64,000 bases of DNA from Citrus sinensis (taxonomy: Eukaryota > Streptophyta > Magnoliopsida > Sapindales > Rutaceae), in NCBI RefSeq assembly GCF_022201045.2, contig NC_068564.1:2604001-2668000 (forward strand), given 5' to 3'. The position numbers and the translations under genes were made by a program. The notes beneath the pieces were generated by a model. It worked only from the letters and a program-made list of their open reading frames with translations. It was not told where the DNA came from and did not search any database. Positions 1 to 64,000 of this stretch are shown piece after piece. Position 1 is the stretch's first letter. Each line of letters begins with the position of its first letter.

Positions 1-460
1 AGAGAAAAGGAGATCGGCTAAGATGAGAAAAAAAAATAAAGAACGAAAGAGAGGGGAAAAAAGATGGAGGGAAAAGAGATAAAAGAAAAAAAAAAAAAGA
101 AGAAGAAAATTTTCTTCTTGGTTTTGCTGTGAGCAACACACGAGATCAAGTTGCATCATTTGAATTGAATATTGTTGAGAGAAAACTGGAGGTAAGTTTT
201 AAAGGTATTCAAGTTTTTTTAATTTTTTAGTGACCTTTTTACCCTAGTATAAAAAGAATAAGATGTTTTTCCCATTATAAGAGAGAGAGAAAGAAAAAGA
301 GATCAACTAAGATGAGAAAAAAAAAACAGAGAACGACAGAGAGGGAAAAAAAAAGATTAAGGGAAAAGAAAGAAAAGAAAAAAAAAAGTCATGAGCAACG
401 CATGAGATTAAGCTGCGTTATTTGAATTGGATATTATTCAGAGAAGATTGGAAGTTAGTT
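1..460. repeat. Diverged tandem duplication of a purine-rich segment
   Basis: Two related blocks lie 289 bp apart, about 1-205 and 290-460. Each opens with an A/G-rich stretch containing GATC(GG/AA)CTAAGATGAGAAA and closes with a matching segment (GAGCAAC(A/G)CA(C/T)GAGAT(C/T)AAG). Copies differ at many positions, so the duplication is old. No reading frame is evident. Confidence 0.6.
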
Positions 461-1232
461 TTAATTATTGGTTTTCATTAATTGTTTATGGAGAGGCATA
501 ATTAGATATTTGTAACAAAAGTAAAAACTTAAGATTTTGCTGAAAATATACTGATAGTGTGTTATTTTAAAAAATCATAGTAATTTGTACAAATTGATTT
601 TGATTCTTAACTTTGGGTATGTTAAACTAGACATCTTCTAGAATTGTTTGAAGTTGTTTCAAGCTAATCAGATGAGACTTCAATTAATTACGATTTTTCA
701 AAGTCATGTATGAAAACCTAACAATTTTTTTATTATTTTAGTGAAGAACATAAATTAAGAAATTATTTTTTACCATAGCTAAACTTTTTCAAAAATTATG
801 AAATTTTGACCAGAGATTTTTATATATGTCTTGTGTGATTCTCTAAATGTTCATGATTTTATGATAAAACAATAAATTGTTTTATATTTTTAAAGCAAGT
901 ATGTTCAAAATAGAAAATTGTTTGACAATATTGATGATGTTTAAAACGCAAATAATTTTCAATCGTTTTTTAAGGAATTAAGTTATGAAATCTTTATTAA
1001 TGAATTTTATATGTTAGCATATAGTTTGTAAAATTTGATATTTTTCCAATAAGGTAATAAGTTATTAAAAATTGGAGAAGATAGACTGTTTGGTTTTGAG
1101 GAAAGAACATTGAGGGCATTTGAGGTTAGGTTTAGGAGTTGTTTAAAATGAGATACTTGAGGATATTGGAGTTTATGATCATAACTCGATTATATCTTAT
1201 GAGAATTTTATTAATATTTTTAGGTCTATGAT
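461..1232. other. AT-rich intergenic DNA, nothing recognised
   Basis: Low-complexity AT-rich spacer up to the target-site duplication of the retrotransposon. I see no coding frame, RNA gene or transposon end here. Confidence 0.6.
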
Positions 1233-1237
1233 ATTAG
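1233..1237. repeat. Target-site duplication, left copy (ATTAG)
   Basis: The five bases ATTAG abut the left LTR and recur immediately after the right LTR at 13776-13780. A 5-bp duplication is normal for Ty3/gypsy integrases and fixes both element ends. Confidence 0.95.
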
Positions 1238-2623
1238 TGTTGTGCAAATTTTAATGTACTCGCAAGCGCACGAATCTATTGTAGTATAGATCTATGGTGA
1301 CGAGTGTCGATCCCACGAGGAGGTGGATTTTAATTGTGTATAGAATTAATTTTGTAAATGGGTTGTTGGATTTATGGTGGAAATGATTTGGTATATGCTA
1401 AAACTTAAATTAAAATGGCGAGAATAAATTGTAAAATTGGAATTGCAATGGCGAGAATAAATTGAAGATAATTCTATTGAAATGACGTACTTGGGTATCT
1501 GGATCCGTATCAACATGCATCATGGGCTAAATAATCCGTATTAATGCCAATTAAATCATGAGGGGGGAATCCACACCTCATGAACCACGCTCTAATCAAT
1601 ATGGTGCTAAGGGCTTATCGTGCCAAATAATAATAACCTTATACTAGAGAGCCGGTGTAACCAAGGCGGTATCTAGACAAGACTATTATTATTTGTCGAC
1701 GAGAAGTCAAAACATCCACAAAAATTAGAGGGGAAGAGAAAATAAATTTACCAAATTAAGCCCATGACACATGTTGAGACTTCACCTTCAACCCAAGCTT
1801 GAAAGAAAATTAGCCACTCATAGTTGAACTAGGGGCAAAATAGGAATTTATTAAAATACGAAGAAAATACAAGATGGAGAGGGAATTACAGAAAATGGAT
1901 TCCAAAAATGGATTCAGAGATATCAAATTAGGGGGGGGAGGCCCCCTTTTTATAGATACATGGAGTAAATCATGGCCATCGGATTAAAAACAGTTTGGAC
2001 GCTCAGGATTGCGCCACGTCATCAGTCAACAGTCCACGGTTTGACCACGCGGATGAACAGTAACACGGTTTGACTCGACTTTGAACAGTAACGCGGTTTG
2101 ACCCGGATGAACAGTAACGCGGTTTGGTTGAAAATAATCCTGTGTGATGCATGCACCGTACGCGAGATTTTTCGTCCACTGATATGCTGCCACGTCACCA
2201 TCAACAGTACATAAGAATTTTAGTCCAACAGGATCGTGACACCTCATCAGTCAATGCCACATCATCGGTCAATGCCACGTCATCATCCGTTTATGTGAAC
2301 AGTGTCGTGAACAGTAACGTATACAGTACCGTACACGTGAATAGTACCGTACATGTGAATAGTGCCATTTTTCCTTTTATGCTCCTCCTAAGGTTTTCGA
2401 CCGTCCTGAGTTCAAAAGTGATGTCCGTTTTGCCGTCTGATCTCTCCTTTATTGTGAAATGACTATAATGCCCCTAAAATACATAAAATACTTAATTAAA
2501 ATAAAACACATGTAATTAAATCACAAGAAGGTTAAATATATAACAGTAAGGGTTGTTAGTAAGACTTAAAATGTAAAATGACGGTTTTCTCCTTTATAAA
2601 TATGCATTTTCTAACACTCAACA
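1238..2623 (-). repeat. LTR, left copy (the element's 3' LTR)
   Basis: 1,386 bp, with ends TGTTGTGC and CTCAACA on the plus strand. It matches 12390-13775 base for base as far as I can follow, including the eight-G run. Short frames inside it are artefacts of repeated GAACAGTA-type motifs and are not genes. Confidence 0.95.
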
Positions 2624-2635
2624 CACCCCCCAACC
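2624..2635 (-). other. Polypurine tract of the retrotransposon
   Basis: Read on the minus strand the bases touching the 3' LTR are GGTTGGGGGGTG, immediately before the LTR start TGTTGAG. This G-rich run is in the position where plus-strand DNA synthesis is primed. Confidence 0.8.
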
Positions 2636-4540
2636 AGCTTATTGCTAGTCCCTAGCAAATAAAGCGAAAATAAAATTCAAATTCAAAATATATATATATT
2701 TTTTTTTAATAGAAACACTCGTATTTATTCCATCAGATTAATGATAGCAATCAAATAAAAGTATAAGCATTATCTCCAGTCTAAAGCAACATCACACCCA
2801 CATCAACCATCCACATGAATTAGCCCAGTAGACTTTGTTTTAGCTACTCTCAAGAATGACATGTCAAACCCCAAAATCTCACTGGAAGTAGTGACACTCT
2901 CACAAATAGATTAATCCCAATAAAAATAGTCACTCCAATGAATGGTAATTGAGAGAGAAAATAATAAAGAAGTGATATCACATGCTCTCACCAAGATGAA
3001 ATAAATATGCCCTCAGCTTAGAAATAATACGATCTCAAGTCAAATAAAATGTTAGTCAACCCACTTTATTTATCTTTTTTTTTTTTTTTTAATTATGCAT
3101 CACTACATCTTTTTAGCCCATATAACTAGCTTCTACTTCGGACTATAGTTCCCTAAAATCAAGAAGGACTTTTATTAGGACGTAACGTAGGCTAGGGACA
3201 TGGTTAACAAAGAAGGGAAATAAGGAAAACAAAGTGTATGTTTGAGAAAAATGCAGAGAATTTTTTTTTTTTTTTGGAAGTTGCAAGGTGGATTTCACCT
3301 ATTTTTATTCTTTTGAAACAACAACTTTTGTTTTTGTTTTGTTTTTTTTTTTTTTGCTTTTATTTGGCATAACTTCACTGAACAAAATAATTATTTACAT
3401 TTTCTCAAACATAAATAGGTGATGGAACTTATAAGACATCGGGTAATACTCCAAATCGGAGTGGGTCAAGATGATAAGTTGACAAAGAAAATGTTTTTTT
3501 TTTTTTTTTTTTTAAAGGCTCAAAAGGGTTAACTATGGATATTTAATAAAAGGGATGGCTAGAAAGGCTCAAACGGATCAAAGATGGCCTTTCCATCGTC
3601 TTTTAGGGCTCTGAATAACCTTCCATATCTACTAGTTAGATGGGCCTCCAAATGTAGCAACACACTCTTTTTTCTTTTTTTTTATTTTACAAATTTATTT
3701 TTTAAGGGTTAACTCAAAAGTAATTTAGAGATCGTGTATAAAATAATAAACTGCTAAGATGTATAAAGAGTGGGCAAAAGGGTTATTCTCCAAGAAAAAT
3801 AATAGGCTCAAAAACTCACTTGGTACTTATTATGACATTTTCATTCCTTCAAGCAACTCACATTTGTCTCCGACATCAACATGTAAAGTAGCAAACATAG
3901 CGTAACATCACTTAAGACCAAAGATAATACAAATACTAAAATTTGAAATTAATCATGTCATCCAATGTTAAAACAAATCACACATTTTTTTTTTTTTAAA
4001 AAAAAACATTCTACCTCCCAACCTATTCTAAACATAAAAAAGAAAAAAATATACATGCAGAAATGTGAAAATGATGTAGAAAAATTAATTTAGAAAAGTT
4101 ACATTTAAAATGATAGAAAAGAAAATGATTTTTTTATTATTTTTTTTAAAGAAGATGCGTTTCTAGAGGAACTACACTCCATATTCAGCCATCTTCGACT
4201 CAAAAGTTGGAAAATGTATATTTATAGAGGAGAAATTAAAGAAGAAAAATAAACATAAACACATAATAAAGAAAAAGAAAATGTCTGAATTTTTTTTTTT
4301 TTTATAAACGATGAAGATGCGTTTCTAGAGTCACTACACTCCATATTCAGCCATCTTCAACACAAAAAGTTAGCAACAGTTAGTTTCTACAACAAAAATT
4401 AGTAAAAACTTAACCAAAATTCCACAATTGTCGACTATTCCCTCCCCCCAACCAGAACTAAACATTGTCCTCAATGTTTGAAAGGAAAGAAGTAGAGTTT
4501 AGAAGACATCACCTGGGTGGTGCAACACAGAAGAAAATAT
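2636..4540 (-). other. Non-coding 3' region of the retrotransposon
   Basis: About 1.9 kb between the LOG-like frame and the polypurine tract, with no frame of useful length. It contains many T or A homopolymers (for example near 3081, 3261, 3345, 3495 and 4290). It also contains a near-identical short segment present twice (4151-4198 and 4313-4359). It probably forms the 3' untranslated part of the element RNA. Confidence 0.7.
4151..4359 (-). repeat. Duplicated stem-loop segment in the element's 3' region
   Basis: The segment bounded by GAAGATG and CATCTTC, with CTACACTCCATATTCAGCC inside, occurs at about 4151-4198 and again at 4313-4359. The bounding heptamers are reverse complements and could pair. 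On the minus strand both copies contain the same mini-frame ATG to TAG encoding MAEYGV. Function unknown. Confidence 0.6.
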
Positions 4541-5209
4541 TTATAGGCGGAGAGTTAAATCTAATTTGTACTTCTTACTGCTGCTACTGTTACCATCATT
4601 ATTTGGACGCTCCAACACGAAGGTCCAGGGGTCTGGCTCCGGTCTATAAGCTTGTAACAGATCAAGTAGCTCATTAGCAGTGTGAGCACAAATAAAGAGT
4701 TTTTTCACATTAGCGGGAATGAAATAGTTTTTTATTGCATGGTTAAGAAATGCGATAAAGCCATCATAAAAGTTATTGACATTTAACAAACCGATGGGTT
4801 TTTGGTGGATGTGCAGATGGGCCCAAGATGCTAGCGTGATAAGTGCCTCTAGTGTTGCAAGATCTCCTGGAAGGAAAATAAAAGCATCAGCATGATTAAG
4901 CATTTCAGTTATTCTTTCTTGCATACCTGAGACGACTAACTCTTCTCCAGTTGATGAGTCAGACGAACTGCCCAATGGTTTTAAGACTCTTGGGATGATG
5001 CCTAACACTTGACTTCCTCTGATAAAAGCTGCTTCTGAGACCATTTTTGATAACCCTCGATTACCTCCTCCATACACCAAGTGTAATTTTCTCGCTGCTA
5101 TGCTTCGACCAAGATCTATGGCTGCCTCAACGAACTCTTTATGTTTGCCATAGGTAAATCCAGAAAGCACACAAATGTTCTTGAATTGTCTATTGGGAGT
5201 AGCTGCCAT
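4541..5209 (-). CDS. LOG-like cytokinin nucleoside 5'-monophosphate phosphoribohydrolase captured by the retrotransposon
   Basis: 222 residues from the start at 5209. An upstream in-frame ATG at 5380 would add 57 residues unlike the family, so I prefer MAATPNRQ. Alignment with plant LONELY GUY proteins runs nearly end to end: FKNICVLSG at the N-terminus, VYGGGNRGL in place of the usual VYGGGSVGL, GSQVLGIIP, MQERITEM holding the arginine thought catalytic, LPGDLATLEAL over the LPGGYGTLEE motif, and KPIGLLNV. LOG enzymes release free cytokinin base from its ribotide. Genomic LOG genes have several introns. This copy has none, which suggests capture from mRNA. The glutamate of the PGGxGTxxE motif is kept but two glycines are replaced (GG to GD, G to A) and the RK pair is RI, so activity is uncertain. 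The frame is intact and in sense with gag-pol. Confidence 0.85.
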   Translation of the reverse strand: MAATPNRQFKNICVLSGFTYGKHKEFVEAAIDLGRSIAARKLHLVYGGGNRGLSKMVSEAAFIRGSQVLGIIPRVLKPLGSSSDSSTGEELVVSGMQERITEMLNHADAFIFLPGDLATLEALITLASWAHLHIHQKPIGLLNVNNFYDGFIAFLNHAIKNYFIPANVKKLFICAHTANELLDLLQAYRPEPDPWTFVLERPNNDGNSSSSKKYKLDLTLRL

Positions 5210-5529
5210 TGTGATACTTCTCGAAAACAATTTGTGAGTGCTTGACAAAAAAGAAATCACATTTAAGAGTCTCGGTGATAGTGGGTCATGGTTGTGTATG
5301 AGGTAATATGTTAGTGTCAAATAACGCGTAAAGCACGTGGCTTGCAAGTCAAAAAGAAAACAGTAAAAAAGAAAAAGCAAACAGTAATAAAATTATTAAA
5401 GACAATAATGCAAACAATAAGACAATAGTGAAATAAAATAACAATAAAGTAAAAGGATATTTACAGGTAGTTGCGACTGTGGCTCACATCTTCCTCTGGT
5501 TTTACGTCCAGAAACGGCTTGAACGCCCT

Positions 5530-6087
5530 CTATGGGTCGAGGATAGGCTTCCTATCCAGTTTTCTTATAAACTGGCAAACAGGGTCGTTTATAGTCAGAT
5601 TCCCGAGACTATATCGTGCATGCTTTTTCTGGAATAACGGCCATAACTGGAGAATCGCTCCTTGCACATATCCACTGGGATGCGTTTCAAGAGACAAAAG
5701 GATATCATCCAATGACTCCTTATTCAAGCCATCCCTAATGAATTGAATCTTATCTTCCCTGTTATCAGACACCATTCCTAAAGAACATGGGTTTTTATTG
5801 CAACTCATTCTGGCACACTTATGACAAGCAACAGAAATTCTTCGAGCTCGTCGTTTTCTTGCATAATTTCCTTTACCACAACCAGGCATGTATGCAATAA
5901 ATTTTGGAGGTAACTCACCTGCCGATCGTACTTTAGCCTCGATTAACCAACGGATGTCAGCAGGTATGTTATTCCTCATGAGTAATCGCATGCGTTCGGA
6001 CCGAGCTTTATAGATCGTAAGGAGGGCATTCTGAGGAAGTGAAGGGAATCGCTTGTGAAGCTTCGCTAGAATCTCGTTTCTGTCCAT
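5530..6087 (-). CDS. Unidentified 185-aa retrotransposon frame with a cysteine cluster
   Basis: Intact frame between the 91-aa frame and the LOG-like gene, in the sense of the element. I recognise no family. The N-terminal part is rich in basic and hydrophobic residues (DRNEILAKLHKRFPSLP). The middle holds a very basic run (ARKRRARRIS) followed at once by CHKCARMSCNKNPC, a close set of four cysteines plus a histidine that could bind zinc and contact nucleic acid. The C-terminal part (QLWPLFQKKHARYSLG) is soluble-looking. There is no signal peptide or membrane segment, so it does not resemble an envelope protein. It may be an accessory nucleic-acid-binding protein or another captured host fragment. 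Confidence 0.5.
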   Translation of the reverse strand: MDRNEILAKLHKRFPSLPQNALLTIYKARSERMRLLMRNNIPADIRWLIEAKVRSAGELPPKFIAYMPGCGKGNYARKRRARRISVACHKCARMSCNKNPCSLGMVSDNREDKIQFIRDGLNKESLDDILLSLETHPSGYVQGAILQLWPLFQKKHARYSLGNLTINDPVCQFIRKLDRKPILDP

Positions 6088-6228
6088 ACCTTCGCCTCAG
6101 AATATCAGTTATTATGGGAAACTGAAGTAACCGACTTGATTGTCACGGAGTACCGTTATCCGCCACTTCACCGGGGTAACAAACTAAAGCACACAAATAG
6201 AAAAACAAATTAAAACACACAAAGAAAA

Positions 6229-6504
6229 TTAAAATCGTCCTCTTATTGAATTTACCTCAAGCTCCAACTGGATGTCGTAAACACTTCTCTCAATGTCTCT
6301 GAGTTGGTGTTCTAAACCCTCAACATAGGCTACTAACTCTGGTGGTTGTAGAGCCCAAATGCGATGTGTTTTACAAAATTGAATCTGTCTTTTGAGATGA
6401 GTTTTGACACGTTGAAGTGGTTTAAGAATGTTCAGGAGGAACGGTCTAAGTATGAGACTCATGATTAAAAATGATAAGAGAAAACTTAATGGTAAAATAA
6501 ACAC
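6229..6504 (-). CDS. Unidentified 91-aa retrotransposon frame with an N-terminal membrane segment
   Basis: Starts MFILPLSFLLSFLIMSLILR, a strongly hydrophobic stretch of about 20 residues that could be a membrane anchor or signal sequence. A basic and then charged, heptad-like region follows (LVAYVEGLEHQLRDIERSVY), consistent with a short coiled coil. It lies 86 bp downstream of the integrase frame, the place where Athila elements often keep an env-like frame, but it is far too short for a complete envelope-type protein. It could be a remnant or a small accessory protein. No homologue recognised. Confidence 0.4.
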   Translation of the reverse strand: MFILPLSFLLSFLIMSLILRPFLLNILKPLQRVKTHLKRQIQFCKTHRIWALQPPELVAYVEGLEHQLRDIERSVYDIQLELEVNSIRGRF

Positions 6505-6590
6505 ACTTATGCAAAAACAATTTCAATTAGCAAAAGAATAATAATAAAAAGAAAGAAAGAAAAATCAAATCAACGAAAAGAAAAAAAAAA

Positions 6591-7262
6591 TCAATTCAAA
6601 TTTGGTGGGTCACTCAAATTTATCTCGATGTCTTCTCCATGTGGTTGGTATTCTAGATATGACTTTAATCTTTGACCATTAACTTTAAATGTGACACCGT
6701 TCTTTGGGTCCTTAATTTCAATTGCCCCATGTGGAAAAACAGTATGAACAATAAATGGGCCAGACCAACGAGAGCGTAACTTACCTGGGAACAGGTGCAA
6801 GCGAGAATTGAATAAAAGCACTTTCTGACCTGGAGTGAAAGATTTTCTCATAATGTGCTTGTCATGAAAGACTTTCATTCGTTGCTTGTAAATCTTGGCA
6901 TTTTCGTATGCATCATTGCGAATTTCTTCAAGTTCTGCCAGCTGTAATCTTCTTTCTGAGCTGGCTTGCTGCATGTCAAAATTGAATTTCTTGATGGCCC
7001 AATATGCACGATGCTCGAGTTCCACAGGTAGGTGGCAAGCTTTTCCATACACTAGCCTGTAGGGTGACATCCCAATCGGGGTCTTGAAAGCCGTTCTATA
7101 TGCCCATAATGCATCATCAAGTCTTAATGACCAATCTTTCCTGTCTGGCCTCACCGTTTTTTCTAATATGTGCTTTATTTCTCGATTGGAGATCTCAACT
7201 TGGCCACTGGTTTGCGGATGATACGGGGTCGCCACTTTGTGTGTGATTGAATACTTTGTCAA
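6591..7262 (-). CDS. Integrase C-terminal part, out of frame with gag-pol
   Basis: Continues the integrase of the main frame after a shift of reading frame. It contains [18 protein letters not shown], which holds the catalytic glutamate of the D,D-35-E core, then the typical gypsy segment [20 protein letters not shown] and a C-terminal domain ([25 protein letters not shown]) that binds DNA. The listed ATG is internal. Similarity to integrase extends upstream of it to about 7345, where the shift falls in an A-run (minus strand). In this copy the product cannot be joined to the upstream half without a translational frameshift. Confidence 0.85.
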
Positions 7263-7302
7263 AAGTGCTTTGAATGCTTTGTTACAAAAGTGGGCACCAC
7301 CA

Positions 7303-10300
7303 TCACTGATTATTGCTCGAGGGAATCCAAAGCGTGAGACAATGTTGTTTTTTCAAAAATCCTATCACCACCTTGTGATCATTGGTTCTACATGGAATTG
7401 CTTCTATCCATTTTGAGACGTAGTCAACACCAACCAATATGTATTGATGGCCAAAAGAAGGGGGAAAGGGTCCCATGAAGTCGATACCCCATACGTCAAA
7501 AATCTCAACCACTAAAATTGGATTTAGTGGCATCATGTTCCTTCGTGTAATGCTCCCCATTCGTTGACACCTATCACATGAAGAACAAAAAGTGTAAGCG
7601 TCTCGAAATAGTGTTGGCCAATAGAAACCACATTGTAAAACTTTAGTCGCTGTTTTCTTAGCACTGAAATGGCCTCCACAAGCTTGTTCATGGCAGAATG
7701 AAATGATATTCTGAATTTCACTTTCTGGGACACATCGTCTAACAATTTGATCCGCACAATACTTGAACAAATACGGGTCATCCCAAAAGAAATTCTTTAT
7801 CTCTGCAAAGAATTTAGCCTTGTCTTGCTTGGTCCAATGCTCTGGAAGTTTACCTGTAACAAGATAATTAACTATATCAGCATACCAAGGTAATACTTCC
7901 ACACTCATTAATTGTTCATCTGGAAATGACTCATTTAATGGTAATTGTTCTATAATTGTGTCAAAATGGAGACGAGAGAGGTGGTCCGCCACAACATTTT
8001 CTGTCCCTTTTTTATCTTTGAATTCCAAGTCAAATTCCTGCAAAAGTAACACCCAACGAATTAGTCTGGCTTTTGCATCTTTCTTTGTGAGAAGATATTT
8101 AAGAGCAGCATGATCTGTGAATATAATTATTTTACAACCAATGAGATATGATCGAAATTTTTCCAATGCAAACACTATTGCTAGCATTTCTTTTTCAGTA
8201 GTTGAATAGTTCAACTGTGCATCATTCAATGTCATACTAGCATAGTAAATAACATGGGGAATTCGATCAACTCTTTGTCCTAATACTGCTCCTACTGCAT
8301 AATCAGATGCATCACACATTAGCTCAAATGGTAAGTTCCAGTTTGGGGCCTGAATGATGGGTGATGATGTCAACAACTGTTTTAATTTTTCAAACGCCAT
8401 AAGACATGAATCATTAAAGATAAAAGGTACATCCTTAGCAAGTAAATTGCATAAGGGTCTAGAAACTTTGCTAAAATCTTTAATGAAACGTCTATAGAAA
8501 CCAGCATGCCCAAGGAAAGATCTTACTTCTCTGACTGTTTTGGGTGGAGGAAGATTAGAAATGAGATCCACCTTGGCTTTGTCAACCTCAATACCTTTGC
8601 TCGAAATGATGTGACCGAGAACAATACCTTGTTTTACCATAAAATGGCACTTCTCCCAATTTAAGACCAAATTCTTCTCGATACATCTCTGCAGAACTAG
8701 CGTTAGATGATGTAAACATTGATCAAACGAGTCACCAAAGACAGAAAAGTCATCCATAAAGACTTCAAGGAATCGTTCAACCATATCAGAAAAAATGCTC
8801 AACATGCATCGTTGAAATGTAGCAGGTGCATTACATAATCCAAATGGCATTCTCCTATATGCAAATGTGCCAAAAGGGCAAGTGAAAGTAGTTTTCTCTT
8901 GATCTTTTGGTGCTATGGGAATCTGATTATATCCTGAGTAACCATCTAGAAAGCAATAAAATTCATGGCCTGCTAATCTATCAAGCATTTGATCAATAAA
9001 TGGTAAAGGAAAATGGTCTTTACGTGTGACAGAATTTAATTTTCTATAATCAATGCATACACGCCATCCTGTAGTTACTCTAGTTGGTATCAATTCATTA
9101 TCGGCATTCGTAACTACTGTGACTCCTGACTTTTTGGGGACAACTTGTACAGGACTGACCCATGAACTATCAGAAATGGGGTAAATGATACCTGCATCTA
9201 ATAGCTTAAGGACTTCAGTTCTAACCACTTCTTTCATATTAGGATTTAACCGACGTTGCATTTCCCTAGTAGATTTAGCATTTTCATCAAGGTGAATGTA
9301 ATGCATGCAGTCTACTGGGTTTATACCTTTGATGTCTGCTATGGTCCATCCTAATGCCCCTTTATGCTCTTTTAAAACATCCAACAACTTACCTTTTTGT
9401 TCGTCATTGAGGGATGATGAGATGATTACCGGCAGAGTGCTTTCTTCTCCCAAAAACGCATATTCCAAAGTGTTGGGCAATGGTTTGAGCTCGAGTTTCG
9501 GTGGTGATTCTGATGATGGAATGAGTTGCTTCTCTGATGGTGCTAGTTGTTCAACTCTTGACTTCCATTTATTAGTGTCCATAGATGGTGCTGAGTCAAG
9601 CAGGGCATTGACCTCTTCGACCGATCTGTCAATATCAAAATCAAAACCAAAGTGAGTTAAGCATGTCTGTAAAGGATCATCACTAAGGTTTGAAACAAAA
9701 GTGTCATCAACTAATGCTTCTATTAAATCCACATCAACAATTCCATCATCTGCACTGTGAGGTTGTTTGGCAATGTTGAAAATGTTTAGCTCCATAGTCA
9801 TGTTGCCGAAGGACAACTGCATATTTCCAGTCCTGCATTGAATGTGAGCATCCGCAGTTGCCAAGAAAGGTCGGCCTAGAATAATGGGGATGTGCTTCCT
9901 TGAATCCTGTATTGGTTGAGTGTCAATTACAATGAAATCAACAGGAAAATAAAACTTGTCTACCTGGATAAGCACGTCCTCCACAATACCACGAGGTATT
10001 TTCGTGGACCGATCTGCAAGTTGTAACACCACTGGAGTTGGGTGTAATTCTCCCAGTCCAAGTTTCACAAACACAGAGTAAGGCAATAAATTTACACTAG
10101 CTCCTAAATCCAACAAAGCATTCTCAATTGTGTGGTTCCCTATACTACATGAGATAGTGGGGGAGCCTGGGTCTTTGCATTTTAAAGGAATTTTATGTTG
10201 GAGTATAGAACTAACGTTTTCTGTTAAAAATGCCTTCTTTTGAACATGCATATTTCTCTTTTTAGTACACAAATCTTTAAGAAACTTGGCATAAGATGGA

Positions 10301-12042
10301 ACTTGCTTTATAGCATCAAGTAAAGGGATGTTAACACTTACCTGTTTGAAGATTTCGAGAATCTCACCTGTAGATTTTCCCTTTTTTCCTTTCGCTAACC
10401 TCTGAGGAAATGGAGCTTTGGGAACGTATTCTCGTGGGTTGGCTTCTTCTCTCTCCTCCGGTGGTGAGTCCTCAACGTTCACAGGTACAATTTGATTTTC
10501 CTTTGTCACCGGCATCTCCACTTTGTTGTCGATTTCTTTTCCTTTTCGCAAGGTCATTATTGCTTTGACCTCTCCATGCTGCTGTGGTGAACTGGTACTT
10601 GCTTCATGTACTCCTTTAGGATTAGGCACTGGTTGACTTGGAAACTTGCCTTTCTCAACAGTCATTGCCAAGGTCTGAACTGAAGAAGCAAGTTGTCCCA
10701 CCATCTTCTCGAGGCTTGAAACTGATTGGGCTTGTGAATTGAAGCCTGCTCTCAACTCATTTCGTAGTCCATCAATGGTGCGGTTCTGTTGCTCAATCGT
10801 GGAGTGAGTAACATTCCTGAAATTCTGGAATGCATCCTCCCATGGTCTAGGTTGAGAGTGGTTCTGGTTCTGATTGTATGGTCTAAATGGTGGTTGAGAG
10901 GCTTGAGAAATTTGAGGAATTGGTTGCATTGGTGGAGCTGGAGCTGCTGGTCCATTCTGTTGGAGTCCTTGAGACCATGAAAAATTGGGGTGGTCTCTCC
11001 ATCCAGGGTTATATGTGTTGGAGTATGGGTTGTAATTCGATGGTTTTCTCATTACACCTATGGCATTGGCTTGATCTGAGTATGAGTCATGGTCATGTGG
11101 CTCTGTTGATTTAGCAGTCGATAATGATGCTATTTGTCGAGAGAGACCTTCAATTATCGCTTTGACTTCTTTAATTTCTGAACTTGATTCGCCAATTTGA
11201 ACCTCATTCACTCCTTTAATTCTTCTAGTAGTCCTGAGTGATCGACTCCGTTGTTGGGAATTATCTGCTTGTCGCTGGAAGAATTCCCAAATTTCTGATG
11301 CACTTTTTGACATTAGCTCTCCTCCACTTGTTGCCATTAGCCATTCTTGCACATTTGGTAGTAATCCCTCCAAAAAGTATTGACATTGGTGCCATTTTTC
11401 GTACCCATGATGTGGACACTTCAAGAGTAGCCCATTAAATCGCTCCCATGTTTCAAAAAATTGCTCGTCCTCTCTCTGGGTAAACTCCGAGATTTCCCTG
11501 CGAATAGCATTGGTTTTATGCACTGGAAAATATTTATTTAAAAATTTTGTAACCATTTGTTCCCATGATGCAATGCTATTAGCAGGCAATGTATTAAGCC
11601 ATGAACGAGCTCTATCTTTTAAAGAAAATGGGAATAGTCTAAGTTTAACATCATCATCTGAAAAATTCTCATATTTGAATGTTTGACAAATGGCATGAAA
11701 ATCATTCAAATGATTATATGGATCCTCATTTTCTAGGCCATAAAATGTAGGGAGACAATTTAACACACTAGGTTTTAATTCAAAACTCCTAGCAGCTACA
11801 TTTGGGTATCTTATGCATGACGTGCTCAAATTAGCTAAGGGACTAAAATAGTCCTTAAATGGCCTCTCCTGTGGTGCTTGTAAATCCATTTTATTTTTAA
11901 CGTGTTTGTGTGTGCGAAGTGTTTTTTCTAATTCAAGGTCTATAGGTTCAAGATTAGGTAATAATGACCTACGACCATGCATGCAAAATAAATAAAAATA
12001 AAGATGCAAACAAAACAAAAAATAAAGATGGGAACAAAACAA
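7303..12042 (-). CDS. Gag-protease-reverse transcriptase-RNase H-integrase polyprotein (integrase truncated by frameshift)
   Basis: 1,579 residues in a single frame. The N-terminal third is gag ([18 protein letters not shown] onward, Retrotrans_gag type). No CCHC zinc knuckle is seen. Aspartic protease is marked by [12 protein letters not shown] and [13 protein letters not shown]. Reverse transcriptase shows [31 protein letters not shown] and the active-site FMDDF. RNase H has [16 protein letters not shown] and [10 protein letters not shown]. Integrase has the HHCC zinc finger ending CSSCDRCQ and the first catalytic aspartate in GIDFMGP. The frame then shifts near 7345-7350 at an A-run and stops at 7303, before the second catalytic aspartate. 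The first 20 residues before [10 protein letters not shown] are unlike gag, so translation probably begins at that internal methionine. Confidence 0.95.
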
Positions 12043-12365
12043 ATAAAAATAAAGAAGAGGAAGAAATTACGATACTAACCTTATTGCGCTATTACAACCT
12101 TTCTATAAAAATACACAAAAATAAATACGTGAAAGAAATTAACTAAAAATTAAATTAATAAGATAAACAAAAAAAAAATTACAAAGAAAAATAAATGGAA
12201 AATTAAATTACAAAATTTTAAAGAAGAGAAAAAGAAAAGAAATACTAACCTTTAAATGTAGATTCACTTTTTTTTTTCTTTTTTTTTTAATAATAAAAAA
12301 ATACAAGAAAACAAATAAAAGAAATTATTCACAAAAATTAATTCTATGAATTAAAATTACTTACC

Positions 12366-12383
12366 TCCCCGGCAACGGCGCCA
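12366..12383 (-). other. Primer binding site complementary to tRNA-Asp
   Basis: On the minus strand, six bases after the 5' LTR, the sequence is TGGCGCCGTTGCCGGGGA. It fits the 3' end of plant tRNA-Asp with its CCA tail, the usual primer of Athila-lineage elements. Confidence 0.9.
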
Positions 12384-13096
12384 AAAACTTGTTGTGCAAA
12401 TTTTAATGTACTCGCAAGCGCACGAATCTATTGTAGTATAGATCTATGGTGACGAGTGTCGATCCCACGAGGAGGTGGATTTTAATTGTGTATAGAATTA
12501 ATTTTGTAAATGGGTTGTTGGATTTATGGTGGAAATGATTTGGTATATGCTAAAACTTAAATTAAAATGGCGAGAATAAATTGTAAAATTGGAATTGCAA
12601 TGGCGAGAATAAATTGAAGATAATTCTATTGAAATGACGTACTTGGGTATCTGGATCCGTATCAACATGCATCATGGGCTAAATAATCCGTATTAATGCC
12701 AATTAAATCATGAGGGGGGAATCCACACCTCATGAACCACGCTCTAATCAATATGGTGCTAAGGGCTTATCGTGCCAAATAATAATAACCTTATACTAGA
12801 GAGCCGGTGTAACCAAGGCGGTATCTAGACAAGACTATTATTATTTGTCGACGAGAAGTCAAAACATCCACAAAAATTAGAGGGGAAGAGAAAATAAATT
12901 TACCAAATTAAGCCCATGACACATGTTGAGACTTCACCTTCAACCCAAGCTTGAAAGAAAATTAGCCACTCATAGTTGAACTAGGGGCAAAATAGGAATT
13001 TATTAAAATACGAAGAAAATACAAGATGGAGAGGGAATTACAGAAAATGGATTCCAAAAATGGATTCAGAGATATCAAATTAGGGGGGGGAGGCCC

Positions 13097-13106
13097 CCTT
13101 TTTATA
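13097..13106 (-). promoter_or_regulatory. TATA box of the 5' LTR
   Basis: Minus-strand TATAAAAAGG, about 670 bp into the LTR and followed by a G/C-rich block (CCCCCCCC run). It is the best core-promoter match in the LTR. The equivalent in the left LTR is 1945-1954. Confidence 0.65.
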
Positions 13107-13164
13107 GATACATGGAGTAAATCATGGCCATCGGATTAAAAACAGTTTGGACGCTCAGGATTGC

Positions 13165-13434
13165 GCCACGTCATCAGTCAACAGTCCACGGTTTGACCAC
13201 GCGGATGAACAGTAACACGGTTTGACTCGACTTTGAACAGTAACGCGGTTTGACCCGGATGAACAGTAACGCGGTTTGGTTGAAAATAATCCTGTGTGAT
13301 GCATGCACCGTACGCGAGATTTTTCGTCCACTGATATGCTGCCACGTCACCATCAACAGTACATAAGAATTTTAGTCCAACAGGATCGTGACACCTCATC
13401 AGTCAATGCCACATCATCGGTCAATGCCACGTCA
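13165..13434 (-). promoter_or_regulatory. Cluster of TGACGTGGC motifs in the LTR U3
   Basis: The plus-strand nonamer GCCACGTCA occurs at 13165-13173, 13341-13349 and 13426-13434, which is TGACGTGGC in the sense of the element, upstream of the TATA box. TGACG and ACGTGG cores are bound by plant bZIP factors of the TGA and G-box classes, which act in stress and hormone responses. Whether they work here is inference. Confidence 0.5.
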
Positions 13435-13515
13435 TCATCCGTTTATGTGAACAGTGTCGTGAACAGTAACGTATACAGTACCGTACACGTGAATAGTACC
13501 GTACATGTGAATAGT
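13203..13515 (-). repeat. GAACAGTA-type short repeats within the LTR
   Basis: Variants of GAACAGTAAC(A/G)CGGTTTGA occur three times at about 13206-13280. Further GAACAGT/GAATAGT variants lie at about 13449-13515, next to GTACAC/GTACATGTG motifs. The same array is in the left LTR. This imperfect array creates the spurious short frames in both LTRs. Confidence 0.7.
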
Positions 13516-13775
13516 GCCATTTTTCCTTTTATGCTCCTCCTAAGGTTTTCGACCGTCCTGAGTTCAAAAGTGATGTCCGTTTTGCCGTCTGATCTCTCCT
13601 TTATTGTGAAATGACTATAATGCCCCTAAAATACATAAAATACTTAATTAAAATAAAACACATGTAATTAAATCACAAGAAGGTTAAATATATAACAGTA
13701 AGGGTTGTTAGTAAGACTTAAAATGTAAAATGACGGTTTTCTCCTTTATAAATATGCATTTTCTAACACTCAACA

Positions 13776-13780
13776 ATTAG
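13776..13780. repeat. Target-site duplication, right copy (ATTAG)
   Basis: Matches 1233-1237 exactly and marks the pre-insertion site. Confidence 0.95.
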
Positions 13781-14739
13781 TATACATTTGTTACATCAAG
13801 ATGTCAAGAGGTAAGTAACTAGACTTTTAAATTAATCACAATAAACAATATATATGTTTGACTTGTGTGAAAAATCTATTTTTTATATGTACGAATATAG
13901 ATTTATATATCTCTGCCCATGTATTTATGCAATGTGTTGTTGTGTGTTGAGCGTAATTATGTACATGGGCATATGTATGTGTAAAACTTCATTGGCATAA
14001 GCACAAAAATGCATCATGTTTTCTGTGAACTGAGAAAGTGGATTTTAGCCAAACTGAATTTGAAGAAAGAAATTGAGTTTTACAATTTTTGGCTTGGATG
14101 CTTGAATTCGTTACTTGTCTAGTGGAGGACACTCTGTATGTTATGTTGTATGGGTGACGGACGTGTTTACATATAGCCTAGGATGTATGAAAGTTATGAA
14201 AGTTAAGTGAGTGTTCTATTAAACGGTAATTGAATGAAGGTAGCTCAAGTATTTCAAGTATTTTGAAAAGTTCATGGCATATCTTCCATTTGCATTATGT
14301 ATAAGTATATATGTATTTTGGTATAAGAAAAACTAGTTTGCTTACTGAATTTTGTATTCGTTATAGTTTATTGTGATTCAATTTCTACAAGTCATGATTA
14401 ATTCGTTATGAGTGAGAAAAAAAACTTTAATTGAGTTATTTTGTTATCTTTTGTAGTTGAAGCTTGAATTATTATCGATTGTAAAGAGTTATTTAATTCT
14501 ACATATGAGTTGCGGTTAGATTTATCCTCAAAGTTTGGGATGGGGTGTTACAATTTTCTTCTTCTTTAATTTGTTTGCTTGAAAGTTGAAACCATGGGTT
14601 CATTTTTGTTGGGTTTGTTTTTCAATTTTGCCCATTGGTAATTTTCTTTCTAGTCTCACACAACTTGTTTCCAAGTTTAGCAAATGTTACAGATGAACAA
14701 AATATGATCATTATGCTTGTATTATTTTGACTATTAACA
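13781..14739. other. AT-rich spacer, nothing recognised
   Basis: Intergenic DNA between the retrotransposon and the first hAT element. I see no gene-like frame, RNA gene or transposon end. Confidence 0.6.
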
Positions 14740-14747
14740 CCCTCTAG

Positions 14748-15866
14748 TAGGGGTGGGCGTTTGGATCGGGTTAACATGAATCGAACCAAACCCGAAATTT
14801 TATTTCGGGTTCGGTTTACTTTGGGTTAACTATAAAATCCAAACTGATTCAAATTTCCAACCTGTTCGGTTGGATTTCGATTCAGGTTGAACTCGAATCG
14901 AAATCGAAACCAGATCAGGTTAACTAAAAAAAAAACAGAAGTCAAAACGCCAATCAAAATCCCTATTTTCTCTTTTCTCTTCTTTGCACTCCACATCTAG
15001 ACAAGCACAAACTCAACCCTAGCACACTCACAATCTCGCTCACACACACCCACATGTCGTTGGTGTCAATTCAACTCCGTTTAGGTGCATCGGTGTTACA
15101 ATTTCAGATCCAGATGCTGCCTCCTTCTTCGTTTCAGATCTAGTCTTTTTGGGTCGTTCGCTTTAGATCCAGTCGTTGCCTTCTTCGTTCGTAGTCGTCG
15201 AGCGCACAAGGTGATGTTAATGTCGGGGATGTTAATTTTAGTGATGTTTAGAATTTCATTTTCAGTGATGTTTGCATTTCGCTGCCTCCTTCTTCGTTAT
15301 TGTTAATTGATTGTATGTTTTTGGAAGGATTTGGTTTTTGGGACTTGGCTAACAAATCCAATCTCATGTCATATTCCTCTATTGATACCAGTTTGCACTT
15401 ATCCATTAGAATTTTATTCTGACGTTGCAACTCTCTGCACAGCAACTGTAGTTTGTCTTTAACAGGAATGGATGCATCTCTTTCAGCAAGAACTTGCTGA
15501 TATACATTCTAGATTATGCTTATTTGCTTAACACCAATTACGATAGGCCTTGATATGTACTCCAAACTCTTGCATATATAAAATTGAACCTTTTTTTTAT
15601 TCTGATTTAAGATTTAAGATTTGAGAATTTAGAATTTTGGTTGGTTAATGACGAATGCTTGGACAATCAAATTGTTATAACCCGATTTGAACTCAAACCG
15701 AAATTTAGATCCAAATTTTCAAACCAAACCGATCTGAATTATTAACCCAAACCAAACCGAACCGAACCGAAAGTTGGTTCGGGTTCGTATTTTGAACTCG
15801 ATTGGGTTCAGTTCTCCAACCCGATTGAGTTGGAACCCAAACCGAAACCCGATTTACCCACACCTA
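14748..15866. mobile_element. Non-autonomous hAT element with a captured gene fragment
   Basis: 1,119 bp bounded by imperfect inverted ends (TAGGGGTGGGC on the left, TAGGTGTGGGT on the right read inward). It is flanked by a perfect 8-bp duplication CCCTCTAG at 14740-14747 and 15867-15874. Eight-base duplications and TAGGG-type ends are hAT hallmarks. Subterminal DNA is rich in GGTT/AACC repeats (AACCGAACCGAACCGA near 15758). No transposase is encoded. The interior holds a taxilin-like coding fragment on the minus strand. Confidence 0.85.
15342..15500 (-). pseudogene. Taxilin-like gene fragment inside the hAT element
   Basis: Minus-strand translation gives LCRELQRQNKILMDKC followed by RLDLLAKSQ. 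It resembles the conserved coiled-coil segment of taxilins, vesicle-traffic proteins with an LCRELQRQNK motif. Only about 50 residues can be followed and the similarity then ends. It looks like one exon picked up by the transposon. Identification is from motif memory alone. Confidence 0.5.
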
Positions 15867-15874
15867 CCCTCTAG

Positions 15875-16302
15875 TCTCCTTATAAACATCTTTTTCCAAT
15901 TATTTTTATTTAATTTCAAAAACATTATTTTTTTCACTCCTTTTAAACACACTCTTCATTTTTTTAATTTAATTTTTTATTGTTAAATATCAAAGTAGTG
16001 TAATTTATCTATAAATAAAATGAAAAAAATCTTGGGTGATGAATTTTTTAATGTCAACCATTAAGTTTAATTATACATATTTTTAATTATAATTTGAAAG
16101 TAATCTTAGATATAAGAATTCTTAATTAATATGAAATAAGAAAAGAAAAATATATTATTATAAATTTTACAATTTATTTTAGTTAAATAGAATTGACAAG
16201 TAGAAAACAAAAAGAAAAAAAATAATTGATTATGAGTGCAAGTAATTTGTTATTAAAAAAATTTAAGTATGTTTAATTTTTGCTTGTTTTTAAAAGTAAA
16301 AG
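15875..16302. other. AT-rich spacer
   Basis: Very AT-rich DNA with A and T runs. I see no gene or transposon terminus. Confidence 0.5.
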
Positions 16303-16976
16303 TTGGACTATTGGCACCCCTTCATTAATCTTATAAAATCTCTGTTATATTACAATTACATTTAAGGACAAATATAAATAAAATTAAATCATTTATATTT
16401 TCTTTCTCTCTTCAATTTTATTTTGCTTGCACAATATGAATATTTTTTATTATCAGTAAAATAATATGAATATAAGAAGTAATCCTTTAAGCCAAAAAAA
16501 ATTCTTGTAATAAACATAACAAATTAATTAAAATACAATACAGTGGAAAAATATGTCAAATAAAAATTTATCCTACTGTAAATTATTTTTTAAGAATTTT
16601 CAAACTAATTGCTAAATAAAAAATTTATAGGTAGAATAAAATTGTATTAGACCCATAAAATATTCATTATTTTCTAAGTACAATGTTTTTCTTACTTTTT
16701 AAAAAAAATCTTTAAAAATTAAATAATAAATAATGTTTGAAGAGAGGAATTCAAATATTAAAGCTGAAAGAGTGAGGAAAATATTAAAAACTGAAAAATT
16801 TATAAATAAAAAGAGTGTTCATTTAGAAAAAAAAATGGTATTTTTGACATAAATGAAATATAATTGAAAGAGGAATTTTAATAGGATTTTGGAGAGGTGT
16901 TGATAGTCCAAACTCTAAAAGTAATTTTATTTAAAGTGGGGTTTTATAAGGATAGTAAAAGGGTGCCAAAAGCTCC
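16303..16976. mobile_element. MITE-like element with inverted ends and a duplicated right end
   Basis: The left end TTGGACTATTGGCACCCC, and the 70 bp after it, matches in inverted orientation the sequence ending GGTGTTGATAGTCCA at 16910. A second inverted match, ending GGTGCCAAAAGCTCC at 16976, follows directly. So the right end is present twice. No convincing target duplication was found, so the superfamily is undecided. Confidence 0.5.
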
Positions 16977-17216
16977 ACTCTTGTCATTGGGCTATACAAT
17001 TTCAAAGGTCACAAACACTACTTAGTCCACTTTCCAACATTGGGCCAGCCCATAATACAGGAAGTTATACCCCAGTAACGTCCTTTAATTGCACAATTAG
17101 TCCGTCCTCTATTCATTTTCACCGCTTTCACCCCTCTACTGGTCCACTTCTTCTCCAGTCTTCCTTCTGACCTTCTCCCGCACTCTCAATCGACCAATTC
17201 ATCGAAATCAAAAACC

Positions 17217-18683
17217 TTGCAGAACTCTAAACCTGAACCCACCCACAAAATGCCCATTCTCTTTTCGTACGCAGCCAAACTCTTAAACCCTAACATAACA
17301 AAAGCAATTACAACAAAACTAATCTCAACAATCCCGTTAAACTTCACATCAACGAAACACATGTCCCAGAAATGCACTTCAATTTCCAAAAAGCAACAAA
17401 GAGTACGCGACCATGCTTACGATAACTACATGGAAATCGAAAAAAAGATGCGCAAAGTCTTAAAGTTTCAAACTTTATTCCTGTCCCAGCACAATCAAAC
17501 GCTGCCCGTTTCTCGCTTGGACTTTCTCGCTCGCCGTGTTGGGTTCAAACGACAAGAAGCCGGTTCGTTTCTCCTCAAATTCCCTCACGTTTTTGAAATT
17601 TATGAGCACCCCGTTCAACGTATTCTTTATTGTCGTTTAACTCGAAAAGCTTTGTTACAAATTGAGCAAGAAAAGAAAGCTTTGAATGCCCAGATACCCG
17701 AAGCCGTGACTCGCTTAAGAAAGCTTCTTATGATGTCGAATTCGGGTTGTTTAAGGCTTGAACATGTTAGGATTGCAAGGACTGAATTTGGGTTGCCTGA
17801 GGATTTCGAGTACTCGGTAGTTCTTAAGAACGCACAATTTTTTAGATTGTTTAATGCTAAGGAAAGTACAGAGAAGTATATTGAGCTAGTTGGTAGAGAT
17901 CCTAGTTTGGCTGTTTGTGCTATTGAGAAAGTTAGAGAGAAAGAGTATAGAGAGAGAGGTATTGATGCCGAAGATATAAGGTTTTCATTTCTTGTGAATT
18001 TCCCACCTGGATTTAAGATAGGGAAGTATTATAGAATTGCGGTGTGGAAATGGCAAAGGGTTCCTTATTGGTCGCCGTACGAGGATGTTTCAGGGTATGA
18101 CTTGAGATCGCTTGAGGCACAAAAGAGAATGGAGAAGAGGGCGGTGGCTACTATTCATGAATTGTTGACGTTGACTGTGGAGAAGAAGATTACTTTAGAG
18201 AGGATTGCACATTTTAGATTGGCAATGAATTTGCCAAAGAAGTTGAAGGAGTTTTTGCTTCAGCATCAGGGGATATTTTATATTTCGACAAGAGGAAATC
18301 ATGGGAAGCTTCATACTGTTTTTCTTAGGGAGGCATATAGGAAAGGAGAGTTGTTAGAGCCGAATGATTTGTATTTGGCGAGGAGGAAGTTGGGTGAGTT
18401 GGTTTTGATGAGTCCGAGGAAGGTTAAGATGGATACAGAATTGGTTAGGAATCGGAGGGATAGACATGATGGTGGTGGTTATATGGGGCGTAGTACGGTG
18501 GTTCATGCGAATAATGGTTTTGACAATTTTGGTGTTAAAGAAAATGCTGGAGGAGATCAGAAGGGGGATGCTGATTTGGATTCAGATTTAGGTTCTAATG
18601 TTGAGTCTGATACTAGTGATGAGAATGATGATTATGATTCTGTTGAAACTATTGATGCAGAGGATTATGATATGGGGATGTAA
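17217..18683 (+). CDS. PORR-domain organelle RNA-binding protein (WTF1/RPD1 family)
   Basis: 488 residues without introns, as is usual for this family. The PORR (plant organelle RNA recognition) domain spans about residues 72-395, with family-like blocks such as LDFLARRVGF, FLLKFPHVFEIYEHP, LRLEHVRIARTEFGLP, FLVNFPPGF and KEFLLQHQGIFYISTRG. Proteins of this family bind RNA and assist splicing of group II introns in mitochondria or chloroplasts. The N-terminus is basic and serine/threonine-rich, like an organelle presequence. An alternative start at 17250 (MPILFSYAAKLL) fits a mitochondrial presequence better. The C-terminus ends in an acidic tail (SDTSDENDDYDS). I cannot say which family member it is, although WTF9-like mitochondrial members are candidates. 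Confidence 0.9.
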   Translation: MQNSKPEPTHKMPILFSYAAKLLNPNITKAITTKLISTIPLNFTSTKHMSQKCTSISKKQQRVRDHAYDNYMEIEKKMRKVLKFQTLFLSQHNQTLPVSRLDFLARRVGFKRQEAGSFLLKFPHVFEIYEHPVQRILYCRLTRKALLQIEQEKKALNAQIPEAVTRLRKLLMMSNSGCLRLEHVRIARTEFGLPEDFEYSVVLKNAQFFRLFNAKESTEKYIELVGRDPSLAVCAIEKVREKEYRERGIDAEDIRFSFLVNFPPGFKIGKYYRIAVWKWQRVPYWSPYEDVSGYDLRSLEAQKRMEKRAVATIHELLTLTVEKKITLERIAHFRLAMNLPKKLKEFLLQHQGIFYISTRGNHGKLHTVFLREAYRKGELLEPNDLYLARRKLGELVLMSPRKVKMDTELVRNRRDRHDGGGYMGRSTVVHANNGFDNFGVKENAGGDQKGDADLDSDLGSNVESDTSDENDDYDSVETIDAEDYDMGM

Positions 18684-18745
18684 GCAGGTGACTGATGTAG
18701 GTTTTTGGCCTACGGTTCATTTTGACTTTGATAGATCTAACTGTT

Positions 18746-18771
18746 CCCCCCCCCCCCCCCCCCCCCCCCCC
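18746..18771. repeat. 26-base C homopolymer in the 3' flank of the PORR gene
   Basis: An unbroken run of cytosines about 60 bp after the stop, followed by a C-rich tail and A-runs. It is likely length-variable and error-prone in assembly, and it probably lies in the 3' untranslated region. Confidence 0.85.
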
Positions 18772-21700
18772 TCCCGCCCCCAAAAAAAGAAAAAAGGACT
18801 AAGCCTCGGGATCATGTGAAGCTGTAAAACTACAGATCTTCTTGGGGAAAATTACAAATGATACCATCAACTATTAGATATTCATGAATTGATCAATGAT
18901 GAATGACTGGCACATGATGTAAGTTTCTTATTCAAGGATGAAGAAGGTCCTCATATCTGAATTGGGTCTGGCCAGAAACATATTTGGGAGGATATTTATT
19001 TAGACTCAGTGATCTGTTTATTATTTGCCAAAGAGAGTGCTGAGTGCTGCAAGCTTGAAATGGGGTGAACTCGAGGTCCTCAACACCCAAGATTTTCTGT
19101 TGTGTCCTTACCTTGTTTTGATTTGCAAAGTGGTTGAGGAAATTTTCAATGGTCAGGGCAATTCTGCATGGTTCGAAGAGATTCAGCTCCAAGATGCTGT
19201 TCTAGCTATCATTTAAGTTCACCTAGATAATTGCTTTTCTAGTCTGTATGATGTTAAATTATTGCTAACGTGAGACTGCATTGCAATGGATCTCTGCCTT
19301 CATGTATATACACATTGGATCCAAGCATAGACAAGCTTTTTCATCTATTGAATTTTACTGCTGAGATATGAACTCTTGACTTGAGTATTCTGCTACTCAA
19401 GTGGCTTGAAATCTCTGGTGAATGAGAGGAAATCAAGTAATGCTAGTGAATGGCTTCAGTTATGTGTTAAAAGTAAGTTCAGAATCGGCATAGGAGTTTT
19501 CAATTTTTCATCTAACCAACACAGGCAAAATTCCTCCATGCATTATTTCTTCCCAAGTCAGAACTCAAAGCCCATTTATGCTTGTTTTGTCGCTTTAACA
19601 TCAAGACCCTGTAGATGACAAAATACACATTGCAGTCAACCATCACTAAGATCTCCTGTCTTAATCACTCAAAAAATGGCATCTATAAATGTCTTTCTCC
19701 CCCAAAGCTCTGGTGCTGTATCTTTGTTAAACCCCTTTTATTCAAGCTAGAAGCTTAAAAACACTGGCATCTACCCAAGTTTGTAAAATCTATATGCACA
19801 TTTTATTGTAAGAAGCACGGCATATGGTCCAATTGATAATTGTTGCTTGTGCTTGTTTTAAGCTAGCTAACAAGCATTTTTTATTATTATTATCTTTTCC
19901 ATGGTTTTCAGATTAGTTGACTACATGTGCTTGACTTCCTGCTGAATCAAGCCATTTTGATATGCAAAAGCCAAGCTAGAACGGTAGGATGTCCATTAGC
20001 TTCAGCCAGAAGCCACTATCCACAAGCTTTTACTTTGCAAGTGCTGCTATATAAAAGCATCAAACATGCAAGTTGGTTCGTATTCAGTGAGTTTGTTGAC
20101 ATCAAAGAGAGCAAATGAATAAAGATTAATGGCCACATCTGTCTATTCAGTTTCATTATGAACCGATTCAATTTGCGTATCCATTATAGCTGTAACCACT
20201 GATTGAAAACAACAGATACCAGTGTATGCACGATGAGTATAACTTTTCAAGATATCTCATTAGAGAAGTCAAAATAATTTGAATTATAAGGCCAATTACA
20301 ATTGATAATCCTATTATTATTATTTTAATATCATAGTTACGTCATTATGCTACCAAATACCAATATCCTAAGACTCACATAAACAGTCCATCAAAGTATT
20401 CCCAGAAAAGATCTGGACATGCATCTTCTTTTGATCATAGATTTTCACTAATCCTCAATTTATAAGATCATCCTAAATAAAGTAACTCTCATGCGGTGAA
20501 TTGTGAAAAAGTGAAATAAGTCTAGTAGAGTGAAAAAACACTGGCTAATTGGTGAGTTTGTATCTTTTTGGAGATAATTTTTTTAAAAAAATTTGACATT
20601 ATTCAACATATAACTTTAAAAGTGACCACCCATCATTGATCATTGATTGATCTTTGCCCATAAATCAAACTTCATTGCGATAATTGTTGGTGTTAAGAGT
20701 CAAGGATTCACACATGCATAAAATAATTAAACTACTTTAGTCCTTTCATATTTATGGACTGTATCGCGCATATAATATAATGGTTTCGGTGACAATGAAA
20801 TAAAATAGACGAGGATCAAGAATTGCACAAGAATCTTGGATATTTTCGTGTGGCAAAACAGGTGTATCCTTTTATAATCTTAAAAGTGATGCAGCAGGAT
20901 CCAACTTGTGTGCTAATTAATCGCTAATTATCTTAATAAAACGTCATAGGATGGATGTTGGGGCTAAATTAGTGACATTTAATTAAATAAAATACAAGCG
21001 TTCGACAAATCGAAGCTTAATTAGCACCATGATGATGCCCTTGTCATGCACTTCGTTTGCCTACTACACGCTACGTGATTGATTTTATATGTTCCAAATG
21101 TTTGTTTATTTTATTTTTCTAAAATGTCATTTTCAATATCTTTTAATTGGACAAAAGGAATTGAGCACTTGATGCAAAGGCTAGCTGTTTCTTCTTGCAT
21201 GGTGCATTGCGATTGAAATGAAAAAAAAAAAAAAATCACCCTTTGTGGTTTTAAGTGTCTTTTATATGATTCGAGGGGTTAAATATCTTGAATGTTAAGT
21301 AATTATTATAAATTATATCTTCATTGAGAAGCGGACACAATCTCACTTCATTCTTAAAGTCAAGATATATTGTATGTATATTTTTATGCAAGTTGATTTT
21401 TTTTTTTTCTAATATTTGAAAATATATTAGATACACATTGAGGCTAAATATTCAAATGGTCGGGTCACATAGCTAATTTAAGAAGCTCTAATACATTTTT
21501 CGAGTATAAGCAATTTTTTGTTTAGAAATTAGAAACTCAAAAAGATCACGTCAACATTGTACTTATGACATTTGTGTCTTATTCTAGCTAAAGTTGGTGC
21601 CAAGATGAGCAAACACGTTAAGAAAAGAAACTATTTTTCTTTTACATTAGAAAATTAAGACATTGTTTACGATTATAAATTCAAGATCATCATTTACATC

Positions 21701-24270
21701 AAAATAATTTATTTATTCCACATGGTCTTTTTTTTTAATAATTTAAAATTTGCAATACAAAGATTAAAGAAAATTTAAAATGGTAAAATATCAATAACCA
21801 TTAGAATGGTTGTATGTTTGTTTATACATATAAAAAACTGTCCATACAAATTTTGTATGCTCTTTTCTTTTTTTAACTAATCCTCTTTAATATTCGAGTG
21901 GTGTACAATTAGGTTATTCAATAAATTATACAATTTTTGAATAATCCTTTTTCATATTCAAAGAGTGTACAATCAGAGTATTTAATAGATTATACAACTG
22001 AGATCTCAAGTATAAGTATTGTCTAAATTTTTAAATATTCTCTAATATTCAAGGTGCGTTTACTGCCTCAACCATTTTCTAATATTCAAACAGTGTCTAC
22101 TCTATTTCACCCCAATCTAATATTCAAAAAATATTTACACTACTCAATTATTTCATAATTAAAGAAATATTGACATTATTTCGCATAATAATTTTATAAA
22201 GCTCAAATGTTTACTCTCTCAATTGTGAGTGCAAGGCCCTCACTAGACGAAAGGCCATTGGTGAATTTTGCATGCTTTGCTTTTCTGTGAAGCGTCACAT
22301 TGGTGCTTTCAATTCTGGCGTTACCAATCAACGGCCCACATTTCCCCACCAAACTAACCTAATCCATTGCCGTGGATCACGAGGGTAATTTGTTAAGTGA
22401 TCTCCAATCTTATTACTCACATCTTTTAACGTGAACCTCAACCCAATTAGTATCTCTCAACCATTCGATCACGCCCCACGTGTACGGTACCGGCACTGTG
22501 TTAGATCTGCATTACACTTTATCTGTTTGGTCGGTCCCGCACACATTATTTTCGTGGTCCGTGCGGTACCTGATATTTTCTTTTTTTCCTCTCGGCTCAG
22601 ACTTCGCAGAATCACAGAGGGCACGCGTTTTGACTATCTCTCAATACAGGCCTGCCAAGTGGGCCTATCAGGAGCTGTTAGAAAAAGTTAAATCTGTCCA
22701 GTTTGTTATAGACCATTGCATACGGTTTCTACGTTTACCCAATCGGATAATAACACGTCATTCATCGAATCTTTGAATATCATTTGGGTAGCCAGTTAAT
22801 TTTCTTTTCTTCTTTTAATTGGTTCCGTTTCCAATTTCAAAATTCAATCTAAAAATATGATTTTTCCATCAATAACCTTCAATTTAAAACATACAGACTT
22901 GTTGCTAACTTTAAAGAGAAAAAAATTACTTTACTTCACTAAATCGACTCGTGGACAGAATTAGACAGAATATACCAAATCTATTTCAAATATTTAAAGC
23001 AAAGCCAAGTAGTTACCCAAATTTTAATTTTTGATGAATAATTCAACAAGTAATTAGCTGTAAATTATTACGATTAGATTTACCTAACCCCTCATAATGA
23101 GCAATAACTAAGATGTGTAGAGAAAAGACCCATACTGACCTCTAGTGTTACAAACTTACCCGACTCATCTAATCAATTCTTAATTAACAATAAACAAGGT
23201 TACAATGATAAAGACTCACACTATTACACCAAACTAACTGTTAATAAATTTATCGACATAAATTTCAAACTTTCATTTATATCGCATTTACTGACTGCCC
23301 ATGCTAATAGTAATTGAGGTTTGGTCATCTAAAACTAGATGATAATTTTTATAGAAAAGTATAAAAAAGCCTAAAATTAGAGTTAATTTTTTAAAAAAGT
23401 GATCCATAAAGAAATCCTTAAGTGATATGTAGCCAACAAATAACTTACAGGTAATCAATATGTTAAATATTAAATCTATGAGCGATCAACATCAACTTAT
23501 ATTTCAAGCATCTGTCAGCGATCAACACTAATTTATATTTCAAGCACCTATCAGCGATCAACATCAATGTATATTTCAAGCATCTGTTAAGCATGACAGA
23601 TTATTTAAGGATAGTAATGTCTAACACACCATTTTTGACTGATATAAGAAAAAAAATTAAGTGAGATAATTTTATAAATTGACCATATTTTTATAAATTT
23701 TTTCTTTATATTAGGCTATAATTGAGGTACCTTATCCTATAAGACATTGCTAAATGATAAAATTTTATTATTAGATACAATAGAATCAAGTAGCAAATTT
23801 GTTATATGTTTAAAAAAAAAAAAAAAAAAACTTCAATGGCCAAGAATTAATATTTTGGACATAAACGATTGACACGATGAATAAATGGGTGATCCAAATA
23901 CAATCAACATGTCTGAGAACTCGATTTACATACAATCGACGCATCGATCACGTGTCCAGCACGATGTTTAACTACTAAAGCAGAAAAAATTAGTAGGCGA
24001 GTTATTTTTGTAAATAAATCATAATTTTGGTCTATAGCTGTAAATAAAATAAAATAAAAAAAGGAAAAAAACCCAAATTGCGAAAGAGACAAAGTGAAAC
24101 TAAAGTTGAGTTGCTGCAACACAACTCGAAGGGCAACGCCAGTCGGATGTCCACCCCATTTGTCTCTTAAAGCAAAAGCTCTACAACAAACTGCTGCTAA
24201 CAGAAGCACCCAATTTTTATTTATACAGCAATAGAAAAATAAATAAATAAAAGAGAAAAATGCCGTTGCC
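18772..24270. other. Intergenic region between the PORR and XBAT33 genes
   Basis: About 5.5 kb. The first kilobase may include 3' untranslated sequence. No long coding frame, tRNA or clear transposon is visible. It holds a degenerate array of TAATATTCAAA-type motifs (about 21885-22150), a 36-bp triple repeat (23481-23588) and A/T runs. Confidence 0.5.
23481..23588. repeat. Three tandem copies of a 36-bp unit
   Basis: Units start at 23481, 23517 and 23553, each AGCGATCAACA(T/C)(C/T)AA followed by TATATTTCAAGCA(T/C)CT. Copies differ at a few positions. There are no spacers, so this is a minisatellite. Confidence 0.85.
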
Positions 24271-24463
24271 ACGTTACCCTCTCTTCATTTCTCCCCAAAT
24301 TTAGATCCTTTCTTTGCATTTATAGCTAATTTTAATTTGTTTCTCTTTCTCTGTGCGTGTGTGACTGTGTGTATGTTTGTGTGTGCTTGTGATGATCTTT
24401 TTTTCTACGACAGTTGACCTAATATTCGTTCTCATTCAAAAGACAAACACACACGTTGTGTAA

Positions 24464-24484
24464 GAAAGAAAGAAAGAAAGAAAC
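24464..24484. repeat. (GAAA)n microsatellite in the XBAT33 5' leader
   Basis: Five AAAG/GAAA repeats, about 30 bp before the XBAT33 start codon. GA-rich repeats are common in plant 5' untranslated leaders. Confidence 0.8.
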
Positions 24485-24515
24485 GGAGTGTTTGTTTGTG
24501 TAGAAGAACAAAAAA

Positions 24516-27500
24516 ATGGGAAATTCATTTGGATGTTCGGCATCAGGAGAGAGATTAGTGTCAGCAGCGAGAGATGGTGATTTTGTTGAAGCCAAAATGC
24601 TTTTGGATTGTAACCCTTGTCTTGCTAAATATTCAACTTTTGGTGGCTTAAATTCCCCTCTTCATTTTGCTGCTGCCAAAGGCCATAATGAGGTTCCTTT
24701 TGTGTTTTCTTTTTTATTATTTTTGGTAATGGGTGTTTTTTTATTTTGTCTTCTTGTGTTTATTTTGATTAATTTTTGTGGGTTGTGATCAGATTGTGGC
24801 ATTGTTACTTGAAAATGGAGCCGACGTTAATTCCAGGAATTATTGCGGCCAGGTGCTTGATTTGATATTTTTTTCCCCTTTTTTTCTCAGCTGGGTTTTG
24901 TTCTTTTTGCTGTTTCTTTATTGGCTGGCTTTGATTTTGGAGAATCATGGGTTGATTTGTTCAAATCTTGTGAGATGGGTTTGGTTCTGTTATGGAGCTT
25001 AAGTTTGCTATGTCCAGATAGATGATGCACTAATTTTATTGGAAACCTGGTACAAGATATGAAATGGCATTTGATTTTGTAGTTGAAGCTGAAATAAGAA
25101 AATTAGAAAAGTATCTGATCATGAAGGCTTGTTATTTTGATATTTTCTGATGTGATTTTAAGTCCAAATATTTTCCAGGGCAACTAGACACAATCTTGAA
25201 GCAACTCTGCTAAAATCTGCTTTTCTGATTAGCGACTAGACACAAACTGATTGACCTGCTTTAAAACCAACTCTTTAGTCATTTTTTGTAATCTATGCTT
25301 GTAGACCGCATTGATGCAAGCATGTCGATATGGGCACTGGGAAGTTGTACAAACTCTTCTGCTCTTCAGATGTAATGTGAGTTCAATTTTCAGTAATCTT
25401 AACTCTTGCAAATTATTCCCATTTTTTGTTAAAGTTGTTTTTCAGGCAATTAGATGCTCCTTGGTTAGGATGTGCTTTTGGTTTTAAACTTCTGTGGCTA
25501 TTCTCTTTTTTAGGTCACAAGAGCAGATTATCTCAGTGGGAGGACAGCCCTACATTTTGCGGCTGTAAATGGGCATGTTAGATGTATTAGACTAGTTGTG
25601 GCTGATTTTGTTCCTAGTGTTCCTTTTGAAGTCATGAATACTCAGATCGAAGGCGATAGAGGGGACGGTTCCAGTGTGAAGAGCAAGTGTGATCAAAGGT
25701 TTTGAATTTAGTTTAGTTATTGTTTGCCTTCTTGGTAGATTGGGTTGAGACTGGAGCATAGTATGCCAGATGTTAGCTAATACTCCTTTTTAACTGTTCC
25801 AAAACTGCTAGTTAGTAATTTTTTTATGCTGTAAAGTTTTTGGCAAACAGATGACTCTTGATAATCACCTCGCGAGCTGGATTAGATTCCAGCTTCAATA
25901 TGATGTATTATCTCCTGTTTTATTGATATCTGATGCAAAGGAATTTATTTATTTTGTAAAGAGTGAAGGTAATAAGCATTGGCTTCTTCATCCTTTTTAA
26001 CACCTGATTCTCTAATGCAGTGCCCTGTCCAAGTTTGTAAATAAGGCCGCAGATGGGGGTATCACTGCTCTTCATATGGCTGCATTGAATGGGTATTTTG
26101 ATTGTGTACAGCTTTTACTTGACCTTCATGCAAATGTATCTGCTGTGACATTTCATTATGGAACATCAATGGATTTGATAGGTGTGCTTCTGTAATTTAA
26201 TCCTTGACTGGTTTCGTAGATGGTCTCTTTGTAATTCATGGTTTGAAATAACAGCTAATATTTACTTGTAGGAGCTGGAAGCACTCCTTTGCACTTTGCT
26301 GCTTGTGGGGGAAATCTAAAATGCTGCCAGGCAAGAGTTTTATTATCTTTTAAATGTTCCATACCAAACATCTATTTCTCCTAAATTTGAGATGACTGTA
26401 GTATTATTTCTGCAGGTCCTACTTTCAAGAGGTGCGAGTCGTATGTCTTTGAACTGCAATGGGTAAATTGCCTATGTTTTCTTTTCTGACATTTGCTCTT
26501 TAGCTTGGTCATATGACTACCATTGTTTTGAAGTAATGGTATTGCTAACAGAAGCTTGTGTATTTCTTCAGGTGGCTGCCTCTTGATGTTGCTAGGATGT
26601 GGGGGCGCCATTGGCTCGAACCATTGCTGGCACCCAGTTCTGATGCTGTTATGCCAAGATTTCATCCTTCCAATTACTTATCCTTGCCTCTTTTGAGTGT
26701 ACTTAATGTAGCCAGGTAATTCTAATACTAATTATGTCAACATATAACGAGTTCCTAAGGAAAGAAAAATATGGACATGCTGATTATTAAAAACAAATAA
26801 GAATATGCTGAATATTCATCACATCTGTGCTTCTGCATATTAATTTTTTAAAAAAAATCTTCTCCTTTTAGTGAAATTAAAAGTGAATGTGATACTTTAT
26901 GTTGCAGAGAGTGTGGGTTGCTGTCTTCAACAACCTCCTCCTCAGATGATGCTGATACATGTGCTGTCTGTCTGGAGCGAGCATGTACAGTTGCTGCTGA
27001 AGGTTTGTTCTTTCTTTCTCTGTTTTTATGTTTTCCATATGTTCTGTGACATTATCTATAATATATGATGAAGATTAATGTAGTAACTTGTAGAATAACA
27101 TTGTCTATAATATTTTATTAACACTGTTCACATATGAAGGAATTTCAAATAGAGAGAGCATAAGTGAACAATTTGGATATGCATTCTGCTGCTAGGTTTT
27201 GCATTTGGTTTCACTAAAGGTGTATCAAGGGAAGCCTACAGTTTAACATGCCATGATGTTGGAATGATTTCCTGAGGGGTTTTGAGTAATGAAAGACTTG
27301 TAATTTGATTAATTTATTCACAGAAAGTAAATAAGTTGGTGAATTTAGGTGACAGCATTGAGAAAATAATCTCTTGTAATATGTGGGACTGTGGGTCGTA
27401 ATCTTTACGCTTGTTTTTATGCTTATTTACTAATGAAATATGTGGGACTGTGGGTGGTAATCTTTATGCTTGCTTTTATGATTATTTACTAATGAAAACT

Positions 27501-28056
27501 GCTTCATTCTTCAGGGTGTAGGCACGAGCTTTGTGTAAGATGTGCACTGTACCTCTGCTCAACAAATAATATTCCTTCTGAGATGGTTGGTCCGCCTGGC
27601 TCCATTCCATGCCCTCTCTGTAGACATGGCATTGTCTCTTTCACCAAATTGCCTGGCTCCCCGGTAAAAGATATTAAGCAACCTCTGTCCCTTGGCCTTT
27701 GTACCCCATGCATGCTTCACACTCGTGATGCTGAGTGTGAATCTCCAGCATGTGCCCCAGAGATTCGGAAGAATCGTGTAGCTTTGGTTTCCTCAGATAT
27801 GTTGTGCCCTGTGACTTGTAGTCCATTTCCTTCAGTTGCTATCCCTTTGTGCACTTGCAATGATGGTCCGTGTCCATCTTTTGAACCTCGAGAGGTAGAA
27901 ACACAAGATGAATCTCCTCGACGCTCTCAAGGAGGATCGGTAGAGCAGGATAAAATGGAAGGGCCAAGACTGGAGAGAACAACCTGTTCAAGCATGTTCT
28001 GGGGCAGAAGAAGCTGCAGCAGAGAACATCAGTGCAATTCAGAAATAAATGCTTGA
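24516..28056 (+). CDS. XBAT33: XBAT33-type ankyrin-repeat RING E3 ubiquitin ligase
   Basis: Ten coding exons: 24516-24692, 24793-24852, 25305-25376, 25514-25698, 26021-26181, 26272-26330, 26416-26462, 26572-26715, 26908-27002 and 27515-28056. They join in frame to 513 residues. The protein starts [20 protein letters not shown], shared by XBAT32 and XBAT33. A glycine at position 2 may be myristoylated. Five ankyrin repeats lie at about 45-77, 79-108, 112-141, 177-207 and 221-250, and a C3HC4 RING at 320-369 ([17 protein letters not shown]). The RING recruits E2 enzymes for ubiquitin transfer and the ankyrin repeats choose substrates. The related XBAT32 targets ethylene-biosynthesis enzymes. 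Sequence between the repeats follows XBAT33 rather than XBAT32. The intron after exon 6 starts with GC (AG|GCAAGA) instead of GT. The tail after the RING is poorly conserved. Confidence 0.93.
27378..27497. repeat. 59-bp tandem duplication in the last XBAT33 intron
   Basis: Copies start at 27378 and 27437 (AATATGTGGGACTGTGGGT, then TTACTAATGAAA) and differ at about four positions. The second copy ends a few bases before the acceptor region of the final exon. Confidence 0.85.
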
Positions 28057-29494
28057 CAGGTTCGATAAATAGTTGTTGCAAACAGGAATTTGGATTGAAG
28101 CATTGAATCCAAGGGTGTGGTTCTTGATTGCTTGCTCTGATTCCAAATCACTTAAAAGAGCTTCCAAATCCATGATTTGCTTCTGCATATTGTTCAGCTG
28201 GCTGCATGCTAGTATGGATGTGGGTGTGGAATCATATCATTTTGGTTAGGTTGTAGATTGCTTTCAAAATATATGTAAAGTTTGTATGTTTTGATCAAGC
28301 ATTGATTGTCGTTGGTCATTTAAGCACTTTTTTTTTTCTCATTTACCACGACGGCATGTTTGCTAATGATTTGCCAAAATAGCGTTCAGTTTAACTGGAC
28401 TAATAGCTATGATCAATGGTAGTGATTTTGGTTTTAACAAATCACAATGCTAGAATTTTTCTATATCTTTCTTTCAGCGAGTGTTTTCACACACAATAAT
28501 GTTGCCCTTGCAGTCTTTGCTCATAAAAAGTGCTGGTGATAGGCGTTAAGGACTCTGGGCGTGGCGAAAGTGCAAAAAAGATATATTATGATTGGATTGG
28601 TTAGGATGTGAAATTATGAATGAATGCTATAAAGTAAAAGAAAGTGACAATCCTCTTGTAACGTTATAGGTTCTCATAAATTCCAAAACTTGTATATTTT
28701 CCGTACATTGATTGGCACTTGCATTCAACATTCCATGGCTCCACTACTAGCTAATTGGAAGGGGAAAGATTAGAAAGGCAACGCCATTTTGGCAACAATA
28801 ATTTTGTTTTCAACAAATCAACCGTTTCAAGCAAAATCTTCTGTTCTCCCACTATCTAAAAAGTGTATCATCATTCATGAACCTGACTCTGCATTGTGGC
28901 CAATTGCGGCATCCATGTACACAAAATTTTAAAATGCAATAACACTGTGCGCGCGCGCGCGTGTATATATATGTATGTATATATGATCGAGATTCAAAAG
29001 TGGAGAGAAGACATGATGGCAATAAACATTCGGATTTTGAATAAACACGAGGAGATCCTAATCCTCTGATATTTCTGTGATCCATAGATATGCAGAACCC
29101 AGAACAGGCGGGTGCATTCATCCATAAAGTGACAAGTGGCTACTAAAGTGATGTAGCCCCAGTGGTCCGATGATCTTATTCTTATATATCCATCATTGCA
29201 GGAGAAAATTAATCGTTAAAGAACCCTGATATCGAATAGTAAGTGGGACCATTACACACTTGCACATGCCAAACCCTAAGTAGTAGTTTGTTTGTTTATT
29301 TTTGTTTTTGAAGCAAACCCTAGCAATAGTCACATAGACAGTAATAAGAAGAAAAATAGAGAAGACAATACAAAGCTGGCGAGTTTAGTACGCATTAACT
29401 TCAATTCTCTGTGAATGAAAATGCAAATAAATTTATTGGTAATGGATCGATCATGAGGCAACGTCAAGTTTCTCTACGAATCAATCAATGATCA
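28057..29494. other. Spacer between the convergent XBAT33 and CEN genes
   Basis: About 1.4 kb. It must contain both 3' untranslated regions, since the genes point toward each other. A (GC)n-(TA)n microsatellite lies at about 28947-28985. I see no further coding frame. Confidence 0.6.
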
Positions 29495-30371
29495 TCATCG
29501 TCTTCTGGCAGCTGTTTCTCTTTGGGCATTGAAGTAAACGGCAGCAACAGGGAGGCCTAAGCCATTCTCTGCTGAGAATTGCCTTGTGTTGAAGTGGTCC
29601 CTTGAAGCAGGTGGCCTCACTGTTTGCCTGCCTCTCTGCTTAAACAATATGAACACGTATCTGTGGATGCCCACCACCGGTTTTGGTGTCTCATAGCTCA
29701 CGATTTCTTTTCCTGTTTTCAACTAACTAATTAATTAATCATCTGATAATTAATAGATTGTATGTGTACGTAAAAAATGTGATTAACGTAAACAAGTTTA
29801 GCTTAATTAATTAAACTTACCAAAAGAAGCGTCAGTGGTTCCAGGAATGTCTGTCACCATCCTGAAAGATAATATATAGAATTAGAATGAGTAGGATTAG
29901 ATTGTGCATAAGGATTTGCGCAATGAAATAATAATTATAAATACTGTGTATGTATTAATATATAACGACTCTATCTTTGACTCTCTGATTGTAAATATCA
30001 CCGTTCAAATTGATACGAACCAGTGGAGATGTTCTCTTAAGCATGGATCACTAGGGCTTGGAGCATCAGGGTCTGTCATAATCTTCAAACACAATACAAG
30101 ATAAACAAAAAGATTAGTACGTAGTAGAGTTAAAAGTCGTAAAAATATACTAAATCATGCATTAACTTACCAAGGTATAAGCTGATCTCATGTCCTCGCC
30201 GCCAATATCGACTCTAGGCTTAGCAATAATGACAGCAGGCATAAGCTCGTGGCCATTAGCAACTTGCTTATTAGAGTTATAAATCACGTTCATCTTCACA
30301 CTAGGAATAAAAGTATCCACCACATCTCCCACCACGCGTCCAACAGCTAGTGGATCAGTCGTTCTTGACAT
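29495..30371 (-). CDS. CEN: CENTRORADIALIS/TFL1-type PEBP flowering repressor
   Basis: Four exons on the minus strand: 30371-30171, 30082-30021, 29861-29821 and 29712-29495, with lengths 201, 62, 41 and 218 bp. They give 173 residues. Exons of 62 and 41 bp are diagnostic of the FT/TFL1 family. TFL1-side identity is shown by REH in LREHLHW (TFL1-type histidine where FT has tyrosine), by [18 protein letters not shown] in the external loop, and by the ending RETAARRR. The N-terminus [19 protein letters not shown] matches CEN rather than BFT or MFT. These proteins partner with bZIP factor FD through 14-3-3 proteins and keep shoot meristems indeterminate. In Citrus, CEN opposes thorn identity genes. 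Exon 3 reads WMVTD rather than the usual WIVTD, and the intron 2 donor is weak (TG|GTTCGT). Confidence 0.93.
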
Positions 30372-30881
30372 TTTTAGTAAGCTGAGACTAATGGAAGCTC
30401 AAAGAGAGAAGTGCTTTTAGTGGTGAGATCTGTGTTTTAACGTTTGTGACAATATAAGTGCTTTTATAGGGGAGAGATAAGGAAAAGGATTTTATGAGAA
30501 CAAGAGCTTAACTTAGAAGCTCAAAGATTCGAAAATGCTTCAACATACCATAATAGCAAAAATGGTGCCTATTTATGGTAAAGACATGTGATAAGCTTAG
30601 AAATTGAGTTGTTTTTTTAACGAAATTGTGACAAGAAGCCACTAGAGAGACGGGGTTTGCTAAGTTTTGTCCTAAGATATCCCTTTTTAAATAACTTTTA
30701 TATTAGTACAAATAATTTTTTGTATGTAATTCCAACACGTCTTTAGCTTATTGGCTAAATGAGAATGAAGAATCAAACTTTATTAATTTCCCACTTTAAT
30801 ATATAATATCTTTGGGAAAATGGAATTTTCAGCTTTTATTGGTGCTCCTCTCCATACACATGCTTTCTTATATTAGAAAAG

Positions 30882-30986
<105 letters not shown>

Positions 30987-31015
30987 TATCAATAAAGCTG
31001 GGAACGTGTAGTTAA

Positions 31016-32020
31016 TTCAAGAGAGGCAAAAACGAATCCCAATTTATTTTGTTATTGGTTTTGGTCTTAATTTGGTATCTTAATGCACTTTAAAAAAATA
31101 AAGAAAAAAAAAACCTAGATTCGGTTTTTATGTAATTAAATCATGTGGGGGCATGATCGAAAAGTTGTAGCAGAATCTGAAGTTTCACTTATAATAAGAC
31201 CCGATGCATGCTGAGTTAGCAACTGGGAAATCTGAGCTGGGCATTTGCTAGCTAGAAATTATATCAATACTGACACATGGCCATTCAGTTGATGGAATAA
31301 AGCTACAAAGCAGCTAGTGAGTATTATTCCTTCAGCATTGGCCTTCTTTGACAGAGATCATGCATGCACTAAAAATCCTCATTGGCTAACAAGATAAGAA
31401 AGAAGCTGCCAAATTTAACATTTGATTCGTTAAGTAATTCAAGCAATAAAGATCTTGCAAGATGTTGTACGGTCAAGAGGACCTTTCTCTATTTGTTTTT
31501 CTCTGAATTTACGTACAGGCCGTACCATGCAAAATGTAACAGCAATTCTAAGTACCACCCATATAATAATTATATATGCAACTGCATGCTAATGGTTATT
31601 GGCTACATAAGCCTAAAGATTTGATTTTTTTTTTAATTAATTGAGAAAAGTTAACACGAGACCAATTAACCTTAACAGAAGTTAAACATGGTCGTGGAGG
31701 TATAATGATCCTTTTTCTTTCGTCCGTTCTTTATTTGCAAATCCTGACGGTTCTTTAAATATATAAATAAATATTCTTTCGAAACCATACTTTGACAAAT
31801 TAAGACACTATTTTGGTATTGGGATGGTATCAATGCTTCGAAATTATAGTTGACTTTGTAATAGAAGCTGTTGCTCTCAGGTTAAAGTTGACGGTGTTTG
31901 GAACATACACATAGAAGCTTATGTAATAACCTTCCAACACCTCATGTGGGATAATGATCTTCTTAAGACTTTCGTCAGAGGGCAGTTCATATTTTTTCTT
32001 ACTTATCCTTGTACTGTGGA
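31016..32020. other. Upstream region of CEN, nothing recognised
   Basis: AT-rich spacer upstream of the CEN promoter region. I see no gene, RNA gene or transposon terminus. Confidence 0.5.
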
Positions 32021-32133
32021 AGGATAGTGTTAGCCCCCACTTTGATGGGGTTAGCTTTAATGTCGTATAAAAGCTAAAGGATAGTGTGGCCTCTACTTTG
32101 ATAAGTTTAGCTTTGATGTCATATAAAAACTAA
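32021..32133. repeat. Tandem 57-bp duplication
   Basis: AGGATAGTGT starts each copy at 32021 and 32078, and both continue with ACTTTGAT, TTAGCTTT(A/G)ATGTC and TATAAAA(G/A)CTAA. The copies are moderately diverged. Confidence 0.7.
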
Positions 32134-32387
32134 TCCATACACGTAACTCATTTTTAAAAGCTAACTCAAGAGTTGGAGCTGTCCAAGTTTTATATACATA
32201 ATTTAAGACTCACTCTCAACTAATATCAAATAATCTTTTTAATAATAGACGCTACTATTTGTTGAGTATAAGATGGGGAAGATCTTTTTTTAGCTATAGT
32301 AAAAAAAAAAAAAAAAAATCAACCATGCAGCCAAATTAAAGTTATCAAAGTGCTTGGTACTAATACCAAAAAAAAAAGAGGAGCCTA

Positions 32388-32680
32388 AGGCCTTGTTCGA
32401 CATTAAGATTGGGAAGCTATAGCTTTAAGCTACAATACTAAATGTTTGGAAAAAACACTAGTTACTGTGGCTTGGAAACTAAGTTAATTTGATCATACTT
32501 GCATGATAAAAAATATATAATATCTTTACTTTTTTTAAATAATTAATTTAAAATTATATTTAATGTAAAATATTAACTTTTATTTTATAATTGTAATTTT
32601 TTCCACAATAATTAAAATATTAACTTAGAAGTTACAGCAATGCAATATTAAATTGGATCTAAACATCTAAACATAGATAT
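32388..32680. mobile_element. Probable short MITE (hAT-like ends)
   Basis: The left end GGCCTTGTTCGAC, then ATTAAGATTGGGAAGCTATA, is matched imperfectly by the inverted right end (TGTTTAGATCCAATTTAATA, then TTGCATTGCTGTAACTTC). The interior is AT-only. Such GGCCTTGTT-type ends are common in plant MITEs. No clean target duplication was found. Confidence 0.35.
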
Positions 32681-32696
32681 TAATTTTTGGACTTAA

Positions 32697-32812
32697 CTAT
32701 GGTGCAGCTGTACCTAGTCATTGGATTCAATTATGGTGAGAGATCTAATGGCTAGACAACTGGATCTAATGGCTAGGTGCAACTGTGGTATGGTACTACA
32801 ATTGCACCGTAG
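32697..32812. mobile_element. Small palindromic element, copy 1
   Basis: 116 bp with ends CTATGGTGCAGCTGTA and, inverted, CTACGGTGCAATTGTAGT. The interior repeats (A/G)TCTAATGGCTAG. It is related to 49780-49904. The whole sequence can fold into a hairpin. No coding content. Confidence 0.6.
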
Positions 32813-32829
32813 TTGGACCCTAATTTTTT

Positions 32830-34668
32830 AGCAATTCCATGATCAAAAGATAATTAAGAACCTTCAATAGTTGAAGATAAAGAAATAAATGCATTGTCAT
32901 CTAATTCGATGCATTTTTCTAAATTTTGACGTGACTAGAGGCCAAATTAAAATAATTGACGTCACAAAATTAGATATCTTTGCCATTCCATCTCCAATTC
33001 TCTATTCATGATTGGAAAAAACAAAATTAAAGTAAATTCTCACCCACTTTCAGATAAATTAATCCATCAAAATGGCATTGAATTTTCGTGTATCTTGGCC
33101 GGATAAGTAACCTAATAATTCAAAAAACAAAAATAAAAAGAAAACAAACGAAGCCGCCCACTTAAAGGCAGGGGAATCATTCCCGGCCAACTACAATTGT
33201 CTATTAACCAGGTACTTTATTAATTAAAAATTTTAAAAAGACAAATCCTCATCTTTTTTCACAAATATTGAGATACGTACTATTGCTGTGAAGGCCAGGT
33301 TTAAAGCACGCATTAGGCATTCATAATTTAATCACACGTAAAATGGTTCTTCTCTCTTTAGGGACGACTGAATGGAACCTGTAGAAACATGACACGTACT
33401 CGCTGGCTGTGAAAGACAGAAGCTTTTTGTTAATATTCTTTTGACTGACTGATGAGTGGGGACTGTATTTCGGCACTGCTCAGTTCTTTGGGTTCTTCCT
33501 GTTCTTCTTGAATCATCAGCAACAGCATAAGATAGGGGAAAATTTTTTGCTTTTGAGTTGACACGTATGACTATCACCTTTTGGAAGAAGTTCAATCGGA
33601 TTGGTCAAATTTGCTAGCTGTCCTTCTCCTGTGCACTCAGCGCCTGATGGTACTACAGTTATCACATGCTAGCACTAATTTGCTCGAGAGTTGATTGTCG
33701 GCGAAGTGAAACTCTTGACTCATCAAAATCTCTTGTGAAAATAATAATAAAATTAAGGAATAAGGTAGTGGTTAAGTTAGAGCTGCTGCATGGTAGAGTA
33801 TAAATGATGATTGTGGATCGCAGCAGTAAGTACAAATTTAATATTTATTTTTATGATCGTACGGTTATCCATATTGTTCTACCGTAAAATAATTTCAACA
33901 TAACCAGACTCCAATAATCATAATAAGGCAATGGTTATTTTGGAGTTGCTTCAAGATAGAGCACAAATCACAACCACACACGTAATGTGATAAATAATAA
34001 AAAAATATGTTATAACTTTAATCGTATGGTTGTGAATGTTTGTTTTACCTTAAATCGATTTCAACATAGCCGGATTCTAATAATAAAAAACCAATTCACC
34101 CAAAATAGTAAAGAATAATTTCACACTCTTGAAATATAAGCATTGATTGGAACCAATGATTTCATGAAAACTCTATATATACTGTATCCAACTAATATTA
34201 GCAATTATCAGTGTTGAATGTGGGTGTCATCAATTGATCCAAAGATAAAAGAGTCTCTAAAGTTGATATGAGATGCCTTTGATTTGAACGCCAGGGAAAA
34301 TTTTTAATTTTTAGTTACGATATGCTTTGGGGAGGGGGAAAAAAATCTATGCCCAACAAATGTTATGCTTAAAAAACAAGAACACAAACACAATCATAAT
34401 TTTGTCGATTCCAAGAATGAAGCCATAATAGAAAATTTTCAGAATGAGGAAAGAAGCCCATGTTGGGCAACGCAACACTAAAAACATCAGCTTGCACCGT
34501 AGAAGATGGAAAAATTAATAAGCCCATTGGGTTGGCTCACTTCATGGGCTCAACTTAAATGTCTACGAGTGAAGCTATTCAACCAGTAAATTGTTTTAGC
34601 GGAAGTCTACATAAAAGCTATTCAACATTTCAACCAGTTAAGTTTTTTACCTATAGTGTAACATGAAC

Positions 34669-34699
<31 letters not shown>

Positions 34700-36719
34700 T
34701 GAGTAGTGATATTTGATTTCCCCAATTTATCTTGTCAGCATCTATTTCTCAAAATTATCATTTATTTACACAATTACTCTTATTTATTACTTTTTAATTT
34801 TTATGAGCTCTTATTTAATTTTAAAAATTGGATATATATATATATATATATATATATTCAGTTGATCTCTATTTGAAAATGATCGAAAAAATATATATGA
34901 GCTCATATAATTAAGTCTACTGAAGAAAATCATCATTATCTAATTAATTTTGCTTGAATAACAAAAACTGGCACTATAATTAAGTTTACTATAGCTGCAA
35001 TCGCAATAACAATCACCACCACCACCACCACTAGTCGCAGCAGCAAGAGTAGCTACTGCTGTGGTGCACTACCAAATCCCAAATTCAGGATCAAATAACT
35101 TGGGGAACAAACTCAGCTCGTAAGATTCAATATTCAAATCTGCGACCTTGAATCCTTAATTAGAGTTATGATTTTCTTACAGAGTGATGATGATTCCATC
35201 GTCATAGAGAATAGAAAAGCTAGCTCTCTGATATGACATTCTCTTTCTAAAAAGTACTTAATTAGATGCTACAGATGAGAGTGAAAGCTTTAACATTTAT
35301 GGCAAATTTTGATAAGGGTAATTCAAAAAATAAATATTATAAATAGAGAAGTGGAGGTTAATGAGATAAATTAAGAGTTCGGACTAAATATCACTATTTT
35401 TTTTTTTAAGTACGGTTCAAGATATCTTTATTTTTTATTAAAAAAAAATTAAACTCATTTAAGCCCGGCCTGAAGTAAACTCTAATTTGAAAATTTGAAA
35501 GTTTTAGAAACTTTTTTATGGTGCAAATTCAGAAATGGGGCTAGGAATTCATTTTTGTGTTGCCATGAATCATGCAACTTTACTACTTCAGAGATGGGAT
35601 CAAGGCAAAACATATACATTTTTCTAAAGGCGAGAGAGTCGGCCCTGCAACTATTGACCAAGATTCACAAAATACAAACTTAAAATCATTTTACTACTAT
35701 TTGTTGCACTTGCACCCCCACCCAAAAAAAAAGGTTACTTTGAGGAGAGAGGGATTTTGGAAGAAGAGGCCAAAACTGAAAATCTATAAACTGAAAGAGA
35801 GGGGCCGGGGGGCAGAGTGCAAAATTTTCAAACCAATTGGCTAAATCCTTACCTTCTTACAAAATTTTTTCAAACTTTAGTAAGGGCCTAGGGTCCCAAT
35901 TCAAGCCTCTAACATAGATTCCCTGCTTGAGTGGGAACAGCCTCATTAGTCATTACGTTGGCATAAGTGATGAGATCATCCAACCAAACTTTGTCCCATT
36001 AAAAGAGAGAATTTATTAAGAACAGGTGGCCAAAAAAAGAAAAAAAAAATCCCTCTTGGCGCAATTTGGTTGAATAATCCCCCCACCCCATCAGCATCTC
36101 AAGCGTGGTGAGTCTGTTCCGCCTGAAATTTCTTTCAGCAAATAAAAGCAAAGCCTTTTCACCAAATAAAGTGACATAAATTTCAGCACTCACAGCTTCA
36201 AAGAGAAGGAATAACGGGAAATTTATTTGTGGATGCATAGGTATAAACACCAAAGGAGAAGCAATCCACTTAATACAAAGTCACGATAACCCAGTATTCC
36301 AACAAAACCAAAACACAGAAGAAACATCCGGAGTTTCTCTAAAAGGTTATCTAGCTTTGCTTATCTTTCTATAAGATGACTAATTAACAAAACACATCTA
36401 CTGATCGGGCCTTTTTGCAAACAGAGCAACTCGCTGGTCAACCGAGTCAATACCCGAACCACTACACTGCCCTGATACCAAACCTTGAAGACAAAACCCT
36501 CCAGCTAATGAGATCCACAGCCCAGCAAAAATTCTCCACATGCGGTTCGTTCTTGACTCGAAACCCCTCTAATTACGGGAATTATCATCTCGACTATCAA
36601 GCTTTTCCATGTCCATTCTATATCTCCTATACTTTTCACATATATGATTTGATTTTCAAAAAACAAAAAGAAAAAGGATCAACTAAGCTATGCAGCACAC
36701 AGTTACCTATCTCCCACAG
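32830..36719. other. Intergenic region between the CEN upstream DNA and the HD-ZIP IV gene
   Basis: About 3.9 kb of AT-rich DNA with TA repeats at 34669-34690 and 34832-34857. The last few hundred bases should contain the HD-ZIP IV 3' untranslated region. An 87-residue minus frame at 33332-33595 has no recognisable similarity. Confidence 0.5.
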
Positions 36720-39700
36720 CTATGTTTCTAGAACAGCTGCTTTGATCTTTTGAATTGTGCAGGAGATGAGATTGTTAACGGTCTCAACTGATTCTACTGT
36801 CAGTTTGGCAGTTGGAAGGCTGTTCACCAAAATCTGAAATCCAACGGTAAGGAGGCATCCGCCACTTTCATTACTGCTGCCCTCAGTTTTGACCATTGTC
36901 CCATTGCTGTTGATTAGTCCACCATGGCCAAAATAACCATCTGGAAGAATGGCAAATCCCGATGGCAGGAGTGCAACACAGGTAGAATCCCCACCATTCA
37001 TCACCATACTCATTGATGGAACATCAACGGGTGCATACACTACAAGAGAGCCCGAGGAATCATTCCATGTCTCTTGCAATATCAGCATGCCACTATCATT
37101 TGCATTCATGGCCTGTGAAACCAAATGAAATATCAGCCAAACTCATCATACAAGCAAAACAAAACCAAAAGAATTTGGATGAGGAAGTAGAAAACAATCA
37201 ATCGCCAATACTTTCAAATCAAGTTAATAATCATCAACCGATGATTACTCAAGATTAGTTGATGACCACTCACACCAGCACGAAGGAGAGAAGCACAGTT
37301 GCCAGGTGCCTGACCCTTGGCAATGTGGACCATCTCTTGCAATGGCCCACCATTGGATAAAATGTCCCACTCACTTCTCATGCGTTCATCGCGCATGAAA
37401 TCAAAAAGCCTCTGCCTTGTCATGGGAAGCCAGACAGTAGTCGCAGCACATAGCACAACTCCAGGTGGCTCACCAGGGTCGTTTACATTCTTCCGTGTCA
37501 ACACTCTCACATCCTCCCCCACATTTCCAACACACAGCTTGTCCCACTTGCGCACACTTGAAGCACAAACACCGGAACAGAAGTTATAGGTCATGCGCTG
37601 GGCCAGCTTTAACATGCTCTTCCTACCAATTGGACTTATCCCTGAGGTACAATGATAATCATTAGAAATGAAATTTACCATATTGGTCAGGTATGTCAAA
37701 AATGGAAGGGCAACAAAGAAGAACCTGATTGATCTTGAACGGTAATGGTAGAGGACATGAGAACAGCTAGGCACTCACATTGCCTCTGTAAGGTAGCAAC
37801 CCACTTTGGTGCACCAAAGCCCATGCCGGAACTGAGTAATGGCCGGCAGAGATGGTGGACAATACTCTCATCATATTCTGCATGTTCAATCCAGGTAACC
37901 TGCATTATACCAGCCAATCCAAGCTAGTGTTAACATTCCAGTCAATACTAAAAAAGGAAGCAGAAGCATCCACTTACCAACCATAAGGATTAAGGAATTG
38001 GCAATGAAGAAAGCAAACATAATGTCAAGACTCAAGAGAGATTTCATCTCAAATAGAAAATGGCCAATTTCTAAGTTGTCATTCTTATCATAATTTGAAA
38101 CCTAAAAGGTATACATAGTCACCTCTGTTAGCTTTGAGGAGTTATTTTACACCTGAAAAGTATACATAGTCTCCTCAGTTAGCTTTGACACCTTTAAATT
38201 TTTTTGGATAGAAAATCTATAGAGAAATGCATAAGGCAAAGATGATATTCAATTTCATTGGAGGTCCTGAAATCTAGGCAAAGTATAGCACCAATTCCGT
38301 ATGCACAAAATTGTTGCGTTTTCTACAGCAAGAAAATGCTTGCCCTTAAAAACGAATTAAAGATAAAACTTCTCGTCGTCAAAAAATTGACCTGATTAAT
38401 ATTCTTCTGAGTAAGTGAAAAGTTTATTAAGATATATGGCATTTGATTCTTTTTTTTTGAAGAAACTCCATTCAAATCAAGAACTTCAAGTTGTTTTCTG
38501 CCATAGACCATAGTGCCATATTGGACACGCAGTTGGCATATCGTTAATCGAATCAATAGGTTCCTTAGCTCTTTCATGCGCAAGGAAACTATTAAGACCT
38601 GACTTAGATACAATTATTGAACCATTACCTATTAGTCTAAACCTCTGGGTCTTGTGGTTTCTCTAATAAAAACACTAGCAAAGGAGATATTCCTAACCAC
38701 AAAACTTTGAGTCAAGTTTCCCCTTCCTAGAAAAAATTTTCATCATTGGCATGAAACCCAAGGCTCTTGTAGATTAATATTTGCTGCAAACATGCTATGG
38801 AGAGGACATGGGCTGAAGTCAAAAAAAGTCTTGAGGGTCATGCTAGAGAGATAGAACACAACCCTTCCTACCCAATTGTTTAATCAAGGCAAATTTCTAA
38901 ATAATACTACTATATACAAGGAGCAAATGGTGAAGTGAAATATCAAGGCGGTCCGTTTTGCAAGATTCAAAATAGAGGCATTTTTTAAAACTTAAAATAA
39001 ATAAATAAATAAAATCAGTTTGTACGTCTATAAAAAAGTGACACATCTAAATAAACTAATTTTCACCAAACACGAGGTCGAAGAGATTACAATGTAATGA
39101 CTGGATCCAGGTCACAAATCCTTGGATTTAATAAAGAAAACATTAAAGACAGAAGAAGAGATAGGAATAGAAGGATCAAATATATAGAATAATCAGCAAA
39201 GATTGTAAGTTCCAAAGGTTCACCTTCATGTAAAGATTATGCATGTTGTACTCTCAAAACTGATAAAATACACATAAAGATAATACTAATATAAAACCAT
39301 GAGCACTAAGCAGGAGAACTAGAAGAAGACAACTAAGTACATGCAAAGTCACTTTAGTGTTGAAACATAAGACTGTAATATTTAAATCAAGAAAGCATCT
39401 TCTTTCTTATTCTTAGGTAAAGTCTAACAATATTTTATTGAGAAAAATGAAATAAAAAAGAGTGCAATTCTTTTGAGTAGTAAAAGCGAGTTAAATACTA
39501 AAAGCACAACTCACTAAGGTTAGAACTAGGGGTCCAAATGTAAATAAGATTACATCTATATAGTTTTGAAGTTCAAAATTTTCAATGAACTCAAAACAAA
39601 AGTCATGTAATTTACAAATAAAGCAATTAAATTAACAATTACCTTGGAATAATTATTTGGCACATCTTGCACAACAAAGCCTGAAGGAAGCCTCCTGTAG

Positions 39701-41735
39701 GTTTGGAAAGGGTCTGCACTAAGGCCTTCTCGATTAGTGTCGATAGAAACATCAACCACAGCCCAAACACCCTCTATGTGCTGCTTGCAAAAGCGCAGAA
39801 ACTTTGCTTGACGGACAGGAACAAGTGGTGAAAGCACTTGAAATTCAGCAACCATCTGGTACGATCTTCAAATTAGTCTCATTTAAGTTTGCAGCTAAAA
39901 AGGAAACAAATAGCAATGGAACATACCACTTGCAGAGCACCATTTTTTGTTCCAGTTACACTGGGGGATAACAACACATCAGTGGTGGCAGATCTAGCAA
40001 TCATGCACGGGAACATTTCTGCCCATCGATTCTATTCAAGGAACAGAACTCAATGAACCATTCAAATTCTAGTATTCAAGCATGACATCAATAAAATCAA
40101 GTAATAGAAATGTCTAGCAGACAATGGAAAGCACTACTTCAAATTGATGAAAAGATTTAATGAAGCAACCCAATAAAATTATCAATTACAATTTTTAAAA
40201 TGGCAAATAAAAGCTCAGATAAAAAAAATAAAAATATAAATCATGGGATAAAGATATAACATTTTCTCTAACTAGAAAAAAAAATCCATTATGGAATCAA
40301 CACAAAGGCTTAAGATGGCATACCGCATCCATCATAGTCTCTATGAGTGCGGAGCTGTTGATGATTACCATACCCGTTTCCCTTGAAGCCTCGGTCACAA
40401 AGCCATTTGGTTTCATTCCAATACAAGGAGAAAATGTTCTCATGTACTCCTCCTGATTAAACACATCCCTTCCTCCATCCAAACTTTTGATCCAAAGAGG
40501 ACTATCTGCCTCAGCCATCTTAATCAGCTCATCCATAGCAGTCAATGCAAGATCTATAAGCATATTTCTATCATGTGGCATTGTTAAAGACATTACAGGT
40601 CCTTCAACAAACTCAAGGCTAGTTTGCATCATCGAACCTGGAATATTAGCTACACCACCAAACCCATTTCTTCCAACACCAAGCTCCAAACTGGAGTTCA
40701 CACCTTGGGGAGAAATAGGGCCAGCCGAGGATGTGAGTGGCCTGCCCAAGAACTTATTTGCCAAGATGCAAATCCGGCCTAATTCATCCTTCAATCGAGC
40801 ATTCTCAATCCTAAGCTGCTGCAGCTCATAATTAGACACACTGCCAGGCACTGCAGGACCACCACAGTTGTTGCATGTGGGGTTCTTCATCGCATCCTTC
40901 AACATCTCATTCTCAGCTCGAAGTTTATCATGTTCTTGTCGAAGAATGATATTCTCATGACGTTCCATTTGGGTCTGATTCAAATACCAACATCCATATG
41001 ATTAAAAGAACAAATAAAAATACTAAAGAAAAGACAAATAAAAAATGTAATCAATTTACCTTCATTTGGGTTCGCCTATTCTGAAACCAGAACTTGATTT
41101 GTTTACTCTCCAAGCCAAGTCTCCTGCTAAGTTCCGACCTTTGTTTCTCATCTGGGTGTGGACACTCCTTAAAGAAACTACAAAACAAAACAGAAGAAAA
41201 ATAAACTACTGAATACATAAAACAAATACATAAAACTTGAAAAGAAAAGGTTGAAGGCCATACGATTCAAGCTCTTGAATCTGATGAGGAGTATGCCTGT
41301 GGTACTTTTTCTTCCGCGGCGGGCCATCTTCGTTAGCTTCTTGATCGTCACCAGATGCACCTTCAACATTATCGCTTCCAGACCGGCTTTCAAACTCCTC
41401 CTCCCTGATCCTCCCCACAACACTAGGATCAAATTGTTCCCCAATCAGACCCATCTCACCAGCATCCATTGCGTTCTTCTGCCAAAAAAACCCATTTAAA
41501 AATCAACAACACATATATCAAAAAGAACATAATCCCAAACACAAAACCAAGATCACAACTAACAACAATAAAATAGAGCATGAATAAAAAATAAATAAAT
41601 AAAATAAAATGAGCATACAATAGATAGAGAGAGAGGAAACTGAGCAATGGCACCACTTGCCATACTGTGACAGTGTGGAAAAATTTCAGCCACAACCCTT
41701 GAGCCCATACCAACACTATTACTCCCAAAACTCAT
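36720..41735 (-). CDS. HD-ZIP class IV homeodomain-START transcription factor (ANL2/HDG1 group)
   Basis: Nine coding exons on the minus strand: 41735-41619, 41478-41264, 41177-41060, 40974-40324, 40031-39927, 39855-39643, 37899-37725, 37641-37274 and 37112-36720. They join in frame to 784 residues. The homeodomain (about 93-150) has [14 protein letters not shown] and [14 protein letters not shown] leucine zipper-loop-zipper follows (151-230) with the conserved CNNCGG at about 184. The START lipid-binding domain runs from about 287 to 515 ([19 protein letters not shown]). The N-terminal [16 protein letters not shown] and the KKKYHRH junction resemble ANL2 and HDG1. This group controls epidermal traits such as cuticle and anthocyanin, by binding L1-type promoter boxes. 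The first exon ([10 protein letters not shown]) is inferred from frame, donor site and family pattern. An alternative start is the methionine at 41469. Intron 6 is long (about 1.7 kb). Confidence 0.92.
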
Positions 41736-42800
41736 CAAAATCTTAGAAAAGATCTTTCTTTTTTTCGTTTTTGGATTTTGACGGTGAAGTCACTTGTCTA
41801 GGTTCTCTGAAAATAGGCACTATCACTTTCACCAAAAAGAAACGCTTAGGTTTGTGTTCAACTTTCTCGTTTAAAAAGTTTTGACCTTTAAACAATGCCC
41901 AGATTGTGGAAAAAATAATTAAAAAATTAAAAAAATTACAATGAAAAATGATGCCTCCTTGTCAACGCTCATGCATGACTCAGTACAACAAAAGCCACAA
42001 GGCTCTCTGGAAAGCTCTGACTTTCTCCAGAAAATAATCAGGTTTAGAATGAGAAACTTGTCAAGAAAGACTCGTTTTTTAAGTTTTTTTTTTCTACTGT
42101 CAAATATGAAAAGGAAACCCTAAAGCACAGCAAATGCTTGACCAATTATTTGTCAGTATTGAAAACGAAGAAGGATCCAAAAACGAAGAAAAGGAGAAGG
42201 GTCCTTAAAAAGATGCATGAAAAAGGGGAACCAAAGATAAAAAGTTTCAAAACTTCTCTCTCACATTCACACTACACACAAGTAACACTTTTCAATAAGG
42301 AAAACCATTATTGTGAAATAATAATGATGCACATAATTAAAAATAAATAATAATAATAATAACACCAACCAAATCATCAAAAAAGGACCCAGTTGACCTC
42401 TCTTCTTCTTCTTCACTGTCAAGTGTGAAGTGGATAAATGAAACATAAAAGGTGCGGTACCTTTTTATATTTTTTTGACAGTGAGAGTAAGAAAAGAAAA
42501 TAGAAGCAGCAAAAGCAGAAGTCTCTGTTAATGCACGCACACGGTACAACACAGAGATATTTGATATGGATTTTTAAAGATCCTCCCAAATCTTTCACTT
42601 TCTCTTTCGCCGTTGGGATCTGTACAAGAGTAAAAGACAGAAAATATATTAATATTTATTTTCACATGAATATATGTGTAAATGATTAAAAAAACACATA
42701 AATGCGTAAATAAATAAAATATTAACACAAGAAGGTTTGGAGCTGACTTACAAGAACTAATAGTCAAATGGGTTCTTTTTTTTTTAACAGAAATTTAAAA
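41736..42800 (-). promoter_or_regulatory. Probable 5' leader and proximal promoter of the HD-ZIP IV gene
   Basis: No coding frame continues upstream of 41735. HD-ZIP IV genes often have a leader intron, and none is assigned here. The span includes TTC-rich and A-rich tracts, which fit a plant 5' leader. Its assignment rests on position only. Confidence 0.35.
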
Positions 42801-43039
42801 AAAAAATTTCAAAGCCTTCCTAGATTATATCAAAACAAAACCGCGATAATGAAAAATCATATCATATGATATTATGATGATGATGATTCATGGCTTCTTC
42901 AGTTCTTCAATGGCCTCCTGCTTCCTTCAAATCCCATGCAACTATTTTCTCTTTTTTTTTTCTTTTTGCTTTTTACTTTTGAGCGAGTAGTACAATAAAG
43001 TAAAATGAGAAATAGCAGATATAAAAGAAAGACATGGAG

Positions 43040-43275
43040 ATATGTGGGGCCCACTTTACTTTCAAACTGGGTTCGTGATGTCCGCCCCACACTGAGCACA
43101 CGCGGGCATTCCGCGCGTGTCGTGTCGTCACAAGTTGTCCGGTCCTGACTTTGGAGGGCTGTTATCACGTGTTGTCAGAAACATACAACTCTGGCTTGCA
43201 ACCGGCTGCCTCGGCCAATACATACCCGCCAAATGACAACGTGGCCCCCCGCGGACGAAGGCCATGTCGGGGGTA
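43040..43275. other. GC-rich island about 1.4 kb upstream of the HD-ZIP IV gene
   Basis: Stands out against AT-rich surroundings. It contains CGCGGGCATTCCGCGCG flanked by ACA/TGT (an imperfect inverted repeat at 43098-43120), a CACGTG G-box at about 43166, and CCCCCCGCGG near 43246. It may be a distal regulatory block or an unannotated promoter. Confidence 0.45.
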
Positions 43276-43706
43276 AATAATGTAATTTCGACTTGGTGGG
43301 GTCCATTATACAGACTCGTCAAACTCATGTACCACTGGCGTGATAGCAGCCGTTGGATTTTGAAGAAAAGCCAAACCAGTGAACTACTTGGAAGCCTCTC
43401 TTGTTACTTAGCTTGAAATAGTGTTTTGACCTTTTGATTTTATCTCGCCCTCTTGTCCTTGTCATTAAATCCAATTTTTTTGGTAAAATAAGTTAATAAT
43501 GTGTGTAATTATCTTTTTCTTTCAAGCCATTAAATTTTAAAAGAAAAAGATTTTGAGTGTTGTGAACTTCCATTTAATTTTCACGATTCCAAAATGATTT
43601 TTTTTAACTCATGCTCGTCAATTATAAGACGAGGTCGCACCATCCTTTTCTCATTAGTTAAAAGATTTTCAATATTAGGTTTGTCTCAGTCTTATGACGT
43701 GACATT

Positions 43707-43730
43707 TATTTATTTATTTATTTATTTATT
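43707..43730. repeat. (TTTA)n microsatellite
   Basis: Six TTTA units in a row, at the head of the first copy of the tandem duplication that follows. Confidence 0.85.
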
Positions 43731-44127
43731 CGACGGTGAAATGATTAAATAAATTTTTAAGAAGTGTAATATTTTAAAAAATAATAATAATCAAAACAAC
43801 TTAATTTTATCTAGCGCACTCTGAGAGACTTATAGGATTAAAAACAATGCCAACATTTATAGTAATTAAACCTTCTAAAATGATTAAATGGTTGATAAGT
43901 TATAACAATTAGACAAATGTCAATATTTATTTATTCAATGGTAAAATGATTAAATGATTTTTTAAGAAGTATAGTAATTTTTTTTTTTTGAAAATAATCA
44001 AAACAACTCAAATTTACCTAGCGCACTCTGAAAGACTCGTAAGATTAGAAACAATGTCAACGTTTATAGTAAGTAAACCTTCCAAATGATTAAATGGTTG
44101 ATAAGATATAACAATTAGACAGATGCT
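43712..44127. repeat. Tandem duplication of about 205 bp
   Basis: Copies at about 43712-43919 and 43920-44127. Both include TAGCGCACTCTGA(G/A)AGACT, then GGTTGATAAG(T/A)TATAACAAT and TAGACA(A/G)ATG. They are about 85 percent alike by eye. No coding frame. Confidence 0.75.
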
Positions 44128-44815
44128 AACCTACGCGATACATGCGGATATTAATAGATTCAGTAACCAATAAAAAGAAAAGAAAAAGATTTTCTCATCA
44201 TTATAATATCAGGTTTGTTTTGGCATGGTAATTAAGTAAAAAAAAACAACAAAAAGCTTTGTTTTGGCATGGTATTAATAAAAAGAAAAATAATGAGTAC
44301 AAAACGTGACGTTAGTGTGAATTATGATATTTTAAAACAAAATCCAGGACAAATTTACCAGATGATTGCATTTTAATGGCACTGAATTTGACTTACAAAT
44401 AAAACACAAATGTCATGAACTTGAATGAGAGATTGAAGACAAAAATTATTTAATATAAGTACAATGCAATTTTAAAATATAGTCCTCTTATTTAAAATAG
44501 TTATACTTACGAGAAACATTCAATGTGTTAGTAGCAAACTTTTTTTTTTCTTTTTTTCATTATCTATCTAATTGTGTGTATTAATAGGAATGATTTTCTT
44601 TCAAATATTAGAAGTAGTTTCAATCCGTTCTAGGGCCAAATATTTGAATTATGTCATCATGTAGTTGATCTATTATGAGTTCTTTTTATCAAATCCCATA
44701 AAGATGTAAAATTGTATGACTTGAAAACTATTACATATTTTAATTTATTTTATTTTTGTAGAAAGAGAGTTCCCCTTTTAAAGCACTTAATTATTATGGT
44801 TAAGTCATTAAAGTT

Positions 44816-46149
44816 GGTAAAACTATAATATTCATGGTTATCTTCCTACGCAAAGTACTAACTACGTTCTCCTTTTCTAAACCAAACTCTAATTGTTGAA
44901 TTCGTATGTTAAAAAAAATAAAAATCTATGCACTATTTTTTTTTTTTTTGCAGCGTTTATATTTTATTAATAAAATGACGACATACTCATATGAGAATAA
45001 AAAAAATATAACAATGATTTTTTTTCTTCTCTGTCGTTGAAATTGAACTAGGTTTGTTGTTACTTATTGTAGTATAGTAGTAATCATGTCAACTAAAAAA
45101 AAAATTGATATAAAAAAAACTTTAAAAAAAATTTGAAAAAGATTTCTTAAAATATATATTACATTTGGTTCGCATTAAAAAATTTTGACTAGAAATTTTG
45201 CTGCCTTCCAAACGCTTTTCGGCCTGCCCCCGTCATTATGATCGGATTATTGACTATTGACCTTAAATTAACTATTAGCGGACAAAGATAAAAGGAAGGT
45301 TGGGACAAACATTTCAGTTCTTGTGAAAAAAAAAAGTAAAATTAAATTTATAAGCATTGATTTTTTATTAGTGATTTATTTATTTATTTTTATAGAAGTA
45401 GAGAGAGATTGACAAGTTAAAACAACTCAAGCATATAAAATTGGAGTTGCTGATTTAAACATCATTAAAAAAAATATTTCACAACATAATTGGAGGTAAA
45501 ACTATAATATTAATGGTTATGTTCCTACGCAAAGTACTAACCACGTTCTCCTTTTCTAAACCAAACTCTAATTGTTGAATTCGCATGTTAAAAAAAAAAT
45601 TCTATGCATTTTTTTTAGTAGCATTTATATTTTACTAATAAAATGACGATATACTCATTTGAGAATTGAAAAAATATAACAATGATTTTTTTCTTCCCTA
45701 TCGTTGAAGTTGAACTCGGTTTATTGTTATTTATGGTAGTTTAGTAGTAATCATGTCAACTAAAAAAACTATTGATACCGTAAAAAAAACTTTAAAAAGA
45801 TTTTTTAAAATATATATTACATTTAGTTCACATTAAAAAATTTTGGCTTGAAATTTTGCTGCCTAATGTCCAAACGGTTTCGGCCTGCCTCCGTCATTAT
45901 GATAGGATTATTGACTATTGACCTTAAATTAATTATTAGCGGACAAAGATAAAAGGAAGATCGGGTCAAACATTTCAGGTCTTGTGAAAAAAAAATGTAA
46001 AATTAAATTTAGAAGCACGTATAGATTGATTTTTTATTAGTTATTTGTTTATTTTTATAGAAGTAGATATAGATTGACAAGTTAAAACAACTCAAGCACA
46101 TAAAATTGGAGTTGCTCATTTAAACATCATTGGAAAAAATATTTCACAA
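44816..46149. repeat. Tandem duplication of about 670 bp
   Basis: Two copies, about 44816-45486 and 45495-46149, offset 679 bp. Landmarks in both are CCTACGCAAAGTACTAAC, CTTTTCTAAACCAAACTCTA, GGACAAAGATAAAAGGAAG and GTTGCT(G/C)ATTTAAACATCAT. Divergence is moderate, with many homopolymer-length changes. The content is unidentified. Confidence 0.85.
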
Positions 46150-46376
46150 ATTTATATCTTTGTTTTTAACATTTTCTTGTAGCACAACAAATGTGGTTTT
46201 TCCATGCCAATTAATTTTTTTATTTATATATTTTACGAGCTCTTTTTGTAATTATATTGTAAGATATAAATATTAAACATATATATATGAAAGATGTAAC
46301 TTGTCAAAGCTTAATATCAAAAATCACTTTTAGCACATTAATTTATATAATAATACTATATCTAGCCCTCCAGTTA

Positions 46377-46573
46377 GGGTTTAAAATCGGTTTGGGAGTG
46401 TGATGAGGTAGCCTAACTGCTAAAACCCAATTACAAATGTATTTGGTAGCACTTGTAGTTGGATTTTAGCAGCTTAGCATAATTTTTTTCTCAGTTTCTA
46501 CTCTACAACTATATCTTTTTCTCCACAGCAAATACATCTTAAAAGTTACAACACCTCACTCTCAAACATACCA
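46377..46573. mobile_element. Tourist-like MITE
   Basis: 197 bp flanked by TTA on both sides (46374-46376 and 46574-46576). Inverted ends share GTTTG(G/A)GAGTG (left GGGTTTAAAATCGGTTTGGG, right inverted TGGTATGTTTGAGAGTG). TTA duplications with such ends are typical of PIF/Harbinger MITEs. The left end carries a few extra bases. Confidence 0.55.
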
Positions 46574-47043
46574 TTAGTCAAATTGTGAAAGCTTAATATC
46601 TAACGTTTATGAATGATGAAGCTATAAATGGAAATAGATAATGTTAATTGATTAACAATTTAGCAAAAGTAACCTTTGTTAGATGTCCGTAGTTCTCTAA
46701 TGTTCGCTTCAATTAAACCTCATATAAATACAACCATCTATTTCCAGAGTGTTGATTAGTTAAGTTGTCAACCATTCAGAAGCTTTAAAGAATCTGATGA
46801 CATAATGTTTTATCAACCATAGCTGATTGTTGAGAAAGAGAAAAAAAAAAATAATTCTGTTTACAAATCTTTTACGAAGAGATTTACCTTAGCACATAGT
46901 TACCACCTATCTGGCCCGGACTGGCCCATAAGCATAGAAGCCGTTGGCCCATAAAACAAGAGTAATTAGTTAATGTAAATTTAGTATGAACCGAACTGCC
47001 GGCGAATACAGCCATAAGCAAGGTCACATCTAATATTTCAATC

Positions 47044-47656
47044 GGTAAAAATTTATTTAATTCTTATATTTTGATTTTAATATCTGTTTATTCTTTATAT
47101 ATTTAAAAACACTTTAAAATATCTCTGTTATTAAATCATTTACACCCTTGCTAGTACTTTTCGTTCATTTTAACTTGTTTTTATAATATTACATTCTTAC
47201 AATAATGTTTCTTTTTTTTTACATTAATTAAAAAAATTAAGTTATCAATTTAACCCCAAGAAATAAAATAAAAACAAAAGGAACATATATTAATTTTTGT
47301 AGAGTATTTTGTTGAGGAGCTAATATATCCGTTTTTTATTAATGTCCAAAAAAATGAGTGATTATTTACAATATTAATTTTTGGACATACACTTGTTCCA
47401 CAAAAATTAATATACATTCTTTTTATTTTTATTTTATTTTTTGGAGTTAAATTGATAATTTAGTTTTTTTTCTTTTTATTAATGTAAAAAAAATATTATT
47501 GTGAGAGAATAAATTATAAAAGCAAAGCAAAATGAACAAAAAATAACGGTAGGAGTATCAATAGTTTAATGACAAGAATAATTTGAGGTATCTTTAAAAA
47601 TATAGAGAATAAATGGGCATTAACCTCATAATATATAGATTAAACGATCTTTTACT
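47044..47656. mobile_element. Foldback element with arms of about 280 bp
   Basis: The left arm, about 47044-47325, is matched in inverted orientation by about 47385-47656. Shared blocks include GTTCATTTT, TATCAATTTAAC(C/T)CCAA, AAATAAAATAAAAA, TATATTAATTTTTGT and TTTATTCT(T/C)TATAT. Arms look about 80 percent alike, with a loop of about 60 bp. No coding frame. A transcript would form a long hairpin. No target duplication was determined. Confidence 0.75.
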
Positions 47657-49779
47657 CTATTTCAATTTAGTATAAAACAGTAATGTAAATCTAATAATAC
47701 AATAGATTTAAAGAGTTAAAACAATTCAAGATTTGTTTGAATGTCCTTGCAACATAATTAAATTACAGCTAAGACTATTTCTATATTACATACCCATTTG
47801 TATAAGAATAATAAATTATTGATCTTATATGCCTTATTACACTATGTATGGTGTAAATCACAAATATAAAATAATCAACAATAATTTTTTTTCAACTTAT
47901 GACCACATATGGCTGAACCCATTCTCCTTTTAATCAATTTTTCCACCACCAACCCATGAACAAGACAAATTAAACACAACTAACAACCACTTATAAAATC
48001 TTGAAAACAAGAAAATCAAAAGTATTTAAAAATTTTATACTTTGATAAAGTAAATAACCTCTTACAAATTCCAATACCAATGGCATATCCCAGCCACCGT
48101 CGATCGTCACCGGTTGGCGGCCTTCTCCGACCACTCATGTTTGTCTTTTTCATGTGTTATATATGCTCTTTGTGTTTATTTCTTTTTGTTCTAGCAACTG
48201 GGAATAAGGGAGTGGAGTGAAAAATGCTTTGATTGTTAATGTGAGAGAAAGAAATCTCCATTACTTTTTTTGTGATAGAAAAAGAGAAATTCACTTTTTT
48301 ATACAATAGATATTGTGTGTAATCGGATAATACGATTATCCAATGGATTTCAAACAATTTTTTATTGTTACTTGATTTTTTTTAGATTTTTAGCATGTCT
48401 TTTACATTTTTGCCCTCAAATACTAACGTTATATGTGTATGTATACTAACGGCAGGGGAGGTAAGTGATAATACAATTAATCTTCATCTAACTGAAATTA
48501 TATCAAACCTCAAGGGAGGTTTCTAAAATTAGCCTTTAGGAGAATGGCACTCTCTATAAATTGTTTTTACTACTTTGGGTCTATTATAAATTTATAATAT
48601 TTATACTTCACATTTGGTGTCAAAATCTAAAGAGAAAAAAAATATTGTTGAAGGAAAAATATGACCTTTTAACTTATAAATTGATATTAGATAAAATTTA
48701 TCATGCGTACAAATAAAAACTGATTAATTTATATGTTATAAAGTCACATTTATCCTTCGACAGTGTTGTCCTTTCATTAATATTTTTATAATATACGTTA
48801 TAAATTCAATAGATTCTTTAACCAATTAAAAAAAAAAGGATTTTCGCATTATTAACATATTGGCTTTATTTTATTATGCTGTAATAATGACAATGAGTAA
48901 AAATAGTAACGTCAGAGTGATTTATGAGTTTGAATAAGAGATTCAGAACAAATTACCAAATCATTGCATATTTTTTAACAACACTGATCTAAAAGACATA
49001 TCTCACCACTTATTTATGAGTTTAAATCAGAAATTTAGAATATATATCACATTGTTTTATGTACTTTTCTTTATTTGAAGCAATGTCATACTTAGAAAAG
49101 TGTTGTGGTCTTCATTTAGTCTTCATACACAAATGATTAAATGTTCAATAAATAATAGATAACATAACAAAGGGTCGTGTCTATTCTTATCCGATAATGT
49201 GAAATTTAATAATACAATAATTTTTTGTTCACACGTCATTTTGTAAAGTACTCGGTATGTATTTGCATAACTTATATGTCAAATGTTTATATTTTTTACA
49301 AGTTCATCTATAATTAAATTATAGGATATAAATTTAGTTAACTTAAACAAAATTTTTATTAAAATCTTTCGATTGGACAGCACCCACCCAAAAACCTTTA
49401 TTCAGTGATTTTTATACAATGAATGTTAATAATCACATTTGCACTTGAATTAAACCTTATGTAAAGATATATTTTGCGTGCTAATTGGCTAGATAAATTC
49501 TTAATTACACATGAGGATTTAAGGCAGCGGATGGACTAATGTTGTGTCATCATATATCCAGTAAGGGTTCACAAAGTCATTAACAAAGAGTGTTCGTTCA
49601 GCACTTCAGCATGTCATAGCTGTCGGTTCTGGGTCATAGCGGCCCATGAATTATTTTATGGGCTTGGCCTATGATTTGATAATTACAAGCCCATTTAACT
49701 GTGCACGCATGACTCAAAAGTTTTGAGGGTTTTCTTTTTTGTTTGTGCTTTTGTCTTAAAGTTAAACAATAAGATCAGG
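47657..49779. other. AT-rich intergenic DNA
   Basis: About 2.1 kb with no recognisable gene, RNA gene or element end. Confidence 0.5.
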
Positions 49780-49904
49780 CTACGGTGCAACTGTAGCACC
49801 GTGCCACAGTTGCATTTAGCCGTTGGATGCAGTTAGATTGGTGAGATCCATTAGTATCCAACGGCTAGATGCAACTGTGGCACGGTGCCACAGTTGCACA
49901 TAAG
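49780..49904. mobile_element. Small palindromic element, copy 2
   Basis: 125 bp. Left CTACGGTGCAACTGTAGCAC and inverted right CTTATGTGCAACTGTGGCAC both lead into CGTGCCACAGTTGCA. The centre repeats GCCGTTGGAT and ATCCAACGGC. Nearly perfect hairpin, related to 32697-32812. Confidence 0.65.
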
Positions 49905-50302
49905 GTTTCCCCTAAACAATAACCATTTTTTGGACTTATACGCAAAAGTAGCATTTTGTGGAAAATTATTCAAGAAATACTTGGCAAGGGAGATTGGACA
50001 CTTTTCATCCCTCTTAATAAATTAATTTTCCTATTTAGGCTTCTTATAAATTCTTATTATTTTATTAATTTTGTCATTAGTTCAAGTATTAGAGCATTAA
50101 CGAAAAAAACACTTAAAAAGAGAGCCACTAATAATTTTTTTATATAGTCGAGATTAATTGAACGAACATTAAATTATTGATTTTTTTAGCTTTTAAATCA
50201 CTAATATCACATCAATGATCACTCTTAATCAAATGGGCATTGATGTAACCACTGAACAAATCCAAGGCCGCAAGAAAATAACATGATGAGCTGTTATATA
50301 GA

Positions 50303-50434
50303 TGTGTGTGTGTGTGTGTGTGTGTGAGGGAGTAGCTTGGAAGTAACAACAGCACCACTTCGACTGTTTCCTTCAACCAACAACTACATCGCCATAATGA
50401 CAACAAAGATGATATGTTTTATTCATTTTACATA

Positions 50435-50469
<35 letters not shown>
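50303..50469. repeat. Two (TG)n microsatellites
   Basis: (TG)12 at 50303-50326 and (GT)16 at 50438-50469, separated by about 110 bp of unique sequence. Cysteine/valine frames across them are artefacts. Confidence 0.9.
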
Positions 50470-50471
<2 letters not shown>

Positions 50472-50789
50472 GTCTCCAAACTCACCAACTCCACGTATAT
50501 TACGATTATGATGGCTGGGTACAGTCTCTTTTGGATCTACTACAAGCTTCTCCGTTGCGTCCTCTTTTTGTATTCTTCACCGCGTTTGAGTTTTACGTTG
50601 CTGACGCGTTGAAACGACAACAGCATATATATGAAAAGTGAAAACGAGTGTTGATAGGTCGCACTCGGTCGTGCTAATATTCTAAAGCAGTGGTATAACA
50701 TATATATTTTGAAAGGAGATCAATTCCCTGTAATTCTCAATAGGGCAAAAACATAAAAAAAGAGGCTAGGTTCGCACAAATACACGCGA

Positions 50790-50810
50790 CCCCCACAGTC
50801 GTGGTGGGGG
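50790..50810. repeat. Short G/C-rich hairpin
   Basis: CCCCCAC and GTGGGGG are separated by seven bases, in a locally GC-rich 150-bp patch. There is no U-run, so it is not a simple terminator. Role unknown. Confidence 0.5.
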
Positions 50811-52160
50811 AGGGGTTCCCTTCGCGCATGAGTTATTGGGCAGCTAGTAAATAAATTCTTGGAAGGCTTCTTGGAAAGTTTTGGGGGGAGGGAAGGGGGA
50901 ATGAGTTCTTGTGCGCTCAGATAATAGATTCTTGGAATGGGTTCTTGTTTTGGGTTTAGCTTCATGTGACCTTTTAATGCGCTTGTTAACATGTTATATT
51001 TGGTTTCAATAAATAAACTAACTTGTATTTTTTTTTCTTCTAAATAATGTAAGATATTGATATTTTAAAATACTTATTGAAATCTCTAACAGACGCCACC
51101 ATTTACTGTATGATAGGTAATTATGCACGAAAATTCTTCAAAGATTCAAGTTCTTGTAACGTGACTTCTTAAGGATTTTGTGACATTGAATAATGATCTT
51201 AATCTTTATAATGAAAAACATTTACATATAGTATATTTCTATCTAAATTCTTGTTAGTGCTGATCACAAGCTTTAATTATTTTAGCTAGTAGTATTAGTA
51301 TTAGACTGTTAGTTGCTATTGACTAAAAGATCGAGCTTTAAAAAGGACAAGCACTAGCACAATTAGTAAATTGAAAAGTTGAGAATAAAGATGTGAAAAT
51401 GATCGACGAATTAGTGAGTTGGGTCGGCTTGCTAAGTACGATATGGGAATCAAGAAAAGTTGTAGAGATTTCCAAAAATTAAAAAAAAAAAAAAGAAAGA
51501 AGAAAAGATAAGCATTAATCGCTTTTTCTTTTTTGCTTTTTATCGATATGCTATTTTCTAAGCATATAATCTAATCTTAATTGGTCTGTTATTTCTTGTT
51601 AGATCATAGATGGGGGAATAAATTTCTTATTTTTTATTTTTTCAGACATTGCATAATTATTCTCTGTATACTTCTATAGAAAGTAGGAAAAAAACACAAA
51701 AGCAAAACTCTCTTCTCACAATAAGATTATCAAGAAGAAAAGTTTAAGTAACATGATTTTAATATGACACAAGTCAATAAAATCATGTTGTGTGTTTTAA
51801 AGTCTCCTATTACTAATTTTCTTTTTAAGATTAGTTAACTCCAAAATAAATATACACGTGACACGGCTTTATTAAATGGTAAAAACTCGAGTATTATAAA
51901 TTTTTAGGAGGAAAAATCAGGTAAAATAATTTTAATGAGATTATTCAATAAAATTATACTTTTAATTGTTAGTATCATTCTCTTAATTAGTTAACTTTAA
52001 AACAAATACGTACGTGACATAATTTTATTAGATTGGTGTATGAATCACGTGATGTACATGAATTAATTCATTGAAGATGGCTTAAGCAATCTCCTGTAAT
52101 AGAAAGATGTGGGAACAAAGAATTGCCTTTAATAAATATTTCTACCAACATGGCGTGATG
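50811..52160. other. AT-rich intergenic DNA upstream of the rhomboid gene
   Basis: No gene, RNA gene or transposon end recognised. Confidence 0.5.
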
Positions 52161-52507
52161 TCATATTCAATGATTTGAAAATTAGGTGGGATTTCATTTT
52201 TAAATTCTAATCTACATGTAAAATTATTATAGGCGAGGAAGAAAGAAGAAGACCGTGTGAAGACTGAGATATTTTTCAATTTCTATTGCCAATTAAAATC
52301 TCATAAATCATTATCATTTTTTTTTTCTTTTATCTTGGACTAAAATTGACCCACCATCGTTTAAAACGCGGCAATGTCGGTTTCAAATAACCGCGAAACG
52401 TAAACTTCCAGTTTAGTGGAAAGGAAACCAACTGAAAAGCATGGGATCTGATAACCCGCTGCTACAAAACCCCACTGAATTTGCAGTGAAAAAGAACCAA
52501 CCAAATT

Positions 52508-52551
52508 CGGCCACGTCAACATTCCACTGTCTTCGTCAACGTGGCGCACAC
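52508..52551. promoter_or_regulatory. Paired ACGT motifs upstream of the rhomboid gene
   Basis: GCCACGTCAAC and GTCAACGTGGCGC form an inverted pair of CCACGT/ACGTGG bZIP-type sites, about 250 bp before the start codon of the rhomboid gene. Likely promoter or leader sites, by motif only. Confidence 0.4.
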
Positions 52552-52765
52552 ATATTGGCTTGCTCGTAAAGCAGCATCACGAAAACAAGAACCAACCGGA
52601 GGTTTCGTCTGTGCTTTACTGCGACGGTTACAAAAACCTCAAATGAAAACTCTCTCACTTTCTAAAAAAGGGGGTCCTCAATTAAACCCTTTCACCAGCT
52701 CGTTTGCAAATCATTTAACATCATCATCATCGTTCATCACCATTTTTACGCAAAGAAACAAATAG
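52541..52765 (+). other. Upstream open reading frame before the rhomboid gene
   Basis: A 74-codon ATG-started frame ends 25 bp before the rhomboid start at 52791. It has no recognisable similarity. If the transcript begins upstream of it, it could reduce translation of the main frame. Confidence 0.35.
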
Positions 52766-52790
52766 TTTGATCAGTTGAAAGCAAAAAAGC

Positions 52791-54992
52791 ATGTCCGGGC
52801 AAGACATCGAGAGAGGGCAAAGAGCGAACAAGAACAGAACAGGCAGCAGCAGCAACAACAACAACGGTGCCCACCTTCCATCACCAACGTATCTGATCGA
52901 AGACACAGAGACCCAATGGACTTCTTGGCTCGTTCCCATGTTTGTTGTTGCTAATGTTGCCGTCTTCATTGTTGTCATGTACATCAACGATTGTCCAAAG
53001 CATGATCAAGCGTTTAAAGGCAAGTGCGTGGCAAGGTTCTTGGGGCGGTTCTCGTTTGAGCCTTTGAGAAAGAATCCTCTTTTTGGTCCCTCTTCTCACA
53101 CGTAAGTGCTTTTTAAAATTTTATTTTTCATTACCCATTTCGTTTCCTGGTTTTATTTTTATTTGCTGATGAAATTTGGTAGAACTTTGTTTGCTCGTTG
53201 TGTTGATGCTTTCGTGTTTATTATTTTGGGAATTTGTATATAGAGGTTAATTTGGAATGAATTATGGTAACTTGATGTGTTAATTTCATTGATCTTTGAT
53301 TAATCAAGTGTTCTGTTGTCAAACTAACTCTGGTTATGGTATTTAGGTGCCCGAATCGTAAACTTAACTATGTGTCTAGAGGTTTTGTTTTTGGAAAATG
53401 AAACCTGGTAGCCTTTGGCGTTAATATTAGATACTTGTTTGCTAATTGAATTCCAGTCTAAAAGTAAGTCGTTATTTGGTTATAATTTGAGGTTATCAGT
53501 GTCTTGATATTTTATGCTTTCATTGATTCATTGCTTTGTGGGTGAAAAGTTGGTGGATCTGGTGAGAAAGATGGAGCTTTGAGTTATTTGGAGGTTCTTC
53601 TTTTTCTATATGCCATTATTTTGCTTTCCATTCGTGGCCGAGAAAGAAAGTAATTGAATATATTCTTTTCCTTGTTTTGAAGATTGGAGAAATTGGGTGG
53701 TCTTGAATGGACCAAAGTGGTGCAAAAACATCAAGGATGGAGGCTTATCACTTGTATCTGGTTGCACGCCGGTATTATTCATCTCCTCGTAAACATGCTA
53801 TGCCTGGTTTTCATTGGTATTCGCCTTGAACAGCAATTTGGGTTCGGTATGTTGCTCTTTCATGCTATTTAAAATGCAAATGATTAATTTTTTTTTTTTA
53901 ATTTTTGAGCTTAATTTAGTCTATTTGACGTCTCTTGTTACGATGGGACAGTGCGGATTGGAGTTATTTACCTGTTATCTGGATTCGGTGGGAGTGTTCT
54001 TTCCTGCCTATTTATTCGAAACAGCATCTCTGTTGGTGCCTCCGGTGCACTTTTTGGGCTTCTGGGAGCAATGCTTTCAGAACTACTTACTAACTGGAGT
54101 CTTTATACCAACAAGGTGAGTGAGGCCAGCTGTTGTCTGCACATTTTACTTTGCTTATACTACTATTATTGCTAGTTCTTGTGCTGTAGGTTGGGATACA
54201 CAGTTTTTCATGCTTACTCCTTTAGATGATGTTGTTTTGTAGGCTGCAGCCTTGATTACTCTTTTGGTCATCATTGCAATTAATCTCGCTATAGGAATTC
54301 TGCCGCATGTTGATAATTTCGCTCACATTGGTGGATTTCTCACTGGGTTCTTCCTTGGTTTTGTCTTGTTGCCCCGTCCTCGGTACGGATGGCTTGATGG
54401 CAGGAACCTTCCTGGAAGTGCCGCCATAAAATCCAAGTATAAGACACATCAATACGTGTTATGGCTGGTCTCTCTGGTTCTACTAATTGCAGGGTGAGTG
54501 ACTCCTAATAATTGCATTTTCATAGGAGAAAGCATCATCTGAATACCAACAGCACAATACAAATTATATATAAGTAATGATTTTATGAAATTCTGAAGTG
54601 GTTTGCCGGGGTCCTAGGCAGATTATGATTGCTGAGGAAAAGGGGAACATAATTGTATCTCATAATGCCTCGTTATAGAAGTTGTGGGCCATGAATTCAT
54701 TGTCCCGACTCCCAGTTCTTGGCAATCAGAATGTAGAGACCCCGTGTAAAATTATTTTTAATCATTTGGTATTGGAAGATGATATCTGCAAGAGAAAGGT
54801 TGCGAACGAAGCCATTTTAAAGTTCCGGGTACTGACTACTGAGTGGTTTAATTATTATTCTGGCTTAATTGCAGATTAACAGTTGCACTGGTGATGCTCT
54901 TCCGGGGAGAGAATGGTAATGATCGTTGCAGATGGTGTCACTACATGAGCTGCGTTCCCACCTCCAGTTGGAATTGCGAAGGAAATGTGTAG
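52791..54992 (+). CDS. Rhomboid-like intramembrane serine protease (RBL family)
   Basis: Five exons: 52791-53101, 53683-53846, 53952-54115, 54243-54493 and 54875-54992. They join in frame to 335 residues. The N-terminal cytosolic segment contains an asparagine run, and a first membrane segment is [18 protein letters not shown]. The rhomboid core has the WR motif ([14 protein letters not shown]), HLLVNM with histidine and asparagine at about 137 and 141, catalytic serine 189 in GASGALFG, and catalytic histidine 241 in HIGGFLTGF. These enzymes cut transmembrane proteins within the bilayer, usually in the secretory pathway. The cysteine-rich tail ([17 protein letters not shown]) is typical of the RBL1-RBL4 plant clade. 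All active-site residues are present, so it should be active. Gene order suggests an RBL3 counterpart. Confidence 0.93.
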
Positions 54993-55213
54993 ATTGCAAT
55001 TGCTAGCTCTACGTTCACATGTAAATGCATGCATAGTTATAGCTTAGAAGCTGGATTTCTTCATGCTTGATTCTTTATCATGATTTTAAACTCGGGAGAC
55101 CACCTTTGTAGTTGCTTTTACTTTCGGCGTTTTGCCATCGTAATAGAATTATTGCGTGTATACTTTAGCTTTCTTTCTCTTAACGCATTTGAGTACGACA
55201 AGTAAACAACAGC

Positions 55214-56372
55214 CAGTGGCGGACCTGCACGTGGGCTAGACCGGGCCGTAGCCCGGTCTAGTTTAGAAAAAATGATTTACACCCCTTACTTTTTTAATAA
55301 TTTAGTAAAATAATAGAGTTTTCATTTTATTTTCATATATGTCCCTAACTCAACTACCTTATATTTTCATCAATTTAGTATAACAATAGAATTTTCATTT
55401 TATATTTAAATATGTCCCTAACTCAATTACCCATATATTTTCATTAATTTTATATAATAATAAAGTTTTTATTTTATTTATAAATATGTCCCTAAGTCAA
55501 TTATATTATTTTCAATTGAAATTAGTGACTTATTTTATAAAATGATTAACTTATATATTTATTGAATAGATTGAAAACATTAGGGTGTTAAAATTTTATT
55601 GCTGCCTTAATTTATTTTAAAAAGCTTCTAATTAAAAAATATATATGTCAATATAATATAACATCATCACTAGACTTAAAAATACTTACATAAATAAGAT
55701 ATATTAGCAATTATCAATATTTTCATAAAATTTTAATGTGAATTTTCAGATTTTATTTATTAGTTATATTAACTAAGAGAACAAGTTAGAAAATAAAATT
55801 TGGATATTTTAAGAGCTTTTAATAGAAGAATCACCAACTTCTAGTTCTTTAAAGAAAGATAGAGTATCTGACAAAGAAACAACTGTACCCAAATATCTTT
55901 TTGCTGAATTGAGTTTAGTTTATTTATTGAAACTTTTGACTAAAAATACTTTTACAATTTGAAAGGATGAATAAATTTTAATTATTTAATTTATTAAGTC
56001 GAGTAATTTAGTACTTCACTTCAAGCATAAAAGTTTTACTTGTAATTTTTAATTGATTGTAATTACATGTATTGATCTATTTTAATTTAAAATTCTTAAT
56101 TGATTTTTTAATCTTTATATAATTATAAGTTATATAGGTTGCAATGTCAAATTCTATAATTAAAAAATAATATTTTCATATTTGAGTTGGCTTTTGTTTT
56201 CTACTCTTTTTTATAATTATTTTTGTTTATAGTACATATTTAGAAAGATAAATTTCTTGGTATTTCTCCTTATTTAATATACTTATTTCTACTTATAAAT
56301 TTTTATGTTCGCTTCAAAATATAAATTTTAAAATTTAGTCCGGAGTAATATTAAATCCTGGATCCGCCCTTG
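55214..56372. mobile_element. Non-autonomous hAT element, 1,159 bp
   Basis: Ends CAGTGGCGGACC and, inverted, CAAGGGCGGATCC. A perfect 8-bp duplication ACAACAGC flanks it at 55206-55213 and 56373-56380. The interior is AT-rich and non-coding. It begins about 220 bp after the rhomboid stop codon, so it may lie in or near that gene's 3' end. Confidence 0.85.
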
Positions 56373-56543
56373 ACAACAGCTGCATAGCAGAAGACCAGAA
56401 GTTACTCCAATTAGTGAATTTTTGAAAAAAAAAATTACAAAAAAGTAATGATGAGATGTTTTATGATTGTAAAATTCAAAAATTGAGAAATTATTTACGG
56501 GTCATTATTTTAATGGAATTAAAAGTTCCGTTAAAAAAGAACA

Positions 56544-56617
56544 TGGCGTCGCCCGGACTCGAACCGGAGACCTTCAGTGTGTTAGACTGACGTGATAACC
56601 AACTACACCACGACACC
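56544..56617 (-). tRNA. tRNA-Val with anticodon AAC
   Basis: 74 nt. The acceptor stem GGTGTCG pairs with CGACGCC (one G-U pair) with discriminator A. The D-arm holds GTAGTTGGTTATCAC. The anticodon arm is TCAGT-CTAACAC-ACTGA, giving AAC. The T-arm is TCCGG-TTCGAGT-CCGGG. The A box and the GGTTCGAGTCC B box are intact, and no intron is present, so it should be functional. Confidence 0.95.
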
Positions 56618-56983
56618 ACTTACGTTCTAAGTTAATGCAGAGTAAAAGATAAAGGTCTAAATAAACTATTATTCATGTATATAAACTATTCTTACAAACA
56701 CACAATTCAATTGAACGAAGAAATGTGGAAAATAAATGCAATAAATAAGAAAGCAACATGACAATAACACAGACATGTTTTTGTACATTAGATTAGAGGT
56801 ACCATATTGACTGTAATGTCTTGCTATATGTGCAGGTGCATGACTAGAAACTCATTCAACCTTAGTGAAGGAGCACACACGTTCTTCATTTCCCACCAAC
56901 CCCACTTTAATCAACACTATAAACTTTCCAATTTACTACGCAACTTAATTGAAATTATCAATTTAATGCACTTAATTAATAAA

Positions 56984-57340
56984 ATGCAGTCCCACAAAAC
57001 CCTAATAGCAATTTCAATTTCAGTCTTGCTAACATGGTTGGGCTTGTTCAATTGGGCATTGGCGGAGGTAGACTGCACCACAGTGACAACACTAGTCTCT
57101 TCATGCTCGAGCTTCATCGAGCATGGCTTCCCCGACCCAATGCCCAGCTCACCATGCTGTGAGGGCGTGAACAGCCTTAATGTAATTGCAGATACTACAG
57201 AGAACAAGCAGTCCGTTTGTAGTTGCTTGATGGACCTCATTTCCACTTACAATACCAATGCCACTGCTATTGCTACTCTTCCTGGCTTCTGTGGTGTTGC
57301 TTTGGGCTTCGTCATTGATCCTAACACCGATTGCAGCTAG
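56984..57340 (+). CDS. Type-I-like non-specific lipid transfer protein
   Basis: 118 residues from the start MQSHKTL. Upstream in-frame methionines lack a signal-peptide context, so this start is preferred. A hydrophobic signal peptide (TLIAISISVLLTWLGLF) is likely cut after ALA, and the mature protein begins EVDC. Eight cysteines follow the lipid-transfer pattern C-x9-C-x16-CC-x19-C-x-C-x21-C-x13-C. The second gap is longer than the usual 13. Four disulfides would enclose a lipid-binding cavity. Secreted proteins of this kind carry lipids for cuticle and wall or act in defence. There is no GPI-type hydrophobic tail. It is intronless as drawn. It lies about 370 bp from the tRNA gene. Confidence 0.85.
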   Translation: MQSHKTLIAISISVLLTWLGLFNWALAEVDCTTVTTLVSSCSSFIEHGFPDPMPSSPCCEGVNSLNVIADTTENKQSVCSCLMDLISTYNTNATAIATLPGFCGVALGFVIDPNTDCS

Positions 57341-58098
57341 TATTTCCTTTCTATTCCTCTGTACCTTTTCACTTTTTTTTGTTTTTGTTTTTGTTTTCCA
57401 CAATTATATTACAATATACTGATATTGAAATTCAGGGCCCTTCCTGAGCCTCTAATTTTCATACCATTGTCGATTAAGAGTCTGTCGACTGTAGTTTAGA
57501 AATCTATGACTAACAAGGGAGAAATGAGTCTCCATGGGAACTCAAATCATTGCCTTCTATGACAACAATGTTATTTTCTGGGATAGGCAAAACACCAAAA
57601 CATTCTGGTTGCGGTAAAAATGGTCTTTTGCTTTCCTGGCCCAAGCAAAACAATATTTTTTGCTCCAAAGATAGTGTTTAACCAACCGATCAATGAGCCC
57701 AAGTGACTCATACATATTCTTTTGGTTGATCAATTTGCATGTTCGATTGTAACAATTTTATATTTCCTGGTAACATTATTTATTTGATATTTGAAAACTG
57801 ATGCAGCATTCCATGAAGTGGGCCGGAATCAAAGACATGAAGTTGGTATAGGGAAGATACGCATGTTCACATGGGAGATCAAATAAGGATCCTTTCGATC
57901 TTCAGCTGCAAAGAAGGGGAGCTGGCCATTAATGTAATTTTATTTTTCAAACAGAAATAACCCTAATGAGTCGCTAAAACTGTAGCTCCTATTATAACTG
58001 AACTTGATACTGTTGTCAATTTTGCTAGCTTATTGATTTTACCCACCAACTTAAGTTTCGAACATTCTTAATACGTAACATGAAATACACACGTTGGG
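57341..58098. other. 3' flank of the lipid transfer gene
   Basis: The first part probably contains the 3' untranslated region. T-runs occur near 57372. Beyond that I recognise nothing. Confidence 0.5.
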
Positions 58099-58106
58099 TT
58101 GCATAC

Positions 58107-59655
58107 TAAGGTTGGGCAAAAATTTCGATCCGACCCAGCCTGATTTGATTCGGAAAAATTAGGTTAAGATAAGATCATATTGAAGACAATATTTGATATG
58201 ATGTAATTTTGTCAACCCGATCGAATCATGATCGGATTGGGTGAACTGAAAACCCAATCGGGTTAGCTTCAAAAAAAAAAATTAAAAATTAAAAAGCAAA
58301 GCTCACAGCCTCACACACTACACACATATGTAGCACACAACAGCGTCTCTCACCCTCAAGTCAATAGCAGAATAGCTCAACTTAGAAAATAGAAACACAG
58401 ACACAACCGACACCCAAAGAGCAACGACAACCTCCCTCAACTTCTCATCTCACTCTTAAGAAGACGAGAAACAATAAAACATTCACACATATACGTGGAG
58501 TCTCCACTCTTCACGCTCAGGGTTTGACATACAACACATCATAAAATAAAGTGACAGTCAATCACAAGACGCAGCAATCCGATTTTGCCACAGTTGTTTG
58601 GGAAATAAAATAGGGTGACCATGATCTCTTCCAAGTAAAGTGAGCAAATGGTTGAGCAGACCACCTTGACCAGCAGGCAATTCAGGTGATCTTGAGTAGA
58701 TGAGTTTGAGAAGATATTGAACCAAATCAGCAAAAAGCAAGACTTAGTCAATATGAACCACCAAAGATCTTGTTCGAAAAAATCAGGGTGCTAATTTAAT
58801 CCATTAATGGTTATTGCTATGATCTAAGATCATGGGTTTGAGGTGTTTATGAGGGTTCAACTTTTCTCTCTCTAGTATATTGTTTTTACTCTTTTCACTA
58901 TTAAAGAGTCTTCATCCATCTTTACAAAAGATCAAAAACTATTTATTTTATTTACTCTTATTCTAGTAAACTCATAAATTGACTTGAGCGTTGGAGGATT
59001 CACGTTAGAAAAACTTTTGGCGCCTCTTATTGTTTTTTGTGATTTCAGGTGTTCGCTGGTTATTTACAAGTGGTCGCAGGGCATTCTTGATGATTGGGAA
59101 GTCGTTCCACCACCACATAAATTTAATGCTGATGTAGGGATCTAAGATCGAGTCACTAAGCAACTCAATCAGATTCTGGCATCAACGGCAATCGCCGCCA
59201 ATGCCAACTGAATCTACTGCTCCACGAGGATTGCTGCTAGATCTGCTGTTCACGCCTCCACCATCATCAATTTCCTCCTCCAAGCTCCATCCGAACGCAA
59301 CAAACAGCAACCCAAATTTCCCTTTTGAAGCTTCCAACCTTCAATGGTATATACTATATAGTTGTAATGTGTAATATATTATATATTATATGTTAAATTG
59401 TTAATTAGTAATTGACCCAAAATTTTATTGATCTGATTTCGCTCAACCCGTATTGACCTGAATCCAATTTGAACTGTATCTAATCCAAACTCGATCCGAA
59501 CTGAACTCAACCTAAACTTTTGATTCGATCCGATTGTAATTCAGATCGGATCAGATCGAATTATAGATTTAGGTTAAATTTAGATGAACTTTTGTCCAAC
59601 CCGATCAACTCGAAATATGATCGGATTGATTTGAATATGACTTTGTCCAGTCCTA
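58107..59655. mobile_element. Older hAT-like non-autonomous element
   Basis: 1,549 bp with degenerate inverted ends (TAAGGTTGGGCAAA and, inverted, TAGGACTGGACAAA). It is flanked by TTGCATAC and ATGCATAT, which share six of eight bases. Subterminal GATCGGATT/AACCCGATC repeats resemble those of the element at 14748. The interior has a short PPPHKFNAD peptide reminiscent of LINE RNase H relics. Confidence 0.6.
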
Positions 59656-59663
59656 ATGCATAT

Positions 59664-60585
59664 GTGCGTATGTTCATTAATTATTTGGATTATTTTTTGG
59701 TTTCACGTGGTGCATTTACGGCACATGCATTATATATGCGTTTGATGTTTCTGGTCAGAAATTGACCAAATCTCGCTTCTCTTTCAATGTCCTCAACTGC
59801 CACACAACCATCTGTTTTGCTTGTCATCAAGATTATTCTTCCATTGTATAATCCACTGGCCCTGTAGTTGTGCTGTAGGTATCCAAGGTTAATTAATTTG
59901 GTTTTGTTTTGTTATAGCTTTTAATGTCACTTCGCTGTGTCGCCGGTTCAGACAAAATCCTTTGTGGGGCAAATGGGGCCACCGCAAATCCAACCTCCGT
60001 GAATCTACAGTCGTTATATATACATGCAAATTGGGGTGATAATCGAGATGCCAACCTTCAGTAACTTTGGCTCGTGCAGTTATTTACCAAAAGTGAGCAA
60101 ATAGCAAATGTCGAATCCACTAATTCGCTTATTGTCAGAACAGTGCGATTTCATTTGGTTTGTCTCATTTTCCAAGCGCGTGCAATCCAAAAGTTACGAG
60201 AAAACTCACTTTTAAAACATCCCATCGTGTGACAATTGAAAAACGATGGCTAATTAAGGCAAAACTACAGTGCTTTGGCACCATCAATACATCAAACCAA
60301 GCTTTTCGCTCAGTTTAAGTTTTTTGTCACGACTCAAGTTATGAGTTACATTAAATAGTTTTTACACTCATTAAAATCGTGTAAGCGGCGCTCGATAATG
60401 CTTCTTACTCAAATACAAACTGAAAACTATGTCCATTTTCAACATTGACAATGTTCTTCGCTTGTACAAGATTAAGTTTAATTGTAAGGCAATAGTCATT
60501 TAATTACAACACCAGCAAACTCCCATACACTTGGAAAGCGAAAGCGAAACTTACAAAAGCGAAAAATGAAAGCAAACGTGCAGCA
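59664..60585. other. Spacer 3' of the IQD gene
   Basis: AT-rich. The right-hand part probably includes the 3' untranslated region of the IQD gene, which ends at 60586. No other feature is seen. Confidence 0.5.
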
Positions 60586-62606
60586 TCACCTTAAATTTAT
60601 GCTCCCGAATTTACTCAACCGGTCAGATGTTGGAGAAGCTCTGTTCCTGAAGTCAGCATGTTGAGCAAAATCTCTTTCGGAATTAATGCTACCATCCCAA
60701 AACCCGTGAGCTGACCTCTTGGTTGAACCATATCTCTCGAGCTCAAGTCTTTGCCTTGGGGCGCTCAGTGATCTGACCTTCGCTCGTGATGATTCCGTGT
60801 TAGCCATATAATTTGGGTGGCCTATGCATCCACTAAAGTAGCCCCATGAATACTCACTTCTTGTGGGCGTGAAAGGGCCTCTTCTTGCACTACTTCCAGG
60901 TCTATATGATGCAGATGATACTTGCGGGCTGTTATCAGCAGTCCTCAAAGCTGCATCACTTTTTCCCACCGGAACTTTCAGTGAGCTCAATGATAAAACC
61001 TCCCCTGGAGATACACTTGGGATTGGATTCATATTTTTTACTGATAATTTTGATGGAGAGTCGATTGTCATGTAGCTGTGATTGTTATAATCCAAAGCAG
61101 AACCATGCGGTGAGGATCGAATGACTCTATTATGTTGTCGGGGGTTCAAGTGAGGCTTCCATGTATCTACTTCCAAGATCTTGTCACTCTTCTCATCATC
61201 TGCAGGAGGTCCACTTTTAAGTTGACTTACTCTATGGCCGTTCCATACACTTTCTTCCATCCAACGATCTAACCAATTTGAACCCAACCGTCCTTTGTCT
61301 AGGTCAGTGATATCTCCAAAGTTCGAACTGGAACCACATCTCTGCATCAAATGAAACAGACTACCATTAGAGTTGCCTTGCATGGTAGAACTTTTTGATG
61401 AGATCAAGATCAATGTTCAGAAGCTAATTCTAAAATTTCACTGGAATTTATATTGTACTTCTCTCTAACATATATAACATGTATAAAAAAAGAACGGGAG
61501 TACGTATCATAAAGACTTGAGAAAAGTTTCTGAGAACACAAAATAAGTTCTTTGTAAGAATTGTATACGCATAGAAATATGTAAATAGATGATTCTACAA
61601 AACCACTCTAGTCCTTCAGGATGGAGGGGCCATTAACTTTAGTACTGTAAGCACGAAATTGGTTCTCTGATTTGTCAGGACTTCGGGGAACCTAAAAGTC
61701 CGTTCAAGAATTTTGTTCAATTATTGAAAAGAGCAAATTACTCATGCAATTCAAGAATTTTATTCAATTATTAATAAATCAAAAATTCCCTACTACGACA
61801 CTCGGTTGTATTAATATTAATACAGTATGTGAGAGACTCTAAATTACTACTGGTAGCCAAATGCTTACGATTTTGTTTCACCATGTGAAAAGCAGTCTAT
61901 TTTGGCCCCTTTAAATTCTGCAAACCAAGGCACAGAATATAAAATTCAAAACTTTATTAGGTAAAAATAAGACCTAACTCCGCTCCTGAATTGTCAATTT
62001 GCAACTGAAATAATGACCCATATCAACCGAATACTAGTATGCAGAAATCCCATGAACCAATCCGAAAATAAAGGTCTCTCTTTAGTCAATACTTTTGGCA
62101 TTTAATGTCAAAAAGTAGCGTAAGAAAATACTGTGGCTCTCTGGCTCAGATCAGTGGCACTTTTTTCTGAGCCCCATGCCTTAATTAAAATACAATTTTG
62201 CAAAGAAATTGATCTTTGTCTTATAAAAAGACATATGGAACATGAATCTAATTAGGTAAATTCAGAATGTGGTCCCTTAAAAGCTACAATGCATGTGTAT
62301 TGAGAATCGTGGGTCATGATTTTTAATCATGCTTCTCACTGGAGAAACTAATCACTAAACCTTGCCGAAAAACAGATTAAGGTGAGAATAATAACTCTGG
62401 CTTACCGTACTGCGAGAAAGAGATGATTTGCTGCTAGAAAGCAAAGATTCTGACGTGGGAGTGCGACTAGCACGGACCCGTGCCTGCACTTTGACTAATG
62501 TTTGCATGCGCTTTAGCATATCTGCTGTTTGCTTCCTCACAATGTGACCTCTCACCAGTGCCTGAAGCTTCACCAATGCTTTCAGTGCCTTCAGTGCCCT
62601 CCTTGC
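60586..62606 (-). CDS. IQD calmodulin-binding protein, C-terminal two exons (partial)
   Basis: Two exons on the minus strand join in phase 0: 62606-62406 (67 residues) and 61341-60586 (251 residues). The first holds the second part of the IQ67 domain, with [20 protein letters not shown] and [17 protein letters not shown], which bind calmodulin. The second holds a DUF4005 segment with [36 protein letters not shown] and RQRLELER, close to the IQD16-18 subgroup. These plant proteins act as calmodulin scaffolds on microtubules and membranes. The exon break before ARRAL matches the conserved phase-0 intron of the IQ67 domain. I could not find the preceding N-terminal exon in 62607-64000, so the start is probably beyond the window. 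Confidence 0.9.
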
Positions 62607-64000
62607 CTTCAGATCAACATAAGAAATGATGGATCAGACGCCCATTTTCATCCCAAAATATCAAAACAATCCAATTCAATAAATGATAATTAACTCACCC
62701 AGGATGTTGGGTTTTTTTTTTTTTCTAATATCAAAAAGTACATACCATGACATTGAACATGACATAAAATCTAAAAAGCTTTGATGGCACAGGGATCCAG
62801 GAGTTTAAAAGGATATGCAACAGATTAGCATGTAAAACCAAAGGGAGAGAAGCATGGGTGAAATCATTCTCTCTCACACATACCAAACAGAAAAAGGCCC
62901 AGTAAAGTAAAGAAAAATGATGAATCTCTAACCTAAGCATAATTTTAAAATCAATCATTAAAATTTTGCACCCAAAAAGCAAAAAAAAAAAAAAAAAATT
63001 CATTAAAACTTTAAACTGTCAGGGAGGAATAATTAACTTCAGAGTTCAGCCAAACTAAACATAAGCTCTTTTTCCTGAACATTCATGATGGCAAGCTTTG
63101 GGAATATTGATTGAGATTCTTCTATAAAAAATAAAAGAATAAAATCAAAGTTGCTCATAAAGTTAATGCCTAAAGGCTAATCTAATGGGAATATTGACAG
63201 AGATTGTAGCATCTTTCACATGCAAAAAATTCTAGAAATCCAACAATGGTTAATTATATTCATGGGTCATAAAGAGGTCTGAGTTCAAACCCACTCACAT
63301 GTATGAAGAGTGGATTTAGCCTCCAGTTTCACTACACTTCAAATATAAACCAAGAGAGTCTAGTAGGCGCCATTGCTAGTGTTATGGTCATTGACCAAGT
63401 AGCAGTTGCATTTTTTTCCTTTTAAAAAAAAAATTCACAAATTTCAACACTGTTCAAAGAATAGTTACAAAATTGCCGCTATGCGTTCAATTGCTCACTA
63501 TTAATGAGCAAAGTTACTATATCATTTCTGCCTGTGTATACATGCTCATGCACAGTAGAGTCTATTTTTTTGGGCCAGACATAGTGGAGCCACCAAAAAC
63601 AAAAAAAAGTTGTAAGATTGAAGACAAAGATAAGTCCAAATACCAACCCAAAAAAAAGAAATAATAAATAAATTGAAGACAAAGATGATTCCATATTTGG
63701 TCAGACTTGTCGTTCAAGTTTAATGTAGCAGACACAACATCTCACCACTACTGGTCAACACTTTCAATTCACTATCAAACCCAACCACAGGCAGCCACGT
63801 CATCATAATTAATAGACTACTCTCACAAGGGTAGGAACGTGCGAGGACTTGGCACGTGCGAACGGAGAATTTTGAAATTAAAATGGAAGCACAGAAAACA
63901 GAGACAGTAAGCACCGTGGATAACAGGGAATCAGTTAAAAATTCACCCATCACCCACTTGTGTCGGCGCAAATTTGAGTTTTGTGGGCAGAGCAATGGCT
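62607..64000 (-). other. Probable IQD intron and right edge of the window
   Basis: AT-rich DNA with no IQ67 N-terminal coding sequence. If the IQD gene is intact, this is a long intron. If not, the gene lacks its 5' part. Confidence 0.4.

Follow-up and report, generated by a model that had tools for sequence, protein, structure and literature searches.

A Ty3/gypsy retrotransposon of Citrus sinensis carries a LOG-family gene that is real, old and maintained, and the strongest constraint on the encoded protein falls on a C-terminal LxLxL tail. The protein is very probably not an ordinary cytokinin-activating LOG: its active-site motif is altered in a way that makes it a likely pseudoenzyme. 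The gene lies at positions 4541..5209, on the reverse strand, of the window, the stretch of 64,000 nucleotides analysed here.

The whole element is read on the reverse strand. The LTRs delimited by self-comparison (5' LTR, 12390..13775; 3' LTR, 1238..2623) are identical at 1386 of 1386 bases, so the insertion is recent. A 5-bp duplication, CTAAT in the sense of the element and ATTAG on the forward strand, borders it on both flanks (1233..1237 and 13776..13780). The primer binding site TGGCGCCGTTGCCGGGGA (12366..12383), a putative match to tRNA-Asp, lies 6 bases past the 5' LTR, and a G-rich polypurine-like stretch (2624..2633) precedes the 3' LTR. The gag-pol frame (7303..12042) encodes gag, protease, reverse transcriptase, RNase H and the zinc domain of integrase, and is broken in the integrase core: one frame stops at 7303 and the rest of the integrase region follows in a different open frame (6591..7262), in which Pfam at 1e-3 finds no family. 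The window copy as assembled thus has no open pol, and the element, described as complete in the initial annotation, is complete at its ends, in LTRs and target duplication, and incomplete in pol. The break (7262-7340) coexists with identical LTRs and might be a recent change or an error of the assembly, or other copies may have mobilised this one. Three frames, all on the strand of gag-pol, separate the integrase region from the 3' LTR: a 77-codon frame read by eye from the sequence (6229..6462), a 185-codon frame (5530..6087) in which a basic stretch is followed by four spaced cysteines and which weakly resembles carlavirus-type nucleic-acid-binding proteins, and the LOG-family gene. The initial annotation had seen an intact intronless LOG homologue of 222 residues, in sense between identical LTRs, and this description holds: the 222 codons and stop form an open frame that matches PF03641 at 97.6 bits against a threshold of 27. 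A second G-rich polypurine-like stretch lies about 90 bases past the LOG stop, at 4438-4453 on the same strand. Outside the element, at 44816-46149 and 47045-47655, the window has two further self-matches, one a direct repeat (about 0.67 kb, 87% identity) and the other inverted (0.6 kb, 69%).

Membership of the element in the Athila lineage is plausible. The lineage rule used here looks for the absence of a chromodomain and takes a second RNase H (aRH) as the mark of Tat (PMC6317226). Pfam matches in the element comprise reverse transcriptase, RNase H and integrase, with neither a chromodomain nor a second RNase H and with no family in the scanned end of the integrase. As in Athila, Calypso and Diaspora, there are frames past the integrase, the LTRs are long, and the primer site lies close to the LTR, at 6 bases against 5 in Diaspora (PMC1142308); like the sites of Diaspora and Calypso it may correspond to tRNA-Asp. 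The length of the element fits the mean of 11,324 bp given for Athila in a Citrus survey, where this is the gypsy lineage richest in complete elements. Unlike those relatives, the element has a LOG gene and a nucleic-acid-binding-like frame at the env position.

The LOG gene is amplified together with the element, as the initial annotation had proposed. A search of the genome (300 Mb in 11 contigs) with the LOG frame gave at least 150 scored matches among 2114 first-look candidates, and P-G-D-x-A-T-x-E-A, written as a degenerate DNA pattern, is matched exactly at 839 places across the genome (430 forward and 409 reverse), its reversed control at none. Sought on a single exon, the canonical LOG motif matches once, and a shorter host-type pattern eight times. 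An LTR probe returned 2644 first-look candidates; among the 40 places listed for it, 25 lie close to a LOG match when compared by eye, at about 1.7-2.1 kb in 24 cases and about 2.9 kb in one, and the remaining 15 have no LOG neighbour among the matches listed. Four subfamilies were sampled: A, which includes the window copy, B (P0091-like), C, and D, whose locus as retrieved contains the LOG frame only. The window protein is identical to that of one further locus (L003). In all 21 copies checked in subfamilies A, B and C, from 80 element loci, LOG is preceded by the 185-codon frame, which rules out a chance nested insertion. Among the matches listed, near-identical named proteins come from Citrus x changshan-huyou and, in one case, from C. 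sinensis; in the best 120 of 763 and the best 120 of 556 protein matches all named entries are citrus and the others come from metagenome-type sources. A scan of viral contigs for relatives of the LOG frame found none.

The presence of a LOG domain in Citrus gypsy elements is already known, although the initial annotation was aware of no described case. Gypsy consensus sequences from both C. sinensis and C. clementina were reported to include the YgdH domain, known elsewhere from LONELY GUY proteins, in agreement with Steinbauerova et al. 2011 as cited there, and the domain also appeared in gypsy of P. trichocarpa once a count filter was switched off, for which the same survey is the sole source (PMC9289625). 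Those Citrus elements share genus, superfamily and the domain as an extra frame with ours and are almost surely the same family; the active site, selection, tail and neighbouring frame are absent from the available part of their description. Among the papers listed by our literature search, none treats the active site, an EAR motif or a viral-type frame of LOG-carrying Citrus elements, and the words 'cytokinin' and 'lysine decarboxylase' do not occur in the text of two citrus retrotransposon surveys. Gypsy elements of Phalaenopsis with an AlkB m6A demethylase offer a parallel in that a captured plant enzyme domain is kept as an extra frame; the AlkB protein has activity in vitro, in contrast to the predicted inactivity of the element LOG (PMC9289625).

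The protein belongs to the LOG family, and its active site is altered. The TIGR00730 subfamily model is matched at 124.9 bits against a threshold of 96.35, and among solved structures AtLOG3 is the best match (2a33, E 3.7e-45). The motif PGGYGTLEE of plant LOGs is replaced by PGDLATLEA at residues 114-122 (4844..4870, reverse strand), and PGGxGTxxE is absent from all 138 element proteins. The catalytic Glu122 is found in none of 37 aligned element proteins against 70 of 70 plant LOGs, and the phosphate-loop glycines are lost in the same 37-row alignment. Arg99 is retained in 34 of the 37 rows and Trp129 in all of them; because the pocket residues Arg99, Thr119, Glu121 and Trp129 are largely kept, binding of a ligand may persist. 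The predicted structure has the LOG (Rossmann-type) fold, in a model whose alignment includes 70 true LOGs that help set the fold and whose tail has pLDDT below 50; an earlier model built from element proteins alone was useless (pLDDT 39). The element protein thus resembles AtLOG3 and AtLOG8, plant cytokinin riboside 5'-monophosphate phosphoribohydrolases, in predicted fold, core length and PF03641, and differs from plant LOGs in lacking the catalytic glutamate, the phosphate-loop glycines and introns, in bearing the LDLTLRL tail, and in an identity to host-type LOGs of only about 34-38%. The changed motif makes it likely that cytokinin synthesis has been lost. The initial annotation had taken the gene for an active cytokinin-activating LOG amplified as cargo, a reading to which the homology, the predicted fold and the retained arginine lend some colour. 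The altered motif and the missing glutamate and glycines speak against it as the main interpretation, as does the NCBIfam cytokinin LOG equivalog model, which scores the protein at 91.4 bits where 300 are required and may miss plant enzymes too, and we regard an active enzyme as very unlikely.

The gene would have originated by capture of a host LOG mRNA by the Ty3/gypsy element. Introns interrupt a host-type LOG gene of this genome but not the element frame, which fits such a capture. In a tree, nine element sequences cluster together with full support (100/100), but the branch leading to them measures 2.31 changes per site and draws a long-branch warning, and its length keeps the tree from placing the donor. 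A search of the genome with AtLOG3 for the donor gene returned element copies and did not find it.

Comparisons between subfamilies reveal purifying selection on the LOG frame, the outcome sought when dN/dS across copies was first proposed as a check. In six pairs formed by one copy from each subfamily (L002, L025, L033 and L082, with the stop codons of L025 skipped), dN/dS is 0.14-0.23 at dS of 0.47-1.05. Broken copies of subfamily B, seven compared with an eighth, give a pooled value of 0.78, as expected after insertion. Motif order supplied five A copies, of which two have an open frame, one contains a stop and two are frameshifted. The frameshifted copies were dropped, since their pair values are meaningless; the remaining three, compared with the window copy and with one another, yield six pairs with dN/dS of 0.19-0.48. 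The values of 0.031 within A and 0.143 within C, and the identical proteins that differ by 7-17 synonymous changes, are biased and constitute no proof, because these copies were chosen by protein score. Individual pairs reach 0.86-1.0 within C and 0.46-1.7 within B, which we read as decay after insertion. On the evidence of these alignments, single copies die and the LOG lineage is maintained. That the captured gene is a neutral passenger, copied without use, might be suggested by the three broken copies, with a stop or frameshift, among the five taken by motif order; the contrast between 0.14-0.23 across four subfamilies and 0.78 in broken copies leads us to reject this explanation as highly improbable.

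The constraint is distributed unevenly along the protein. Over the same six between-subfamily pairs dN/dS is 0.168 in the core, 0.356 in the linker, 0.058 in the KKxxLDLTLRL tail and 0.043 in LDLTLRL alone, and synonymous changes are plain in the tail DNA across copies, so the constraint acts on the protein. The tail of the window copy, KKYKLDLTLRL (residues 212-222; 4544..4576, reverse strand), ends in LDLTLRL and fits the EAR consensus LxLxL. Of the 138 element proteins listed, 96 have the motif within their last eight residues, as against none of 120 plant LOGs, and the host-type LOG gene at L081 ends without the tail. Among the 42 element proteins that miss it, 31 end off the tail, two extend past it, and nine have a full tail with a substitution in the motif. 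The motif by itself proves little, being short and having a chance probability of 0.002 at a given position at 13% leucine. LxLxL is the most frequent EAR form and the C-terminus its most frequent location (PMC9956375); EAR motifs work through TOPLESS-type corepressors, and effectors of plant pathogens exploit them (PMC7446885, PMC8126959).

By this reasoning we infer an EAR-type function for the tail, and tentatively, at somewhat less than even confidence in the mechanism as a whole, we favour an element-borne LOG pseudoenzyme that would serve as an adaptor for TOPLESS-type corepressors. With its active-site motif changed and cytokinin synthesis likely lost, the gene would be kept by selection as a folded, non-catalytic protein predicted to recruit TOPLESS-family corepressors through the conserved LxLxL tail, and the element would gain from it, perhaps through weaker host transcription or defence, to which the nucleic-acid-binding-like frame would contribute. 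The effectors HaRxL21 and Jsi1 provide an analogy, in that a TOPLESS-directed motif is found in a protein of a plant parasite; they belong to an oomycete and a fungus and have a reported interaction, unlike the element tail, for which one is suggested by sequence (PMC7446885, PMC8126959). Alternatively, the pseudoenzyme might have no EAR role, the LOG fold being kept for nucleotide binding or for mixed dimers with host LOGs that titrate cytokinin signalling, and the tail serving partner choice or stability. The constrained core, the predicted fold and the retention of Arg99 and Trp129 are in keeping with this. In CgLOG, moreover, the pocket forms where the two subunits of the dimer meet, with Glu125 and Trp129 contributed by the neighbouring subunit (PMC4979012), so that a mixed dimer could be disabled by one changed partner. 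The low identity to host-type LOGs makes mixed dimers less likely, however, and a new tail more constrained than the fold is left unexplained, so we hold this alternative to be a credible but unlikely one.

The frame that precedes LOG is likely homologous, to judge by profile matches, to plant-virus nucleic-acid-binding proteins of the PF01623 and PF05515 families. Its four cysteines after the basic stretch are invariant in eight aligned members. The window copy matches PF01623 at E 0.0094 (16.3 bits, cut-off 20.9) and PF05515 at E 0.047 (14.1 bits, cut-off 23), and a subfamily C copy matches them at E 0.00036 and 0.00044; the database protein P0053 reaches 21.9 bits for PF01623, above the cut-off of 20.9, most members being at or under the curated Pfam cut-offs. 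At E 0.05 both families are matched by all eight members and by none of nine shuffles. Subfamilies A, B and C have all retained the frame, and comparison of A with B or C gives dN/dS of 0.22-0.25. Between a B and a C copy (L023 and L033) dS is 0.14 for this frame and 0.53 for LOG, which suggests recombination between subfamilies. Three citrus gene models (P0053, P0073 and P0082) join the frame and LOG into one protein, probably through annotation running across the spacer.

In carlaviruses and citrus mandariviruses, cysteine-rich proteins have been described as silencing suppressors and pathogenicity factors (PMC12172455). The two frames might be considered as a host-control module at the env position of Citrus Athila-like elements, made up of an RNA-virus-derived nucleic-acid-binding protein of the silencing-suppressor kind and a TOPLESS-recruiting LOG pseudoenzyme with a selected LxLxL tail, a proposal that we consider doubtful as it stands. 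The env position and the joint retention of the two frames would also suit a role internal to the element, in which the LOG-fold protein and its tail serve the particle, the RNA or the integration complex and have no host target. No known retroelement part is similar, however, and LOG is separate from gag-pol among the four frames scanned with Pfam; such a role seems rather unlikely.

Plant retrotransposons commonly carry extra frames. Whether such frames are functional is a question posed in print (PMC6317226), and the element LOG offers an answer at the level of sequence: an enzyme domain without its catalytic motif has long been kept, and selection is strongest on a short tail that is a new acquisition. 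This pattern opens a specific host interaction to testing. It also calls for caution with citrus database entries, since many of the proteins that bear the name 'cytokinin riboside 5'-monophosphate phosphoribohydrolase' are frames of retrotransposons and probably have no action on cytokinin. If the proposed two-gene module were true, the element would act as a pathogen with effectors rather than as a bare genomic parasite.
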